Below are positions 1 to 64,000 of a stretch of DNA of 64,000 nucleotides, piece by piece. How positions within the stretch are numbered: position 1 is the first letter of the stretch; the number at the start of each line of letters is the position of its first letter. Below the pieces are notes generated by a model, which ran no database searches, was not told the DNA's origin, and was given only the letters and a program-made list of their open reading frames with translations. Origin of the DNA: Alloyangia pacifica (GTDB lineage: Bacteria; Pseudomonadota; Alphaproteobacteria; Rhodobacterales; Rhodobacteraceae); NCBI RefSeq assembly GCF_003111685.1, contig NZ_CP022190.1, forward strand, positions 248,001 through 312,000, written 5' to 3'. Position numbers and translations under genes: made by a program.

Positions 1-906
1 CAGACCCAATCCGAAGGTCACCAGCCCCATGACGAAGGCGGCGATCACCACGCCGGGGATCGAGCCCGACCCGCCGAGGATCGACACCCCGCCCAGCACC
101 ACCATGGTCACCACCTCGAGCTCCCAGCCGAAGGCGATGGAGGGGCGCGTCGAGCCGAGCCGCGAGGTCAGGCAAATCGCCGCGACGCCCGACATGAGCC
201 CGGTGAGCAGGAAGAGGATGAACTTCACCCGCGCCACCCGGATCCCCGAGAAGGTCGCGGCGGTGGCATTGTTGCCGATGGCATAGACCATGCGGCCAAA
301 GTTGGTCCGGTGCAGCAAGACGTAATAGAGGACCGCCAGCAGCGCGAAGAGTACGACCTCGAAGGAGATCACCCAAGCGACATAGCCCTGCCCGAAAAAG
401 GCGAACTCAGCCGGGTAGCCGCGGTAGGCGCCATCGCCGAGCACGATGTAGGAAATGCCGCGGAAGAGGCTCATGGTGCCGATGGTCACCACGATGGACG
501 GCAGGCCCATGCGGGTCACCAGCACGGCGTTGAAGGCCCCGCAGACAAGCCCGGTGGCAAGGCCGATCAGCACCAGCTCGGGCGTCCCCGCGCCGTATTG
601 CACGGCGGCCCCCATGGCGGTGGAGCAGAGCGCGATGATCGAGGCGACCGAGAGGTCGATCTCGCCGCTGATGATCAGCAGCGCCATGGCGAAGGCGATC
701 ATCGCCTTTTCGGTGAAGTTGAAAGTCGCGTCGCTGAGGTTCCAGGCGTTGAGGAAATAGGGCGACGCGAAGCTGTTGGCGATGAAGATCGCCACGGCGA
801 CTGCGAAGAGCAGCAGCTCCCAGCTTTTCAGCAGTCGCGCGCCGGGGCTCTGGAGCCGGTCGGGGATGTGGCGAGGGGCCTGCTGCTGGTCGGCGATGTC
901 GGTCAT
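1..906 (-). CDS. rhaQ: Rhamnose ABC transporter permease RhaQ (partial, 3' end missing)
   Basis: Inner-membrane permease of a CUT2-type sugar ABC importer, one of two in the rhamnose system. The visible 302 residues start MTDIADQQQAPRH and contain several hydrophobic segments plus the family signature ISGEIDLSVASIIAL around residues 78-92 and a GGVSILGGSGS loop near the cut end. The ATG overlaps the stop of rhaP (ATGA), so the two are translationally coupled. The gene runs off the left edge; in rhizobial rha operons a mutarotase (rhaU) and kinase (rhaK) follow. The family call is firm. The substrate is inferred from the flanking rhaDI genes. Confidence 0.9.
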   Translation of the reverse strand, partial: MTDIADQQQAPRHIPDRLQSPGARLLKSWELLLFAVAVAIFIANSFASPYFLNAWNLSDATFNFTEKAMIAFAMALLIISGEIDLSVASIIALCSTAMGAAVQYGAGTPELVLIGLATGLVCGAFNAVLVTRMGLPSIVVTIGTMSLFRGISYIVLGDGAYRGYPAEFAFFGQGYVAWVISFEVVLFALLAVLYYVLLHRTNFGRMVYAIGNNATAATFSGIRVARVKFILFLLTGLMSGVAAICLTSRLGSTRPSIAFGWELEVVTMVVLGGVSILGGSGSIPGVVIAAFVMGLVTFGLGL

Positions 907-1883
907 GCGTGGCCCTCCGCGCGCTTGAGAATGATGCGGCCCTTGCTGCGGGCCGAGCGGCTGTTGAAGGCCACCGCGACGATGATCGCCGTCCCAGAGA
1001 TGGCGAGCTGCCAGAACGGCGAGATGTCGACCACCGGCAGGGCGTTCTTGACGATGCCGAGAAAGAGCGCACCCAGGAGTGTGCCGAGGATGGTCCCTGC
1101 CCCGCCGGCGATCGAGATGCCGCCGATGACGCAGGCGGCCACGACCTCGAGCTCGAAGCCACCGGCGATATCGACATAGGCCACCGAGTAGCGGGCGACC
1201 CAGAGATAACCGGTGAGCCCCGCCAGCATGCCCGAGATGGTGAAGGCCATGAACTGGGTGCGGCCGACGTCGATGCCGGTATAGACCGCCGCATGCGGGT
1301 TGCCGCCCACGGCGTAAAAGGCACGGCCGAGCGGCGTGCGCGCGATGCCGATGAAAAAGAGCCCGGTGACGAGGATGGCGATCCAGGCGAGCACCGGAAG
1401 GCCGAGGATATCGGCGCGCGGGAAGCCGGTGAAGGCGGCGCTCATCTCATGCGCATTGACCCAGGCGCCGCCGGACAGGACGAAGATGAGGCCCCGGTAA
1501 ATGGTCATCGTGCCCAGCGTCACCACGATAGGCGGGATGTTGAGCGTCCAGACCATGATGCCGTTGATCATGCCCATCACTGCGCCCATGGCGAGCGCGA
1601 GGATCAGGATCGCGGCCACCGGTACGCCCGGATAGGCGGCGTTGAGCATGGCGCAGACCATGCCGGTCAGCGCGAGGTTGGCGGCGACCGACAGGTCGAT
1701 GCAGCGGGTGAGGATCACCACCGTCTGCCCCAGCGCCAGCAGGATCAGCGGCGAGGTGTCGGTGAACACCCGGGCAAGGTTTCCGGGCTCGACGAAGGCC
1801 GGGAACCGACTGGCGATCAGCGCCAGAAGCGCGAGGATCGCAGCCGACAGGATCGCCTCGCGCGATTTCAGGAAGGTTCTCAT
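903..1883 (-). CDS. rhaP: Rhamnose ABC transporter permease RhaP
   Basis: A 326-residue RbsC/AraH-type permease that pairs with RhaQ to form the membrane channel of the importer. It starts MRTFLKSREAIL and has about 8-10 hydrophobic helices. The conserved CUT2 motif LTRCIDLSVAANLALTG lies near residues 58-74 and the GGISIAGGAGT loop near residue 252. Its stop overlaps the rhaQ start. A 112-nt gap holding a hairpin separates it from rhaT upstream, unlike the tight coupling elsewhere in the operon. Substrate assignment to L-rhamnose rests on the operon context. Confidence 0.9.
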   Translation of the reverse strand: MRTFLKSREAILSAAILALLALIASRFPAFVEPGNLARVFTDTSPLILLALGQTVVILTRCIDLSVAANLALTGMVCAMLNAAYPGVPVAAILILALAMGAVMGMINGIMVWTLNIPPIVVTLGTMTIYRGLIFVLSGGAWVNAHEMSAAFTGFPRADILGLPVLAWIAILVTGLFFIGIARTPLGRAFYAVGGNPHAAVYTGIDVGRTQFMAFTISGMLAGLTGYLWVARYSVAYVDIAGGFELEVVAACVIGGISIAGGAGTILGTLLGALFLGIVKNALPVVDISPFWQLAISGTAIIVAVAFNSRSARSKGRIILKRAEGHA

Positions 1884-1910
1884 CGGGCGGCTCCCTGTGC
1901 CGGTGGGCGG

Positions 1911-1985
1911 CTTGGGGCGCTGCCCCCTCTTGGCCTGACGGCCAATTCAGCCCCGGGATATTTCTTTCCAGACGAAGGACAGGCG
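1911..1985. repeat. Noncoding element between rhaT and rhaP, candidate Rhodobacterales intergenic repeat
   Basis: The 112-nt gap carries a perfect hairpin (TTGGCC-TGAC-GGCCAA, 1930-1945) followed by a CCCCGGGATATTTCTTTCC-like segment and a CAGACGAAGGAC tail. From memory, elements of the form 'CCCCGG-rATATTT-cAGAyGAAGA' recur between genes in Rhodobacteraceae. Only this one copy was recognised here, so the repeat identity is a suspicion, not shown by the window. Confidence 0.35.
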
Positions 1986-1995
1986 GCGGCGCGGA

Positions 1996-3543
1996 TCATG
2001 GCTGCGCCCCGATGCCGGCGGCGTGGCGAACGAGGTTTTCCGGTGTGAGCGCCGCACCCTCCAGCTCGGCGGCGATGAGCCCCTCGCGCATGACGATCAC
2101 CCGGTCGGACATGCCCAGCACCTCGGGGATCTCGGAGCTGACCATGATCACCGACAGGCCCTGCGCCGCCAGCTCGGCCATGAAGCCATGGACGGCGGCC
2201 TTGGAGCCGATGTCGATGCCCTTGGTGGGCTCGTCGAGGATGATCACCTTGGGTTTCGTCGCCAGCCACTTGGCGATCACCACCTTCTGCTGGTTGCCGC
2301 CCGAGAGCGTCCCGACGTCCTGATCGAGCGCCGCGGCGCGCAGGTCGAGCCGTTCTGTATAGGTGCGCGCGAGGGCGAATTCCTCGCTGAGCCGCAGGAA
2401 GCCCCGGCGCGAGGTCTGCGCCAGCGAGGGCAGCGTGACGTTCTGGAAGATCGGCAGGCCGATCACCGCGCCCTGCCGGCCGCGGTCCTCGGGGACGTAG
2501 ACGATGCCGTTTTCCACAGCCTCGGCGGGCGAGCGGATCACCCGCACCTGCCCGTCGATGCGCACCGCGCCCTTGCTGGGTTTCGTCACGCCGAAGAGTG
2601 CCTGCATGAGCTCGGAGCGCCCTGCCCCGACCAGCCCGTAGAACCCGAGGATCTCGCCGCGGCGCAGGGTGAAGTTGATCTCGTCGAACTCGGTGGGATG
2701 GGCGTAGCCGACCACCTTCAGCACCTCACCCCCGATGTTATGGGCACGCTGCGGAAAGATCTGGTCGACCGCGCGGCCGACCATCAGGCGCACCAGCTCG
2801 GCCTCGTCCACATCGGCGATCAGGCCCGAGCCGACGTGCTGGCCGTCGCGGAAGACGGTGAAGCGGTCGGCGATGCGGAAGATCTCGTCGAATTTGTGGG
2901 AAATGAAGAGGATGGCCCGGCCCTCGGCGCGCAACCGCTCGACCAGCTCGTAAAGCTCTTCGATCTCCTTGTGCGACAGCGCGGCGGTGGGCTCGTCCAT
3001 GATGACGACGCGGGCATCGACCGAAAGCGCGCGGGCGATGGCCACGAGGTGCTTCGAGGCGATGCCGAGCTCGCGCAGCGGCATGTCGGGATCGAGATCG
3101 GCGTCGATGCGCGACAGGATCTCCTGCGCGTCCCTGCGCATCTTCGGCCAGTCGATCAGCCCGAAGCGCCCGCGCGGCGCATGGCCGATGAAGATGTTCT
3201 CGGCGACGCTGAGTTCGTCGAAGAGCACCGTTTCCTGGTGGATCGCGGTGATCCCCGCGGCGGTGGCATCCTGAGCGGTGGTGAACTGCACAGGCTGCCC
3301 GGCAAGGCTGATCGTGCCGGCGTCGGGCTGGTAGATGCCGGTCAGCGTCTTCACGATGGTCGACTTGCCAGCACCGTTCTCGCCCACCAGCGCGGTGACC
3401 TGGCCGGGGTAAAGATCGAGCGTGACGCCGTCGAGGGCCTTCACCCCCGGGAATGTCTTGGTGATCCCCTCGAGCCGCAGCACGGGCGCGGCATCCCCCG
3501 CCGCCGCGGCGACAGGTGGGGTGGTGAGGCTGACTTGCATCAT
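1996..3543 (-). CDS. rhaT: Rhamnose ABC transporter ATP-binding protein RhaT
   Basis: A 515-residue double ATPase (two fused nucleotide-binding domains), as usual for CUT2 sugar importers. Domain 1 has the Walker A motif GENGAGKST (about residues 54-62) and Walker B VVIMDEPTAALS (about 180-191). Domain 2 has [14 protein letters not shown] and Walker B VIILDEPTKGID (about 415-445). As is typical of the family, the second Walker A is degenerate (GLVGAGRSE). Two adjacent ATG codons (3543 and 3540) could start it. It lies between rhaS and rhaP in the usual order S-T-P-Q. It energises uptake at the cytoplasmic face of the inner membrane. Confidence 0.93.
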   Translation of the reverse strand: MMQVSLTTPPVAAAAGDAAPVLRLEGITKTFPGVKALDGVTLDLYPGQVTALVGENGAGKSTIVKTLTGIYQPDAGTISLAGQPVQFTTAQDATAAGITAIHQETVLFDELSVAENIFIGHAPRGRFGLIDWPKMRRDAQEILSRIDADLDPDMPLRELGIASKHLVAIARALSVDARVVIMDEPTAALSHKEIEELYELVERLRAEGRAILFISHKFDEIFRIADRFTVFRDGQHVGSGLIADVDEAELVRLMVGRAVDQIFPQRAHNIGGEVLKVVGYAHPTEFDEINFTLRRGEILGFYGLVGAGRSELMQALFGVTKPSKGAVRIDGQVRVIRSPAEAVENGIVYVPEDRGRQGAVIGLPIFQNVTLPSLAQTSRRGFLRLSEEFALARTYTERLDLRAAALDQDVGTLSGGNQQKVVIAKWLATKPKVIILDEPTKGIDIGSKAAVHGFMAELAAQGLSVIMVSSEIPEVLGMSDRVIVMREGLIAAELEGAALTPENLVRHAAGIGAQP

Positions 3544-3572
3544 GGCCCCCGGTGTCTGGGTTTGGGTGGGAG

Positions 3573-3594
3573 CCCGGCGCAGAGGCGCGCCGGG
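3573..3594 (-). other. Stem-loop between rhaS and rhaT
   Basis: A perfect inverted repeat with 8-bp arms (CCCGGCGC / GCGCCGGG) and a 6-nt loop sits just after the rhaS stop, with no T-tract. Such structures after binding-protein genes usually protect the upstream mRNA or reduce read-through, giving more binding protein than membrane components. Confidence 0.6.
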
Positions 3595-3612
3595 GCCGGG
3601 ATCGGAGCAGGA

Positions 3613-4611
3613 TCAGAAGATGCTCTTGAACTCGTCGATGTTGCTCTCGTCGTAGACGAAGGGGTCGGCCATGGCGCCCTCGTTGTTGTCGTCGAGGGTC
3701 AGCGTGCCCATGCGGCCCATGGGGATCTCGGCGCCCGGGGCGGCCTCGGCATCGCCGGTGGCCAGCTCGTAGGCGAGATAGGTCGCCGAGTAGCCCAGAT
3801 CGATCGGGTTCCAGATGGCGAAGCTCTTCGATGCGCCGCTCTCGATCGCGCCGGCCATCTCGGACGGCAGGCCGAGACCGGTGACGTTCACCTGCCCGAC
3901 CTTGCCGGCGTCCTCGACGGCGCGGGCGGCGGCGACGATGCCCACCGAGGTCGGCGCGATGATCGCGTCGAGATCGGGGTAGGTCTGCATCAGGCCCTGC
4001 GCCTCGCGGTAGGATTTGTCCGCCAGATCGTCGCCGTAGACCGTGCCCACCACCTCGATGCCCGTGTAGTCGCCCATCACCTTGTTCATCTCCTCGATCC
4101 AGATGTTCTGGTTGGTCGAGGTGGTGGTGGCCGAAAGCACCGCGACCTCGCCGCCCTCGGGCAGGTTGTCGGCGGCAAGCTTGATGATCATGTTGCCGAT
4201 GAGCGGGTTCGACGAGGGGTTGAGGTGCATCTGACGGCCCTCGGGCGCGACGCCGCTGTCCCAGGAAATCACCGTGATGCCACGCTGCATCGCCTTCTTC
4301 AGGGCGGGTACCAGCGCGTCGGTGTCATTGGCCGAGACGGCGATTGCATCGACGTTCTGCGCGATCAGCGCGTTGATCACCTCGATCTGGCCCTCGGCGG
4401 TGGTGTCGGTCGGGCCGGTGTAGATCACCTCGACACTGCCGAGCTCGGCGGCGGCTTCCTCGGCGCCCTTGGCGGCGGCTTCGAAAAAGCCAATGCCGAG
4501 CGCCTTCACCACCAGCGCGATGCGCACGCTGTCCTGTGCCTGCGCGGCGCCGCCGGCCAGCAGCATCGCGGCCAGCGCGGTTCCTCCGAAAAGTCGTCTC
4601 GTAATGCCCAT
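3613..4611 (-). CDS. rhaS: Rhamnose-binding periplasmic protein RhaS
   Basis: A 332-residue periplasmic substrate-binding protein of the ribose/autoinducer-2 type (Peripla_BP_4 fold). The start at 4611 (MGITRRLFGGTALA) is chosen because a GGAGGA motif stands directly upstream; a start ten codons earlier lacks this support. A signal peptide is clear: RR, a hydrophobic stretch (TALAAMLLAGGAAQA) and a cleavage-like AQA-QD. The mature part begins VRIALVVKALGIGFFEAAAKGAEEA, the sugar-binding N-lobe. First transport gene of the operon after rhaR, followed by a stem-loop. Confidence 0.93.
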   Translation of the reverse strand: MGITRRLFGGTALAAMLLAGGAAQAQDSVRIALVVKALGIGFFEAAAKGAEEAAAELGSVEVIYTGPTDTTAEGQIEVINALIAQNVDAIAVSANDTDALVPALKKAMQRGITVISWDSGVAPEGRQMHLNPSSNPLIGNMIIKLAADNLPEGGEVAVLSATTTSTNQNIWIEEMNKVMGDYTGIEVVGTVYGDDLADKSYREAQGLMQTYPDLDAIIAPTSVGIVAAARAVEDAGKVGQVNVTGLGLPSEMAGAIESGASKSFAIWNPIDLGYSATYLAYELATGDAEAAPGAEIPMGRMGTLTLDDNNEGAMADPFVYDESNIDEFKSIF

Positions 4612-4657
4612 GGTATCCTCCCTGAATTTATGAGCGTTCACGTGTCGCGCGGTGCGG

Positions 4658-5458
4658 TCACCCTGCCCCGGCGGTTTTCGCCCGTCCCGTCTGCGCCACG
4701 ATCAGCCGGATCTCGGCTGCCTCCAGCATCGAGGCGGTGCGGTCGGAAATCCCCTCGTCGGTGATGACGATGTCGATGCGCTCGAGCGGGCAGAGCACCA
4801 GGCTCGAACGGTTGTCGAATTTCGAGCTGTCCACGAGCACCACCAGCTCGTCGGCCTGATCGATCAGCTTTTCCTCGGCCTGAATGAGCAGCGGGTCGGC
4901 CTCCATCAGACCGATCGGCCCGAGCGCATGGGCGCCCATGAACATGCGCTTGGCGTAATAGTGGCGCGTCATGTCGCTCGCGAAGGGCGAAAGGATGATG
5001 TTCTGCTCGCGGTAGAGCGCGCCGCCGGGCAGCATCACCGTGTTCTTGGAGTTCTTCAGCAGGTGCTCGGCGATCGGAAAGCTGTTGGTCAGGACCTGCA
5101 GCCGGCGGTTGGCCAGCGGGTGCACCATCTGAAAGGTCGTGGTGCCGCCGTTGATGATGATCGCCTCGCCGTCGTCGCAGAGCGCGACGGCCTCGCGGGC
5201 GATGGCTTGCTTCTGGTCGATGTTGATCGACTGATTGACCGCGAAGGGCCGCCCGGCCAGCCCCGGCAGCGGCGGCGGGGTCAGCGCCTCGGCGCCGCCG
5301 CGCACCCGGCGCAGCCGCTTGGCGGCGTGCAGCGTGGCGATGTCGCGGCGGATCGTCGCCTCCGAGGTGCCGGTCAGCGACACAAGTTCCGACACCGTCA
5401 CGATCGGCCGCTCCTGGACGGCGGAAAGTATGATCCTGTGGCGTTCCGTTTCGTGCAT
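4658..5458 (-). CDS. rhaR: DeoR-family transcriptional regulator RhaR
   Basis: A 266-residue DeoR-type repressor. The N-terminal helix-turn-helix is typical: RHRIILSAVQERPIVTVSELV, then the recognition part TGTSEATIRRDI at about residues 29-40. The C-terminal sugar-phosphate sensor domain contains the IINGGTTTFQM motif (about 99-109) and VLVDSSKFDNRS near residue 210. It is first in the rha transport operon and faces rhaD across the 186-bp control region, the usual location for a regulator acting on both directions. The effector is likely a phosphorylated rhamnose intermediate (inference). Confidence 0.9.
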   Translation of the reverse strand: MHETERHRIILSAVQERPIVTVSELVSLTGTSEATIRRDIATLHAAKRLRRVRGGAEALTPPPLPGLAGRPFAVNQSINIDQKQAIAREAVALCDDGEAIIINGGTTTFQMVHPLANRRLQVLTNSFPIAEHLLKNSKNTVMLPGGALYREQNIILSPFASDMTRHYYAKRMFMGAHALGPIGLMEADPLLIQAEEKLIDQADELVVLVDSSKFDNRSSLVLCPLERIDIVITDEGISDRTASMLEAAEIRLIVAQTGRAKTAGAG

Positions 5459-5502
5459 CTGGTCCTCCCGTTCGGTTCAGATTGGACGAATCCCCCCTCA
5501 AG

Positions 5503-5550
5503 TCAATCATCATTTTTCATATTCAATCATGCTGCGTCGCCGCATGATTG
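5503..5550. promoter_or_regulatory. Divergent rhaR/rhaD control region, probable RhaR operator
   Basis: A perfect inverted repeat CAATCATGC-N9-GCATGATTG occupies 5524-5550. An extra half-site TCAATCAT lies 20 bp upstream (5503-5510), in phase with the half-site at 5523. A TTGACA hexamer follows at 5568-5573 in the direction of rhaD, although no convincing -10 was found. Long arms with a two-turn half-site repeat fit a DeoR-family operator. RhaR binding is inferred from position. Confidence 0.65.
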
Positions 5551-5644
5551 TTTTTGATCGTTTCTGGTTGACAGATCGCAGGGCGAGCCGCAGCTTTCTG
5601 GGCGAGGAGGCGGCCATATCGGACCGCGACAACGGAGGATCACC

Positions 5645-7744
5645 ATGCTGGCAAAGCCCAAGGACCGCCTGCAAAATCTGTGGGATAGCGGCAAGGCTGC
5701 GGGGATGAACGAGCCCGAGAAGCTGCTCTACCGGTCCAACCTTCTGGGGTCGGACAAGCGAATCACCAACTACGGCGGCGGCAACACCTCGGCCAAGGTC
5801 ATGGAGCGCGACCCGCTCACCGGCGAGCAGGTTGAGGTGCTCTGGGTGAAGGGCTCGGGCGGCGACGTCGGCTCGATGAAGCTGGACGGGTTTTCGACCC
5901 TCTACATGGACAAGCTGCGGGCTTTGAAAGGGGTCTACCGCGGGGTGGCTTTCGAGGACGAGATGGTCGGCTACCTGCCGCATTGTACCTTCAACCTGAA
6001 CCCGCGCGCCGCCTCGATCGACACGCCGCTGCACGCCTACGTGCCCCGCGCCCATGTCGACCACATGCACGCCGACGCGATCATCGCCATCGCCGCCTCG
6101 AAGGATTCACAGGCACTGACTCGGGAGATTTTCGGGGACCGCATCGGTTGGCTGCCCTGGAAGCGCCCCGGCTACGAGCTGGGTCTCTGGCTCGAGCAAT
6201 TCTGCCTCGAGAACCCCGAGGCGGACGGCGTCGTGCTGGAAAGCCACGGGCTCTTTACCTGGGGCGACACCGCCGAGAGCTGCTACGCCACCACCATAGA
6301 CATCATCAACGAGGCCATCGGCTGGCTCGACGCGAAGACCGAGGGCGTGCCCGCCTTCGGCGGCGCCAAGCTGCAGAGCCTTGCCCCCGAGGCGCGGCGC
6401 GAGGTCGCGGCGACGCTGATGCCGGCGATCCGCGGCTTGGTGTCGGGCAACCAGCACATGGTCGGCCATTTCGACGACCAGGAGGCGGTGCTGGACTTCG
6501 TCAACTCGAACGCGCTCGAGACGCTGGCCCCGATGGGCACCTCCTGCCCGGATCACTTCCTGCGCACCAAGATCGCGCCGCTGGTGGTGGATTTCGACCC
6601 TGACAAAGCGGATCTGGACGCCGTACTGGCCGGCCTCCCCGCCCAGGTCGAAGCCTACCGCGACAGCTACGCCGCCTATTACGCCCGCTGCAAGCGGCCC
6701 GACTCCCCTGCCCTGCGCGACCCTAACGCGGTGGTTTATCTCGTTCCCGGCGTCGGCATGATCACCTTTGCCAAGGACAAGGCGACGGCCCGCATCTCGG
6801 GTGAGTTCTACGTGAACGCCATCAACGTGATGCGCGGCGCCTCGGCGGTCAGTGCCTATCAGGGCCTGCCCGAGCAGGAAGCCTTCGACATCGAGTACTG
6901 GCTGCTCGAAGAAGCGAAGCTGCAGCGCATGCCGAAACCGAAGTCGCTGGCCGGTCGCGTGGCGCTGGTTACGGGCGGCGGCGGTGGCATCGGCGCCGCC
7001 ACCGCAGAGCGACTGCTGCGCGAGGGCGCCTGCGTGGTGTTGGCGGATATCGACCTTGCGGCAGCGGAAAAGGTGCAGGAACGACTTTCCAGTGTCTATT
7101 CCAGCGATGTCGTGCGCGCGGTGGCGGTCGACGTGACGCAAGAGGACGCGGTTGCCAGAGCCTATTCAGAGACTGCCGTAGAGTTCGGCGGAGTCGATAT
7201 TCTTGTCTCGAACGCGGGCATCGCATCGTCGGCGCCGGTGGAAGAAACCTCGCTCGCGCTCTGGAGCCGCAACATGGATATCCTCGCCACCGGCTACTTC
7301 CTTGTCTCGCGCGAGGCTTTCGGGCTGCTGCGCAAGCAGGGGCTGGGTGGCTCCATCGTCTTTATAGGGTCTAAGAACGGCCTCGCGGCCTCGCCCAATG
7401 CCTCGGCCTATTGCACCGCCAAGGCGTCGGAGCTGCACCTGGCGCGCTGTCTTGCGCTGGAAGGCGCCGAGCTCGGCATCCGGGTGAACGTGGTGAACCC
7501 CGACGCGGTGCTGCGCGGATCGCGCATCTGGGAGGGGGAATGGCTCGACCAGCGCGCCTCGACCTACGACACCGACAAGGCGGGCCTCGAGGAGATGTAC
7601 CGCAACCGCTCGATGCTGAAGCGGTCTGTGCTGCCCGAGGACATTGCCGAAGCCGCTTATTTCCTGGCCTCGGACCTTTCGGCCAAGTCGACAGGCAATA
7701 TCCTCAACGTCGATGCGGGCAACAAGGAAGCCTTCACACGATAA
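5645..7744 (+). CDS. rhaD: Bifunctional rhamnulose-1-phosphate aldolase / short-chain dehydrogenase RhaD
   Basis: A 699-residue fusion known from rhizobial rhamnose operons. Residues about 1-420 are a class II aldolase domain with metal-binding histidines in DHMHADA and a SHGLFTWG motif; it splits L-rhamnulose-1-phosphate into dihydroxyacetone phosphate and L-lactaldehyde. Residues about 434-699 are an SDR domain with the NAD-binding glycine motif TGGGGGIG and the catalytic YCTAK, expected to oxidise lactaldehyde. A good ribosome site (GGAGG) precedes the ATG. The gap to rhaI is 76 bp. The Escherichia coli aldolase lacks the second domain, so this is the fused variant. Confidence 0.93.
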   Translation: MLAKPKDRLQNLWDSGKAAGMNEPEKLLYRSNLLGSDKRITNYGGGNTSAKVMERDPLTGEQVEVLWVKGSGGDVGSMKLDGFSTLYMDKLRALKGVYRGVAFEDEMVGYLPHCTFNLNPRAASIDTPLHAYVPRAHVDHMHADAIIAIAASKDSQALTREIFGDRIGWLPWKRPGYELGLWLEQFCLENPEADGVVLESHGLFTWGDTAESCYATTIDIINEAIGWLDAKTEGVPAFGGAKLQSLAPEARREVAATLMPAIRGLVSGNQHMVGHFDDQEAVLDFVNSNALETLAPMGTSCPDHFLRTKIAPLVVDFDPDKADLDAVLAGLPAQVEAYRDSYAAYYARCKRPDSPALRDPNAVVYLVPGVGMITFAKDKATARISGEFYVNAINVMRGASAVSAYQGLPEQEAFDIEYWLLEEAKLQRMPKPKSLAGRVALVTGGGGGIGAATAERLLREGACVVLADIDLAAAEKVQERLSSVYSSDVVRAVAVDVTQEDAVARAYSETAVEFGGVDILVSNAGIASSAPVEETSLALWSRNMDILATGYFLVSREAFGLLRKQGLGGSIVFIGSKNGLAASPNASAYCTAKASELHLARCLALEGAELGIRVNVVNPDAVLRGSRIWEGEWLDQRASTYDTDKAGLEEMYRNRSMLKRSVLPEDIAEAAYFLASDLSAKSTGNILNVDAGNKEAFTR

Positions 7745-7820
7745 GTCTCTAATTCGGCGGCACGGGCATCCCGCGCCGCCTCTTTCACGCCGTCCGGGAG
7801 AGGCGGCACGGGAGGATTAC

Positions 7821-9095
7821 ATGATCGACAGCGATCTCATCGCCGCGCAGAACGCGGAGCGCGCCGAGGCGCTCACCTACGACTACGAGGCCCTGGGCGC
7901 GCAGCTTGCCCGCCGCGGCGTCGATATCGACACTATCAAGCGCAAAGTCGCCGCTTATGGCGTGGCCGTGCCGAGTTGGGGCGTGGGAACCGGCGGGACG
8001 CGCTTTGCCCGGTTCCCCGGCGGCGGCGAGCCGCGCGACATCTTCGACAAGCTCGACGACTGCGGCGTGATCCACCAGCTGACCGCGGCCACGCCCACCG
8101 TTTCGCTGCACATCCCCTGGGACAAGCAGGACCCTGCTGCGCTGCTTGAAAAGGCCGCCTCGCTGGGCTTGGGGTTCGATGCCATGAACTCCAACACCTT
8201 CCAGGACCAGCCTGGCCAAAACCTCAGCTACAAGTTCGGCTCTTTGTCGCACACCGATGCGGCGGTGCGGGCACAGGCGATCGAACACAACCTCGAATGC
8301 ATCGAAATCGGCTCGAAACTGGGGTCCAAGGCTCTGACGGTCTGGATCGGTGATGGGTCGAACTTCCCTGGCCAAACCGATCTGACGGCCCAGTTCGAGC
8401 GCTATCTCTTGGCGATGCAGGAGATCTACAAGGGTCTGCCCGAGGACTGGCGGCTGTTTTCCGAGCACAAGATGTTCGAACCCGCCTTCTATTCCACCGT
8501 CGTGCAGGACTGGGGCACGAACTATCTCATCGCCAGGGAACTCGGGGAGCGGGCCTTCTGCCTTGTCGATCTTGGCCACCATGCGCCGAACACCAATATC
8601 GAGATGATCGTCGCCCGGCTGATCCAGTTCGGCAAACTTGGCGGCTTCCACTTCAATGACAGCAAGTATGGCGACGACGATCTCGACACCGGGAGCATCG
8701 ACCCGTTCCGGCTGTTCCTCGTGTTCAACGAGTTGGTCGCGGCCGAGGGCAAGAAGGGCTTTGCGCCCGCCCATATGCTCGACCAGTCGCACAACGTCAC
8801 CGACCCGATCGAGAGCCTTGTCTCCTCGGCCAACGAGGTCCGCCGCGCCTACGCGCAGGCGCTGCTCGTGGACCGCGCCGCTCTGAAAGGCTTCCAGGAA
8901 GAGAATGACGCGCTGATGGCCGCCGCGACGATGAAGGCCGCCTACCGGGTCGACGTGGAGCCGATCCTCGGCATGGCCCGCCTCGAGGCCGGCGGGGCAA
9001 TCGATCCCGTTGCGACCTACAGGGCGTCGAACTACCGCGCGCGGGTCTCCGCGGAGCGGCCCGAAGTCTGTGGTGCGGGGGGCGGGATCGTCTGA
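7821..9095 (+). CDS. rhaI: L-rhamnose isomerase RhaI (rhizobial type)
   Basis: A 424-residue isomerase converting L-rhamnose to L-rhamnulose. The start at ATG 7821 (MIDSDLIAAQNAE) is preceded by GGAGG; upstream in-frame sequence overlaps rhaD and is not protein-like. Recognisable segments are SEHKMFEPAFYSTVVQDWG and LVDLGHHAPN, expected to carry metal and substrate ligands in the TIM barrel. It follows rhaD in the same operon and ends just before a strong terminator. The kinase that phosphorylates rhamnulose (rhaK) is not visible and is expected left of the window. Confidence 0.92.
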   Translation: MIDSDLIAAQNAERAEALTYDYEALGAQLARRGVDIDTIKRKVAAYGVAVPSWGVGTGGTRFARFPGGGEPRDIFDKLDDCGVIHQLTAATPTVSLHIPWDKQDPAALLEKAASLGLGFDAMNSNTFQDQPGQNLSYKFGSLSHTDAAVRAQAIEHNLECIEIGSKLGSKALTVWIGDGSNFPGQTDLTAQFERYLLAMQEIYKGLPEDWRLFSEHKMFEPAFYSTVVQDWGTNYLIARELGERAFCLVDLGHHAPNTNIEMIVARLIQFGKLGGFHFNDSKYGDDDLDTGSIDPFRLFLVFNELVAAEGKKGFAPAHMLDQSHNVTDPIESLVSSANEVRRAYAQALLVDRAALKGFQEENDALMAAATMKAAYRVDVEPILGMARLEAGGAIDPVATYRASNYRARVSAERPEVCGAGGGIV

Positions 9096-9131
9096 TCCGG
9101 AAAAACCCCGTTTCTGAAGCAAATTTCCCGT

Positions 9132-9159
9132 CCCGGCAGCGAAATCTGCCGGGTTTTTT
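9132..9159 (+). terminator. Rho-independent terminator of rhaDI
   Basis: A perfect 8-bp stem (CCCGGCAG / CTGCCGGG) with a 6-nt loop is followed directly by six T, 36 bp after the rhaI stop. Confidence 0.9.
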
Positions 9160-9459
9160 CGTTGTGAGTCATGCAGTTAGAGCAGATTCGCGGCCGATTT
9201 TCGCCCCTAAACCCCTGATTCGTGGGCAAATCCGGCCGAATCACCCCCAAAAATCCGGATTTTGGCACGCACCCGATCATCAGCTTTCTGAATCCGCGTC
9301 GCGTGGCTTTGGCATTGACACCGCGGCGCGTTCAGCTTGGTGAAACCTGTTGGCCCCCTGCCCCGACTTCTGCTCCGATCCCCGCCAGGTCACGCGGCAA
9401 TTGCGCCTCCTGCGACGAAGGCCCGGCCGAGGCTGCAGCATTCGCTCGGTCTTGGCAGA
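9160..9459. other. Gene-free region with clustered GANTC sites
   Basis: No plausible gene lies here. Five GANTC sequences (CcrM methylation sites) fall within 9166-9294, at 9166, 9185, 9217, 9238 and 9290. Two more (9462, 9489) lie inside the adjacent 36-bp palindrome. A 14-bp palindrome AAAATCCGGATTTT is at 9250-9263. The region joins the rhaI terminator to the parS-type palindromes and may be part of the replicon's control or partition region. Confidence 0.5.
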
Positions 9460-9495
9460 GCGACTCTGGGTAACCCATGGGTTACCCAGAGTCGC
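9460..9495. repeat. parS-type palindrome 1 (36-bp perfect palindrome)
   Basis: A perfect 36-bp palindrome centred at 9477/9478. Its core is GTAACCCATGGGTTAC, shared with two further sites next to the parB end. The outer arms contain GACTC and GAGTC, which are GANTC sites. Repeated long palindromes beside parAB are the expected form of a centromere-like partition site. Confidence 0.75.
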
Positions 9496-9646
9496 GCAGC
9501 ACTCGTCCTTGGAGCGCCTCCCGCTGGATCGGGCCAAAGATACCTCCCATCTGGGCGGTGGGAGTTCACGCCCCACGCGAGCACCAGAAGCGCGCGTCAT
9601 CGCCCCGAGATGGCCGCCAATGCTGCCGTGTACCCACCCAAGCAAA

Positions 9647-9674
9647 AGGCCGGTAACCCGTGGGTTACCGGCCT
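9647..9674. repeat. parS-type palindrome 2, also a likely parAB terminator
   Basis: 13-bp arms (AGGCCGGTAACCC / GGGTTACCGGCCT) around a GT centre share the GGTAACCC/GGGTTACC core with the other sites. Read on the minus strand the hairpin is followed by four T, so it could also terminate the parAB transcript. A single half-site GGGTTACC lies at 9698-9705. Confidence 0.7.
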
Positions 9675-9717
9675 CTCATCCCCTTTGTTTTCGGGTCGGG
9701 TTACCACTCCCAACCCC

Positions 9718-9733
9718 GTAACCCATGGGTTAC
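9718..9733. repeat. parS-type palindrome 3, overlapping the parB stop codon
   Basis: The perfect 16-bp palindrome GTAACCCATGGGTTAC includes the complement of the parB TAA stop codon (9730-9732). It repeats the core of the palindromes at 9460 and 9647. Confidence 0.75.
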
Positions 9734-10782
9734 CCGTCGCGCAGTGCCGCCTCGAATGCCTCGACTGCGCGCTGCAACCGCTTGCGGTCCACGGAGGAGA
9801 AATCGATCTCCGACAGGATGCGGCACTCGCCCTTGCGCGCGGTGACTTTCGACAGCCCGACATGGAATTCGTACTTCACGCTGCGCTGCCGCGGCGTGTC
9901 CTGGGACTTGGCCTCGGCCCGCTCGGCGCTTTGCACGAACTTCTTCAGGATCTCTGCCTGTTCTTCGGCCGAACTCACGGTGGACAGTACGCTGCGCAGC
10001 GCCCCTACCCGCTCCGGCGCCGCCTGCAATTTGCGCGCCACGTCGACGCCGAGGTTCCGCGAGACGGACTTGGGATACGGCAGCGCCTCGTCCAGTTGCT
10101 CGAGGAGATAGACAAAGCTTCGGATATACGAGCGCTTCATCTTGTGCAGCGATGCGTAAATGCGCCCGACGAGTTCCTCGGCGCCCATGCCATCGAGGCC
10201 GGAATCCTGCGCCGCGGTGATCGCGACCTGCGCCATCTCGGCAAAGCTCAGGTCCTCGCGGATCACGTTCTCCTCGACCATGTCGATGTAGAGATCGATC
10301 CGCGTGCCCGCTTCTTCCGCCACGCGCGCGACCGCCTTGGCGAAACGGGCGTCGCCGGTCTCTGTGAGAAGCTGTTCCAGAGCCGTGATCCGGCGCCACC
10401 CCTTTTTCAGCTGGTAGCCGTTCTCGGTGCGGTAGACCTCGATCGGCTCCTTCTGACCGCGCTCGCGGATCGAGGCCTTGAGTTCCTCCATCTCGTCGGA
10501 GGTCGCCACGCCGGTGAGGTCGAGGCGGTCGCGCGGAAGATCGTCGGTGCGGATGTCTTCGAGCGGGATCGCGACCAGCACGCGGCCTTCTTCCTGCGCA
10601 AGGCGGAAGGCCTTGGCATCGGTCGCGTTCTGGCGCCGCTGCTCCACGAGGTTCTCGGTGCTCTCGGTCATGCTGCTTGCCGCCTCGCGCACCGCGGCCC
10701 CCATCGGGCCCACGTCGCGGCGGCGCGGCTTGACCTCTGCGGTCTCGATCGGACCGAAGCCGAACTTGTTCTTGCTGCTCAT
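9730..10782 (-). CDS. parB: ParB-family partition protein of a plasmid-type replicon
   Basis: A 350-residue DNA-binding partition protein. The N-terminal ParB/Spo0J-like nuclease-fold domain spans roughly residues 65-165, with KEPIEVYRTENGYQLKKGWRR in the position of the usual G-E-R-R box. A helix-turn-helix region follows (about 175-235: LSFAEMAQVAITAAQDSGLDG onward). The C-terminus is basic with mixed helices, likely for dimerisation. Its ATG overlaps the parA stop (ATGA). The last codon lies inside a parS-type palindrome. It resembles plasmid RepB/ParB proteins more than the chromosomal ParB, and would bind the palindromes at 9460-9733. Confidence 0.88.
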   Translation of the reverse strand: MSSKNKFGFGPIETAEVKPRRRDVGPMGAAVREAASSMTESTENLVEQRRQNATDAKAFRLAQEEGRVLVAIPLEDIRTDDLPRDRLDLTGVATSDEMEELKASIRERGQKEPIEVYRTENGYQLKKGWRRITALEQLLTETGDARFAKAVARVAEEAGTRIDLYIDMVEENVIREDLSFAEMAQVAITAAQDSGLDGMGAEELVGRIYASLHKMKRSYIRSFVYLLEQLDEALPYPKSVSRNLGVDVARKLQAAPERVGALRSVLSTVSSAEEQAEILKKFVQSAERAEAKSQDTPRQRSVKYEFHVGLSKVTARKGECRILSEIDFSSVDRKRLQRAVEAFEAALRDG

Positions 10783-12089
10783 GCTTCAACCTCTTCCTTG
10801 GCGTTTTTCGCTTCCCAGGCGCGCAGCACCACTTCCTTGAACTCGTCGTAGGCCGAGTCGAAGCTCTGGCGCGCCCGCTTCCATGTCTCGCGGGTCATTT
10901 GCCGATAGTCCTGCTCGTAGACCGACTGCTGGAAGCGGCCGGACTGTTCGACCGCGCGTGTCATCTCGATGGCGTGCTTGCAAACGTCAGCGCCGAACAC
11001 GTTCCGGAAGGCATCCATCATCGCGACGTGAAGCGGGTTGGACTGCTCGAAGCGGGTCATCAAGAGGCGCACGTCGTCGAAGCGCTTGGGCAGACGGATG
11101 CCGGCATCCTCGGCGACCTTGGCGAAGCCGTCCGAAATATCCTCGAGCGCGTCGCCGAGCTGACCGAGGAAGCTGGTGGTCGAGTCATATTCCCAGTAGC
11201 CGGGGCCCGACGGGATATAGAGGATGTCGGCGGCAAAGGCTGCGTTCAGAGACTGGTAGCCGATGGCCGGCGGGCAGTCGAAGATGATGAGGTCGTATTG
11301 ATCCTCGGGCAGCTCGTCGAGGTAGCGCGACACGCAGCCGAAGAAGCTCCAGGCCTTGTGCATGGCGCGGTACTGCGCCGATGCGAACTCGACGAAGGCG
11401 GCGTTGGCACAGGAGGGGATGATGTCGATGGTCGGCCAGGCGGTCTTCTGGATGAAGTCCTGGATGCGCTGCGCGCCGATCGATTGCACGTCCTCGGGCA
11501 GCTCGTCGGCGGTGGGGTAGGGGCAGTCGGCCGGATCGTCATAGGCCGCGGCGATACGGTCTGCCTCGCGGCAGAGGTCGCGGCACATGATGCCCCAGAC
11601 CGTGTTCCACTCCTTGACCTCGGTGAGCCCCATGGAGTGAGTCATCGTGGCCTGCGGGTCGAAGTCGATCACCAGCACGCGATAGCCGTCGAGCGCCGCT
11701 GCATTGGCCAGGTGTTGAGCCACGACGGTCTTGCCGACACCGCCCTTGAAGTTGGAGACCGCAACGCGCATCGCCCGGCCGCCGGGGCGGTGGGGCAACA
11801 GCGGCTTGCCGCGGAAGCGCAGGCGCCGGCGCAGCTCGTTGATCTCCTGCAGCGAGAACCAGCGCTGGCGCCCGTCCTCTTCTACGGTGCCCTGCGGCAG
11901 CGAGGGGTCATCGGCCAGTTTCTTGCGCAGCGTGTCCGCGGGCACGTCGAACATGAAGTGGCTGATCTCCCAGATGGAGAAGGGGCGCAGGATCTTCTCC
12001 TCGGCCGGGGAGAAGGTCGCGCGGCGCACCGCAGCCTGCTGCGCAAGGCTGCGTTCGTTCATGGATTGAAGGTCGGAATGATCTCTCAT
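10779..12089 (-). CDS. parA: ParA-family partition ATPase
   Basis: A 436-residue plasmid-type ParA. The start at 12089 (MRDHSDLQSMNERS) was chosen because residues further upstream extend into the control region and look unnatural; an ATG at 12062 is the alternative. An N-terminal MerR/HTH-like DNA-binding part (WEISHFMFDVPADTLRKKL) precedes the ATPase domain, as in partition ATPases that autorepress. The deviant Walker A is FKGGVGKT, and IFDCPPAIGYQSLNA is the Walker B region. It forms an operon with parB and diverges from the replication initiator gene. Confidence 0.9.
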   Translation of the reverse strand: MRDHSDLQSMNERSLAQQAAVRRATFSPAEEKILRPFSIWEISHFMFDVPADTLRKKLADDPSLPQGTVEEDGRQRWFSLQEINELRRRLRFRGKPLLPHRPGGRAMRVAVSNFKGGVGKTVVAQHLANAAALDGYRVLVIDFDPQATMTHSMGLTEVKEWNTVWGIMCRDLCREADRIAAAYDDPADCPYPTADELPEDVQSIGAQRIQDFIQKTAWPTIDIIPSCANAAFVEFASAQYRAMHKAWSFFGCVSRYLDELPEDQYDLIIFDCPPAIGYQSLNAAFAADILYIPSGPGYWEYDSTTSFLGQLGDALEDISDGFAKVAEDAGIRLPKRFDDVRLLMTRFEQSNPLHVAMMDAFRNVFGADVCKHAIEMTRAVEQSGRFQQSVYEQDYRQMTRETWKRARQSFDSAYDEFKEVVLRAWEAKNAKEEVEA

Positions 12090-12463
12090 GAGCCTGCTCG
12101 TGTTTTCTGATACTGTCCCTTCAATAACGCGAATTGCGGAAAGGGCAAAACCCAGAGTTCGCATTTCTCGTATTTTGGCGAAGATTTTCAGGATTACGGG
12201 ATTTCTGCACCGTCCAAGGCGTGGACTCGGTGACAGCTCTGGGGCCAAAATGGTGGATAAGGTGACAATCACCCCCCATAATGGTGTCACCATGCCTGTC
12301 ACCCATTACCAATAAACCGATTTTTTCCAAATAAATTTGGATAAGGGTTCCGGTCCCGCTTTTTTGTCCACATTGACAAACGACGGGAAAATCGAGCAGT
12401 CTCGAAGCCAATGGGGAATCGGCCAATGAAGCCGGACCCGAAGCGGCGGCAGAGCAGACGAAC
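12090..12463. other. Origin-like intergenic region between parA and the DnaA-like initiator
   Basis: This 374-bp gene-free region contains four copies of a GGTGACA-type motif. Two are direct (12229-12235, 12261-12267) and two inverted (within 12283-12291 and 12297-12304). A stretch richer in A and T than the surroundings follows, with the inverted repeat TCCAAAT-AA-ATTTGGA (12326-12341). Two GANTC sites are present (12224, 12415). Repeated short motifs beside an A+T-rich stretch, directly in front of an initiator gene, are the usual form of a plasmid origin or of initiator/ParA operators. Function is inferred. Confidence 0.55.
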
Positions 12464-13165
12464 ATGGACTTCAAACGATTTACGGGACCTCAGGCAGGAT
12501 CCCAGAAATATGACCTGTTGACGGCCTTGGCCCTTGCCGGGCTGAACGGATCACCGGGATTCCAGACCTCGATGCTGCGTCTCGTGGCGCTTGTCACGGC
12601 GCGCTACAACTGGCGGAACGACGAGCTGACAGTCGGCCAGCGCGAGATGGCGCGGCTCTGGTCGGTCGATGAGCGGACGGTGAAACGTGAGATCAAGCGC
12701 CTGACAAAAACCGAGATCCTGCTCCAGCTCAGGCCCGGCGTGCGGGGCAGGGTGGCCGCCTACCGGCTCAATTATTCCGAGGTCTACCGGCTTTCTGCGC
12801 CGCATTGGGAGAACGTCGGCCCCGATTTCTCTGCCCGCATGGAGGTCCAGCACCCAGAGCCTGCCGCCACTGGCGAAAAGGTTGTCCGCGTCGATTTCGG
12901 TGCGCGTGCGGCGGAAACTCCCGCGCCGAGCGCCGACAGCGGCCCCTGGTCGCGCACGTTGGCACGGCTGGCGCAGAGCGATCCCGGGCTGCACCGCAGC
13001 TGGTTCTCGGGCCTCGTCTTCGACGAGTTCGAGCAGGGGCTGCTGATGCTCAAGGCGCCGTCGGCCTTTGCGGCGCAATACGTGCTGACCCACCACCTGC
13101 GCCCGCTGCAGGGCATGGCCGCGCAGGAGTTTCACGGCCTGCGCCGCATCGAGATCACCGGCTGA
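12464..13165 (+). CDS. DnaA-like plasmid replication initiator
   Basis: A 233-residue protein. Residues about 55-105 form a winged-helix-like segment (MARLWSVDERTVKREIKRL...). The C-terminal part from about residue 160 resembles the N-terminal domain of DnaA: WSRTLARL, then WFSGLVFDEFEQGLLMLKAPSAFAAQYVLTH is the W-L-L...AP..F...V pattern. There is no AAA+ ATPase domain, so this is not the chromosomal DnaA. DnaA-like replicases with divergent or adjacent parAB are a described plasmid class in Rhodobacterales. The ribosome site is weak. Recognition is by pattern only; a search would settle the class. Confidence 0.75.
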   Translation: MDFKRFTGPQAGSQKYDLLTALALAGLNGSPGFQTSMLRLVALVTARYNWRNDELTVGQREMARLWSVDERTVKREIKRLTKTEILLQLRPGVRGRVAAYRLNYSEVYRLSAPHWENVGPDFSARMEVQHPEPAATGEKVVRVDFGARAAETPAPSADSGPWSRTLARLAQSDPGLHRSWFSGLVFDEFEQGLLMLKAPSAFAAQYVLTHHLRPLQGMAAQEFHGLRRIEITG

Positions 13166-13418
13166 CCTCAAGGCGTGTCGAGGCGCTGTCTTCTAGGGTC
13201 AGGTGTCTCGGGGGTGGGGCCTCGCTTCTCTCGGCGCCCGTCGCGCGCGTCCGGTCTTCCACGAGTCGCTCCCCCGCATCCAAGATGCCCCTGCGGCATC
13301 TTCTCAAACCACTGATAAATAAAGCTCCTTTCGGTCACTGACACAGGGCGCTTTACAATAGTAATAAAGTAATACTTAATATTCCAAGGACCTGAGGAGA
13401 GGTCCATGGGAGGACATC
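13166..13418. promoter_or_regulatory. Gap before ytfQ with stem-loop and promoter-like sequence
   Basis: A perfect 8-bp inverted repeat (AAGATGCC-CCTGC-GGCATCTT, 13282-13302) may end the initiator transcript, although no T-run follows. The last 70 bp before ytfQ are A+T-rich, with TTTACA at 13352 and TACTTAAT at 13373; no hexamer pair is convincing. The ribosome site GAGGAGAGG is well placed, at 13394-13402, before the ytfQ ATG. Confidence 0.45.
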
Positions 13419-14372
13419 ATGAACATTCTTAAGAGCTTGCTCGCAAGCGCCGCTATCCTTGTGCCCGCCGCCGCCATGGCCGAGGGCGAAACCATCGGCT
13501 TTTCGCAGATCGGATCCGAATCCGGCTGGCGCGCCGCCGAGACCACGGTCACCAAGCAACAGGCCGAGGAGCGTGGGTACGACCTGAAATTCGCCGACGC
13601 GCAGCAGAAGCAGGAGAACCAGATCAAGGCGATCCGCGGCTTCGTCGCGCAGGGTGTCGACGCGATTTTGCTCGCGCCCGTGGTCGCCACCGGCTGGGAG
13701 GACGTGCTCGAAGAGGCCAAGGACGCCGACATTCCGGTGATCCTGCTCGACCGCAACATCGATGCGCCGGAAGATCTCTACATGACCGCCGTGACCTCGG
13801 ACCAGGTGCACGAGGGCATGGTGGCCGGCAATTGGCTCAAGGACGCCGTCGCCGGTGAGGAATGCCCGATCGTGGAGCTTCAGGGCACCACAGGCTCGTC
13901 GCCCGCGATCTCGCGCAAGAAGGGCTTCGAAGAGGCCATCGCCGATGCGCCCAATCTCAAGATCACCCGCAGCCAGACCGGGGATTTCACCCGCGCGCAG
14001 GGCAAGGTGGTCATGGAGAGCTTCCTCAAGTCCGAGGGCGGCGAGAACATCTGCGCGCTCTATGCGCATAACGACGACATGGCGGTGGGCGCCATCCAGG
14101 CGATCAAGGAAGCCGGGCTGAAGCCGGGCGAGGACATCAAGATCGTGTCGATCGACTCGGTGCCGGACATCCACCTTGCCATGCAGGCCGGCGAGGCCAA
14201 CGCGACGGTCGAGCTGACGCCGAACATGGCAGGCCCGGCCTTCGACGTGCTGGAAGCCTACTGGAAGGACGGCACCATGCCACCGAAGTGGATCCAGACC
14301 GAGTCCAAGCTCTACACGAGCGACGACGACAATGCGGCCATTTACGAGAGCAAGAAGAATCTCGGATACTGA
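13419..14372 (+). CDS. ytfQ: Periplasmic galactofuranose/sugar-binding protein (YtfQ type)
   Basis: A 317-residue binding protein with a signal peptide (MNILKSLLASAAILVPAAAMA, cleavage after AMA). Mature sequence EGETIGFSQIGSESGWRAAET and the segment DRNIDAPEDLYMTAVTSDQV are characteristic of YtfQ, the E. coli galactofuranose-binding protein. It starts a five-gene unit with an ATPase, two permeases and a GntR regulator, the same order as ytfQRT-yjfF. A stem-loop follows the stop codon. The ligand (galactofuranose, galactose or a related sugar) is inferred from family. Confidence 0.87.
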   Translation: MNILKSLLASAAILVPAAAMAEGETIGFSQIGSESGWRAAETTVTKQQAEERGYDLKFADAQQKQENQIKAIRGFVAQGVDAILLAPVVATGWEDVLEEAKDADIPVILLDRNIDAPEDLYMTAVTSDQVHEGMVAGNWLKDAVAGEECPIVELQGTTGSSPAISRKKGFEEAIADAPNLKITRSQTGDFTRAQGKVVMESFLKSEGGENICALYAHNDDMAVGAIQAIKEAGLKPGEDIKIVSIDSVPDIHLAMQAGEANATVELTPNMAGPAFDVLEAYWKDGTMPPKWIQTESKLYTSDDDNAAIYESKKNLGY

Positions 14373-14405
14373 CGCTGCGCGGCGGGGGCAGGACCCCTGC
14401 CGAAC

Positions 14406-14434
14406 GCGCCTTCCGGAGGGGGTCCGGGAGGCGC
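14406..14434 (+). other. Stem-loop between ytfQ and ytfR
   Basis: A long hairpin: GCGCCT-T-CCGGA, a loop of five G, then TCCGG-G-AGGCGC (12 pairs including one G-T). It follows the binding-protein gene, as after rhaS, chvE and the TAXI gene. Confidence 0.6.
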
Positions 14435-14464
14435 ACAACCCTGTCTAGGGGAGGGGACTTCGGG

Positions 14465-15963
<1,499 letters not shown>

Positions 15964-15967
<4 letters not shown>

Positions 15968-17010
15968 TCAAATCCACGCTGAAACGGGTCATGCCGCAGA
16001 TCATCATCCTCGCTTTGGTGCTGGCGGCCAACTTCCTGGTCTTCCCGGGGTTCTTCAACATCGAGTTCCAGCATGGGCGGCTCTTCGGCAACCTTATCGA
16101 CGTTCTCAACCGCGGCGCGCCGACGGCGCTGCTGGCAACCGGCATGACCCTGGTCATCGCCACGCGCGGGATCGATCTGTCGGTCGGGGCCGTGATGGCC
16201 ATCGCCGGGGCTGTCGCAGCCTCCGCCGTAGTGGGCGGCGCGCATTGGACGCTGGCGGTGCTGCTGGCGCTGACGGCGGGCGCGGCCTGCGGGCTCTGGA
16301 ACGGGCTTCTGGTGGCGATCTTCCGCATTCAGCCCATCGTCGCCACCCTGGTGCTGATGGTCGCCGGACGCGGCATCGCGCAACTTCTGACCGAGGGCGC
16401 GATCCTCACCTTCAACGACCCCGGCCTGATCCGGCTCGGCGCGGGCACCATCGCCGCCGTGCCGACACCGATCTGGCTGTGGATCGCCGTGGCCTGCGCG
16501 GTCGGTCTGGTGATCCGCCGCACCGCGCTCGGCCTGCTGATCGAGGCGGTGGGGATCAACGAGACCTCCTCGCGCCTCGCCGGGATCAACGCCCGGGTGC
16601 TGCTGATCGCGGTTTACCTTGTCTCCGGTCTCTGCGCCGCCCTCGCCGGTGTCATCGTCGCCGCAGACATCAAGGGCGCGGATGCCAACAACGCCGGGCT
16701 CTGGATGGAGCTTGACGCGATCCTCGCCGTGGTGATCGGGGGGAACTCGCTGCTCGGCGGGCGCTTCTCGATCACGGCCTCATTGCTCGGTGCGCTGATC
16801 ATCCAAGGGGTGAACTCACTGATCCTGCTCTCGGGCATGCCGGTCGAATTCAACCTCGTCATCAAGGCGCTGATCATCATCGCCATCCTCGTCATCCAGA
16901 GCCCGCGGGTCCGCCACAGCCTCTACCTGCTGCGCGCCTCGACCGGGCCGGTGCTGCGGGAGCGGCCCAAGCCCGCGCCCCGGACCCCCCAGGAGGAGGG
17001 CCAGTCATGA
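15964..17010 (+). CDS. ytfT: Sugar ABC transporter permease (YtfT type)
   Basis: A 348-residue CUT2 permease starting MIKSTLKRVMPQIIIL at the ATGA overlap with ytfR. The family motif RGIDLSVGAVMAIAGA lies near residue 70, and VVIGGNSLLGGRFS near residue 255. A proline-rich C-terminal tail (PKPAPRTPQEEGQS) is cytoplasmic. It overlaps the next gene by 4 bp. Confidence 0.9.
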
Positions 17011-17999
17011 GCCAGTCCACCAAGCTTCCGCTCTACATCACGCTCGCGACCTTCGTGCTCGCCTTCGTGCTCTGCGCAGCGCAGTACCCGGCGATGGCCT
17101 CGACGCGGGTGGTCGCCAACCTGCTGACCGACAACGCCTTCCTCGGCATCACTGCCGTCGGCATGACCTTTGTGATCCTCTCGGGCGGGATCGATCTGTC
17201 GGTCGGCTCGGTGATTGCCTTCACCGGCGTCTTCCTTGCGGTGATCCTGCGCGACACCTCGATCCACCCGCTGGTCGCTTTTGCGCTGGTGCTGCTGATC
17301 ACCACCGGCTTCGGCGCGGCCATGGGCGGGATCATCCATTATCTCGAGATGCCGCCCTTCATCGTCACCCTGGCGGGCATGTTCTTGATGCGCGGGCTGG
17401 CCTACGTGCTGTCGACCGAATCCGTGCCGATCACCCACGAGTTTTACGACTGGCTGCAGTCGCTCTACTGGAAGGCAGCGGGCGGCGGCCGCTTCCGGCT
17501 GACCGGCGGGCTCATGCTGCTGACCTATCTGGCGGCGATGATCGTGCTGCACCGGACAAGGTTTGGCCAGAACGTCTATGCCATCGGCGGCTCGGCGCAG
17601 ACGGCGCAGCTCATGGGCGTGCCCCGCGCGCGGACCACCATCGGCATCTACGCCGTCTCGGGCGGCCTGGCCGGGCTCGCGGGGATCGTCTACACGCTCT
17701 ACACCTCGGCGGGCTATTCGCTGGCGACCGTCGGCGTCGAGCTCGACGCCATCGCCGCGGTGGTCATCGGGGGCACGCTGCTGAGCGGTGGCAGCGGATT
17801 TGTCGCGGGCACTTTCTTTGGCATTCTGATCATGGGGCTGATACAGACGTACATCGTCTTTGACGGCACGCTTTCGAGCTGGTGGACGAAGATCGTGATT
17901 GGGGGCCTGCTCTTCGCCTTCATCATGCTGCAGAAGGGTTTGGGTTGGGCAACGACGGCGCGCATAAGGCATCTGACCGCATCAGACGCGCGATCATGA
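17007..17999 (+). CDS. yjfF: Sugar ABC transporter permease (YjfF type)
   Basis: A 330-residue second permease of the same importer. It contains SGGIDLSVGSVIAFTGV (about residues 60-76) and the loop VVIGGTLLSGGSGF near 252. The last residues (WATTARIRHLTASDARS) overlap the start of the regulator gene. Position and sequence match the YtfT-YjfF heteromeric pair. Confidence 0.9.
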   Translation: MSQSTKLPLYITLATFVLAFVLCAAQYPAMASTRVVANLLTDNAFLGITAVGMTFVILSGGIDLSVGSVIAFTGVFLAVILRDTSIHPLVAFALVLLITTGFGAAMGGIIHYLEMPPFIVTLAGMFLMRGLAYVLSTESVPITHEFYDWLQSLYWKAAGGGRFRLTGGLMLLTYLAAMIVLHRTRFGQNVYAIGGSAQTAQLMGVPRARTTIGIYAVSGGLAGLAGIVYTLYTSAGYSLATVGVELDAIAAVVIGGTLLSGGSGFVAGTFFGILIMGLIQTYIVFDGTLSSWWTKIVIGGLLFAFIMLQKGLGWATTARIRHLTASDARS

Positions 18000-18724
18000 C
18001 ATTGACGGCGGGCGGCGGGTTCTCGGACCGCGCCCAGAGCCATACCACCCACGTGGTGGACCAGCTGGGGCTGGCCATCGTTGCGGGGGAATACCCCGAG
18101 CGGGCGATGATCCCGCTCGACCCGGATCTCGAAGAGATGTTCGGTGTCTCGCGCACGGTCATCCGCGAGGCCAAGAAGACGCTGATCGCGAAGGGCATGC
18201 TGGCCTCGAAAGCGAAGGTCGGCACGCGGGTGCAGCCCTCGTCCGAATGGAACATGTTCGATCCGGACGTGCTGCGCTGGCATTCCGAGCAGAAGACCCC
18301 GGGGCGCTTTGTGGCCGACCTCAACGAGATCCGGCTGATCATCGAGCCCTCGGCGGCGGCGCTTGTGGCCGAGCGGGCGGGACCGGCAGAACATGCGCGT
18401 CTCGAGGCGAGCTGCGAGGCGCTGGCACAGGCCCCGAGCCGCACCGCCTTTGCCATGGCCGACCTCGAATTCCACAAGCTCATCCTGCATCTCTCCGACA
18501 ACCGCTTCCTGCAATCGCTGGGGGATCTGGTTCAGGCGGCGCTTTACTCACAGCTCATCGCCGAGGCCGAGGAAGCGCGCGATCCCTGCGATCTTGCGCG
18601 CAGCGTCGACAAGCACCGCGCCATCGTCGATGCGATCCGCGCCGGGGCGCCCGACCGGGCGCGCGCCTGCATGGAGAAGGTGGTGATGGACGCGCCCTCC
18701 GGCGGCGTGCGCCGGGCAAGCTGA
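17996..18724 (+). CDS. GntR/FadR-family transcriptional regulator
   Basis: A 242-residue regulator starting at ATG 17996, overlapping the yjfF stop. The N-terminal winged helix (THVVDQLGLAIVAGEYPE...FGVSRTVIREAKKTL, about residues 18-65) is followed by an FCD ligand-binding domain with FAMADLEFHKLILHLSDNRFL (about 142-162) and a later DKHRAIVDAIRAG. It resembles regulators of galactonate/sugar-acid genes. Being last in the transport operon, it probably controls that operon. The effector is unknown. Confidence 0.85.
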   Translation: MTLTAGGGFSDRAQSHTTHVVDQLGLAIVAGEYPERAMIPLDPDLEEMFGVSRTVIREAKKTLIAKGMLASKAKVGTRVQPSSEWNMFDPDVLRWHSEQKTPGRFVADLNEIRLIIEPSAAALVAERAGPAEHARLEASCEALAQAPSRTAFAMADLEFHKLILHLSDNRFLQSLGDLVQAALYSQLIAEAEEARDPCDLARSVDKHRAIVDAIRAGAPDRARACMEKVVMDAPSGGVRRAS

Positions 18725-18731
18725 AACATGC

Positions 18732-18747
18732 CCGGGAAATTTCCCGG
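18732..18747. other. 16-bp palindrome between convergent genes
   Basis: A perfect palindrome CCGGGAAATTTCCCGG lies in the 37-bp gap between the gntR-type gene and gbpR, which converge here. No T-tract; it may act as a weak bidirectional transcription barrier. Confidence 0.4.
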
Positions 18748-18761
18748 AACCGGGACCAGCC

Positions 18762-19691
18762 TCAGAAACTCCGAATGCTCTCCTGCACCATGCCGAGCAA
18801 CCGCTCCGCGGCCTTAGAGATGTGCCGTCCGCGCGCCTGGATGATCAGGTAGGGTTCCACCGTCACCAGCCGGTTCAGCTGCAGTCGCCGCAGTTCGGCC
18901 GAGACCGGCGGCTCCAGCATCAGGTCGATCACCTCCTGCGACATCGGGGCGACGGCATCGGAGTCCTTCAGCAGCGCGATGATCGCCAGCAGCGAGGAGG
19001 TGGTGATCACGTCGGGCGGGGCGGTCATTCCCTCGTCGTGAAAGGCGGTCTCGATCGCCGCGCGGATGGGCGCGCCGCGCTGCTGCAGGATCCAGCGGGT
19101 GCCGTGCAGGTCGGCGATGGCCACCGGGCTGCGCCCGAGCATCGGGTGACCCTCGCGCACCAAGAGTTGCACGATCTCGTCCCGCGCCGGTTCGAGGATG
19201 AACTCTCGCTCGTTGACCTGCGGTGGCAGGCGGGCGAGGGCGAAATCGAGCTCGCCGCGCTCCAGCGCCTGCACCAGCGCCACCGAGGGGGCGACCTCGA
19301 TAGAGACATCCACCGAGCTCGACAGCGCCTTCAGCCGCTGCACCTGCGGCACCAGTTGACCGAGCGCCGGGCCTGTCACGGCACCAACCCGCACCGCGCC
19401 GCCGAGGCCGGAATGCAGATCGTCGAAATCCTCGGCCATCCGGCGAAGGTCATGCTCGATGCGCCGCGCATGCTGGGCGAGGAGCGCGCCGGTGGGCGTG
19501 GGCTCCATTCCCTTGGGGGTGCGCTGGAACAGCCGGGCACCGATGGCACGCTCCAGTTCCGCCAGCATGCGCGAGGCGCCGGGCTGGGTCATCCGGCAGG
19601 CGGTGGCGGCAACCTGCAGCTGCCCGTGTTCGGCAATCGCGGCGATCAGGCGGATTTGCGCGGGGCGCAGGTTTCTCAGCAGCTCGGACAT
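18762..19691 (-). CDS. gbpR: LysR-family regulator, GbpR-like
   Basis: A 309-residue LysR regulator. The N-terminal helix-turn-helix is AATACRMTQPGASRMLAELERAIGARLFQR (about residues 28-57). A LysR substrate-binding domain follows from about 90. It diverges from chvE, matching the place of GbpR, the LysR regulator of the galactose-binding protein gene in Agrobacterium/Azospirillum. The name rests on this context and general similarity, so sugar-responsive control of chvE is inferred. Confidence 0.8.
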   Translation of the reverse strand: MSELLRNLRPAQIRLIAAIAEHGQLQVAATACRMTQPGASRMLAELERAIGARLFQRTPKGMEPTPTGALLAQHARRIEHDLRRMAEDFDDLHSGLGGAVRVGAVTGPALGQLVPQVQRLKALSSSVDVSIEVAPSVALVQALERGELDFALARLPPQVNEREFILEPARDEIVQLLVREGHPMLGRSPVAIADLHGTRWILQQRGAPIRAAIETAFHDEGMTAPPDVITTSSLLAIIALLKDSDAVAPMSQEVIDLMLEPPVSAELRRLQLNRLVTVEPYLIIQARGRHISKAAERLLGMVQESIRSF

Positions 19692-19694
19692 AAC

Positions 19695-19746
19695 ACATAC
19701 CGATCAAGTTATGCAGATGACGGATAATGGTATTTGTTCGGTATGT
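19695..19746. promoter_or_regulatory. Divergent gbpR/chvE control region with spaced inverted repeat
   Basis: Nine-base arms ACATACCGA (19695-19703) and TCGGTATGT (19738-19746) are perfect inverted copies, centred 43 bp apart (about four helical turns). An extra GGTAT at 19729-19733 makes a direct repeat with the right arm. The left arm abuts the gbpR start codon. The arrangement fits a LysR tetramer binding two sites and repressing itself. Confidence 0.55.
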
Positions 19747-19825
19747 CACCATTAAGTAGGACTTTTGGCGTCCCCACAGGGGAACAGCGGGGTGCGGGAG
19801 ACGCCCCCTCAACGGGAGGATACCG

Positions 19826-20890
19826 ATGAAACTGACGAAACTCGCGGGTGCGCTCGCGGTAAGCCTCGTTGCGCTTTCCAGCGCCGCCTTCGCCCAGGAC
19901 AAGGGCACCGTGGGCATCGCCATGCCGACCAAGAGCTCGGCGCGCTGGATCGACGACGGCAACAACATGGTCAAGCAGCTGGAAGAAGCCGGCTACGAGA
20001 CCGACCTGCAGTACGCAGAGGATGACATCCCCAACCAGCTCGCGCAGATCGAGAACATGGTGACCAAGGGCGTCGACGTGCTGGTGATCGCCGCCATCGA
20101 CGGCACCACCCTGTCGAACGCGCTGGCCAATGCCGCCGCCTCGGGCGTGCGCATCGTCGCCTATGACCGGCTGATCCGTGACAGCGGCGACGTCGACTAT
20201 TATGCCACCTTCGACAACTTCAAGGTCGGCGTGCAGCAGGCGACCTCGCTGGTCGAGGGCCTCGAAGAGCGCTTCCCCGACAGCAAGCCGTGGAACGTCG
20301 AGCTCTTCGGCGGCTCGCCGGACGACAACAACGCATATTTCTTCTACAACGGCGCCATGTCGGTGCTGCAGCCGATGATCGACAGCGGCGACATCGTCGT
20401 GCAGTCCGGCCAGATGGGCATGGACAAGGTCGGCACGCTGCGCTGGGACGGCGCGGTGGCGCAGGCGCGCATGGATAACATCCTGTCGGCCAACTACACC
20501 GACAAGGACGTTCACGGCGTGCTCGCGCCCTACGATGGCCTGTCCATCGGCATCCTCTCGTCGCTCAAGGGCGTCGGCTACGGCTCGGGCGATCTGAAGA
20601 TGCCGATCGTCACCGGCCAGGACGCCGAAGTGCAGTCGGTGAAATCGATCCTCGCCGGCGAGCAGTACTCGACCATCTTCAAGGACACCCGCGAGCTGGC
20701 CCGCGTCACCGTCGGCATGGTCAACGCGGTGATGGAAGGCTCCGAGCCCGAGATCAACGACACCGAGACCTATGACAACGGCGTGAAGGTCGTCCCGTCC
20801 TACCTGCTCGAGCCGGTCCCGGTGGACGCCTCGAACTGGGAAGAGGTCCTGGTCGGCTCCGGGTACTACACCGAAGACCAGATCAAGTAA
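19826..20890 (+). CDS. chvE: Multiple sugar-binding periplasmic protein ChvE
   Basis: A 354-residue periplasmic protein with signal peptide [23 protein letters not shown]. The mature protein reads [21 protein letters not shown], the hallmark of ChvE/GguABC and MmsE proteins, with further typical segments [14 protein letters not shown] ([21 protein letters not shown]) and [16 protein letters not shown]. In Agrobacterium ChvE binds galactose, arabinose, glucose and glucuronate. Here the four catabolic genes downstream point to arabinose and galactose. Strong ribosome site (GGGAGGA). Confidence 0.93.
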
Positions 20891-20903
20891 GCACTCCTCC
20901 CGA

Positions 20904-20927
20904 GCGCCCCATTTGCTCCCGGGGCGC
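20904..20927 (+). other. Stem-loop between chvE and gguA
   Basis: Inverted repeat GCGCCCC / GGGGCGC with a 10-nt loop just after the chvE stop, no T-run. Same design as after rhaS, ytfQ and the TAXI gene. Confidence 0.6.
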
Positions 20928-20989
20928 CGAACAGGGGGAGGCCTTTGGGCCTTCCCCGACCTTCACTTCATACAAGGCAGGTACGGGTC

Positions 20990-22507
20990 ATGACTCTTCT
21001 GCTCGAGATGCGCGGTATCACCAAGGAATTCCCTGGTGTGAAAGCGCTCGACCAGGTGAACCTTCAGGTCCGCGAAGGCGAGATCCACGCGATCTGCGGC
21101 GAGAACGGTGCCGGCAAATCGACCCTGATGAAGGTGCTCTCCGGGGTCTATCCCGTGGGCAGCTACGACGGGGAAATCCACTACGATGGCGGGCTCGCCG
21201 AGTTCAAGACGCTGCGCGACAGCGAGGACAAGGGCATCGTCATCATTCACCAGGAACTGGCGCTGGTGCCGCAGCTCTCGATCGCCGAGAACATCTTTCT
21301 CGGCAACGAGCGGCAGACCGGTGGCGTGATCCAGTGGCAGGAAACCTTCCGCCGCACCGAGCAGTTGCTGGCCAAGGTCGGGCTGCGCGACGCGCCGGGC
21401 ACGCTTGTCGACAGCATAGGGGTGGGCAAGCAGCAGCTGGTCGAGATCGCCAAGGCGCTCAGCAAGGACGTGAAGCTGCTGATCCTCGACGAGCCGACGG
21501 CGGCGCTGCAGGAGAATGACAGCCGCAAGCTGCTCGACCTCATGCTCGAGCTGAAGGCGCAGGGCGTGACCTGCATCATCATTTCCCACAAGCTCAACGA
21601 GGTGCGCTACGTCGCAGACACGGTCACCGTGATCCGCGACGGCATGGCGGTCTCGGAGCTCGACGCCTCGCAGGGGCTTTCGGAAGACCGCATCGTCCGC
21701 GACATGGTGGGCCGCGACATGTCGCAGCGTTACCCGGACCGCACCCGCCGCGCCGGTGAGGTGGTGATGGCGGTGAAGGACTGGAACGTCTGGCATCCCG
21801 AGCACGCCGAACGGCAGGTCATCAAGAACATCAACTTCAACGTCCGGGCCGGCGAGGTCGTCGGCATCGCCGGCGTCATGGGGTCGGGCCGCACCGAGCT
21901 TGCCATGTCGATCTTTGGCCAGAGCTGGGGGCGGAACATCTCGGGCGAAGTCTCGCTGCACGGCAAGCCGATCGACGTGTCGAAGGTGGACCGGGCCATC
22001 GAGAACGGGCTTGCTTACGTCACCGAGGACCGCAAGTCGCTGGGGCTGATCCTCGATGAGAGCATCCGCTTCAACACCACGCTGTCCAACCTGAACGGCG
22101 TGTCCGAGAAGGGCGTGCTGAACGAGGCCGAGGAAACCGAAGTGGCAGAGCGCTACCGCAAGGCGCTGGCCACGCGCACACCGACGGTCATGCAGAAAGT
22201 CGGCAACCTGTCGGGCGGCAACCAGCAGAAGGTGGTGCTGGCCAAGTGGCTGTTCACCGAGCCCGAGGTTCTGATCCTCGACGAACCCACGCGCGGCATC
22301 GACGTCGGCGCGAAATACGAAATCTATTCGATCATCAACGAGCTCTCTGCCGAAGGCAAAGCCGTGGTGATGATCTCGTCGGAGATGCCCGAACTCTTGG
22401 GCATGTGCGACCGTATCTATGTCATGAACGAAGGCGCTTTCGTCGGGGAACTCTCTGCCGAGGAAGCCAGCCAGGAGCGCATCATGTCGCTCATCGTCAG
22501 CGAGTGA
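20990..22507 (+). CDS. gguA: Sugar ABC transporter double ATPase GguA
   Basis: A 505-residue double ATPase. ATG 20990 ([14 protein letters not shown]) is preferred: family members start here, although a TTG 15 codons earlier follows a purine-rich stretch. Walker [10 protein letters not shown]; Walker [12 protein letters not shown]; second domain signature [14 protein letters not shown] and [11 protein letters not shown]; degenerate second P-loop GVMGSGRTE. It sits 13 bp before gguB. Confidence 0.92.
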
Positions 22508-22520
22508 GAGGGGAGGGGAC

Positions 22521-23759
22521 ATGTCCACTCAAACGGCAGAAACCGCAGGGCAGTCCGAAGGCCAGGGCCTGAAGCACTACCTGCGCAACCACATGCGTGA
22601 ATACGGCCTGCTTTTCGCGCTCATCGCCATCATGGTGTTCTTCCAGGCGGTGACCGGCGGCACGCTGATGCGCCCGGTAAACATCACCAACCTGTTCCTG
22701 CAGAACAGCTACGTCATCATCATGGCGCTGGGGATGCTCATCGTCATCGTCTCGGGCAACATCGACCTCTCGGTCGGCTCGGTGCTCGGCTTCATCGGCG
22801 CGCTGGCGGCGGTGATGATTGTGCACTGGGGCTGGCCGGTACCGCTGACCATCCTCGCCTGTCTCGTCGTCGGCGGCCTCATCGGCGCGGCGCAGGGTTA
22901 TTGGGTGGCCTATTGGTCGATCCCGTCCTTCATCGTGACGCTGGCCGGGATGCTGGTGTTCCGCGGCGCCTCGCTCTGGCTGCTGCAGGGGCAGTCGGTA
23001 GGCCCGTTCCCGCCGGGCTTCCAGATGCTCTCGACCGGCTTCGTGCCGGACCTCTTCCCGCGCGAGATGACCGCCGGATTGGCCGAGATCGCCGGATCGC
23101 GCAACTTCAACCTGCTCGCAATGGGCGTTGGCATCATCGCCGCCGTCGCCATCGTCTGGCTCGGCCTGCGCGAACGTGCCCGTGACAAGGCCTATGGCAT
23201 CGAGGGCGAGCCCGCGAACTTCTTCTGGGTGCGCAATGCCATCGTCTGCGGCGCGCTGCTGTTCCTGACCTTCAAGATCGCCACCTTCCGCGGCCTGCCC
23301 AACGTGCTGGTCACCATGGGTGTGCTGATCATCATCTACGCCTTCATCACCCAGAAAACCGTGATCGGGCGCCGCATCTACGCGCTTGGCGGCAACCGCA
23401 AGGCGGCCAAGCTCTCGGGCATCAAGACCGAGCGGCTGACCTTTCTCGCCTTCGTCAACATGGGCGTGCTGGCGGCGCTGGCAGGGCTGGTGTTTGCCGC
23501 ACGGCTCAACACCGCGACCCCCAAGGCCGGCTTCGGCATGGAGCTCGACGTGATCGCGGCGGTCTTCATCGGTGGCGCGTCGATGGCGGGCGGCTCGGGC
23601 AAGATCGTCGGCGCGGTGGTCGGCGCCTTCATCATGGGCGTGATGAACAACGGCATGTCGATCATGGGCATCGGCATCGACTACCAGCAGATGATCAAGG
23701 GCCTGGTGCTGCTCGCCGCCGTGATCTTCGACGTCTACAACAAATCCAAACAGGGCTGA
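22521..23759 (+). CDS. gguB: Sugar ABC transporter permease GguB
   Basis: A 412-residue permease, longer than ribose-type permeases because of an insertion around residues 150-250, as in GguB/MmsB/XylH proteins. SGNIDLSVGSVLGFIGAL lies near residues 74-91 and FIGGASMAGGSGKIVG near 350. As the only permease gene it presumably forms a homodimer. Ends about 40 bp before the dehydratase gene in an apparent single operon. Confidence 0.92.
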   Translation: MSTQTAETAGQSEGQGLKHYLRNHMREYGLLFALIAIMVFFQAVTGGTLMRPVNITNLFLQNSYVIIMALGMLIVIVSGNIDLSVGSVLGFIGALAAVMIVHWGWPVPLTILACLVVGGLIGAAQGYWVAYWSIPSFIVTLAGMLVFRGASLWLLQGQSVGPFPPGFQMLSTGFVPDLFPREMTAGLAEIAGSRNFNLLAMGVGIIAAVAIVWLGLRERARDKAYGIEGEPANFFWVRNAIVCGALLFLTFKIATFRGLPNVLVTMGVLIIIYAFITQKTVIGRRIYALGGNRKAAKLSGIKTERLTFLAFVNMGVLAALAGLVFAARLNTATPKAGFGMELDVIAAVFIGGASMAGGSGKIVGAVVGAFIMGVMNNGMSIMGIGIDYQQMIKGLVLLAAVIFDVYNKSKQG

Positions 23760-23801
23760 GCCGCGCGCTCAGCCCCAATACAAGCCGCACCGGAGGCACC
23801 C

Positions 23802-25553
23802 ATGTCCGTCAAGGATTTCACTCCCGCCCCCTGGCCGCGCAAGCTGCGCTCGACCCATTGGTACTCGGGCAACTCGCGCGACACGATCTATCACCGCGGC
23901 TGGCTGAAGAACCAGGGCTACCCGCACGACCTGTTCGACGGGCGGCCGATCATCGGCATCCTCAACACCTGGTCCGATCTCACCCCCTGCAACGGCCACC
24001 TGCGCGAGCTGGCGGAGAAGGTGAAGGCCGGCGTCTGGGAGGCCGGCGGCTTCCCGGTCGAGGTGCCGGTCTTCTCCGCGTCGGAAAACACCTTCCGCCC
24101 GACGGCGATGATGTTCCGCAACCTCGCGGCGCTGGCCATCGAGGAAACGCTGCGTGGCCAGCCGATCGACGGCGCGGTGCTGATGGTGGGCTGCGACAAG
24201 ACCACGCCCTCGCTGATGATGGCCGCCGCCTCCTGCGACGTGCCGTCGATCGTAGTCACCGGCGGGCCGATGCTGAACGGCTATTTCCAGGGCGAGCGCG
24301 TCGGTTCCGGCACGCACCTTTGGAAATTCTCCGAGATGGTGAAGGCCGGCGAGATGACGCAGGAGGAGTTCCTCGAGGCGGAGCAATCCATGTCCCGGTC
24401 CTCGGGCACCTGCAACACCATGGGCACAGCATCGTCGATGGCGTCGATGGCCGAGGCGCTCGGCATGGCGCTTTCGGGCAACGCCGCGATCCCGGCGGTG
24501 GACAGCCGCCGCCGCGTCATGGCGCAGCTTTCGGGCCGGCGCATCGTGCAGATGGTGAAGGACGATCTGAAGCCGTCGGACATCCTGACCAAGGAAGCCT
24601 TCGAGAACGCCATCCGCACCAATGGCGCGATCGGCGGCTCGACCAATGCGGTGATCCACATGCTGGCGCTGGCGGGCCGGGTCGGCATCGACCTGACGCT
24701 GGATGACTGGGACCGCTGCGGCCGCGACGTGGCGACCATCGTCAACCTCATGCCCTCGGGCAAATACCTCATGGAGGAATTCTTCTACGCCGGCGGCCTG
24801 CCCGTGGTGCTGAAGCGCCTCGGCGAAAGCGGCCAGCTCCACAAGGATGCGCTGACGGTCTCGGGGCTCAGCATCTGGGACGAGGTCAAGGACGTCGTGA
24901 ACCACAACGAGGACGTCATCCTGCCGCTCGAAAAGGCGCTGACCCAGCAGGGCGGCATCACCGTGCTGCGCGGCAACCTCGCGCCCAAGGGCGCGGTGCT
25001 GAAGCCCTCGGCGGCCTCGGCGCATCTGCTCAAGCACAAGGGTCGCGCCGTGGTCTTCGAGGACATCGACGACTACAAGGCCAAGATCAATGATGACGCG
25101 CTCGACATCGACGAGACCTGCATCATGGTGCTGAAGAACTGCGGGCCAAAGGGCTACCCGGGCATGGCCGAGGTCGGCAATATGGGCCTGCCGCCGAAGG
25201 TTCTGAAGAAGGGCATCACCGACATGATCCGCATCTCGGATGCGCGCATGTCGGGCACCGCTTATGGCACGGTGATCCTGCACACCTCGCCCGAGGCAGC
25301 GGCGGGCGGGCCGCTGGCGGTGGTGCAGAACGGCGACATGATCGAGCTCGACGTCGAAAGCCGCCTGCTGCACCTCGACATTCCCGAGGCCGAGCTGGAG
25401 TCGCGTCTTGCCGCATGGCAGCCGACGCATGATCTGCCGGGCTCCGGCTACGCCTGGCTGCACCAGAGCCATGTCGAGGGCGCCGACACCGGTGCCGATC
25501 TCGACTTCCTGAAGGGCTGCCGCGGCAACGACGTAGGCAAGGACAGCCACTGA
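23802..25553 (+). CDS. IlvD/EDD-family sugar-acid dehydratase, probable L-arabinonate dehydratase
   Basis: A 583-residue iron-sulfur dehydratase. Cluster-ligand cysteines are visible in TPCNGHL (about residue 64), VGCDKTTPS (about 132) and SGTCNTMGT (about 204). The length and the motif SGRRIVQMV match pentonate dehydratases (L-arabinonate, also acting on D-galactonate/D-fuconate) rather than IlvD (about 560-616 residues, different C-terminus). It converts L-arabinonate to 2-keto-3-deoxy-L-arabinonate. The lactonase and dehydrogenase genes that follow make arabinose or galactose the likely sugar. Confidence 0.85.
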   Translation: MSVKDFTPAPWPRKLRSTHWYSGNSRDTIYHRGWLKNQGYPHDLFDGRPIIGILNTWSDLTPCNGHLRELAEKVKAGVWEAGGFPVEVPVFSASENTFRPTAMMFRNLAALAIEETLRGQPIDGAVLMVGCDKTTPSLMMAAASCDVPSIVVTGGPMLNGYFQGERVGSGTHLWKFSEMVKAGEMTQEEFLEAEQSMSRSSGTCNTMGTASSMASMAEALGMALSGNAAIPAVDSRRRVMAQLSGRRIVQMVKDDLKPSDILTKEAFENAIRTNGAIGGSTNAVIHMLALAGRVGIDLTLDDWDRCGRDVATIVNLMPSGKYLMEEFFYAGGLPVVLKRLGESGQLHKDALTVSGLSIWDEVKDVVNHNEDVILPLEKALTQQGGITVLRGNLAPKGAVLKPSAASAHLLKHKGRAVVFEDIDDYKAKINDDALDIDETCIMVLKNCGPKGYPGMAEVGNMGLPPKVLKKGITDMIRISDARMSGTAYGTVILHTSPEAAAGGPLAVVQNGDMIELDVESRLLHLDIPEAELESRLAAWQPTHDLPGSGYAWLHQSHVEGADTGADLDFLKGCRGNDVGKDSH

Positions 25554-26428
25554 TGGAGATCTTCGACGCCCGGATCTGCGCGCTTGGCGAGGGGGTGCTC
25601 TGGCATCCCCTGCGCGAGGAACTCTTCTGGTTCGACATCATCGGCAGGCGTCTGCTGTCGCACCACCCGGCCTCGGGGCACACCCGCGCGGTGCCACTTA
25701 CCGAGATGTGCTCGGCGGCGGCCTGGATCGACCGCGACCGGCTGCTGATCGCCTCCGAGACCGGGCTCTGGACGTATGACCTGACCACCGGGGTCTTCGG
25801 GCATCTCGCGGATCTCGAGAAGGACAACCAGGTGACCCGCTCGAACGACGGGCGGGCGGATCCCTGGGGCGGCTTCTGGATCGGCACCATGGGCAAGCAG
25901 GCCGAACCCCACGCCGGGACGATCTACCGCCACTATGGCGGAGCCCTGCGCAAGATTGCCGACGGCATCTCGATCCCTAACGCCCTCTGCTTCGATGCGG
26001 CGCGCGGCTGCGGCTACTTCGCCGACACCCATGCGCAGCTGCTCTTCCGCGTGGCGCTGGACGAGGCGGGCTGGCCCAGCGAAGCGCCCGAGGTCTTCGT
26101 CGACTTCAGCCATACCGGGCTCAGGCCCGATGGCGCGGTGACCGATGCGGCCGGTAATCTTTGGCTGGCGCTCTGGGGGGAGGGCGCGGTAATCGAGATA
26201 TCGCCGGATGGCAAGCTCGGCGCGCGCCACGAGCTCGCCGCGCCGCACAGCACTTGCCCGGCCTTCGGCGGGCCCGATTTCACCACGCTCTACTGCACCA
26301 GCGCGACGCAGGGCCTCGGCCGCGAGGCGCTGGCAGAGGCGCCGCACTCCGGCGCGGTCTTTGCCGAGCTCGGCGCAGGGCAGGGCAGGGCGGAACCCGC
26401 CTTCATCCTCGACACGGGAGACGCCTGA
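25553..26428 (+). CDS. SMP-30/gluconolactonase-family sugar lactonase
   Basis: A 291-residue six-bladed propeller lactonase. It starts MEIFDARICALGEGVLWHP, giving the metal-ligand glutamate in LGEGVLWHP. Further expected ligands are in TRSNDGRADPWGGFWIGTMG (about 100-119; N and D) and in a RPDGAVTDAAGNLWLALWG segment. It would hydrolyse L-arabino-gamma-lactone (or galactonolactone) produced by the dehydrogenase encoded next. Starts at the TGATG overlap with the dehydratase gene. Confidence 0.86.
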   Translation: MEIFDARICALGEGVLWHPLREELFWFDIIGRRLLSHHPASGHTRAVPLTEMCSAAAWIDRDRLLIASETGLWTYDLTTGVFGHLADLEKDNQVTRSNDGRADPWGGFWIGTMGKQAEPHAGTIYRHYGGALRKIADGISIPNALCFDAARGCGYFADTHAQLLFRVALDEAGWPSEAPEVFVDFSHTGLRPDGAVTDAAGNLWLALWGEGAVIEISPDGKLGARHELAAPHSTCPAFGGPDFTTLYCTSATQGLGREALAEAPHSGAVFAELGAGQGRAEPAFILDTGDA

Positions 26429-27363
26429 TGACCGATCCGATCCAGCTTGGCCTTGTCGGCCTCGGCACCATTGCGCGCAACCAGCACCTGCCCTCGCTCG
26501 AGGATGTGCCGGCGCTGAAGCTGGCCGCCATCGCCAGTCGCCATGCCGGGCATGACACGCTGCCCTCTTTCCACGACATCGAAGAGATGATCGCCAAGGC
26601 GCCGGGACTGCAGGCCGTGTCGCTCTGTACCCCGCCGCAGGGCCGTTTCGCCCAGGCCGCGGCGGCGATCCATGCGGGCAAGCACGTGATGCTGGAAAAA
26701 CCGCCGGGCGCGAGCGTCTCGGAGGTCGAGGGGCTGGCCCGGCTGGCGCGCGACAAGAGCGTGACGCTCTTTGCCACCTGGCACTCGCGCGAGGCGGCGG
26801 CGGTCGAAGACGCGCGGGATCTGCTGGCCGGGGCCACGGTCAAGCGCGCGACGATCACCTGGAAGGAAGACGTGCGCCACTGGCACCCGGGGCAGGAATG
26901 GATCTGGCAGCCGGGCGGCCTTGGCGTGTTCGATCCGGGCATCAACGCGCTGTCGATCCTCACGCGCATTCTGCCCGAACCGGTGCACCCCCTTTCCGCG
27001 CAGCTCGACGTTCCCGAGAACAAGCAGGCCCCCATCGCCGCGAAGCTCGAGATGGAAACCGCCTCCGGCGCGCCAATCGCGGCCGAGTTCGACTGGCGGC
27101 AGACGGGCCCGCAGACCTGGGACATCCTCGTGGAAACCGACGGCCCCGACGTGCTGCTGCGCGAGGGCGGGGCGAAGCTCTTCGTCGGCGGCGAGGCGCG
27201 GATCTCGGCCGAGGACCGCGAGTACCGACGTCTCTACGCCCGGTTCGCCGAGTTGATCGCGGCGGGCGAGTCCGATGTCGACCTCGCGCCGCTGCAGCTG
27301 GTGGCCGATGCCTTCCTGCTGGGCGCCCAGACCCGTGTCGAGGCCTTCCATGACGATCCCTGA
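26428..27363 (+). CDS. Gfo/Idh/MocA-family L-arabinose/D-galactose 1-dehydrogenase
   Basis: A 311-residue NAD(P)-dependent oxidoreductase. N-terminal Rossmann motif GLVGLGTIARNQHLP (about residues 8-22) and the EKPPGASVSE motif (about 91-100; catalytic lysine of the family). A later GGLGVFDPGINALSILTRI segment is typical of arabinose/galactose dehydrogenases. Length equals the roughly 309-residue enzymes that open the oxidative arabinose pathway. Starts at a TGATG overlap with the lactonase gene and overlaps galM at its end. Confidence 0.85.
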   Translation: MTDPIQLGLVGLGTIARNQHLPSLEDVPALKLAAIASRHAGHDTLPSFHDIEEMIAKAPGLQAVSLCTPPQGRFAQAAAAIHAGKHVMLEKPPGASVSEVEGLARLARDKSVTLFATWHSREAAAVEDARDLLAGATVKRATITWKEDVRHWHPGQEWIWQPGGLGVFDPGINALSILTRILPEPVHPLSAQLDVPENKQAPIAAKLEMETASGAPIAAEFDWRQTGPQTWDILVETDGPDVLLREGGAKLFVGGEARISAEDREYRRLYARFAELIAAGESDVDLAPLQLVADAFLLGAQTRVEAFHDDP

Positions 27364-28396
27364 GCGCCATTCCGTCGGCCACGTCCGCTCGAGCACCCCG
27401 GTCGAGCGCATTGTGCTGCGCGCGGGCGCGGCGCGTGCCGAGGTGCTGACTTACGGCGCGACGCTGAAATCGCTGCATGTGCCCGACCGCGAGGGCCGGC
27501 TGGATGACATCGTCCTCGGGTTCGACGACCTGCAAGGCTATCTCGACAACCGCATGTTCTTCGGCGCCTCGGTGGGACGGGTGGCGAACCGCATCGCCGG
27601 TGGCCGGTTCGAACTTGACGGGCACGGCTACCAGCTGGCGCAGAACGAGGGAGAGACCACGCTGCACGGCGGGCCCGACGGGTTCGATCGGCGCAACTGG
27701 GCAGTGGCCGAGATGGGCGACGGTTCGGTGACGCTCGAGACGGTTAGCCAGGCGGGGGACCAGGGGTTTCCCGGCACGCTGACAGCCCGCGCGACCTACA
27801 CGCTGCGCGAGACGCCTGCAGGCCCCTGCCTTGGCATCACCTACGAGGCGGAGACCGAGGCGCCGACCATTGTTTCGATGACCAACCACAGCTTCTTCGC
27901 TCTGGCGGGGCTCTCGGCGCTGCCGGATCGGCCGCGCTCGGCGCTCGAATACCGGCTGAAGGTGCCAGCCTCGCGCTACCTGACAGTGGACGAGGCGCTC
28001 ATCCCATCCGGCGTCGCACCGGTCGGTGCCAGCCCCTTCGACTTCCGCGAGGGGCGGCAACCGCTGACCGCGGTGCGCTCGGGGGCCCTGGATGGCTATG
28101 ACCATTGCCTTTGCCTCGATCCCGGAGAGATCGAGCTGCACGATGCCGCCAGCGGACGGCTGATGCGGATGACCACCAACCTGCCGGGGCTGCAGGTCTA
28201 TACCAGCAACTTCCTCGACGGCTCGGTGCCGGGCAAGGGTGGCTACGCCGCGCGCAAGCATGACGCCATCTGCCTCGAGCCGCAGATCTGGCCCGACGCG
28301 ATCAACATGCCCGAGAGCTGGGGCGCGCAGAGTCCCGTGCTGCGCCCGGGCGAGACCCGCCGCGCCGAGATGAGCTTTACCTTCGGCATCCGCTGA
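27350..28396 (+). CDS. galM: Aldose 1-epimerase (mutarotase)
   Basis: A 348-residue GalM-type enzyme interconverting sugar anomers. The start at ATG 27350 (MTIPERHSVGHVRS) overlaps the dehydrogenase gene by 14 bp. The sequence has ASVGRVANRIAGGRFELDG (about residues 72-90), NEGETTLHGGPDGF with the active-site histidine and MTNHSFFAL with a second. The conserved CLEPQIWPDAIN near residue 305 holds the catalytic glutamate. It supplies the anomer used by the dehydrogenase. Last gene of the chvE operon. Confidence 0.9.
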   Translation: MTIPERHSVGHVRSSTPVERIVLRAGAARAEVLTYGATLKSLHVPDREGRLDDIVLGFDDLQGYLDNRMFFGASVGRVANRIAGGRFELDGHGYQLAQNEGETTLHGGPDGFDRRNWAVAEMGDGSVTLETVSQAGDQGFPGTLTARATYTLRETPAGPCLGITYEAETEAPTIVSMTNHSFFALAGLSALPDRPRSALEYRLKVPASRYLTVDEALIPSGVAPVGASPFDFREGRQPLTAVRSGALDGYDHCLCLDPGEIELHDAASGRLMRMTTNLPGLQVYTSNFLDGSVPGKGGYAARKHDAICLEPQIWPDAINMPESWGAQSPVLRPGETRRAEMSFTFGIR

Positions 28397-28486
28397 GGCG
28401 GGAACCCCTCGCAAGAGCCGCGTGAGCTGTGTCATCCTCGCGCTGGGGGCGCCCGGACGGGGGCGCAGCCCGCGCAAGGCATCTGC

Positions 28487-28515
28487 TTGACCCGACGGGA
28501 CACGCGGTGTCTATG
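28487..28515 (+). promoter_or_regulatory. Candidate promoter of the TRAP transporter operon
   Basis: TTGACC and TCTATG are spaced 17 bp apart, 31 bp before the TAXI gene start. This is the best sigma-70-like pair in the 149-bp gap after galM. No regulator site recognised. Confidence 0.4.
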
Positions 28516-28545
28516 TCACGCGAAGCTTTTGGAGGAGCTGGACAA

Positions 28546-29502
28546 ATGAACTTTCTTGGCAAGGCCGCGCTGGCGGCAGGGCTTGCATTGCTGGCAGCTG
28601 TGCCGGCGCAGGCGGAAACCCGGGTCACGCTGAAGGCGGCGAAGTCGGGCTCCTCCTATTACCAGATGAGCGTGCAGATCGCCGAGGCGATGAAGGCGGG
28701 CACCGACGGCGGCGTGATCGTCACCGTCGAGGAAAGCCAGGGCAGCCAGCAGAACGTGATGGAAGTGCGCGCCCGCGGCGGCGACTACGTCTTCACCTCG
28801 CCGCCCGCGCTGGTCGCGGCGGCCCGTGATGGCAAGGGCGCCTTCGAGGGCAAGGAGACCCCCGCCTTCGGCGAGATCCGCGCGCTCTTCCCGCTGCCCT
28901 CGCTGACCATGCATTTCGTCATGTCCAAGGCCAGCGGCGTCACCGACTTCGCCGGCATGGACGGCAAGAACATCCTGCTCGGCAAGGGCAGCTTCGGCGC
29001 AACAGAGGGCGAGAAATACCTTGGTCTCTTCGGCCTCGACGGCAAGGTTAAGATCGCCGATGTCGAGCTGTCGAACGCCGTACCGGCGCTGAAGAACGGC
29101 CAGATCGACGGGTTCGTCACCGCGGGCAGCTTCCCGGCGCCGAACGTCGTCGAGGCCGCTGCCTCGACCGATGTGACCGTGCTGTCGCTGACCGATGAGC
29201 AGGTCGCGCAAACCGGCCGCGCCAAGCTGGTGATCCCGGCGGGCACCTATGCCGGTCAGGACGCGGACATCGCCACCACCTCGCTGCCGGTGGTGACCTA
29301 CACCACCACAAAGATGGACGACGAGACCGCTTACCAGCTCACCAAGACCTTCTGGGAGGAAAAGGCGCGCATGGGCGAGGAGTCGCCCTGGTGGACCGGC
29401 GTCGATGCGGCGCTGCTCGAGAACGTGACCGGCAAGCTGCACCCCGGTGCGGTGCGCTACTACGAGGAAGCGGGCATTGCGCTGAGCGACGCGCAGAAGT
29501 AA
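28546..29502 (+). CDS. TAXI-family TRAP transporter solute-binding protein
   Basis: A 318-residue periplasmic receptor. Signal peptide MNFLGKAALAAGLALLAAVPAQA. TAXI hallmarks are AKSGSSYYQMSVQIAEAM near the N-terminus and a glycine-rich GKNILLGKGSFGATE segment. Good ribosome site (GGAGGAG). It delivers an unknown solute, often a dicarboxylate or amino acid, to the fused permease encoded next. Start codons further upstream lack support. Confidence 0.88.
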   Translation: MNFLGKAALAAGLALLAAVPAQAETRVTLKAAKSGSSYYQMSVQIAEAMKAGTDGGVIVTVEESQGSQQNVMEVRARGGDYVFTSPPALVAAARDGKGAFEGKETPAFGEIRALFPLPSLTMHFVMSKASGVTDFAGMDGKNILLGKGSFGATEGEKYLGLFGLDGKVKIADVELSNAVPALKNGQIDGFVTAGSFPAPNVVEAAASTDVTVLSLTDEQVAQTGRAKLVIPAGTYAGQDADIATTSLPVVTYTTTKMDDETAYQLTKTFWEEKARMGEESPWWTGVDAALLENVTGKLHPGAVRYYEEAGIALSDAQK

Positions 29503-29523
29503 CCCGGCGGAAAGACAAGGCAG

Positions 29524-29551
29524 GCGGGCCGGGCAGTTCTGTCCGGCCCGC
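29524..29551 (+). other. Stem-loop between the TAXI binding protein and TRAP permease genes
   Basis: Perfect 9-bp arms GCGGGCCGG / CCGGCCCGC with a 10-nt loop, no T-run. Fourth example in this window of a hairpin directly after a binding-protein gene. Confidence 0.6.
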
Positions 29552-29574
29552 GCTCATTGAGACGAGGGCAGGTG

Positions 29575-31380
29575 ATGGGGCTTGAGACGCAAATGCCACA
29601 AGCGGCATGGCAGCGGGCGGTGTGGATCGGGCTGGCGGCGCTGGTCGTGGTCTTTCACCTCGGGCTGGTGTTCTCGGGGCTCGTGCCCAATCTCGTCAGC
29701 CGGCCGCTGCACATGGCGGTGATCCTGCCCTGGGTCTTCCTCTTCGGCGCAACCGGACGTTGGCAGGTGATCTCGGGCGTGGTGCTGACCGTTCTGGGCG
29801 TCGGTGCCGCGGGCTGGATCGCGCTCAACCACGAGATGCTGGGCGACCAGTACGGGTTCCTCGAGAGCAATTTCCAGATCGGCGTCGCGGCGGTGCTGCT
29901 GCTCTGCGTGATCGAGGCGGCGCGGCGGGCCATCGGCTGGCCGCTGCCGCTGGTCGCGGTGATCGCGCTCGCCTATGCGCTTCTCGGCCAGCACATCCCG
30001 GGCGAATTCGGCCACGCCGGCACGCCGATCCAGAGCTTCCTCGGCACGATGACCATCGCCGAGGGCGGGATCTGGGGATCACTCACCGCGGTCTCCGTCG
30101 GCGTGGTGTCGATCTTCGTGATCTTCGGCGCTGTCCTCAATGCCGGAGAGGCGGGGCAGGGCTTCATGAACGTTGCCGCCGCCGCGGCGGGGCGGCTGAC
30201 CGGCGGCGCGGCCAAGGTTTCCGTGCTCAGCTCGGCCCTCTTCGGTTCGATCTCGGGCTCGGCCAGCGCCAATGTCGCCTCCACCGGCGCGATCACCCTG
30301 CCGGCAATGAGCCGGCTCGGCTACCCCAAGCGGCTGGCCGCCGGGGTCGAGGCAGTGGCCTCCTCGGGCGGGCAGATCATGCCGCCGCTGATGGGGGCAG
30401 GAGCCTTCGTCATGGTCGAGCTGACCGGCACCCCCTACACGCAGATCATGGGCGCGGCGATCCTGCCGGCGATCCTCTATTTCTGGGCGGTCTGGGTCGG
30501 CATCAACGCCTATGCCACGCGCTTCGAGCTCAAGGGCATCCGTGACGAGGACCGCCCGGCGAAGCGCGACGTGGTGATCACCGCGCTGTTCTTCCTCGTG
30601 CCCTTCACCGTGCTGATGATCGGCATGTTCGGAGTTGGCTACACGCCGCAATACGCCGCCTGCCTCGCGATCCTCGCGGGCGCGCTGCTGCTGCTGACCA
30701 ATGCTCGGCTGACCTTCGACCCGCGCCAGACTGCGGAGCGCGTCACCGAGGCGCTGCTCAACTCGGCCAAGCAGGTTGCGATGATCGCCGCGATCATCCT
30801 CTGCGCTTCGATCGTGATCGGCGTGCTCGGGGTGACGGGCCTCGGGGTCAAGATCACCTCGCTGATCCTGTCGGGCTCGGGCGGCCTGCTCTGGCCATCG
30901 CTGATCCTCACCGCGCTGGCCTGCCTCGTGCTGGGCATGGAGGTGCCGACCACCGCGGCCTATGTGATCTGCGTCTCGATCGCGGGACCGGCGCTGACCC
31001 AGCTCGGCCTCGCGCCGCTGCAGGCGCATCTCTTCGTCTTCTGGTTTGCGCTGCTGTCGACGATCACGCCGCCGGTCTGCGGCGCGGTGTTCATCGCGGC
31101 GGGGATGATCGGCGAGAACTGGGTGAAGGTGGCGGGCACCGCCATGGCGCTGGGGATCGGGCTCTACATCATCCCGCTCGGCATGATCGCCAACCCGGGC
31201 ATCCTCAAGCTGACCACGGCCCCGGCGCTGGCGCTCTTTGCCTTCGTCCGGATCGGCCTTGGCCTGGCACTTATCTCCCACGGGCTGATCGGACGGCGCC
31301 CGGCATTTGTCAGGGCACTCTGCATCGTCTTGGGACTTGCTATCGTCTTCGGCGGAATCCTGCTTCAACCTATGCTTTAG
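29575..31380 (+). CDS. TRAP transporter fused permease (DctQM type)
   Basis: A roughly 601-residue membrane protein in which the small (4-helix) and large (12-helix) TRAP subunits are fused, as usual for TAXI systems. About 16 or more hydrophobic segments are readable. The large-subunit motif GSISGSASANVASTGAITLPAM (residues about 222-243) and the STITPPVCGAVFIAAG segment (about 483) are typical. ATG 29575 is preferred over an upstream TTG. It imports the TAXI-bound solute using a sodium or proton gradient. Confidence 0.9.
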   Translation: MGLETQMPQAAWQRAVWIGLAALVVVFHLGLVFSGLVPNLVSRPLHMAVILPWVFLFGATGRWQVISGVVLTVLGVGAAGWIALNHEMLGDQYGFLESNFQIGVAAVLLLCVIEAARRAIGWPLPLVAVIALAYALLGQHIPGEFGHAGTPIQSFLGTMTIAEGGIWGSLTAVSVGVVSIFVIFGAVLNAGEAGQGFMNVAAAAAGRLTGGAAKVSVLSSALFGSISGSASANVASTGAITLPAMSRLGYPKRLAAGVEAVASSGGQIMPPLMGAGAFVMVELTGTPYTQIMGAAILPAILYFWAVWVGINAYATRFELKGIRDEDRPAKRDVVITALFFLVPFTVLMIGMFGVGYTPQYAACLAILAGALLLLTNARLTFDPRQTAERVTEALLNSAKQVAMIAAIILCASIVIGVLGVTGLGVKITSLILSGSGGLLWPSLILTALACLVLGMEVPTTAAYVICVSIAGPALTQLGLAPLQAHLFVFWFALLSTITPPVCGAVFIAAGMIGENWVKVAGTAMALGIGLYIIPLGMIANPGILKLTTAPALALFAFVRIGLGLALISHGLIGRRPAFVRALCIVLGLAIVFGGILLQPML

Positions 31381-31464
31381 ACGCTACGGGAACTTTCTCT
31401 CTGGCCTTAAATGCAATCCCGTGTTCACATTGAGGTGGGATACGCAAACAAAGACGTGAGTGAC

Positions 31465-32214
31465 ATGGTTTCGACTCGTTACGCGAAGCTGTTGATCGAC
31501 ACGGCTGACACCCTTGCAGGGGCGCAAAGCGCGCAGGACTCCTGGGATGCGGCGGTGCGGATCGGGCGCAGGATCGGGGCCACGGACCTCAATTGCGGCG
31601 CGATCATGCGCGACTCGCGCGAGTTGGCGTGGCTGCGTAGTTCCATGGATATGCGCTGGCTGCGGCACTACCATCAGGCCCGTTTCCACGAAGTCGATCC
31701 CGTCCTGGCCGCCTGCAAGGCGGGCGTCATGAGGCAATTCGTCGATGTCTCGGAGAGGTACCGCCGGTCGGGCGGCACGCGTCAGCGCGATCTGTATGGT
31801 TGCCTGATGGACTTCGAGTACCGTTATCTGCTCACCCAGACCTGGATCGTCGGTGCCAGCGAGCGCACCATCGTGCTTGGTTGCGCCAGCGACCCGAAGG
31901 ATTTGTACGGTCGGGGAACGGCGCGGGCGTTCCGCGCGATCTCGGCGATGCTCAACGACGCGATCCTGCCGCCGGGCGAGGAGACCGCCCAGGAATGGAT
32001 CTGCGAGTCGCCCTGGGCGCAGCTGAGCGCGCGGGAGCGCGACGTGCTTGGCTATCTTGCGCACGGGCTGCGGCTGCATGAGGTGGCGGAGCGCTTCACG
32101 ATCACCGAGCAAGAGGCCGCCCGCCACCTGCTCAGCGCCTGCAGGACGCTGGGCGTCGCCGCGCCGGAGCAGGCGCTGTCAATGGCCATGGCGCGGGGCT
32201 TGCTCTCGCTCTGA
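31465..32214 (+). CDS. LuxR-type regulator with autoinducer-binding domain
   Basis: About 249 residues from ATG 31465; an in-frame ATG at 31411 would add 18 residues, and neither has a strong ribosome site. The N-terminal domain has the WLRHYHQARFHEVDPVL pattern (W, Y and DP positions of acyl-homoserine-lactone receptors). The C-terminal GerE-type helix-turn-helix begins LSARERDVLGYLAHGLRLHEVAERF and ends with a recognition helix that departs from consensus (TEQEAARHLLSACRTLGV). No luxI-like synthase is nearby, so it is a LuxR 'solo'. Target genes unknown; the TRAP operon upstream and tonB downstream are candidates. Confidence 0.8.
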   Translation: MVSTRYAKLLIDTADTLAGAQSAQDSWDAAVRIGRRIGATDLNCGAIMRDSRELAWLRSSMDMRWLRHYHQARFHEVDPVLAACKAGVMRQFVDVSERYRRSGGTRQRDLYGCLMDFEYRYLLTQTWIVGASERTIVLGCASDPKDLYGRGTARAFRAISAMLNDAILPPGEETAQEWICESPWAQLSARERDVLGYLAHGLRLHEVAERFTITEQEAARHLLSACRTLGVAAPEQALSMAMARGLLSL

Positions 32215-32227
32215 GCGCGGCGCCCGA

Positions 32228-33286
32228 TCACCGTCCCTTGATCTGGATCGTGAAGCTCGTCTGCGCCCCCGCCGGTGGCGCGGGGAAGGGCGAGGCGCTG
32301 CGCACGACACGCAAAGCTGCCTGGTCCAGCGTCGCCGAGCCGGAGCTGCGCGCCACCGAGGCTCCCACAAGACCGCCGTTGCCGGAGACCTTGAAGGCGA
32401 TGACGGCCGCGCCGCGCGCATTCACCCGGGGCCGCGGCACCCGCGAGAGCTTGCGCATCACCAGCCCGGGGTAATTGCTGACGGCGGCATTGCCGGCCTC
32501 CTGCGCCTTGCCGCCGTTGCCCGCGGTGGCCGAGCTGCCTCCGGCGCGACCGGTCGCGGCCCCGGCGGTGGCGTTCTGCTCGGCATTGCCCTGCGGACGC
32601 GCGGCCTGACGGCGCGGCTCGGGGGCTGGCTCGGGCTTGCGTTGGGGCTGCGGTTCGGGCTCCCGCGCGCGTTGCGCGACATCGGGTGTGCGCAGTTTCG
32701 GACGCGCGGACTGCTCCGGCGCGGTCTCGGTGACATCTTCGGGCTCGGGCTCTTCGGCGGCGAGCGTCTCGGGTTCCGAGGCCTCGGCGGTGAGCGTTTC
32801 CGGCTCGGGCTTGGCGGGATCGGCGATCTCCGGTTCGGGCGTATCTACTGTCTGCGGCGGCTGCGCCTCCAGAAGCTCAGGCTCGGGCTGGTCCTCGGGC
32901 TCGACCGGTGCCACCGGCGCGACTGGCAGCACCGGCTCGGCCTCGAGCGGGGGAACCACGGGCAGGGCGGCGGTCAGCTCGGCCTCGCGAGGGGGCACGG
33001 GTGCGGTCAGAGGGGCAACGGGCTGCGCCTGTTCGATCCGCTGCGGTTGGATCGGCTCCGGCTGGTCAGGCTCGACCGTCTCGGCAGTCTCCTCGACCGG
33101 ATCGGCGCTGATCGTGCCCACGGCCATGTCGGCGAAGTCCGTGCCGAGGGCGAGGTCGCTGCCACCGGCCATGCCCTCCATCTCGGCCTGCATCTTCGGC
33201 GGCATCACCGCCAGCAAGGCGCCGCCATGAGCAGAAAGCGCCAGCATTGCGGCGGCCAGCTTCACCTTGCGCGAGGATGCGATCAT
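32228..33286 (-). CDS. tonB: TonB-family energy-transducing protein
   Basis: A 352-residue protein with an N-terminal membrane anchor (residues about 8-28, LAAAMLALSAHGGALLAVMPP). A long acidic/proline-rich periplasmic linker follows (about 60-250, many E-P and P-E pairs). The C-terminal TonB domain includes NYPGLVMRKLSRVPRPRVN and GNGGLVGASVARSSGSATLDQAAL. It couples the ExbBD motor to outer-membrane receptors. Last gene of the exbB-exbD-exbD-tonB operon, overlapping the exbD stop by 4 bp. The receptor is not in the window. Confidence 0.9.
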   Translation of the reverse strand: MIASSRKVKLAAAMLALSAHGGALLAVMPPKMQAEMEGMAGGSDLALGTDFADMAVGTISADPVEETAETVEPDQPEPIQPQRIEQAQPVAPLTAPVPPREAELTAALPVVPPLEAEPVLPVAPVAPVEPEDQPEPELLEAQPPQTVDTPEPEIADPAKPEPETLTAEASEPETLAAEEPEPEDVTETAPEQSARPKLRTPDVAQRAREPEPQPQRKPEPAPEPRRQAARPQGNAEQNATAGAATGRAGGSSATAGNGGKAQEAGNAAVSNYPGLVMRKLSRVPRPRVNARGAAVIAFKVSGNGGLVGASVARSSGSATLDQAALRVVRSASPFPAPPAGAQTSFTIQIKGR

Positions 33287-33669
33287 TCAAGCCCCCTTTC
33301 GGTGACGATCATCACCTTCTCGGCCCCGGCGGCACGCAGGGCACGGCCGATCTCCACCAGCCTTGCGGCGGGCAAGTCGCGGTCGGGCACGAGGCGCGCG
33401 AGCGTCATCGCCTCGTCGCCGAGCGCTTCGAGGAAGGCCTCGGGCGCCTCGATCGCCTCGCCGCGGACGGACATGCTGCCATCGGCGTTGATCACCAGCG
33501 CGTCGGCGGGCGCGGCGCCTTCGAGATCGGCGGTGTGCACGAGGTTCAGCGCCGGGTCGAGCGGCCGCGCGACGGTGCCGGCGACGAGGAAGAAGACCAG
33601 CATCAGGAAGACGATGTTGATCAGCGCGATCGTTGGTTCGCGCTCGGATTTCTGTTTCCTGCGGCGCAT
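33283..33669 (-). CDS. exbD: ExbD-family biopolymer transporter (second copy)
   Basis: A 128-residue protein with one N-terminal transmembrane helix after a basic start (MRRRKQKSEREPTIALINIVFLMLVFFLVAG). The expected membrane aspartate of ExbD is replaced by N in ALINIVFLM at the usual D position, whereas the first copy keeps D. Starts at ATG 33669 in the TGATG overlap with the first exbD; a GTG one codon earlier is possible. The periplasmic domain is about 90 residues. Confidence 0.85.
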   Translation of the reverse strand: MRRRKQKSEREPTIALINIVFLMLVFFLVAGTVARPLDPALNLVHTADLEGAAPADALVINADGSMSVRGEAIEAPEAFLEALGDEAMTLARLVPDRDLPAARLVEIGRALRAAGAEKVMIVTERGLE

Positions 33670-34061
33670 CACGATGCTCCCAGAACCGCGGCGCGGAAGC
33701 CGCTGACGCCGCGCAGGGCCACCAGCAGATCCGTCAGCCGTTGCGATGAGACCTCGCCGCGCAGCGCCACGATGAGCGGCTGCGGGGGTGTGTCCTCGGC
33801 GACCTCGCCCCGCGTCTCGCCCAGCTTGGCCGGAAGCTCCTCGAGGGTCATCTCGGCGCCGTTGAGCCGGACCGTCTCGGGCCCAAGCTGTAGGAACAGC
33901 GGGCGGGTGTCCGCGGCGGTGGCCCCGGATCCGGCGGCGGCGAGTTCCACCTCGGCGAAGCGCGTAAAGGTCGAGGTCAGCATGAAGAAGAGCAGCAGCA
34001 GGAAGATCACGTCGATGAGCGAGGTCATCGACAGCCTCCGCCGCCGGCGGATCTTACGCAT
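33669..34061 (-). CDS. exbD: ExbD-family biopolymer transporter (first copy)
   Basis: A 130-residue protein from ATG 34061 (MRKIRRRRRLSMTSL), overlapping exbB; a GTG four codons earlier is the alternative. The membrane helix has the functional aspartate in TSLIDVIFLLLLFFMLTSTF. With ExbB it forms the proton-driven motor for TonB. The periplasmic part differs markedly from that of the second copy, suggesting a heteromeric ExbD pair. Confidence 0.88.
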   Translation of the reverse strand: MRKIRRRRRLSMTSLIDVIFLLLLFFMLTSTFTRFAEVELAAAGSGATAADTRPLFLQLGPETVRLNGAEMTLEELPAKLGETRGEVAEDTPPQPLIVALRGEVSSQRLTDLLVALRGVSGFRAAVLGAS

Positions 34062-34707
34062 GGCGTGCGGCACCCTCGGCCAGCCGCGCCTTGGCGGTGC
34101 TGCCGGTGGGCGACAGGATGGTGTGCACCGCGCGCTCGGCCAGCACGCGCTCAGATTCCATGCGCGCCTCGAACCAGCTCAGGATCACGGCGGTGGGCAT
34201 GGCGACGACGAGGCCGACCGCCGTGGTCAGCAGCGCCACCCAGATGCCGCCCGCAAGGATCGACGGGTCGACCTGGCTGCCCGCGTCCTGCAACGACTGG
34301 AAGGCCGAGATCATCCCGAGCACGGTTCCGAAGAGACCCAGCAGCGGTGCCAACTGCGACACCGAGTCGAGCAGGCGGAACCCTTTTTCGAGCCGGGCGA
34401 AACGGGTCTCGGCCTCGGCTTCGAGCCGTGCCGGGTCGGTCTGGCCGGACATGGCCATATCGATCACCGGGCGCAGGTAGGAGCGCGAGCGGTTCAGCGC
34501 CTCGCGCGCGCCGGCGCGGTCGCCGCGGTCCCAGGCGTCGACCGCCTCGCGCAGCGCTGCGTGGCGGCCGACGCCCGAGGCAGCGAACTGCCAGAGCTTG
34601 TAGAGCACCACCGCCAGCGTCAGCAGCGAGATGGCGACCAGCAGCAGAACCACCGGTCCGCCGAGGTCGGCGATGCGGCGCAGGCCGTCCAGGATCGTAT
34701 CGATCAT
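34054..34707 (-). CDS. exbB: ExbB/MotA-TolQ family proton channel protein
   Basis: A 217-residue protein with three hydrophobic segments (about residues 15-38, 115-140 and 150-175) and a large cytoplasmic loop between the first two. The family segment LLDSVSQLAPLLGLFGTVLGMISAF lies at about 92-116. It starts by a 4-bp overlap with the upstream small-protein gene and ends inside exbD. Drives TonB-dependent uptake. Confidence 0.9.
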   Translation of the reverse strand: MIDTILDGLRRIADLGGPVVLLLVAISLLTLAVVLYKLWQFAASGVGRHAALREAVDAWDRGDRAGAREALNRSRSYLRPVIDMAMSGQTDPARLEAEAETRFARLEKGFRLLDSVSQLAPLLGLFGTVLGMISAFQSLQDAGSQVDPSILAGGIWVALLTTAVGLVVAMPTAVILSWFEARMESERVLAERAVHTILSPTGSTAKARLAEGAARHA

Positions 34708-35135
34708 CCGATCACCTCCACGTCGCTGCGGGACCTAAGCTCGAGCCCCTTGGTGCAAAGGTTCGACTCGGTGCCGCCCGCCTCGCACCGGTTGGCACCA
34801 TTGATGAGAATTTGTCCGAGGCCCTCGCAACCAGCGCCGGGCACCACGAACTGACGCACGCGCGGACGGCCGGCGGGCAGGGCGCCGAAATCGAAGAGGG
34901 TCAGCCGGTCGACTTGCCCTTCGGTGTTCAGCAGCACGGTCTCGTAAACCGCCGCGTCGATGTCGGTGTCATGGCCGTTTTCTATGAGGAAGCTGAGCTG
35001 GCAGCCGCTCTCGACGCTCTTGGTGGTGTTGAGCTCGAGCGAGAGCGTTCCGGCAGTGCCGGTCCCGGCCTGCTGGGCGGCGAGCGGCACCGGCAGCAGC
35101 ATGAGAAGCGGCAGGGTCATGCGGAGAATACGCAA
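34704..35135 (-). CDS. Small exported protein of unknown function at the head of the exb/tonB operon
   Basis: About 143 residues with a signal peptide (MRILRMTLPLLMLLPVPLAAQQ). A TTG start at 35135 is chosen because AGGAGA stands about 8 nt upstream; the ATG five codons later has no ribosome site. The mature part has four cysteines (SGCQLSF, GAGCEGLG, ANRCEAGG and SNLCTKGLEL), likely two disulfides, and no motif that I recognise. Tight coupling to exbB suggests an accessory role in the TonB motor or an associated receptor. Function unknown. Confidence 0.75.
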   Translation of the reverse strand: MRILRMTLPLLMLLPVPLAAQQAGTGTAGTLSLELNTTKSVESGCQLSFLIENGHDTDIDAAVYETVLLNTEGQVDRLTLFDFGALPAGRPRVRQFVVPGAGCEGLGQILINGANRCEAGGTESNLCTKGLELRSRSDVEVIG

Positions 35136-35466
35136 AACTTGGGTCTCCTGACTTTGGCTAGAAGGGCTCGCCCGCGGGGGTCCGGAGGCTGGCATGCACG
35201 GGGAGATAGGACTCCATTCTCGCTCTGTCTGGCACGAACGCAAGCGATGCTCAATACCTGACTAAATTAATCCAGAATAAAGCTTCCCTAGGGGCTGGGC
35301 TGAACACGCCCATTCCCGGCGAAGCCGCCGCGCCAGCAGGGCATACTCGGGGCGGCGGGAGGCGCTCGTGCCGCGCAGTGCAATATCTCGCGCAACCGGG
35401 GGCTTACCTCCGCCACTTCCGCAGCGTAAGGAGGTCGCAAGTGCCCTCCAGACAGCAGGACAGACC
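35136..35466. promoter_or_regulatory. Divergent region between the exb/tonB operon and the ydcZ pair, with iron-box-like site
   Basis: No gene. At 35259-35273 the sequence TGA-N9-TCC differs by one base from the TGA-N9-TCA iron-responsive operator bound by RirA in alphaproteobacteria. The surrounding 25 bp are A+T-rich (ACTAAATTAATCCAGAATAA). It lies about 125 bp upstream of the small exported gene. Iron control is an inference from this near-match and from gene content. Confidence 0.4.
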
Positions 35467-35970
35467 ATGGCTGCCCGTATACCTCCCGCCGCAGAGCCGC
35501 GCCGGCCGCACCCTTTCGAGATCCTTGCCGCCCTCTGCGCCGGAAGCTTGCTGACGCTCATGCTGCTCAGCAACGGCATGATGGCCGCGCATACGACGCC
35601 GATCTTTGCCTCGCTGACCGCCCATGGCGTCGGCACGATGGTGGCTGTGGTGCTGCTCCTGCTGTTCCGGCTCCGCAAGCCGGCACAGTCACGCGTGTCT
35701 GTGGGTCGGGCGCCGCTCTGGGCGTATCTCGGCGGCATCTCAGGCGCGCTGACGGTGGTCGTCTCGACGGTGGTGGTGAACTCGTCCTTGGCGCTGACCG
35801 GTACGATGGCGCTGGGGCTCGCCGGTCAGGTGCTGCTGGCGCTGCTCTTCGACGCCACCGGCGCGCTGGGGCTCGAGCGGCGGCTGCCGCGGCGAAATGA
35901 CTTGCTGGCTCTGGCGGCGATCGTCGGGGGCACGCTGTTGATCATCTTCGCACGGGGGGGCGCGGCATGA
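35467..35970 (+). CDS. YdcZ/DUF606-type small membrane transporter, first of a pair
   Basis: About 167 residues from ATG 35467 (MAARIPPAAEPRRPHPFEIL). Four to five hydrophobic helices, with LSNGMMAAHTTPIFASLTAHGVGTM near the start and GTMALGLAGQVLLALLFD in the second half. It resembles half-size members of the drug/metabolite transporter superfamily (DUF606, YdcZ), which commonly occur as tandem pairs. Overlaps the next gene by 4 bp. Substrate unknown. Location directly before the siderophore genes makes an export role possible. Confidence 0.72.
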   Translation: MAARIPPAAEPRRPHPFEILAALCAGSLLTLMLLSNGMMAAHTTPIFASLTAHGVGTMVAVVLLLLFRLRKPAQSRVSVGRAPLWAYLGGISGALTVVVSTVVVNSSLALTGTMALGLAGQVLLALLFDATGALGLERRLPRRNDLLALAAIVGGTLLIIFARGGAA

Positions 35971-36386
35971 TCTGGATGATCCTTCTCGGCCTCTGCTCGG
36001 GCATGCTGGTGGCGCTGTCGCGCCAGCTCAACGGGCGGCTCGCGCTCTCGACCTCGGCCATGCAGTCGTCGTTCTGGAACCACCTTGTCGGCTTCGCGGT
36101 GCTTGTGCCCTGCGCGCTGATCGCGGGGAGCTTCTGGCCCGCCGAGGCGGCCTCCGCCCATTGGTTCGCCTGGGTGGGCGGGGCAATCGGTGTGGTCTTC
36201 GTGGCCAGCGGCAGCTGGCTCATCCCGCGGCTCGGTGCGGCGCTGACCGGCGGTCTGTTGGTCGCCGGGCAGATGCTTTCCAGCGTCGCTCTGGATCTGC
36301 TGCGCGGGGTCGAGGCGGTGCTCTGGATGCAGCTCGCCGGGGTCGCCCTGATCCTGGTGGGGGTCTACCTGAGCCGGAGAGGCTGA
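35967..36386 (+). CDS. YdcZ/DUF606-type small membrane transporter, second of a pair
   Basis: A 139-residue protein with about five transmembrane segments, starting MIWMILLGLCSGMLVALSRQLNGRLAL. Motif features are SSFWNHLVGFAVL (about 32-44) and GGLLVAGQMLSSVALDLL. The NxxG and N-H residues repeat the pattern of the partner, pointing to an antiparallel heterodimer. Followed by a 134-bp gap before the aryl-AMP ligase gene. Confidence 0.75.
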   Translation: MIWMILLGLCSGMLVALSRQLNGRLALSTSAMQSSFWNHLVGFAVLVPCALIAGSFWPAEAASAHWFAWVGGAIGVVFVASGSWLIPRLGAALTGGLLVAGQMLSSVALDLLRGVEAVLWMQLAGVALILVGVYLSRRG

Positions 36387-36520
36387 AGCACGCGTCAGGG
36401 AAAGGCGCAGAATTCCCGACTCAAATACACGGGCTTGTAAGTTGACTGTTTTTGTAATGATTGGTAGCGCAAAGGCGCGATCCGACGCGCGGTGCAGGAA
36501 CAGTCAGAGGCGACAAGACC

Positions 36521-38149
36521 ATGAGCATCCCCCAGCAGATTTGGCCCGAAGACTTCGCGAAACGCTATGTGGACAAGGGCTATTGGCAGGGGGAGACCTT
36601 CGGTCAGATGCTGGACCGGCTGGAGGCGACTCACGGCGCGCGCCTTGCGCTGGTCGCCGGTGAGGCCCGCTGGAGCTACGCCGAGCTGGCCCGCCGCGCC
36701 CGCATCGCTGCCGAGGGCTTCGCAGGTCTGGGGCTGGTGCCGGGCGAGCGCGTGCTTGTGCAGCTGCCGAACCGCGCCGAATTCCTCGTCGCGGTCTTCG
36801 GCCTTTTCTACGCCGGGCTGGTGCCAGTCTACGCGCTCCCCGCGCACCGCGAGACCGAAGTGCTGCACCTTGCCGCCAAGTCCGGCGCCCGCGCTTATGT
36901 GGTTGCCGACCGGCACGACGGTTTCGACTACTTGCCGATGGCGCGCAAGGTGCTGGCCGAGATCGACAGCGTCGTGCATGTGATCGTGGCGGGTGAGGCC
37001 GCAGAGTTCACCGCCCTCGGCAGTCTCGGCGACCAGGGGCTCGCCGCCCCGGTCGCGCGCGATCCGCGCGCGGTCGCCTTCCTGCAGATCTCCGGCGGTT
37101 CCACCGGCCTGCCGAAGCTGATCCCCCGCACTCACGACGACTATCTCTACAGCGTCCGCGCCTCGGCCGAGATTTGCGGGCTGAGCGCCGACAGCGTCTA
37201 CCTGTGCGCGCTGCCCGCCGCGCACAACTTTCCGATGAGCTCTCCAGGCTATCTCGGCACCCTGCACGCGGGCGGCACGGTGGTGATGAGCCCCAACCCG
37301 CAGCCCGAGGTCGCCTTCAGGCTGATCGCCGAGCATGGCGTCACGATCACCGGCCTCGTGCCGCCCCTCGCGCTCCTGTGGATGCAGGCCGCGCCGCGCA
37401 GCAAGCACGACCTTTCGAGCCTTGAGGTGCTGGGCGTCGGCGGCGCGAAATTCATCCCCGAGGCGGCGGCGAGGGTGCGACCCTTGCTTGGCTGCACGCT
37501 GCAGCAGGTCTTCGGCATGGCCGAGGGGCTGGTGAACTACACCCGGCTCGACGATCCCGAAGAGATCATCATCAATACTCAGGGCCGGCCGATCAGCGCC
37601 GACGACGAAGTTCTGGTGCTTGACGACGCAGGCAATCCGGTCCCCGAGGGCGAACCCGGCAACCTTTACACCCGAGGGCCCTACACCATTCGCGGCTACC
37701 ACGAGGAGCCTTCGGCCAACGCCCGCAGTTTCACTGCCGATGGGTTCTACCGCACCGGCGACGTGGTGCGCCGCCTGCCCGGCGGCTATCTCGAGGTGCG
37801 CGGCCGGGCAGGCGATCACATCAACCGCGCCGGCGAGAAGATCTCGGCCGAGGAGGTCGAGGATCATCTGATCGCCCACGAAGCTGTCTTCGACGCCGCG
37901 GTGGTCTCGGTGCCCGACCGGTTCCTCGGCGAGAAGACCTGCGCTTTCGTGGTGCGTAGCGATGCGGTCGAGGTGCAGTCAAAGGACCTCAAGGCCTTTG
38001 TCCGCAGCCGCGGCATCGCCGAGTTCAAGGTGCCCGACCAGATCGTCTTCGTGCCCGCTTTCGAGACCACCGCAGTGGGCAAGGTCAGCCGCAAGGCCCT
38101 GCGCGCCGCGCTGAAAGATAAATACCTGGAAAAAGGAGAGACCGCGTGA
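36521..38149 (+). CDS. dhbE: Aryl-acid AMP ligase (2,3-dihydroxybenzoate/salicylate-AMP ligase, DhbE/EntE type)
   Basis: A 542-residue stand-alone adenylation enzyme. The start at ATG 36521 (MSIPQQIWPEDFAKRYVDKGYW) matches the N-terminus of EntE/DhbE proteins. Adenylate-forming motifs: ISGGSTGLPKLIPRTHDDY (about 190-208), the aryl-acid pocket region ALPAAHNFPMSSPGYLG (about 229-245), QVFGMAEGL, YRTGD and the C-terminal lysine region GKVSRKALR. It activates an aryl acid and loads it onto the carrier protein encoded next. I cannot tell 2,3-dihydroxybenzoate from salicylate by eye; the asparagine in HNF favours the DHB-type pocket. Confidence 0.88.
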   Translation: MSIPQQIWPEDFAKRYVDKGYWQGETFGQMLDRLEATHGARLALVAGEARWSYAELARRARIAAEGFAGLGLVPGERVLVQLPNRAEFLVAVFGLFYAGLVPVYALPAHRETEVLHLAAKSGARAYVVADRHDGFDYLPMARKVLAEIDSVVHVIVAGEAAEFTALGSLGDQGLAAPVARDPRAVAFLQISGGSTGLPKLIPRTHDDYLYSVRASAEICGLSADSVYLCALPAAHNFPMSSPGYLGTLHAGGTVVMSPNPQPEVAFRLIAEHGVTITGLVPPLALLWMQAAPRSKHDLSSLEVLGVGGAKFIPEAAARVRPLLGCTLQQVFGMAEGLVNYTRLDDPEEIIINTQGRPISADDEVLVLDDAGNPVPEGEPGNLYTRGPYTIRGYHEEPSANARSFTADGFYRTGDVVRRLPGGYLEVRGRAGDHINRAGEKISAEEVEDHLIAHEAVFDAAVVSVPDRFLGEKTCAFVVRSDAVEVQSKDLKAFVRSRGIAEFKVPDQIVFVPAFETTAVGKVSRKALRAALKDKYLEKGETA

Positions 38150-38382
38150 GCCTTACGCAGGACAAGATGCGCGCCGATATTGCCGAGGCGCTGGAGATCG
38201 CCCCGGAGGAGATCACCGCCGAGGCCAATCTCTTCGATCTCGGGCTCGACTCCATGCGGCTCATGTCGCTGGTCATGACCTGGCAGGAGGCCGACGAAAA
38301 GGCGGATCTCTCAGAGATCTGGGAGCACCAGACCTTCGCCGCCTGGTGGGGCGTGGTCGCGGCCCAGCACGCCGGGGCCTGA
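38146..38382 (+). CDS. Free-standing aryl carrier protein
   Basis: A 78-residue carrier protein with GTG start (AAGGAGAG ribosome site) overlapping the ligase stop. The phosphopantetheine attachment motif is LFDLGLDSMRLM, with the serine at residue 36. In enterobactin-type systems this domain is normally fused to the isochorismatase (EntB, VibB); here it stands alone. It would hold the aryl acid for condensation by the NRPS that follows one base later. Confidence 0.85.
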   Translation: MSLTQDKMRADIAEALEIAPEEITAEANLFDLGLDSMRLMSLVMTWQEADEKADLSEIWEHQTFAAWWGVVAAQHAGA

Positions 38383-38383
38383 C

Positions 38384-41300
38384 ATGGCGACGGGGCGCGC
38401 GGCTTTCCCGCTGACCGAGGCGCAGGAGGGCCTGTGGTATGCACAGGCGCTCGACCGCGCGAACCCGATCTTCAACTGCGGCCAGTACATCGAGCTGCTC
38501 GGCCCGCTCGACGTGGACCGCTTCGCCCGCGCCTTCGAGACGGCGGCGGCTCAGAGCCCGGCGCTGCGCCTCCGCTTCGGCATGCAGGGCGGCGCGCCGC
38601 GGCAATGGCTCGCAGAGGTGGGACCGCGGCTCGAAATGGTGGACCTTTCGGGGCTGGACGATCCCGTGGGAGAGGCCCGGGCCCGGATGATGGCCGACAG
38701 TGGCCGCGCTGTGGATCTTGCCGGCGAACAAGCCGGGCGCTTCGTGCTCTACCTCCTCGGCGGGGGCCGGGCCTTTTGGTACGAGCGCATCCACCATCTT
38801 GCCACCGATGGCTTCGGCATCGTGCTGCTGACCAACCGCGTGGGCGAGATCTATTCCGCAGAGGCGACGGGCAAGACCCCCGCTGCCTTCCCGGCGCTGG
38901 ACCCGGTTCTGGAGGACGACGCAGCCTATCGTCAGTCCGACCGCCGGGCCGCCGATGCCGCCTTCTGGCTGGCCGAGATGCGGGGCCTCGAGACGGTCGC
39001 CGGACCCGCCGAGGGGCGCGCGGTCACCTCGGCGCGCTTCGACCGCGCCCGGCTGGACCTGCCGCCCGAGTTTTGCGAGGCGTTGAACTCCGTTTCCAAG
39101 GCGGCGGGCGTCGGCTGGCCCGATGTGCTCACGGTGCTCAGCGGGGCCTATTTCTCGCGCGTCTCGGGTGCGGGCGAGCGGGTTTATGGCCTGCCCTTCA
39201 TGGCCCGCATGGGCACCAGAGCGGCCCGCGTACCCTGCATGTGGATGAACGTTCTGCCCTATCGCTGCGACCCCGACGAGGACAGGCCGCTGCCCGAGTT
39301 GCTGAAAGCCGAGGCGCGGCGGCTCGGCGCGCTGCGCAAGCATGGCCGCTATCGGTCGGAACAGCTGCGCCGGGACCTGCGGCGCACCGCCATCGACGCG
39401 CGGCTTTACGGCCCGATGATCAACGTCCAGCCCTTCGACATGCCGCCGCGCTTCGCTGGGCTCGAGGCGCATCTGCATATTCTCGGGGCCGGGGCGGTGG
39501 ACGATATCACCGCCACCTTCCGGGGCGACGCGACCGCCTTGCTGTCTTTGGAGATCGACAGCAACCCGGCGCTCTATTCGGCTGACGCGGCGCAGCGACA
39601 TCTCGATCGGCTGGCAGCGTTCCTGACGGCGGCGCTGAAGGCTGAGCGGCTCTCCGAGGTGCCGACACTGACGGCGGACGAAGAACGTTGGGCGGTCGGG
39701 GAGGTCAACGCCACCGATCATGAGTTTCCCGAGACCACGCTCACCGAGCTGATCCTCGCGCAGATGCGCGCCGCGCCCGAGGCGCCCGCGGTTGTCTATG
39801 GCACGAAGACGCTCAGCTACGCCGAGCTGGACCGCCGCTCCGCCGCGCTTGCCGCCGCGCTGCGCGCGCAGGGCGCCGGGCCGGGCAAGGTGGTGGCCAC
39901 GGCGCTGCCGCGCTCCGAACATCTGGCCGTCGCGCTTGTGGCCATCCTGCGCGCCGGCGCCGCCTATGTGCCGCTCGACCCCGAGAATCCGCCCGCGCGG
40001 CTTGCCGCGCTGCTCGAGCGCACTGGCGCGGTCGCGCTGCTGGCAGAGGGTGATCTCGACGCCGGGGGCATGGCCGCCTTTGCGCCCGGGTCATGGCCCG
40101 CGACCGGCGCGGCACCGGAGCCCGGCACCACGCCGGACGATCTGGCCTATATCCTCTTTACCTCCGGCTCCACCGGCGAGCCCAAAGGCGTGATGATCGA
40201 GCACCGCGCGATCGTGAACCGGCTGCTATGGATGCGCGACCACTATGGTATCGATACCACGGATCGCATCCTGCAGAAAACGCCGACCACCTTCGACGTC
40301 TCGGTCTGGGAGCTGTTCCTGCCCTATCTTTGCGGCGGCACGCTGGTCTTTGCCGAGCCGGGTGCGCATCGCGATCCCTCGGCCATAGCCCGGCTGGTGC
40401 GCACGCAGGGCATCACCACGATGCATTTCGTACCCTCGATGCTCTCGGCCTTCCTCGAGGCCCCGGCCTCCGAGGGGCTTTCACTGACCCGCGTCTTCTG
40501 CTCGGGGGAGGCGCTGACCGCCGAACACCGCACGCGGTTCCACGCGCGGGTAACGGCCCAGCTCCACAACCTCTACGGCCCGACCGAAGCGGCGGTGGAC
40601 GTGACCTATTGGGATGCCGCCCCCCAGGACGACAGCCTGCCGCTGCCCATCGGTTTCCCGGTGTGGAACACCCGCGTCCAGGTGCTCGACGCGCGCCTGC
40701 GCCCGGTGCCGCCCGGGGTGCACGGACAGCTCTACCTCGGAGGGGTGCAGCTGGCGCGGGGGTACCTCGGCCGCCCCGACCTGACCGAGGAGCGTTTCAT
40801 CCCCGATCCCTTCCGTCCCGGTGAGCGGCTCTACGCGACGGGCGACCTGGCCTATCTGCGGCCCGACGGCGCGGTGGTCTACGCGGGCCGGGCCGATCAC
40901 CAGGTGAAGATCCGCGGCATGCGCATCGAGCCGGGCGAGATCGAGGGCGCGATCAAGGCGACGGGGCTGGTGCGCGATGCGGTGGTGATCGCCCGCGCCG
41001 ACGGCGGCGCGGACCCGCGTCTCGTGGCCTATGTGCTGACGGGGGCGCGCTTCGATAGCGCGCCGCTCATGGCGGAACTGGCGACCGCGCTGCCCGCGCA
41101 CATGGTGCCCTCTGCGGTGGTGGCGCTCCAGAGCTGGCCGATGACCAGTTCGGGCAAGCTCGACCGCAAGGCGCTGCCCGCGCCGGTGCTCAAGATGCCC
41201 GTCGGCACACCTCCGGTCGGCCCGGTCGAGGAGCGTCTCGCCGCCCTCTACCGTGACGTGCTGCACCTGCCCCAGACACCGAGCCGGGAGGCGGATTTCT

Positions 41301-42250
41301 TCGACCTTGGCGGCGACAGCTTGACCGCGCTGAGCCTCAGTTTCCGCATCGAGGCCACCTTCGGGCAGGATCCGGGGCTTGGGCAGATCTTCGAAACCCC
41401 GGGGCTTGCCCAGCTCGCCCGTGCGCTCGAGATGGCGGAGACGGCGCAGGCCGGGCTCGCGCCGCTGCTGCCGCTGGCCGAGGGGGAGGGCGCGCCGCTC
41501 TTCATCCTGCATCCGGCGGGCGGGCTCGGCTGGGGCTACCGGCGACTGGCGCGGGCGTTGACGACGCCGCGCCCGGTCTTCGCCGTGCAGTCGCCGCTGC
41601 TGACCGGCGCGCCGCTGCCTGGCACCCTGCGCAGGCTCGCCGTAGATTACGCCGACCGGATCGAGGCGCAGGCGCCGCAAGGCGTGATCCACCTCGCCGG
41701 GTGGTCGGTGGGCGGTATCCTGGCGCAGGAAGCCGCGGTGGAGCTGGCGACGCGCGGCCGCGCGCCGGGGCTTGTCGCCCTGCTCGACAGCTACCCCGCC
41801 GAGTGCTGGCGGGCCGAACCCCAGCTTTCGGACGCCGAGGCGCTGCGCGCCCTCTTGGCCATCGCCGGTCACGACCCGGACAGCCATCCCGAACTCGACA
41901 GCCGCGCGGCGGTGGTGGGCTTTCTCAAGCAGGGCGGCACGCCGCTCGGCAGCCTGCCGGAGGCGGTGCTCGACGCGGTGGTGTTGCTGGTTACCGGCAC
42001 CAACCGGTTGATCCGGGGCCATGAACACCGGCGTTACTCGGGCACGCTCACCCATGTGCGTGCGGCGCGAGACCACGCCGGGCGCGACCTGCATGCCGGG
42101 CTCTGGGGCGCCCACGCCGCGCGGGTCGAGCCGCTCGATCTGCCGCTGCTGCATCCCGAGATGGTCTCGCAGGTTGCGGCCGAGGCACTGGGGCCGGAAT
42201 TCTCGGTGCGCATGGCGCAGGCCGAGGCGCTGCTGCGGGAGAGGGCTTGA
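38384..42250 (+). CDS. Four-domain NRPS of EntF type (C-A-T-TE), serine-type adenylation code
   Basis: A 1288-residue synthetase. The condensation domain has HHLATDG (HHxxxDG, residues 137-143). The adenylation domain has FTSGSTGEPKG near residue 591, FDVSVWELF and NLYGPTEAAVDVTYW. Reading specificity positions by alignment to PheA gives D-V-W-H-F-S-L-V, the serine code of EntF. The carrier domain DFFDLGGDSL has its serine near residue 979. The thioesterase has GWSVGG near 1107. It should join the aryl group to serine and release or cyclise an oligo-seryl product. One module with a TE is the EntF layout; trimer formation is inferred. Confidence 0.9.
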   Translation: MATGRAAFPLTEAQEGLWYAQALDRANPIFNCGQYIELLGPLDVDRFARAFETAAAQSPALRLRFGMQGGAPRQWLAEVGPRLEMVDLSGLDDPVGEARARMMADSGRAVDLAGEQAGRFVLYLLGGGRAFWYERIHHLATDGFGIVLLTNRVGEIYSAEATGKTPAAFPALDPVLEDDAAYRQSDRRAADAAFWLAEMRGLETVAGPAEGRAVTSARFDRARLDLPPEFCEALNSVSKAAGVGWPDVLTVLSGAYFSRVSGAGERVYGLPFMARMGTRAARVPCMWMNVLPYRCDPDEDRPLPELLKAEARRLGALRKHGRYRSEQLRRDLRRTAIDARLYGPMINVQPFDMPPRFAGLEAHLHILGAGAVDDITATFRGDATALLSLEIDSNPALYSADAAQRHLDRLAAFLTAALKAERLSEVPTLTADEERWAVGEVNATDHEFPETTLTELILAQMRAAPEAPAVVYGTKTLSYAELDRRSAALAAALRAQGAGPGKVVATALPRSEHLAVALVAILRAGAAYVPLDPENPPARLAALLERTGAVALLAEGDLDAGGMAAFAPGSWPATGAAPEPGTTPDDLAYILFTSGSTGEPKGVMIEHRAIVNRLLWMRDHYGIDTTDRILQKTPTTFDVSVWELFLPYLCGGTLVFAEPGAHRDPSAIARLVRTQGITTMHFVPSMLSAFLEAPASEGLSLTRVFCSGEALTAEHRTRFHARVTAQLHNLYGPTEAAVDVTYWDAAPQDDSLPLPIGFPVWNTRVQVLDARLRPVPPGVHGQLYLGGVQLARGYLGRPDLTEERFIPDPFRPGERLYATGDLAYLRPDGAVVYAGRADHQVKIRGMRIEPGEIEGAIKATGLVRDAVVIARADGGADPRLVAYVLTGARFDSAPLMAELATALPAHMVPSAVVALQSWPMTSSGKLDRKALPAPVLKMPVGTPPVGPVEERLAALYRDVLHLPQTPSREADFFDLGGDSLTALSLSFRIEATFGQDPGLGQIFETPGLAQLARALEMAETAQAGLAPLLPLAEGEGAPLFILHPAGGLGWGYRRLARALTTPRPVFAVQSPLLTGAPLPGTLRRLAVDYADRIEAQAPQGVIHLAGWSVGGILAQEAAVELATRGRAPGLVALLDSYPAECWRAEPQLSDAEALRALLAIAGHDPDSHPELDSRAAVVGFLKQGGTPLGSLPEAVLDAVVLLVTGTNRLIRGHEHRRYSGTLTHVRAARDHAGRDLHAGLWGAHAARVEPLDLPLLHPEMVSQVAAEALGPEFSVRMAQAEALLRERA

Positions 42251-42271
42251 GCCAGGGCCCGGTTTCGCTTT

Positions 42272-43147
42272 CTACCGAGCCGCCAACGCCAGCGTCCCGG
42301 GCAGCGAGGCCGGGAGCGAGGCGATATGCACCGCGCCGGGGTAGACCTGCGCCGAGATCTCTAGCCCGGCGGGCGCACCGCGAAGCTGCTCGATGATCCG
42401 CAGGGTGGGCGGGGGCGGTCCGTCGGGCTGCGGCCCGGCGCTGCCGGTGCGCTTCTCCTTGTCGCCCATGCCGAAGTGCAGCGCCCGAGGCGGGCCTGCG
42501 GCGATGCCGCGCTGCGAGACAAGCCGGGCGACCAGCGTCTCGTCCCACCAGACCGACGGGCTGATTGCGGCGAAGCGGGCAAAGCTGTCGGGCCTTGTCA
42601 GCGCGGTAAAGAGCGTGAAGAGCCCGCCGAAGCTGTGCCCCCAGAGCGTTCGCCTTGCGGGGTCGACCGACAGGCCATGCTCGACCTCGGCGCGAATGCC
42701 ACCGGTCAGCCGGGCGAAATAGGCCTCGGCGCCGCCGGCGCGCCGCTCGGGGTGGTGCGGGTCGGGCCGCGGCGCGGCGCCGGGCGCCACGGGGGGAGAA
42801 TAGTCGAAGATTCGATGGTTGCGGGCAAACTGCTTGTCGGTGTCGTAACCGATCCCGGCGACAATCAGCCCGGGTGCTCCCTCGAGCAGCGCGGCCGTCA
42901 GGAAGTCGAAGGCCGCATTCCCGTCGAGCAGGTAGAGGATCGGCCAACCTCTCTCCGGCGCGGGCGCCTTGGGAACCGCAAGGAAGAGCCGCGTTGCGGG
43001 CACGTCGGGAGCGTCCGGGCCGCAGGTTTCGCGGGGCAGAACGCGACTGGTGAGGACGTGCGAAGAGACTGGCGTCGTGAGGATTTCCAGCGTGGCGTCC
43101 CGTCCGCGATGCGGCGGCAACGGGGTCTGCGGGGCAGTTTCGCACAT
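42272..43147 (-). CDS. Siderophore esterase (IroE/Fes/BesA-type alpha/beta hydrolase)
   Basis: A 291-residue hydrolase from ATG 43147 (MCETAPQTPLPPHRGRDA). Reading further upstream in frame gives antisense of the binding-protein gene and was rejected. PILYLLDGNAAFDF and the nucleophile elbow WGHSFGGLF (about 180-188) are typical of the Fes/IroE esterase family (PF00756-type). The catalytic histidine is probable in GAVHIASLP near the C-terminus. No signal peptide, so it acts in the cytoplasm. It would cut the ester bonds of the ferric siderophore to free iron. Convergent with the NRPS gene (21-bp gap). Confidence 0.85.
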   Translation of the reverse strand: MCETAPQTPLPPHRGRDATLEILTTPVSSHVLTSRVLPRETCGPDAPDVPATRLFLAVPKAPAPERGWPILYLLDGNAAFDFLTAALLEGAPGLIVAGIGYDTDKQFARNHRIFDYSPPVAPGAAPRPDPHHPERRAGGAEAYFARLTGGIRAEVEHGLSVDPARRTLWGHSFGGLFTLFTALTRPDSFARFAAISPSVWWDETLVARLVSQRGIAAGPPRALHFGMGDKEKRTGSAGPQPDGPPPPTLRIIEQLRGAPAGLEISAQVYPGAVHIASLPASLPGTLALAAR

Positions 43148-43172
43148 GAGATCCGCTCTCGGGCTTATTAGT

Positions 43173-43187
43173 TGACAATACCACTCA
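43173..43187. promoter_or_regulatory. Iron-responsive operator (RirA-type TGA-N9-TCA) in a divergent promoter
   Basis: TGA at 43173-43175 and TCA at 43185-43187 are separated by exactly nine bases in an A+T-rich segment, between the divergent esterase and binding-protein genes. It also contains TTGACA (43172-43177), so a bound repressor would cover a -35 element. The motif is that of the alphaproteobacterial iron regulator RirA. Confidence 0.6.
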
Positions 43188-43243
43188 AGTAATTTCCCTT
43201 GGCCCCGGCTGCAATGGCCGATCATGCCGAAGAAAGGACTCTC

Positions 43244-44380
43244 ATGACGCCGCGTCTCAGGCATCCGTGCATTCTTACCTCGAGCTGGCTTTTGATGGGT
43301 CTTTCCATAGTTCTGGCGTCGCTGCTGCTCGGGACCGGCGCGGCGCGCGCCGAGATTCGCGTGACCGACCTGGCCGGACGCGAGGTGGTGCTGGAAGAGC
43401 CGGCGCGGCGGATCGTGCTGGGCGAGGGGCGGCATCTTGCGGTGCTGGGCATGCTGCACGCGGACCCGGTGGCGCTGCTGGCGGGCTGGCGGCAGGACAA
43501 GGGACTCGATCCGGCGACCTATGAGGCCTATCTCGCAAAGTTCCCGGCGCTGGCTGACGTGGCGCCGGTGGGGGCAGGCAACCGTCTGCTCTCGGTCGAG
43601 AGCACGATCGCGCTGATGCCCGACCTCGTGCTGCTGAGCCTGATGGACGCGACGGACCCGCAGATGGAGATGCCGCTGCGCCAGCTGGACGCGGCGGGCA
43701 TTCCGGTGGCCTTTGTCGACTTCTTCACCGCACCGCTCGAGAACACCCTGCCGAGCCTGCGGCTGATCGGCGCGCTGACCGGGGCCGAAGAGAGGGCAGA
43801 GGCGTTTGCCGGCTTCTACCAGAGCCACCTCGACAAGGTCCGGGCCACGCTGAAGGCCGCTCAGCCCGCGCCGCCGCGGGTCTTCATCCACGTGCATGCC
43901 GCGCCGACCAACTGCTGCGCTACCGTGGGGCCGGGGGTCTTTGACGAGTTCGTCGAGGCCGCGGGAGGCTACAACATCGGCCGTGACAGCGTGCCCGGGG
44001 TGATGGGCAACGTCGGGCTGGAGAACCTGCTGGCCTCGGACCCGGATGTCTACCTCGCCACCGGCGGCGCGCATATGAAGGCCCGCGGCGGGTTGGTGCT
44101 GGGCGCGGGGATCGGCGCAGAGACGGCGGCGCAGAGCTTCGCCGCGCTGCTCGCCACCCCCGGCTTCGCCGACCTCCGGGCGGTGCAAGAGGGGCGGGCG
44201 ATCGGCATCTGGCACCTGTTCAACGATTTCCCGGCGCATATCGCGCTGATCGAGGCGCTGGCCAAACGCTTCCACCCGGATCTCTTCCCGGATCTTGACC
44301 CGATGGCCACCATCGCCGAGTTCGAGGATCGCTTCTCGCCGGTCGAGATAACCGGAAGCTACTGGACCCCTGCCGAATGA
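43244..44380 (+). CDS. Ferric-siderophore periplasmic binding protein (FecB/FepB type)
   Basis: A 378-residue class III binding protein. ATG 43244 (MTPRLRHPCILTSSWLL) has AAAGGA upstream. A signal sequence follows (LLMGLSIVLASLLLGTGAARA). The mature protein begins EIRVTDLAGREVVLEEPARRIV, the usual opening of iron-siderophore and haem binding proteins. Later features are the VESTIALMPDLVLLS and LENLLASDPDVYLATGG segments. First of a three-gene importer, and divergent from the esterase gene with an iron box between. Confidence 0.88.
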   Translation: MTPRLRHPCILTSSWLLMGLSIVLASLLLGTGAARAEIRVTDLAGREVVLEEPARRIVLGEGRHLAVLGMLHADPVALLAGWRQDKGLDPATYEAYLAKFPALADVAPVGAGNRLLSVESTIALMPDLVLLSLMDATDPQMEMPLRQLDAAGIPVAFVDFFTAPLENTLPSLRLIGALTGAEERAEAFAGFYQSHLDKVRATLKAAQPAPPRVFIHVHAAPTNCCATVGPGVFDEFVEAAGGYNIGRDSVPGVMGNVGLENLLASDPDVYLATGGAHMKARGGLVLGAGIGAETAAQSFAALLATPGFADLRAVQEGRAIGIWHLFNDFPAHIALIEALAKRFHPDLFPDLDPMATIAEFEDRFSPVEITGSYWTPAE

Positions 44381-45420
44381 GCGCGGTCCAGGCGATCCTT
44401 GCCGAGCAATCGCGGCGCAGCCAGCGCCGGGTTCTGCTCGTCGCCCTGCTGGGACTGGGCGCGGGGTTTTCGGTGCTTCTCGATCTGGTCTCGGGGCCGT
44501 CGGGCTTGCCACTCGGGCAGGTGCTTGGCGCTCTGACCGGGGCGGGCGAGGTGCCGAAGGCCGCGGAGGTGATCGTTTGGCAGGTCCGCCTGCCGGTCGC
44601 GATCATGGCGCTGCTCGTGGGCGCGGCGCTGTCACTCTCGGGGGCCGAGATGCAGACCGTGCTCGACAACCCGCTGGCCGAACCCTTCACGCTCGGCATC
44701 TCGGCCTCGGCGGCGCTTGGCGCGGGGGTGGCGATCGTGCTGGGGCTGTCGTTGCCGGGCATCCCGGTGCTCTGGTCGGTGTCGGGCAACGCCTTTGTCT
44801 TCGCGCTCCTTGCGCTGGGGTTGCTGCAGCTGGCATCCGTCTTGCGGGGCGGCGGCTCCGAGGTGGTCATCCTGCTCGGTATTGCGGTCAACTTCACCGC
44901 CGCGGCGCTGCTGGCGCTGGTGCAATTTGTCGCCTCGCCGGATGCGCTGCAGCAGCTGGTGTTCTGGACCATGGGCAGCCTCGTCAACGCGCGCTGGGAG
45001 GGCATCGCAATGCTGGCACTTGTGCTGGCGGCCTGCCTGCCCTTCTCGCTCGCCGCGTCGTGGCGGCTGACGGCGCTGCGGCTCGGGGCCGATCAGGCGC
45101 AGGGCTTCGGGCTCGATGTGGCGCACCTGCGGCGCTGGACGCTGGTGCGGGTGAGCCTGCTGGCGGCGGCGTCGGTCTCCATGGTCGGCGTGATCGGCTT
45201 CGTCGGCCTCGCCGGGCCGCATATCGCGCGGATGGCAGTGGGCGAGGATCACCGTTTTCTGCTGCCGGCAAGCCTCTTCACCGGGGCGCTGCTGATGTCG
45301 CTCGCCTCGGTTGCCTCGAAGCTGCTGGTGCCCGGGATCCTGCTGCCGGTGGGGATCGTGACCTCGCTGGTCGGCCTGCCGGTGTTCTTTGCTCTCGTGC
45401 TGCGGAGGGAGGCGCGATGA
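44377..45420 (+). CDS. FecCD-family iron-siderophore ABC permease
   Basis: A 347-residue permease with about nine hydrophobic helices, starting at the ATGA overlap with the binding-protein gene. Motifs: LSGAEMQTVLDNPLAEPFTLGISASAALGA (the G-x-x-x-Q..NPLA region, about 88-117), FWTMGSL (about 195) and GFVGLAGPHIARM (about 275). As a single permease gene it probably acts as a homodimer, like BtuC. Confidence 0.9.
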   Translation: MSAVQAILAEQSRRSQRRVLLVALLGLGAGFSVLLDLVSGPSGLPLGQVLGALTGAGEVPKAAEVIVWQVRLPVAIMALLVGAALSLSGAEMQTVLDNPLAEPFTLGISASAALGAGVAIVLGLSLPGIPVLWSVSGNAFVFALLALGLLQLASVLRGGGSEVVILLGIAVNFTAAALLALVQFVASPDALQQLVFWTMGSLVNARWEGIAMLALVLAACLPFSLAASWRLTALRLGADQAQGFGLDVAHLRRWTLVRVSLLAAASVSMVGVIGFVGLAGPHIARMAVGEDHRFLLPASLFTGALLMSLASVASKLLVPGILLPVGIVTSLVGLPVFFALVLRREAR

Positions 45421-46202
45421 GCCTTGATATTCGCGACCTGACCGTCGCGCGTGGTCCACGCCGGGTGATCGACGGGCTGAGTTTGCCGCCCTTCGCCATG
45501 GGGGAATTCGCGGTGATCGCCGGGCCGAATGCGGCTGGCAAATCGACCCTGCTGCGGGCGATCGCCGGGCTGCTGCCCTCGACTGGAGAGATCACGCTGG
45601 AAGGTCGGGCGCTGCACGCCCTGCCGCGCGCCGAGCAGGCCCGGCTCGTGGGCTTCATGCCGCAGAGCCTCGAGAGCCGCTCGGCGCTGACAGTGCTTGA
45701 CAGCCTGATGGTGGCGATGAACGCGGGCGGCGGTCTCGCGGGGCGCGCGCTGCGCGGCCCTGCGGCGGGGCGGCATGCGCTGGAGGTCCTGGCGCGCTTC
45801 GGTCTGGCCGAGCTGGCGCTGCGCCCGATGGCGGCACTTTCTGGCGGGCAGCGGCAGGCGGTGGGGCTGGCGCAGGCGATGATCCGCGATCCGAAGCTCC
45901 TGCTGCTCGACGAGCCGACTTCGGCGCTCGATCTGGCACGGCAGTTCCAGCTGCTGTCGGAGGCGCGAAAGCTCGCCTGCGAGGGGCGCATCGTGATCGC
46001 CGTGCTGCACGATCTGGCGCTGGCGGCGCAATGGGCCGACCGGGTGGTGCTGCTGGAAGGCGGCGCCCTGCGCGGTTCGGGCGCGCCCTCGGACGTGCTG
46101 ACACCGCGGAGCCTGTCGCAGGTCTATGGCATTGACGCGCGGGTCGAGCGCTGCTCGGAAGGGCGGGTGATGGTCATGGTCGACGGGCTCTCGCAGCCCT
46201 GA
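45417..46202 (+). CDS. Iron-siderophore ABC transporter ATPase (FecE type)
   Basis: A 261-residue ATPase. The start at ATG 45417 overlaps the permease stop. Walker A GPNAAGKST (about 38-46), Q-loop MPQSLE, signature LSGGQRQAVGLAQ and Walker B LLLLDEPTSALD, then the switch histidine in VLHDLALAAQ. Completes the binding protein-permease-ATPase set. Confidence 0.9.
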   Translation: MSLDIRDLTVARGPRRVIDGLSLPPFAMGEFAVIAGPNAAGKSTLLRAIAGLLPSTGEITLEGRALHALPRAEQARLVGFMPQSLESRSALTVLDSLMVAMNAGGGLAGRALRGPAAGRHALEVLARFGLAELALRPMAALSGGQRQAVGLAQAMIRDPKLLLLDEPTSALDLARQFQLLSEARKLACEGRIVIAVLHDLALAAQWADRVVLLEGGALRGSGAPSDVLTPRSLSQVYGIDARVERCSEGRVMVMVDGLSQP

Positions 46203-46220
46203 TTTTCAGGAGAGATTACG

Positions 46221-46763
46221 ATGCAGATTTTCGACAGCTCTGACCGCTACGGCGCGGTCTCGCGGGGGCTGCACTGGGCGGTGGCGGTGCTGATCCTCTG
46301 GCAGTTCCTCGGCATGGGGCTGAAGCTGATCTTCGGGCGCAATGATTTCGTCGGCTTCTTCGTCGGCACGCACCAGCCGGTGGGCTTTGTCATCTTCTGG
46401 CTGGTGGTGTTCCGCGTGCTGTGGGCGCTGGCGAGCCGCAAGCGCCGCCCGGATCATGGCACAGGGATGCTCGCCAAAGCGGCGGCAGCGGGCCACGGGC
46501 TGCTCTACGCGTTGATGATTGCCATCCCCACCCTGGCCCTGCTGCGCGCCTGGGGCGGAACACGGGGGTTTGCGCCGTTCGGGTTCGAGGTCTTTGCCCC
46601 GCGCGAGGTTGAGATCGCATGGGCCACGAGCCTTGCCGGACTGCTGCACGGCGAACTGGGCTGGGTGCTGGCAGTCTTGATCGTCGGACATATCGCCATG
46701 GTCGCCGTGCACGAGAGGTTTTGGCGCGACGGCACGCTGAGGAAGATGGCGGGGCGGCGCTGA
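46221..46763 (+). CDS. Cytochrome b561-family membrane protein
   Basis: A 180-residue four-helix membrane protein, 18 bp after the ATPase gene. MQIFDSSDRYGAVSRGLHWAVAVLILWQF is the typical b561 opening with a haem-ligand histidine (H18). Further candidate ligands are in THQPVGF (H50), AAGHGLLYALM (about H92) and GHIAMVAVHE near the end. As the last gene of an iron import operon, it could supply electrons to reduce ferric iron or act in respiration; the reductase role is inferred from location. Confidence 0.82.
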   Translation: MQIFDSSDRYGAVSRGLHWAVAVLILWQFLGMGLKLIFGRNDFVGFFVGTHQPVGFVIFWLVVFRVLWALASRKRRPDHGTGMLAKAAAAGHGLLYALMIAIPTLALLRAWGGTRGFAPFGFEVFAPREVEIAWATSLAGLLHGELGWVLAVLIVGHIAMVAVHERFWRDGTLRKMAGRR

Positions 46764-46803
46764 GCCGCTCCGGCAAGAAGCTAAATCACTGATAAAGGGA
46801 CAG

Positions 46804-46837
46804 AAAAAGCCCCACCGCGCGGGTGCGCTGGCGGGGC
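46804..46837 (-). terminator. Rho-independent terminator of ccrM
   Basis: On the minus strand an 8-bp stem (GCCCCGCC / GGTGGGGC, one G-T pair) is followed by five T. A second perfect hairpin, GTGCCTGC-CGAA-GCAGGCAC, precedes it at 46844-46863, so the gap between cytochrome b561 and ccrM holds two stacked hairpins. Confidence 0.75.
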
Positions 46838-46897
46838 AAGTTCGTGCCTGCCGAAGCAGGCACCGGCGGTCGTGAAACCTTTATCTTGTTCTGAAAC

Positions 46898-48094
<1,197 letters not shown>

Positions 48095-48099
48095 TTAAA

Positions 48100-48729
48100 T
48101 CAGGACCTTACGTTTGCGTCTTGATACAAGATATTGTGTATGGGTGCGAAGGATCTTCTATGGTGTGGGGTCACACCGAAATCTCGGAGGCCATCCATGT
48201 GTCTTTTGGAGCCGTACCCTGCGTTCGTTTCCCAGCCGTAATGGGGATACTGTTGCGCCAAGTCCCGCATCAAATCGTCCCGCCAGATCTTCGCGACGAT
48301 CGAAGCAGCCGAGATACTCACAGACTTACCATCCCCCTTAACCACAGCCGTCGCGGGGCAGGGCAGATCGGACGGCAGGCGGTTGCCGTCGATCAGCAGA
48401 TGCGCGGGGGCGGTGGGCAGTGCCGCAACGGCACGGCGCATGGCGAGGTAGGTGGCCTGCAGGATGTTGATCTCGTCGATCTCCTCGACCGAGGCCACGC
48501 CGAGGCCGACCTGCGCTTGTGCGCGGATGATCGGCTCGAGCGCCTCGCGGCGCTTGAGGGTGAGTTTCTTGGAGTCGTTGAGCCCGAGGGGGATCAGCGC
48601 CGGATCGAGGATCACCGCGGCGGCGACCACCGGCCCGGCGAGCGGCCCGCGGCCGACTTCATCCACCCCGGCGACCAGCGCGCCATTGGCCCAGAAGGGC
48701 GACTCGAAAGATGTATCAGGTCCAGTCAT
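48100..48729 (-). CDS. rnhB: Ribonuclease HII
   Basis: A 209-residue enzyme removing RNA from RNA-DNA hybrids. [21 protein letters not shown] (residues 19-39) contains the catalytic D-E pair and the GRG motif; LLIDGN (about 110) holds the third acidic residue, and [14 protein letters not shown] the fourth. It lies immediately upstream of ccrM on the same strand, a common alphaproteobacterial pairing. Confidence 0.95.
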
Positions 48730-48766
48730 GCGGGTGTTCTGCGCCCTTGGGCGCAGCAGGGCAAGC

Positions 48767-49693
48767 TCAGCCCGCCTTGGGATGGGTGGCCTCGTAGACC
48801 TTCATCAGGTGCACGCTGTCGACCGAGGTGTAGGCCTGGGTGGTCGAGAGAGAGGCGTGGCCCAGCAGCTCCTGGATGGCGCGCAGGTCGCCCCCGGCCG
48901 ACAGCAGGTGCGTGGCGAAGCTGTGGCGCATGGCATGGGGCGTGGCACTGGCGGGCAGGCCAAGCTGCATGCGTGCCTTTTCGGTCACCGACTGGATCAG
49001 CCGGGGGTTCAGCTTTCCGCCGCGGGCGCCCCGGAAAAGCGGGCTGTCGGGGGTGATCTCGAAGGGGCAGAGCCGCAGGTAGACCTCGACCGCGCGGCGA
49101 GCCACGGGGAGCACGGGCACGATGCGCTCCTTGCCGCCCTTGCCGAGAATGCGCAGCGACTCGCCGAACGGCCAGTCGGCGCCAGTCAGCCCCAGCGCTT
49201 CGGAGATCCGCAGGCCGCAGCCGTAGAGCAGGGTGACCACCGCCGCGTCGCGCGCCCCGACCCAGCCCTCGCGCGACTGCATCTCGACGGTGTCGATCAT
49301 CGCGCGGGCGGCGTCCTCGGTGAGCGGACGGGGCAGCTTTTTCTGGAACTTGGGCGCCCGCGCCGAAAGCACCGCGGTGGGCTCGAAACCCTCGCGCTCG
49401 GCGAGCCAGCGGTAGAAGCTTTTCACCGCCGAGAGCTTGCGCGCCATGGAGCGGGCGGCGCAGCCATTGCCATGCAGGTGGGCGAGGAACGCACGCATGT
49501 CCGGAGTGGTCACCCGCGCCAGGGGCTTCAGCCCCTGCGGCTCGGCGTGGTGCATCGTCTGGAAGGCGATGAACTCGGCCACGTCGCCACGATAGGCGGT
49601 GATGGTGTTTTCCGAGGCGTTCTTCAGCGCGCGGGCGTGCTCCAGCCAAGTCTGCAGCGCATCGCGCGCGGCGGGTGTGAGCGCGAGGCTCAC
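48767..49693 (-). CDS. xerC: Tyrosine recombinase XerC
   Basis: A 308-residue recombinase. The N-terminal SAM-like core-binding domain spans residues about 10-95. The catalytic set is complete: R in [10 protein letters not shown] in [14 protein letters not shown] in [14 protein letters not shown] in LGHASLSTT and the nucleophile Y in QAYTSVD. Length and motifs fit XerC, which resolves replicon dimers at dif with XerD, rather than an integrase of a mobile element. Overlaps the DUF484 gene by 4 bp, as frequently seen. Confidence 0.92.
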
Positions 49694-50394
49694 GACAGCC
49701 AGCGCCGCATGGTGCGCTCGAAGACCCCGCCGAAGAAGGCGAGCAGATCGGTGCCCTGCTGCGGCGTGAACATCTGCGGATCCTCGGAGCCCATGACCAG
49801 CAGGCCGGGCAGGCGGCGCGGGCCGAAGTCGAGCTTGAGGCAGGCCTCGGAGCGGATCAGGTCAGCGCGCGGTCCGAAGATGCGGGTGTCGCCGGCGCCG
49901 AGCTGGCGCAGGGTAACCTGCCGCAGCGGCGCGTCGGTGCGCTCGGTGAGGTAGCTCGAGACGAAGCCGGGCTCGGCCAAAGACAACACGTCGCCGAGCT
50001 TGCTGACGGCGCGGGTGTCGTCGGGGTGGCCGGTTTCCAGCACCAGCCGCATGACGTCAACCCGCAGGATCGCGGCAACCTCGCCGTTGAGATCGCGCAG
50101 GAAGGGCTCGAAAGCCACCGGATCGAGCATCCGCAGGATGGCGCGATGGATCTGGTTGGTGCCGGCGAGGTTCTCGTAGGCGGCCGCGATGACGCTGCGG
50201 TGGGTGTCCTCGAGCCGGTCGAGGCGGGACTCCAGCCGCTCCATGGCGATGCCGCGCAGGTCCACGATATTGGAGCCCATGGCGCGTTCGTTCGACGCGA
50301 TGAGCGCCTGCATCAGGTCGCGATCATCGAGAATCATGTCGGGGCGAGAGAGCAGCTGCTCGCGCAGCGTCTCGTCGATACGGGGACTGCTCAT
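49690..50394 (-). CDS. DUF484-family protein
   Basis: A 234-residue protein with an N-terminal helical part (SSPRIDETLREQLLSRPDMILDDRDLMQALI), a coiled-coil-prone middle and a GAF-like C-terminal half that ends MRRWLS. DUF484 genes typically precede xerC, as here. Function unknown; GAF-like ligand sensing is inferred. Confidence 0.85.
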   Translation of the reverse strand: MSSPRIDETLREQLLSRPDMILDDRDLMQALIASNERAMGSNIVDLRGIAMERLESRLDRLEDTHRSVIAAAYENLAGTNQIHRAILRMLDPVAFEPFLRDLNGEVAAILRVDVMRLVLETGHPDDTRAVSKLGDVLSLAEPGFVSSYLTERTDAPLRQVTLRQLGAGDTRIFGPRADLIRSEACLKLDFGPRRLPGLLVMGSEDPQMFTPQQGTDLLAFFGGVFERTMRRWLS

Positions 50395-50596
50395 GCCTGT
50401 TCCGGTCTGTCCGTGCCTGTTCCGGGTGATCCGTGTTTTGTGCAGACCCTATCAGGTCCAACGCGTGATTGCGCCCCCTTTCTTGGACGACCGGCGTGTT
50501 TCCGCGAGGTGTGATGACCGCGCCGCGCGGCGAAGGGAAGGCTTTGGCGGCGCGGGGATTTCTGGCAGACTGCACGGGGCACAGGAGGAGGATCTC

Positions 50597-50914
50597 ATGC
50601 CCACCATCACCCACCCCAGCTCCGCCCAGACGGTCGTCACCACATTCGAGACCAGCCCGGGCACCTGCCAGGACCTGCTCGAGGCGCTGGAAGAGGCCTA
50701 TGATGCCTTTATCTCGAAGCAGCCGGGGTTCGTGGGGGCGGGCTTGCACGTGAACGACGCCCAGACCCGGATCGCCAATTACTCGCAATGGGAGCGGCGC
50801 GAGGATTTCCTTGCCATGCTGCGCAGCTCCGAGATGCGCGCCTGGAACCGCCGGTTCAACGATCTGTGCCGCAGCTTCGAGCCGGTGCTCTACGAGGTGG
50901 CGGCGGTCTACTGA
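50597..50914 (+). CDS. ABM-type (antibiotic biosynthesis monooxygenase-like) small protein
   Basis: A 105-residue dimeric alpha-beta barrel candidate with a strong ribosome site (AGGAGGAG) before ATG 50597. Typical features: TFETSPGTCQDLLEALEEAYDAFISKQPGFVGAGLHVNDAQTRIANYSQWERREDF, in which the P-G-F-V-G and N-Y-S-Q-W segments characterise ABM-fold proteins. The exact substrate is unknown. It diverges from the DUF484 gene over a 202-bp gap holding two 12-bp direct repeats (TGCCTGTTCCGG, 50394 and 50414). Confidence 0.75.
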   Translation: MPTITHPSSAQTVVTTFETSPGTCQDLLEALEEAYDAFISKQPGFVGAGLHVNDAQTRIANYSQWERREDFLAMLRSSEMRAWNRRFNDLCRSFEPVLYEVAAVY

Positions 50915-50939
50915 CCTTGCCACCCCGCGCAAGGGGGGC

Positions 50940-51635
50940 TCAGGCAGCCAACGTGCGCGCGGTGCCGCGGCGCTCGGAGACGCGCAGCCGGTAGCCCTCG
51001 CCGCGCACCGTCTCGATGGCGAGCGCTGCCTCGACCGGGGCGAGATGGGCGCGCAGGTTGCACATGTAGACGTCAAAGACCCGCGGCGCCGGCTCGTTCT
51101 CGAAGCCGTAGACGTGGTTCATCAGCGTCTCGCGTGTGGCGAGGCGGCCGGGGCGCAGGGCGAGGAATTCGAGGATCTCGTAGAGTTTGGGCGAAAGTGA
51201 GAGCGTCGTTGCGCCGAAATGCACCCGGCGTTTGTCGAGGTCGAAGCGCAGCGGGCCGCAATCGCTGACGGGCAGCGACACGCCATGCGCGCGCCGCGCC
51301 ACTGCGCCGAGGCGGGCAAGGATTTCTTCGGGGGAGGCTTCGGAGGGCAGCACGGTGTCGGCGCCAGCCATCAGCCAGGCGGCGATCTGCGCGCCGTCCG
51401 ACTCTCGCGAGATGACCGCGATCGGCACCTCGGGATTCCGCTCGCGCAGACGGGTCAGCGTGGTCTGGTTTCGCAGCACGCTGGCCTCGATCACCAGAAG
51501 GTCGTGCGCGCCGATGCGGTGGAACTCTTCGATGTCCTCGGCGGCCTCGCAGCGGGTCAGCAGCGTGCCGGTCTGCGCCAAGGCGTGACCGAGGCTCATC
51601 ATCTTCCAGGTGGTTTCAGCAATCAGATAACGCAT
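50940..51635 (-). CDS. Atypical OmpR-type response regulator lacking the phosphorylation aspartate
   Basis: A 231-residue protein from ATG 51635 (GAGGAG upstream). A receiver-like domain (1-120) precedes a winged-helix DNA-binding domain with LSPKLYEILEFLALRPGRLATRETLMNHVYG (about 148-178) and VFDVYMCNLRAHL. At the expected phosphoacceptor, DLLVIEASVL has glutamate. The N-terminal acidic pair is AETT instead of xEDD, and the conserved lysine near DTVLPSEAS is missing. It probably acts without phosphorylation. No histidine kinase gene is adjacent. Confidence 0.82.
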   Translation of the reverse strand: MRYLIAETTWKMMSLGHALAQTGTLLTRCEAAEDIEEFHRIGAHDLLVIEASVLRNQTTLTRLRERNPEVPIAVISRESDGAQIAAWLMAGADTVLPSEASPEEILARLGAVARRAHGVSLPVSDCGPLRFDLDKRRVHFGATTLSLSPKLYEILEFLALRPGRLATRETLMNHVYGFENEPAPRVFDVYMCNLRAHLAPVEAALAIETVRGEGYRLRVSERRGTARTLAA

Positions 51636-51920
51636 GGGCAGGCTCCTCTTATGCACCGCGGGCGCTGGCCCGGCGGAAAATCCGTTCTCTTGGGGGCGAG
51701 GGTGACCATTCTTGCAGGTCTGCCGGGAAACCCGGGGCCTCCCGTGGATCCGGGCGGATCCGTCGGGGGAGGGCGGCGCGTTCTGCGGCCCGTTCCAAGG
51801 AGTAGCGTGCAATTGTGCCCGAAATGTGTTGCCAGCTTGGGGCGGGGAGGATGATTTGTATCAAGGCGCTATACCTTCGAAGAGCCCATGATGCCGTCAG
51901 GTCAGGAAAGGAGGACTTTC
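51636..51920. other. Divergent gap between the response regulator and usp genes
   Basis: No gene-like reading frame. Nothing beyond ribosome sites for the two flanking genes (GAGGAG on the minus strand, AAAGGAGG at 51907-51914 on the plus strand) was recognised. A GGATCCGGGCGGATCC segment lies around 51747-51762. Confidence 0.35.
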
Positions 51921-52328
51921 ATGTACAAGAACATTCTGGTGCCGATCGCATTCGACAGTGCTTCGAAGGCGCAAAAATCCCTCGAGGTCGCCAAGGCGCT
52001 TGCCGAGCCCGGCGCGACGATCACCTTGCTGCATGTGCTGGAGCACATCCCGGGCTATGCCGTCACCTACCTGCCGCCGGACTATCTCGCGCAGTCCCGG
52101 GCCGCGCTGGAGAAGGAGCTCGGCGACATGGCGGCGAAGGTGCCGGGGGCCAAGGGCATCGTGATCGATGGGCATTCTGGGCGGTCTATTCTGGAATATG
52201 GCGAAGAGAACGCTTGCGACCTGATCGTCATTGCCTCGCACCAGCCGGCGATGAGCGATTACCTGCTCGGCTCGACCGCGGCGGTGGTCGTGCGCCACGC
52301 CCATTGCGCGGTGCATGTGCTGCGCTGA
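51921..52328 (+). CDS. Universal stress protein (UspA family)
   Basis: A 135-residue single-domain Usp starting MYKNILVPIAFDSASKAQKSL, the usual (hydrophobic)-(V/L)-P-(I/V)-D-x-S opening. The later segment LIVIASHQPAMSDYLLGSTAAVVVRHAHCAVHVLR follows the G-2x-G-9x-G-S/T ATP-binding pattern in a partial form (GSTAAVVVRH). Strong ribosome site. Role in general stress is family knowledge. Confidence 0.9.
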   Translation: MYKNILVPIAFDSASKAQKSLEVAKALAEPGATITLLHVLEHIPGYAVTYLPPDYLAQSRAALEKELGDMAAKVPGAKGIVIDGHSGRSILEYGEENACDLIVIASHQPAMSDYLLGSTAAVVVRHAHCAVHVLR

Positions 52329-52350
52329 GGCACGGGCAGGGAAACAGGCT

Positions 52351-52377
52351 GCGCGGGCGCCACGGGGCGGCCCGCGC
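52351..52377. terminator. Hairpin between convergent usp and epimerase genes
   Basis: Perfect 8-bp arms GCGCGGGC / GCCCGCGC with an 11-nt loop in the 66-bp gap. No T-tract, so only a possible bidirectional terminator. Confidence 0.45.
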
Positions 52378-52394
52378 GGGGGTATGGACCGCGG

Positions 52395-53456
52395 CTAGGA
52401 AATGCGCCGCAGATCGCCCGAGGCGAGCGAGGACTGCGACCAGTCGTTGGTGCCGTAGTAATCGCGGTACCAGTCGACGAAGGCCTGCACCCCCTTGGCG
52501 AGATCGGTGTCGGGGCGGTAGCCGGTCAGCCTGTGCAGCAGCGAGGCATCGGCCCAGGTCGCCGGCACGTCGCCGGGCTGCATGCACATGGGATTGCGCC
52601 GAGCTTCGAGGCCGGTGGCCCGCTCGATGGCGGCGATGAACTCGCCGAGCGGGACTGCCTGCGAATTGCCGATATTGATCACCCGCCACGGCGCGACCGG
52701 GGACAGCGAGTCTCCCTCGGGTACGATGCCGCCCTCTGGCCGCTTGGGCACCACGTCGATCAGCATCCGGATCCCCTGCACAAGGTCGGTGACATAGGTG
52801 AAGTCGCGCATCATCCGTCCATGGTTGTAGACGTCGATCGGCGCGCCGCTGAGGATCGCCTTGGTGAACTTGAAAAGCGCCATGTCCGGGCGGCCCCAAG
52901 GGCCGTAGACTGTGAAGAAGCGGAACATGGTGGTCGGCAGATCGTAAAGATGCGCATAGCTGTGCGCCATGCACTCGGTGGCCTTCTTGGTTGCCGCGTA
53001 GAAGGACATCTGGTGATCGGTGCGCTCGGGTTCGGTGTAGGGCATTTCCTTGTTGGCGCCATAGACAGAAGAGGTCGAGGCCAGCAGCATGTGGCACGGC
53101 GGATAGGCACGCGCCGCCTCGAGAAGTTCGAAGGTGCCCATCATGTTGCTTTCGAGATAGCTGCGCGGATCCTCGAGCGAGTGGCGCACCCCCGCCTGCG
53201 CCGCCAGATGCACGACGACGTCGGGCCGCTCGCGCGCGAAAATCTCGTCAAGCAAGCCTTTGGTCTCGATGGCGCTGTTGAGAACTGAGAAATCAGCGTG
53301 CTTCTGTAGTAGGGCCTGTCTGCGCCGTTTCAGCTCCACGTCATAATAGTTGGAAAGATTGTCGACCCCTACGACGCGAAACCCATCGTGCAGCAGTCGT
53401 TGACACAGATGGTACCCGATAAAGCCTGACGAGCCAGTGACCAAGGCCGTGCGCAT
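52395..53456 (-). CDS. NAD-dependent epimerase, UDP-glucuronate 4-epimerase type
   Basis: A 353-residue extended SDR enzyme from ATG 53456 (MRTALVTGSSGFIGYHL; a TTG one codon earlier was rejected). NAD motif TGSSGFIG (7-14), STSSVYGANKEMPY (about 126-140) and the catalytic YAATKKATE (about 153). GVDNLSNYYDVELKRRR is typical of the UDP-glucuronate/UDP-galacturonate epimerase branch. With UDP-glucose dehydrogenase encoded at 56.7-58.0 kb it would make UDP-galacturonate for a surface polysaccharide. The exact sugar is inferred. Confidence 0.87.
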   Translation of the reverse strand: MRTALVTGSSGFIGYHLCQRLLHDGFRVVGVDNLSNYYDVELKRRRQALLQKHADFSVLNSAIETKGLLDEIFARERPDVVVHLAAQAGVRHSLEDPRSYLESNMMGTFELLEAARAYPPCHMLLASTSSVYGANKEMPYTEPERTDHQMSFYAATKKATECMAHSYAHLYDLPTTMFRFFTVYGPWGRPDMALFKFTKAILSGAPIDVYNHGRMMRDFTYVTDLVQGIRMLIDVVPKRPEGGIVPEGDSLSPVAPWRVINIGNSQAVPLGEFIAAIERATGLEARRNPMCMQPGDVPATWADASLLHRLTGYRPDTDLAKGVQAFVDWYRDYYGTNDWSQSSLASGDLRRIS

Positions 53457-54035
53457 CAATGAACTCCTACAAAAAAAAATATTTTAAGAAATCAATATCT
53501 ATTGTCTTGTGGGCAGCTTGCGCACAACGCAAGAGCTTTCTGTTTTGAGGCCGGCTTTGCTCGGTGCACCGCCGGTCCCGGCCTATTCCAGCGGCGACTT
53601 GCCTTACGCGCGCCCGATCGATTTGCGAGACGCTAATGGCCCCTCGCGGAGTGCGAAGAGTGCACGAAAAGGGTGATTCGAGCGAGCCGCTTGGCGCGCG
53701 GACAACCGGTTAAAGGGCCGTGCAACATGACGGCGCGGCGGACCGGCCGGGCGTTCGCGAAATGTTGCCAGAGTGGAGAACAGAGGTTTGCCTATTTTTT
53801 GGGCATCACCACCTCTGCAGCGCGTACGATCCGATCTGTCTTATAGGACTGTTACAGTAGGCTATTCTCTTGCAACGAAACGGCTTTGCCGCGCCGGCTG
53901 GAGATAATCCCGCAGCGCTCGCGTCGGCGCGCGGTGAAGTGTGTGTGCAGCCTCGGTTAACGCAGCCTTAAAGATAATTGGCACAACCAACCGGCTGCGC
54001 TATAGTTCGAATCATTGGAGAAAGGAGTTTTTAGA
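53457..54035. promoter_or_regulatory. Long gene-free control region before the peptide cassette, with 17-bp inverted repeat
   Basis: 579 bp without a credible gene. The first 60 bp next to the epimerase start are A+T-rich (A-run at 53468). At 53790-53806 lies TGCCTA-TTTTT-TGGGCA, an imperfect inverted repeat that matches the one in front of the glycosyltransferase gene (61134-61150). The last 100 bp before the peptide gene contain no clear sigma-70 hexamers. The AAAGGAG ribosome site is at 54021-54027. Confidence 0.5.
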
Positions 54036-54254
54036 ATGACTGACAAGACCCCCATGGGGGACTCTCTCGAGTCTCCTGGCCGTCGTGAATTGCTGGGCAA
54101 GGCCGGGAAATATGCAGCGGTGACGCCGCTGGCTGTGACCGCGCTGCTGTCGACCTCGATGCAGGCAAATGCCGGCGGCATCTTCCGTTCGGGCGGCGTG
54201 AACTGCAAACCCGGTCGCAAGTACAAGATGAAGAAGAGATACGGCTCGCATTAA
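54036..54254 (+). CDS. 72-residue exported basic peptide, candidate modified-peptide precursor
   Basis: Starts MTDKTPMGDSLESPGRRELL. Residues 16-17 are RR, followed by a hydrophobic stretch (about 27-41) and an ANA cleavage-like site at 44-46, resembling a Tat-type or leader region. The remaining 26 residues are GG at 47-48, one cysteine (C57), nine basic residues and the C-terminus RYGSH with a serine at position 71. No family recognised. It has an excellent ribosome site and is followed by a hairpin and by genes for an HprK-like kinase and a nucleotidyltransferase. It could be a precursor modified by them, or simply a small exported protein. Confidence 0.7.
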   Translation: MTDKTPMGDSLESPGRRELLGKAGKYAAVTPLAVTALLSTSMQANAGGIFRSGGVNCKPGRKYKMKKRYGSH

Positions 54255-54282
54255 GCCGGCCCGGCGTTTGTTTACCCGGCTT
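54253..54282 (+). terminator. Hairpin with T-rich tail between the peptide and kinase genes
   Basis: Arms AAGCCGG / CCGGCTT begin inside the peptide's stop codon, with a 16-nt loop. The next 20 bases are T-rich and include runs of four and five T. It looks like an attenuating terminator that would let the small peptide be expressed above the enzymes. Confidence 0.55.
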
Positions 54283-54299
54283 CCTGATTTTCTTCATTT

Positions 54300-55394
54300 T
54301 TGAGAAGACGTAATTTGTTGAGTGAAACCCTTTTTGTCCTCCCCGCTGCAGGGGTCACGCTGGCGCAAGTGAACCGTCAGCATCTTCTCTTGGTCCCAGA
54401 GAAGGAACTTCTGTTTTCGGCCACTCCCCCGGTGGCCGAGGCTTGGGCAGGGTTTGAACTTGGCGTTGCGTCCGTGACATTGGATGCCGCTGCCGAAACA
54501 GGTGGCGGCATTCTTCTGGACCTGATGCAGATCGGCGCGCTCGAGCCGCTTGCGACCACCAGCGGCCCGGCACGGGTCGGCTGTTCCGAAACGCTGGATT
54601 TGGCCGGCGTTCATGTCGTGGTGGCCTTCGAGGATGACGCCCTGCGCACGGAGCTCATGCCCTGCTTCGCCCATCTGGCCGTGGCGCCCCGACGGGGCGA
54701 TGCGCATCTGGTGGTGCAGCGCGACGGAGACCGCATCGGGATCGCGCGCCGCGATGGGGACATGGAGTGGGTGGCGCCGCACGAGGCGGTGCCCCTGCTC
54801 AAGATCAAGATGACCGAGACCCTCTTTGATCATACGCAATACATCATGCTGCACGCCGCGCAGCTCGGTAGGGATGGGCGATGCCTGCTGCTGCTGGGCG
54901 ACGCGGGGGCGGGCAAGAGCACGCTTGCGACCGCGCTAGAAGGCGCCGGATTTGCCCTGCTGAGCGATGACATCGTGCTGCTTTCGCAAAGCGGCGAGGC
55001 CTCGGCCCTGCCGTTCCCGGTGACGCTCAAGGAAGGATCGTGGTCGTTGCTCGACCACCGCCGGGCCGAGATTCAGGACGCCGGGCAGCACTTGCGCCCG
55101 GATGCGCTGAGCGTGCGTTACCTCGGCCTGTCGGCTGAGGCCGGCTGGAAGGACGTCGGCTGGGTGCTGAAACTTGACCGACAGCCGGACGGCCCGGCCT
55201 CGGTCTCGGAGCTGTCGCTTGCCGAGACCTTCTCGGTGCTGCTCGGGGCCGCCTGGTCCGGCGAGGAGGCGATGTCGCCCGAGGTCTTCGAGGCCATGGC
55301 GGGTTGCCTGAATGGCGCGCGCTACGGGCGGCTGATCTATTCGGATTTGCCGCGGGCCCTCACCGAGGTGTCCCGCTTCTGCGAAGAGGGATGA
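54300..55394 (+). CDS. HprK-like serine kinase (HprK-related kinase A type)
   Basis: Up to 364 residues; no ATG is available, and TTG codons at 54300, 54315 or 54318 may start it. The C-terminal half is HPr-kinase-like: MLHAAQLGRDGRCLLLLGDAGAGKSTLA has the histidine and Walker A GDAGAGKST (200-208), followed by FALLSDDIVLL (219-227), the D-D motif of HprK. The N-terminal half (about 1-165) is unlike HprK. Such kinases accompany nucleotidyltransferases and small peptides in modified-peptide clusters, including phosphorylated lasso peptides. Phosphorylation of the upstream peptide is a hypothesis. Confidence 0.8.
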   Translation: MRRRNLLSETLFVLPAAGVTLAQVNRQHLLLVPEKELLFSATPPVAEAWAGFELGVASVTLDAAAETGGGILLDLMQIGALEPLATTSGPARVGCSETLDLAGVHVVVAFEDDALRTELMPCFAHLAVAPRRGDAHLVVQRDGDRIGIARRDGDMEWVAPHEAVPLLKIKMTETLFDHTQYIMLHAAQLGRDGRCLLLLGDAGAGKSTLATALEGAGFALLSDDIVLLSQSGEASALPFPVTLKEGSWSLLDHRRAEIQDAGQHLRPDALSVRYLGLSAEAGWKDVGWVLKLDRQPDGPASVSELSLAETFSVLLGAAWSGEEAMSPEVFEAMAGCLNGARYGRLIYSDLPRALTEVSRFCEEG

Positions 55395-55537
55395 CCGGAC
55401 CGCGAAGGGGGTATGAACTACTTGGAATTTCTGTTGAAAATGATTGTTGATAAGTGATTTTTAAGAATTCGATTTCAATTTACTGCGGTTTTTTTCAATC
55501 GCGTTGCGCCAATTTATAACGGCAATGGGACAGGCAC
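55395..55537. promoter_or_regulatory. A+T-rich gap between kinase and nucleotidyltransferase genes
   Basis: About 100 bp of markedly A+T-rich sequence (TTGTTGATAAGTGATTTTTAAG, then seven T at 55488-55494) stands out in this GC-rich DNA. It may hold a second promoter for the nucleotidyltransferase gene. No specific site recognised. Confidence 0.4.
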
Positions 55538-56509
55538 ATGAAAGCAGGCGTCGCAGCGTCCTCCCCGCTGGAACATCTCGGTCGTGCGCTCTGCGGCGAC
55601 CTCGGGCATGTGCCGGATTGGCCGGGGCTGATCGGAACGGCGAACGACGAGTTTGTCACCCCGGCCCTGTTTCAAAGGCTGCGCCAGGACGATGTACCGG
55701 CCGCCGAACCCGAGGCGATGGCCTATCTCGGAGAACTCGATTCCCTCAATTGTCGGCGGAATGGAAATCTCTGGGCCATGGTGATGGAATGCACGGGCCT
55801 GCTCAACGCCGAGGGCATCGTGCCGACCCTCATCAAGGGCGCCAGCGAGATGGCGCTCCAGAACGATCCCGCGCAATTCTACAGGCTGATGATCGACGTC
55901 GATCTCCTGGTCGAGCCCAGCGAGATCGCCCGCGCGCAGCAGCTGCTGACGCAGGAGGGGTTCGAGCGGATCGAAGACAGCGAATACGCGCATTCCCCCG
56001 GCAGCTTCTGGAAGGCGGGGTACGTCGGCACGCTCGATCTGCATGCCGGTCTGCAATCGGACATCGGGCGCTTCCTGTCCGAGGGCGATTGGCTGGGCCG
56101 GCGCGAGCTGCGCAGCCGCGATGGGCTGCGGTTTTACATTCCTGATGCGTCCATGCGCCTGCTGATCAACATCAGCCACGACATGCTGCATCACACCGGC
56201 CTCGCGCGCGGGGGTATCAGTTTGCGCTACCTCCTGCCGCTCCGCGCACTGCTCCGCAACGAGGGCGGCGCGCTCGACTGGCCCTGGCTGCTCTGGCTGC
56301 GCCGAGACCGCGGCTTCCGCCTCGCCTTCGATCTGCAGTTGCTCATGCTGCAGGAACTCTTCGGCCTGCCACTTCCGCAGGGAGTACAGCCGGATCTTGC
56401 AACACGGGCTCTTCACCGGCGCCGCCTGATCAAGGCACGCCATCCCCGCCTGGCCGATCTGGAATGGGCCGTGGTGAAACCGATCTACTCCCGGCTGAAA
56501 AGGCATTGA
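55538..56509 (+). CDS. Nucleotidyltransferase-family protein (NTP_transf_5 type)
   Basis: A 323-residue protein. VPTLIKGASEMAL (about 96-108) and YRLMIDVDLLVEP (about 115-127) form the K-G and D-x-D pattern of the uncharacterised nucleotidyltransferases found beside HprK-related kinases and lasso-peptide kinases. A later HDMLHHTG segment is histidine-rich. Chemistry unknown: nucleotidyl or phosphoryl transfer to a peptide or sugar is possible. Same strand as the peptide and kinase. Confidence 0.8.
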   Translation: MKAGVAASSPLEHLGRALCGDLGHVPDWPGLIGTANDEFVTPALFQRLRQDDVPAAEPEAMAYLGELDSLNCRRNGNLWAMVMECTGLLNAEGIVPTLIKGASEMALQNDPAQFYRLMIDVDLLVEPSEIARAQQLLTQEGFERIEDSEYAHSPGSFWKAGYVGTLDLHAGLQSDIGRFLSEGDWLGRRELRSRDGLRFYIPDASMRLLINISHDMLHHTGLARGGISLRYLLPLRALLRNEGGALDWPWLLWLRRDRGFRLAFDLQLLMLQELFGLPLPQGVQPDLATRALHRRRLIKARHPRLADLEWAVVKPIYSRLKRH

Positions 56510-56663
56510 CCAATACAGCCATACGGCTGGTGCCTGCCCGTCTGGCACCACTTCCTCCCCTCATGAGGCCGCCAGCAGGCACAGCAAAGCGAATCTGCTT
56601 TGAGTTGTGCCTTGAGGGCGGTACATCATGCTCATTGTTATTGCTTTTCTGAGGATTGTTGCG

Positions 56664-57986
56664 ATGAAGATTGCCATTATCGGCACCGGTTACGTGGGCC
56701 TTGTCTCGGGCGTGTGTTTCTCCGACTTCGGTCACGAGGTGGTTTGCGTCGACAAGGACCCGCGCAAGATCGAGATGCTCGAGCGCGGCGAGGTGCCGAT
56801 CTACGAGCCGGGGCTGGACACGCTCATGGCCAAGAACGTCGAGGCGGGGCGGCTGTCGTTCACCCTCGACCTGCACGCGGCCATCGACGGTGCCGAGGCG
56901 GTGTTCATCGCGGTTGGCACGCCCACGCGGCGCGGCGATGGCCATGCGGATCTCACCTACGTGATGGCCGCCGCCGAGGAGATCGCCAAGGCCGCCGATC
57001 ACTACATCGTCGTGGTCACGAAATCGACCGTCCCTGTCGGCACCAACCGCAAGGTGCAGGAGGTGGTCGCCGCCGCCAATCCCGCGCTCGACTTCGACGT
57101 GGCCTCGAATCCCGAGTTCCTGCGCGAAGGTGCGGCGATCGACGATTTCATGAAGCCCGACCGGGTCGTGGTCGGCGTCGAGAATGACCGCGCCGCCAAG
57201 GTCATGGAAGACATCTACCGCCCGCTCTACCTGCGCGATTTCCCGATCGTCACCACCGACCTCGAGTCCGCCGAGATGATCAAATACGCCGCCAACGCCT
57301 TTCTCGCGACGAAGATCACCTTCATCAACGAGATCGCCGCGCTCTGCGAGAAGGTCGGCGCGGACGTGAAGAGCGTGTCCAAGGGCATGGGGCTCGACGG
57401 GCGCATCGGCAACAAGTTCCTGCACGCCGGGCCGGGCTACGGCGGCTCGTGTTTCCCGAAAGATACCAAGGCGCTGGCCCGTATCGGCCAGGAACATGCC
57501 GCGCCGATCTCCATCGTCGAGACGGTGATCAAGGTCAATGAGGACACCAAGCGGCGGATGACCGACAAGCTGCTCGACCTCTGCGGTGGCAGCTTCAACG
57601 GCAAGAAGGTCGCCGTGCTCGGCGTCACCTTCAAGCCCAACACCGACGACATGCGCGACGCGCCCTCGCTGACCATCGTGCCGGCGCTGGTGGGCGGTGG
57701 GGCTTCGGTCTCGGTGGTCGACCCGCAGGGCAAGCGTGAGGGTGAGGCGCTGCTGCCGGGCGTGGCTTGGGAGGATGATCCCTATGCCGCCGCCAAGGAC
57801 GCCGACCTGCTGGTCATCCTCACCGAATGGAACGAGTTCCGCGCGCTCGATCTGCAGGCGCTGGCCAAGGGCATGGCAACGCCCCGCATGGCCGATCTGC
57901 GCAATATCTACACCTACGAGGATGCTCTGGCCGCTGGCTTCAGCGATTACGAGAGCGTTGGCCGCGGCGATCCCGCGACGGCCTGA
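56664..57986 (+). CDS. ugd: UDP-glucose 6-dehydrogenase
   Basis: A 440-residue enzyme oxidising UDP-glucose to UDP-glucuronate. ATG 56664 (MKIAIIGTGYVGLVSGVCF) is preceded by GAGGA; upstream codons are not protein-like. NAD motif GTGYVG (7-12). The catalytic cysteine is in GPGYGGSCFPKDTKAL (about 253-268). KSTVPVGT and NPEFLREG are family motifs. It feeds the epimerase encoded at 52.4 kb. An inverted repeat GGTGCC-N9-GGCACC lies upstream at 56529-56549. Confidence 0.96.
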   Translation: MKIAIIGTGYVGLVSGVCFSDFGHEVVCVDKDPRKIEMLERGEVPIYEPGLDTLMAKNVEAGRLSFTLDLHAAIDGAEAVFIAVGTPTRRGDGHADLTYVMAAAEEIAKAADHYIVVVTKSTVPVGTNRKVQEVVAAANPALDFDVASNPEFLREGAAIDDFMKPDRVVVGVENDRAAKVMEDIYRPLYLRDFPIVTTDLESAEMIKYAANAFLATKITFINEIAALCEKVGADVKSVSKGMGLDGRIGNKFLHAGPGYGGSCFPKDTKALARIGQEHAAPISIVETVIKVNEDTKRRMTDKLLDLCGGSFNGKKVAVLGVTFKPNTDDMRDAPSLTIVPALVGGGASVSVVDPQGKREGEALLPGVAWEDDPYAAAKDADLLVILTEWNEFRALDLQALAKGMATPRMADLRNIYTYEDALAAGFSDYESVGRGDPATA

Positions 57987-58005
57987 AGTCAGGCCGGAAA
58001 CGCAA

Positions 58006-58036
58006 ATCGGGCGGCGCATGTCCTGCGCCGCCCGAT
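58006..58036. terminator. Bidirectional terminator between ugd and the lyase gene
   Basis: A perfect 13-bp inverted repeat (ATCGGGCGGCGCA / TGCGCCGCCCGAT) with a 5-nt loop lies between the convergent genes. Only short T-tracts flank it (GGTTTTCC on the plus side), but the stem is very stable. Confidence 0.75.
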
Positions 58037-58065
58037 CAAGGGTTTTCCGGTCAGAGCGCTGAGGC

Positions 58066-60768
58066 TCAGCCTAGAATGCTGTCGCTCGGCATGAACTCGA
58101 GCGCGTCGATGCGCAGCGGTTCGTTGCCGCTGTCGCCATGGCCCGCGAGCACGATCTCGTCGCCTGCTTCGATCTCGACATCCGAGATGACATGGCGGGT
58201 GAGCGTGTTCTTGTTCGCCAGGCGATCGCCGAGGTCGGCATCCCAGTGCCAGGAGTCGACGACCTCGCCGTTGACGCTGACCTCAAGGTAGGACACGCCA
58301 TCGGTTTCGTCGAAATAGTCGACGCCGATGTCATACGTGCCGGTTTCCCCGTCGAAGGTCGCCGTTGCCTCGGCATTGCCAAGCGCGCTCAGCACGTGGC
58401 CACCGGAGGCGGCCGCGATGTCGGAGACGCCGAAGCCCTTCTTGACGGTCGAGTCGAACTGGAAGGTCTCTGCTTCCATCCACAGCCATTCGCCGGAGCT
58501 GCTGGCGGCCTGTTCGCTGGAACCGTCGCTGGAACCGTCGCTGAGGCCGGTCATCTCGAGGCTGACCGTGTCGATGCGTAGCGGCTCGCGGCCATCGTGC
58601 TGGCCTTGGAGCGTGACGACGTCCCCCTCTTTCAGCTCGAGGTTCTCGATGACCTTGGAGGTGAGGGTGGTCTTGTTGGCCAGGGCGCTGCCCAGATCCT
58701 CATCCCAATCCCAGCTCGTGACCTTTTCACCGTTGACGAGGACCGCCAGCGAGCTCACGCCGTCGTTCTCATCGTAGTAGTTGACGGTGAGGCTGTAGAC
58801 CCCAGCGTCGCCGTCGAAGGCCAGCGAGGCATCCTGCAGCGCGCCGCTCTCGTTCTGGATGACCTTGCCACTCGAGGAGCCGGACAGCGACTTGACCACC
58901 CATCCGTCGGTGAGCTCGAGGTCTTCGGCCTCGACAGAGATTACCGTGCCGATCGCGTCGATGTTGCCGGTGCCGACTTCAGGGCCGGTTCCAGTTCCGG
59001 TGTCGACGAGCGAGTCCTCGATCTCGGCAGTCATCTCGAGGCTGACGGTGTCGATGCGCAGCGGCTCGCTGCGATCGTGCTGGCCCTGCAGGGTGACGAC
59101 GTCACCTTCCTTGAGCTCGAGACCCTCGATCACCTTCGAGGTGAGGGTGGTCTTGTTGGCCAGCGCGCTGCCCAGCTCCTGGTTCCAGTCCCAGGTTGCG
59201 ACCTGCTCGCCGTTGACGAGGACCGCCAGCGTGCTCACGCCGTCGTTCTCGTCGTAGTAGTTGACGGTGAGGCTGTAGACCCCGGCGTCGCCGTCGAAGG
59301 CCAGCGAGGCGCTCTGCAGCTCGCCGCTCTCGTTCTGGATCACTTTGCCGCCCGAGGAGCCGGACAGCGACTTGGTCGCCCAGCCTTCGGTGAGCACGAG
59401 ATCTTCCGCCTCGACGGTGATCACGGTGCCGACGGAAGAGCCGGTGGAATCGCCGCCGCCCACGATGGTGGTCTCATCCGAGCCGTCGGTGACGTCGGAG
59501 ATGTCGCCGCCGATATCGTCGCCCTCGGTGACCGTATCGGAGAAGCCGTCGAGCAGGCCGTTGATGTAGTCCTCGATGTTCGAGAAGCCGTCACCGTCAG
59601 CATCCTTGTTGGCGTCCGCGACGCTGGAGTTGGAGCCGATGATCTTCTCGTAATGGTCGGGAATGCCATCGCCGTCGCTGTCCTTCAGCGCGTCGACGGG
59701 CGTGTGCTTGCCGTAACCGCCAACATCATCCGGCGAGTCGATCAGCTTGCTGGATTCATTGATCACGCTGTCGATAATGCGCTGGTCGATGTCGCTCAGC
59801 TCGCCGTTGACGCGCGCGCCGGCGTTCGCGAGGATCCAGTCGAGGGCTTCGGCCGCCGACATCACCTCGGTCGTGGCCGGGTCGAAGACGAAGTTCTTTT
59901 CGATCTGCGAGGTGTTCTCGCCGCCGATCTCGCCGACGTTGTCGGACACGTAGTACGCGGCCTCGCCGGTGCTACCGATGAAGCGGATGGCTTCGCGACC
60001 GCTGGAGTCCTCGCCTTTGATGAAGGTGTTGCCGATCACATGCACCGTCGAGGCGCCCGCCGCGACGAGGCCTTCGTTGCCGTAGTTGTAGATGACGTTG
60101 TTGATGAACTCGATGTTCTTCGCGTCATCCTTGATCAGCGCGTTGCGGAACTTGTTGCTGACAAGCAGGTTGCCGATGACGCTGACGTTCGAGCTGTGAT
60201 CGCCGATCAGCATGCCCATGCTGTGCTGACCCTTCGGGTGCAGCGACTCCTTGAGCGCCTCGGCCACGATGTTGTTCGAGATCGTGATGTTGCTCGGCGA
60301 GCCCCAGGTCGCGACGTTCTCGTCGATCGACCAGCTGATCGAGTTGCTGTCCAGAATGACGTGCTCGACCGTGTTGCCGGCCTTGCCGATCGAAATGCCG
60401 TCGCGGTCATCTGGGTTCTGCCCGTCGGGATCGTCCCCCGGACGCACGGTCATGCCACGGATGATCACGTTGCTTTCAACAACCCGTAGACGGGCGCCGG
60501 TCACGGTGATCCCCCCGGGCGCAGTCTGCCCGGCCAACGTGACGTCGCCGTTAATTTCGATGTGGCTGGTCAGATCGATTTGTCCGCCAACTTCGAAAAC
60601 CACAATGCGCGGCCCGTCGAGATCTTCCAGAGCCCAGCGAAGCGAACCTTCCCCGGAGTCGTTCAGATTTGTAACTTTAACAATTTCACCACCACGGCCA
60701 CCAGTTGCGCTTGCACCAAACCCCTGCGCTCCCTCAAACGCGAGAAGCTCTGAATTCTTGTCCACCAT
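58066..60768 (-). CDS. Large beta-helix polysaccharide lyase with Ca-binding linker and three carbohydrate-binding-like repeats
   Basis: 900 residues. Residues about 1-300 form a pectate-lyase-like parallel beta-helix: LLAFEGAQGFGASATGGRGGE opens it exactly as PL1 proteins open after their signal peptide, and later N-I-x-I-S-N-N repeats form helix turns. Residues about 357-400 have calcium motifs DSDGDGIPDHYE and DADGDGFSNIEDYIN. Three beta-sandwich-like modules follow, each with V-E-A-E(D/T) at the start and EPLRID at the end (about 443-580, 602-740, 755-895). No N-terminal signal peptide, so type I secretion is likely. It would cleave a uronate-containing polysaccharide. Confidence 0.8.
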   Translation of the reverse strand: MVDKNSELLAFEGAQGFGASATGGRGGEIVKVTNLNDSGEGSLRWALEDLDGPRIVVFEVGGQIDLTSHIEINGDVTLAGQTAPGGITVTGARLRVVESNVIIRGMTVRPGDDPDGQNPDDRDGISIGKAGNTVEHVILDSNSISWSIDENVATWGSPSNITISNNIVAEALKESLHPKGQHSMGMLIGDHSSNVSVIGNLLVSNKFRNALIKDDAKNIEFINNVIYNYGNEGLVAAGASTVHVIGNTFIKGEDSSGREAIRFIGSTGEAAYYVSDNVGEIGGENTSQIEKNFVFDPATTEVMSAAEALDWILANAGARVNGELSDIDQRIIDSVINESSKLIDSPDDVGGYGKHTPVDALKDSDGDGIPDHYEKIIGSNSSVADANKDADGDGFSNIEDYINGLLDGFSDTVTEGDDIGGDISDVTDGSDETTIVGGGDSTGSSVGTVITVEAEDLVLTEGWATKSLSGSSGGKVIQNESGELQSASLAFDGDAGVYSLTVNYYDENDGVSTLAVLVNGEQVATWDWNQELGSALANKTTLTSKVIEGLELKEGDVVTLQGQHDRSEPLRIDTVSLEMTAEIEDSLVDTGTGTGPEVGTGNIDAIGTVISVEAEDLELTDGWVVKSLSGSSSGKVIQNESGALQDASLAFDGDAGVYSLTVNYYDENDGVSSLAVLVNGEKVTSWDWDEDLGSALANKTTLTSKVIENLELKEGDVVTLQGQHDGREPLRIDTVSLEMTGLSDGSSDGSSEQAASSSGEWLWMEAETFQFDSTVKKGFGVSDIAAASGGHVLSALGNAEATATFDGETGTYDIGVDYFDETDGVSYLEVSVNGEVVDSWHWDADLGDRLANKNTLTRHVISDVEIEAGDEIVLAGHGDSGNEPLRIDALEFMPSDSILG
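58551..59420 (-). repeat. Tandem duplication of a carbohydrate-binding-like module inside the lyase gene
   Basis: DNA around 58551-58940 and 59031-59420 is nearly identical with an offset of 480 bp (160 codons). Examples: TCATCTCGAGGCTGAC at both starts and the shared CGTCGTTCTC(A/G)TCGTAGTAG segment. Translations share GSALANKTTLTSKVI and VYSLTVNYYDENDGVS. The third module (nearest the C-terminus) is diverged. Confidence 0.85.
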
Positions 60769-61325
60769 TATGTGACTTAGTCCCGATTAGTTGCTTTATG
60801 TAGTGTGCGAGTAGTTCCTTTGCGGTGGCTATCGGATACTCGCGGAGCGCTCGGGACGCATTCTGTCTGCAACTTTACCTTGGGGTATTGGGTGAGAATC
60901 CGCCGACTCGGCGTCGGTGAAAGATCGCCGGGCCGCGCGCTCTGTCGGTTCAAAAGGGGCAGGGAAATTGGAATTAAGGCGACAATGGGGCACACGGAGG
61001 GGGTGAGCCGGATCGCGAAACGCTGTAGTTAGTTAAGTTTCAACGCAATTTGTACGTTAACGTTAAGTCATAGATCTACAATGGACAGGATTTGTCTCGC
61101 CTCCGGAAAGGCAGGTTTTTGCCGAGGATTCTTTGCCCAAAAAATGGGCAGATCTTGAGTTTGCGCTGTTCGGTGCAAGCCGGCTGCGGCATAATCCGGG
61201 CGAGCGGCGTATGCTGCCCTAGCGGCAAGGGTCATTTTGGGCCGAATCGTTGTCGTGTCGTGGCGTCCCGCGAACCTGATTTTTGAACATTATCGACCAA
61301 TTGTTTCTAATTATGTGGATTACCC
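60769..61325. promoter_or_regulatory. Divergent region between the lyase and first glycosyltransferase, with 17-bp inverted repeat
   Basis: 557 bp without a convincing gene. TGCCCA-AAAAA-TGGGCA at 61134-61150 is a perfect inverted repeat with a 5-nt A-spacer, matching the element at 53790-53806. The stretch 61029-61080 is A+T-rich (TTAGTTAAGTTTCAACGCAA). Short frames inside lack ribosome sites and family features. Probably contains the promoters of both genes. Confidence 0.5.
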
Positions 61326-62519
61326 ATGCGACAGATCAGTCTGCTAGCCGTGACCAAGTCGACCGGGGGCATCGCCCTCTACAACAAGCTGCTCCTGACT
61401 GAACTGAGGCGGATCGGAGTACGGACCCACACGCTTTGCCTTTCCGAAAACAACGAGGCCTATGCCGCCGATCTTGCCCGGCGCGGCCTCAGCGCCGAGC
61501 CCCTGGACATGGCGCGCTACAGCATCGACCTCGGCGGCGACGCCAGGGTGCTGCGCCGGGTCATCGCGTCGGCCCGCGCGCAGGCGGCGGATGTGATTGT
61601 CTGCCACGGCAGCAAGTCGGGGTTCCTTGGCCGTGCCGCCGGGCGGATCACCGGCATCCCCGTCGTCTACCGTCAAGCGTCGATGCCCTTCCAGCGTCGG
61701 GTGCAGGGGGCCAAGGCGCCGCTCTACTGGGCGCTGGATTTCGTCGCCCGCGGCTTCGGCGGCCACGTCGTGACCCTGACCGACCAGGCGCGGCGGGAAA
61801 CGCTCAAGGCACGGTTGATGCCGCCCGAGCGGGTCAGCGTGATCCGCACCGGCGTAGACGTGGAGCGGTTTCGCCCGCCCGCGGACCGGGCCGAGGCGCG
61901 CCGCGCCCTCGGGCTCGACCCGGACCGGCCCGTGGTAGGCTGGATGGGCCGCATCGAGCCGCAGAAGGCGCCGCTCGACTACATAGAGTCCCTGCGCGCT
62001 CTGGTCGGGCGCTACCCGCAGGCGCAATTCGTCATGGCTGGCGAAGGCCGGCTGCAGCGCGAGGTTGATCTGGCGCTGGCCGCGGCGGGGCTTTCGGACC
62101 GGGTGAGGATGCTGGGTTGGCAGTCCGACCCGGTCGCGGCGCTGCAGGCCTTCGACATCTATGTGCTCAGCTCGCATTGGGAGGGGCTGCCGATCACCCT
62201 GCTCGAGGCCATGGCCTGCGGCTGCTGCTGCATCTCCACCGACGTGGACGGATGCTCTGATGCACTCGAGGACGGTGTCAGCGGACGCCTCGTCGGGGCC
62301 GGCGACACGCGGGCGCTGGCCGATGCACTGGACAGCGTGCTGGGCGATCCCGACCTGCGCGCGCGCTACGCCGCGGCTGGACGGCTCCGCGCGGTGACGC
62401 TTTTCGACAAGGAAACCATGGTCGCCAAATGGGTCGAGCTGCTCTCGACGCTGACCACCGGACGGGCGCCCGTGCCGCTCGGAAGCACGGCGGAAGCGGC
62501 ATCGGAGGGGGGGAAATGA
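61326..62519 (+). CDS. GT4-family glycosyltransferase (first)
   Basis: A 397-residue GT-B fold enzyme starting MRQISLLAVTKSTGGIALYNKLLL. The donor-site features VGWMGRIEPQKAP (about 205-217) and SSHWEGLPITLLEAMACG (about 278-295; E-x7-E) are GT4 signatures. It overlaps the next glycosyltransferase by 4 bp. Acceptor and sugar unknown; the neighbourhood suggests assembly of a uronate-containing exopolysaccharide. Confidence 0.9.
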   Translation: MRQISLLAVTKSTGGIALYNKLLLTELRRIGVRTHTLCLSENNEAYAADLARRGLSAEPLDMARYSIDLGGDARVLRRVIASARAQAADVIVCHGSKSGFLGRAAGRITGIPVVYRQASMPFQRRVQGAKAPLYWALDFVARGFGGHVVTLTDQARRETLKARLMPPERVSVIRTGVDVERFRPPADRAEARRALGLDPDRPVVGWMGRIEPQKAPLDYIESLRALVGRYPQAQFVMAGEGRLQREVDLALAAAGLSDRVRMLGWQSDPVAALQAFDIYVLSSHWEGLPITLLEAMACGCCCISTDVDGCSDALEDGVSGRLVGAGDTRALADALDSVLGDPDLRARYAAAGRLRAVTLFDKETMVAKWVELLSTLTTGRAPVPLGSTAEAASEGGK

Positions 62520-63760
62520 ACTCCGGCATCACATCCACCCTGACCCGGGCGACCGGCACAGCCGCGCCGGCGCCCAGCCAGCCGCTGCGTATCTGCATGA
62601 TCATCTCCTCCTACCACCCGATCGTCGGAGGGGCGGAAAAGCAGGTGGCGCAACTCGCCGGACTGATGACCGGGCAGGGGCACGAGGTCTACATCCTCAC
62701 GCGCCGCTATCCCGGGCTTGCCGCCACCGAGACCATCGACGGCGTCAAGGTCCGGCGCATCGCCCTGCGCAAGCCGGTCAAGGGCGTCGGCTTCATCCTC
62801 GGTGCCGCGCGCATGGTGCGCGAGCTGAACCCCGACGTCATCCATTGCCACTCGCTCTTCTCCCCGGCGCTGGCCGGGGCGCTTGGCAAGCGCTGGACCA
62901 ATGCGCCTTTGCTTGCCAAGCCCATGTGCGGCGGCGAGGCGACGTCCATCGCCAGCAAGCCGCTCGGGCGACAGCGGCTGGCCTACATGGCGCGGGCCGT
63001 CGACCGGTTCCCGATGGTGAGCCGCGAGATCGAGACCGAGCTGACCGAACTCGGGGTGCCAGCGGAGAAGTTGCGGTACATCCCCAACGGCGTGGACGGC
63101 GCGCGCTTCTGCCCCGCCCGTACCCCGGTCGAGAAGGACAAGCTGCGCCTGAGCCTCGGCCTGCCCGCGGGACCGCTCTTTCTCTTTGCCGGGCGGCTTG
63201 CGGCGCAGAAGCGCCTGCCGCTGCTGCTCGAGGCCTGGTCGGACGTCCGCGAAAGCATCCCGCAGGCGACGCTCGCTATCGCCGGGGCGAACCGCGCCTC
63301 GGGGTCGGGCTACCATGCAACTTTCGGCGAGTGCGACGAGATCCCTGCCGCGCTGCTCGAGCAGCCCGGGGTGCGTATGCTTGGCCATGTGGCTGACATG
63401 CCCAACCTGCTGCGGGCGGTGGATGTCTTCGTGCTGCCCTCGGCACGCGAGGGTCTGTCCAACGCCCTGCTCGAAGCCTGTGCTTCGGGTCTGGCCTGCA
63501 TCACCGCGCGCACCGGGGGCGCCATGGACTTCATGCGCGATGGCGAGAACGGACTGCTGTTCGAGGTCGACGACCGTCAGGCGCTGGCCACCGCGCTGGC
63601 GCAGCTGGCGACCGATGCCGAGCGCCGCGCCCGGCTCGGCGAGGCCGCGCTGCGCACAGTGGCCGAGAGCTACGACATCCGCCAGACCGCGACCTCGCTG
63701 CTGGCACAATATGCCGAGCTGGGCGCCGGCACCCGCGCCGCCACGGCGGGGAGGCGCTGA
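62516..63760 (+). CDS. GT4-family glycosyltransferase (second)
   Basis: A 414-residue GT4 enzyme. N-terminal ICMIISSYHPIVGGAEKQV (about 26-44) is the acceptor-domain loop of GT4 proteins; FLFAGRLAAQKRLPLLL (about 221-237) and PSAREGLSNALLEACASG (about 310-327) are donor-site motifs. Starts at the ATGA overlap with the first transferase. One base separates its stop from the next gene. Confidence 0.9.
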   Translation: MNSGITSTLTRATGTAAPAPSQPLRICMIISSYHPIVGGAEKQVAQLAGLMTGQGHEVYILTRRYPGLAATETIDGVKVRRIALRKPVKGVGFILGAARMVRELNPDVIHCHSLFSPALAGALGKRWTNAPLLAKPMCGGEATSIASKPLGRQRLAYMARAVDRFPMVSREIETELTELGVPAEKLRYIPNGVDGARFCPARTPVEKDKLRLSLGLPAGPLFLFAGRLAAQKRLPLLLEAWSDVRESIPQATLAIAGANRASGSGYHATFGECDEIPAALLEQPGVRMLGHVADMPNLLRAVDVFVLPSAREGLSNALLEACASGLACITARTGGAMDFMRDGENGLLFEVDDRQALATALAQLATDAERRARLGEAALRTVAESYDIRQTATSLLAQYAELGAGTRAATAGRR

Positions 63761-63761
63761 G

Positions 63762-64000
63762 ATGAGCGACACGGCCCCGATCTTCCTGCTCGGCCTGCAG
63801 CGCGGCGGCAGCGACCAACTGCACGACGCGCTGCGCGCCCATCGCGACACCGTCTGGCCCGAGGGCGCCATTCACGAAGTGCTCCGCCCGGCGCCGGTGC
63901 CGCGCGCCGAGACCCTGAAGGCTCTTGCGAGCTACTTTCCCACGCTGTTGCGCAGCGGTGACATCCTCAATCCGCGGTGCGCCCCCGGCCCGCTGCGCCC
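63762..64000 (+). CDS. Sulfotransferase-like protein (partial, 5' end only)
   Basis: The first 79 residues begin MSDTAPIFLLGLQRGGSDQL, where I-F-L-L-G-x-x-R-G-G-S resembles the PAPS-binding loop (R-S-G-S/T) of sulfotransferases. It lies directly after the second glycosyltransferase in the same operon, suggesting sulfation or similar decoration of the polysaccharide. Cut by the window edge; with no further motifs visible the family call is tentative. Confidence 0.55.
   Translation, partial: MSDTAPIFLLGLQRGGSDQLHDALRAHRDTVWPEGAIHEVLRPAPVPRAETLKALASYFPTLLRSGDILNPRCAPGPLR

Follow-up and report, generated by a model that had tools for sequence, protein, structure and literature searches.

The closest known system to the locus described here is that of the Linear Polyphosphorylated Peptides (LPPs; Popov et al., 2026; PMC13381572). 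LPPs are reported there to receive up to four phosphates, with core Ser3 as the modified position, at which Thr or Tyr is no substitute; the same paper states that the final LPP products were not identified and that neither LPPs nor paeninodins have a known biological role. For the kinases that tailor lasso peptides, a second study reports that a His-Lys-Asp-Asp quartet is needed, and that in pseudomycoidin PsmN adds hexoses to phospho-Ser (PMC9266682). Our literature search, which lay outside most subscription papers and all bioRxiv preprints, returned papers on lasso peptides and the LPP paper and, in what it covered, none describing the trio of genes presented below.

Three genes for a peptide, a kinase and a nucleotidyltransferase

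The window, that is the whole 64-kb stretch of DNA analysed, spans C2:248001-312000 of a 5.17 Mb genome. Among its polysaccharide genes lies a trio encoding a small peptide, an HprK-like kinase and a PF14907 nucleotidyltransferase, all on the + strand of contig C2. These three ORFs had been described in an earlier note on this DNA, and their positions, common strand and nucleotidyltransferase motifs were confirmed, as were the kinase motifs GDAGAGKST and LLSDDIVLL. Among named records, the nearest kinases are those of Alloyangia and Salipiger. The features of the region are, in window positions:

52395..53459, - strand: flanking gene of the sugar-nucleotide epimerase/dehydratase family (Pfam; same side in 7/7 same-genus loci)
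53957..53971, + strand: TTAA-N7-TTAA, CtrA-type site 5' of the peptide gene (pattern scan; 7/7 same-genus loci)
53978..54006, + strand: promoter-like TTGGCA-17-TATAGT (consensus scan; region conserved in 7/7 same-genus loci)
54036..54254, + strand: peptide precursor gene, 72 residues plus stop (ORF, alignment of relatives, purifying selection)
54036..54173, + strand: leader, residues 1-46, ending in an AxA-like site and carrying an RR motif; predicted to act as Tat signal and to be bound by the RRE (RR in 18/18 leaders)
54174..54251, + strand: predicted mature peptide, GGIFRSGG and basic tail (Ser in 18/18)
54189-54191, + strand: candidate phosphosite Ser52 (conserved in 18/18)
54318..55394, + strand: predicted RRE-HprK fusion kinase, likely TTG start (fold model; His-Lys-Asp-Asp in 18/18)
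54321..54572, + strand: predicted RRE (PqqD-like) domain, kinase N-terminus (model pLDDT 83.9; Foldseek and VIA matches)
55538..56509, + strand: nucleotidyltransferase, PF14907 NTP_transf_5 (Pfam; motif alignment)
56628..57986, + strand: flanking gene of the UDP-glucose/GDP-mannose dehydrogenase family (Pfam; same side in 7/7 same-genus loci)
58066..60768, - strand: beta-helix protein (Pfam Beta_helix)
61326..62519, + strand: glycosyltransferase (Pfam)

A second glycosyltransferase-like ORF was recognised by eye in the flanks. The region also encodes an OmpR-family response regulator (50940-51635, - strand), 2.4 kb before the peptide gene, whose closest solved structure is BasR (E 1.2e-17) and in which the usual receiver Asp is absent as judged by eye; copies 90-95% identical were present in 4/4 named same-genus loci checked.

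The peptide gene is under purifying selection

Seven same-genus copies of the peptide gene were compared across their first 54 codons: dN ranges from 0 to 0.058 and dS from 0.30 to 1.42, with dN far below dS in all 21 pairs; the 72-residue peptide is thus the product of a real gene under purifying selection, and its reading as a chance ORF is ruled out. In these copies the leader and the GGIFRSGG block are nearly invariant, and the tail varies in length and sequence. No family in Pfam or NCBIfam matched the peptide. The RR motif is found in 18/18 leaders compared and, together with a hydrophobic stretch and an AxA-like site, both read by eye only, makes the leader look like a Tat signal. Common to all 18 peptides is a serine in the context [RKCA]-S-[GC]-G, located between residues 47 and 57, which in 8/18 is the last Ser or Thr up to the C-terminus. 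It is residue 6 past the AxA-like site in the window peptide and follows this site almost directly in the Leisingera and rhizobial records.

Several further leader peptides were observed. One of the seven same-genus trio carriers, G010, encodes a second, orphan peptide at 9622-9861 (+) of locus L063 (G010:C1); its leader is the same and its core reads C-S-G-G, and a kinase or nucleotidyltransferase match is absent from the 19.5 kb stretch, so that modification in trans is conceivable. Another roseobacter leader type, RRE/KxLxxxxKYs..GAS.V.LSA.EA, occurs with small peptides in L049, L065, L087 and L088, as many as three of them following one another in L049; the first three of these loci have kinase and nucleotidyltransferase next to the peptides, and L088 does not. 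The RR-leader peptides of L168, L169, L175 and L176 have a core resembling NNGFGNG..DG.PG.SG in common, with a kinase near in L168 and L169 and no kinase in the stretch opened for L175 or L176; a literature search for 'NGFGNG' gave nothing related.

The modelled kinase carries an N-terminal RRE domain

The first TTG of the kinase frame lies at 54300, the alignment with relatives begins at the one at 54318, and the stop is at 55394. Sequence profiles place the protein at the margin of known families: it scores 22.4 bits against Hpr_kinase_C, below the cut-off of 33.3, and its best NCBIfam match, HprK_rel_A (TIGR04352), reaches 68.2 bits against a cut-off of 200. The latter result rules out membership in the HprK-related kinase A family, which had been considered in the earlier note. 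Members of that family are found in exosortase loci, where the PqqD-like protein is a separate one; in this genome the exosortase genes are on contig C7 and the trio on C2. The full-length model (pLDDT 89.2) has the HprK/PEPCK fold in a fold search, and the His-Lys-Asp-Asp quartet is conserved in 18/18 kinases. A separate short HprK-like match is present on contig C1 of the same genome.

As the full-length fold search was filled by PEPCK and HprK and showed no RRE, the N-terminal domain was modelled alone (pLDDT 83.9). Its 12 best Foldseek matches were all RiPP proteins and VIA gave matches as well, single scores being weak. Pfam gave no sequence match to this domain, and the best hit of a profile search against solved structures had an E-value of 0.33, with no RRE among the matches. 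PF27840, listed for several relatives, was absent from our Pfam scans. Some relatives do carry a recognisable PqqD domain within the same protein. As judged from the model, the kinase begins with a fused PqqD-like (RRE) domain, which overturns the earlier statement that no PqqD-like gene was seen in the window. The search for such a gene elsewhere in the genome, proposed in the earlier note, gave a single PqqD above cut-off, on contig C4; the predicted RRE of the trio lies within the kinase itself.

A lasso peptide system, also considered, was rejected for lack of a lasso leader peptidase above cut-off anywhere in the genome (B2, PF13471: best match 13.6 bits, cut-off 26), and the original proposal of a peptide-tailoring system is supported to that extent.

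The nucleotidyltransferase matches PF14907 with an E-value of 1.1e-22 (81.3 bits, cut-off 31.2), and K, G, R and D-x-D are invariant in 8/8 aligned sequences; its profile found no match among solved structures. We take LppN of the LPP clusters to be a PF14907 protein and PsmN to be a PF14907-like partner. Pfam labels PF14907 as uncharacterised, and our findings suggest a function for this family.

The trio is conserved among close relatives and more loosely in distant ones

Kinase matches (E 1e-170 or better) and peptide matches occurred in the same 7 of 61 genomes, all carriers belonging to one genus from which 20 genomes were searched; in 7/7 same-genus genomes with a strong kinase match the trio is together and in the same gene order. 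When 390 genomes of the order were searched, the same six, own genome included, were selected with the kinase profile (E < 1e-90) and with the leader profile (E < 1e-20). This agreement is partly circular, since those loci had supplied the sequences for the leader profile; the 61-genome result is free of such circularity. In 5/5 distant Rhodobacterales loci with strong matches, peptide, kinase and nucleotidyltransferase genes lie side by side. Like the low dN of the peptide gene, this conservation of the trio elsewhere speaks for more than chance.

Looser associations were found with 15 weaker kinase loci that were opened: a leader-profile peptide lies nearby in 8, an RR-type small ORF not matched by the leader profile in 3, and neither in 4. 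At the level of the order, 11 of 14 other kinase-matched genomes were opened (5 strong and 6 of 9 weaker), the weaker ones showing a leader-profile peptide in L049, L064, L065 and L180, an RR-type ORF outside the profile in L068 and neither in L066. Across 327 genomes of the class, the kinase profile gave matches of 1e-12 or better in 17, own included, and 9 of the 16 others were opened. A leader-profile peptide lies within about 1.6 kb of the kinase in L168, L169, L170 and L171 (the last cut by the contig end), an RR-type ORF outside the profile in L172 and L179, and neither in L173, L178 and L181; the nucleotidyltransferase was not detected in the stretches of L170 or L171. Conversely, leader-profile peptides were found without a kinase in the opened stretches of L088, L174, L175, L176 and L177, and only 5 of the 18 class-level genomes with a leader-profile match of 1e-3 or better also have a kinase match (own in both), although several of the kinase-less matches, in long open frames, may be due to chance. 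These distant cases, in which either a kinase has no detected peptide or a leader-like peptide has no kinase, speak against a strict rule of co-occurrence. The dependence of the proposal on homologues accompanied by the peptide gene, as set out in the earlier note, was thus borne out among close relatives (kinase and peptide in the same 7/61 and 6/390), with a mixed outcome at greater distance.

In a plasmid collection, 21 records match the kinase, and the trio was present in 6/6 opened, titled as Leisingera caerulea, L. aquaemixtae, Parasedimentitalea psychrophila, Ensifer canadensis, E. adhaerens and Sinorhizobium meliloti pSymB; the three from rhizobia have the peptide gene 3' of the nucleotidyltransferase gene. 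The record titled pSymB (L188, CP090106.1) has 3.72 Mb, with hisD, infA and yacG in the stretch, and may be a mislabelled chromosome. Downstream of the trio in L060 (12173-14554), three ORFs look by eye like an IS66-type transposon, a possible route of movement.

Polysaccharide genes, basic tails and a CtrA-type site

A search with residues 1-400 of the beta-helix protein gave matches at E < 1e-90 in 5 of the 390 genomes, all of them trio carriers, the sixth carrier (G198) being without this protein. It has repeated C-terminal modules (58066-60768, -) and, by eye, lacks an N-terminal signal; additional copies occur in G000, G217 and G332. A 58 kb Parasedimentitalea plasmid combines the trio with genes for beta-helix, glycosyltransferase, sulfotransferase, lipopolysaccharide biosynthesis and O-antigen ligase proteins, and the Leisingera trio has a polysaccharide export gene and the gene of a cadherin-like protein beside it; two rhizobial records have it without annotated polysaccharide genes in the stretch shown. 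The flanking dehydrogenase (56628..57986) was rejected as a trio-specific gene, being found at E 1e-100 or better in 9/19 other same-genus genomes, 5 of which (G004, G008, G012, G016, G018) lack the trio; in G009, G013 and G015 the trio is close to a contig edge, which hides the dehydrogenase neighbour.

The net positive charge of the peptide tails amounts to 30 to 74% of residues in the 13 peptides labelled polysaccharide-linked and to 4 to 8% in the three labelled not linked (L058, L187, L188), with the unclassified tails of L189 and the L063 orphan at 24% and 40%. The labels for L058, L060, L061 and L062 come partly from by-eye ORF reading, the others from Pfam, conserved neighbours, the beta-helix search and record annotation. 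The charge pattern suggests that the basic tails may bind acidic polysaccharide.

Upstream of the peptide gene, same-genus loci share a conserved order of TTAA-N7-TTAA followed by TTGGCA-17-TATAGT. In a study on Dinoroseobacter shibae, TTAA-N7-TTAAC is the consensus for predicting CtrA sites (PMC4046655). TTAA-N7-TTAA has a single match in the window, with 0.01 expected, and is kept in 7/7 same-genus loci with a varying spacer; it is not enriched genome-wide (16 sites versus 13 for the reversed pattern), and in the other-genus loci scanned a CtrA-type site just upstream of a small RR peptide was seen only in L087. The motif is suggestive of CtrA control of the trio in this genus.

A proposed pathway and its alternatives

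The explanation we favour, and consider probable, is that the locus makes a linear, Ser-phosphorylated RiPP exported by the Tat route. The 46-residue leader would play two roles, as ligand of the kinase-fused RRE and as Tat-type signal peptide. On the RRE-bound peptide, the HprK-like domain would place one or more phosphates on Ser52 of the SGG motif, to which the PF14907 protein would then attach a sugar- or nucleotide-derived group. The peptide would be exported and cleaved by signal peptidase after the AxA-like site, and its basic tail would bind polysaccharide made by the neighbouring genes. What the data support directly are the three genes and their conservation, purifying selection on the leader, the predicted folds of both kinase domains, the conserved catalytic residues and the conserved serine; that the leader is bound, that the peptide is phosphorylated, decorated by the nucleotidyltransferase, exported by Tat and cleaved, and that it binds polysaccharide are proposed steps. 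In favour of this explanation are the shared presence pattern of kinase and peptide in 61 and 390 genomes, the adjacency of the trio in 5/5 distant strong loci and 6/6 opened of 21 plasmid records, the RRE and HprK folds, and the His-Lys-Asp-Asp quartet and serine in 18/18. Two precedents add to this: the same enzyme kinds phosphorylate core Ser3 in LPPs (PMC13381572), and PsmN hexosylates phospho-Ser in pseudomycoidin (PMC9266682).

The polysaccharide genes flanking the trio here, in Parasedimentitalea and in Leisingera, and the basic tails of all 13 peptides labelled polysaccharide-linked would also fit a fairly unlikely scheme in which polysaccharide synthesis supplies the substrate of both enzymes, a sugar or lipid carrier, and the peptide is an unmodified, co-expressed cationic polysaccharide binder. 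Against it, the kinase carries a fused RRE-like domain in its model, the trio occurs without annotated polysaccharide genes in two rhizobial stretches, and it is the serine, not the tail, that is common to all 18 peptides. A modified peptide for which phosphorylation is not the end point, for example through direct nucleotidylation with the kinase serving as RRE-bearing partner or adding a transient phosphate, would agree with the nucleotidyltransferase residues kept in 8/8 and with the final LPP products likewise not having been identified (PMC13381572). We judge it quite improbable in view of the kinase catalytic residues kept in 18/18 and of a kinase without a detected nucleotidyltransferase in L170. 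That the kinase, despite its HprK-family fold, is an ordinary HPr(Ser) kinase merely adjoining the peptide gene is very hard to reconcile with the single presence pattern of kinase and peptide among close relatives, their co-occurrence being what speaks against it, and the genome has its separate short HprK-like match on C1.

The favoured Ser-phosphorylated, Tat-exported peptide could be extended to an alphaproteobacterial RiPP family, from roseobacters to rhizobia, in which the Tat signal is the RRE leader and a phospho-Ser phosphodiester to surface polysaccharide tethers the peptide covalently to the matrix of the biofilm, with CtrA as regulator in this genus; we regard this extension as quite unlikely. 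If the favoured explanation is true, linear phosphopeptide RiPPs, stated in 2026 to be restricted to Bacillota (PMC13381572), reach Alphaproteobacteria, and do so with a simpler design, in which a fused RRE-kinase, one decorating enzyme and a general export route replace a dedicated peptidase and pump. The trios of Sinorhizobium, Ensifer and Leisingera make the question of the role of LPPs and paeninodins testable in culturable bacteria.

Comparison with known systems

The trio resembles the LPPs of PMC13381572 in its linear peptide, HprK-like kinase, RRE, NTP transferase and polysaccharide loci, and in a candidate Ser near the cleavage site; the kinase corresponds by fold and His-Lys-Asp-Asp quartet, and the NTP transferase is represented by the PF14907 protein. 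In contrast, the RRE of LPP systems is discrete and that of the trio predicted to be fused to the kinase, the YxxP leader of LPPs has no counterpart among the trio peptides ([YW]xxP in 0/18), whose leader rather looks like a Tat signal, and neither the SipW-like leader peptidase nor the MsbA-like exporter of LPP clusters was recognised among the ORFs beside the trio. LPPs are moreover stated there to be restricted to Bacillota, whereas the trio is alphaproteobacterial. Given the absence of a discrete RRE and of the YxxP leader, we do not class the trio as LPP. With paeninodin and pseudomycoidin, as described in PMC9266682, it shares an HprK-like kinase with the His-Lys-Asp-Asp quartet and a PsmN-type partner annotated as nucleotidyltransferase; the Ser lies at the C-terminus of the core in those peptides, and the candidate Ser of the trio peptide close to its beginning. 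The RRE-like domain modelled within a tailoring enzyme, with weak single scores, is also in line with RRE-dependent RiPP pathways in general. By analogy, the trio would work like an LPP system and like the tailoring half of a paeninodin or pseudomycoidin pathway.
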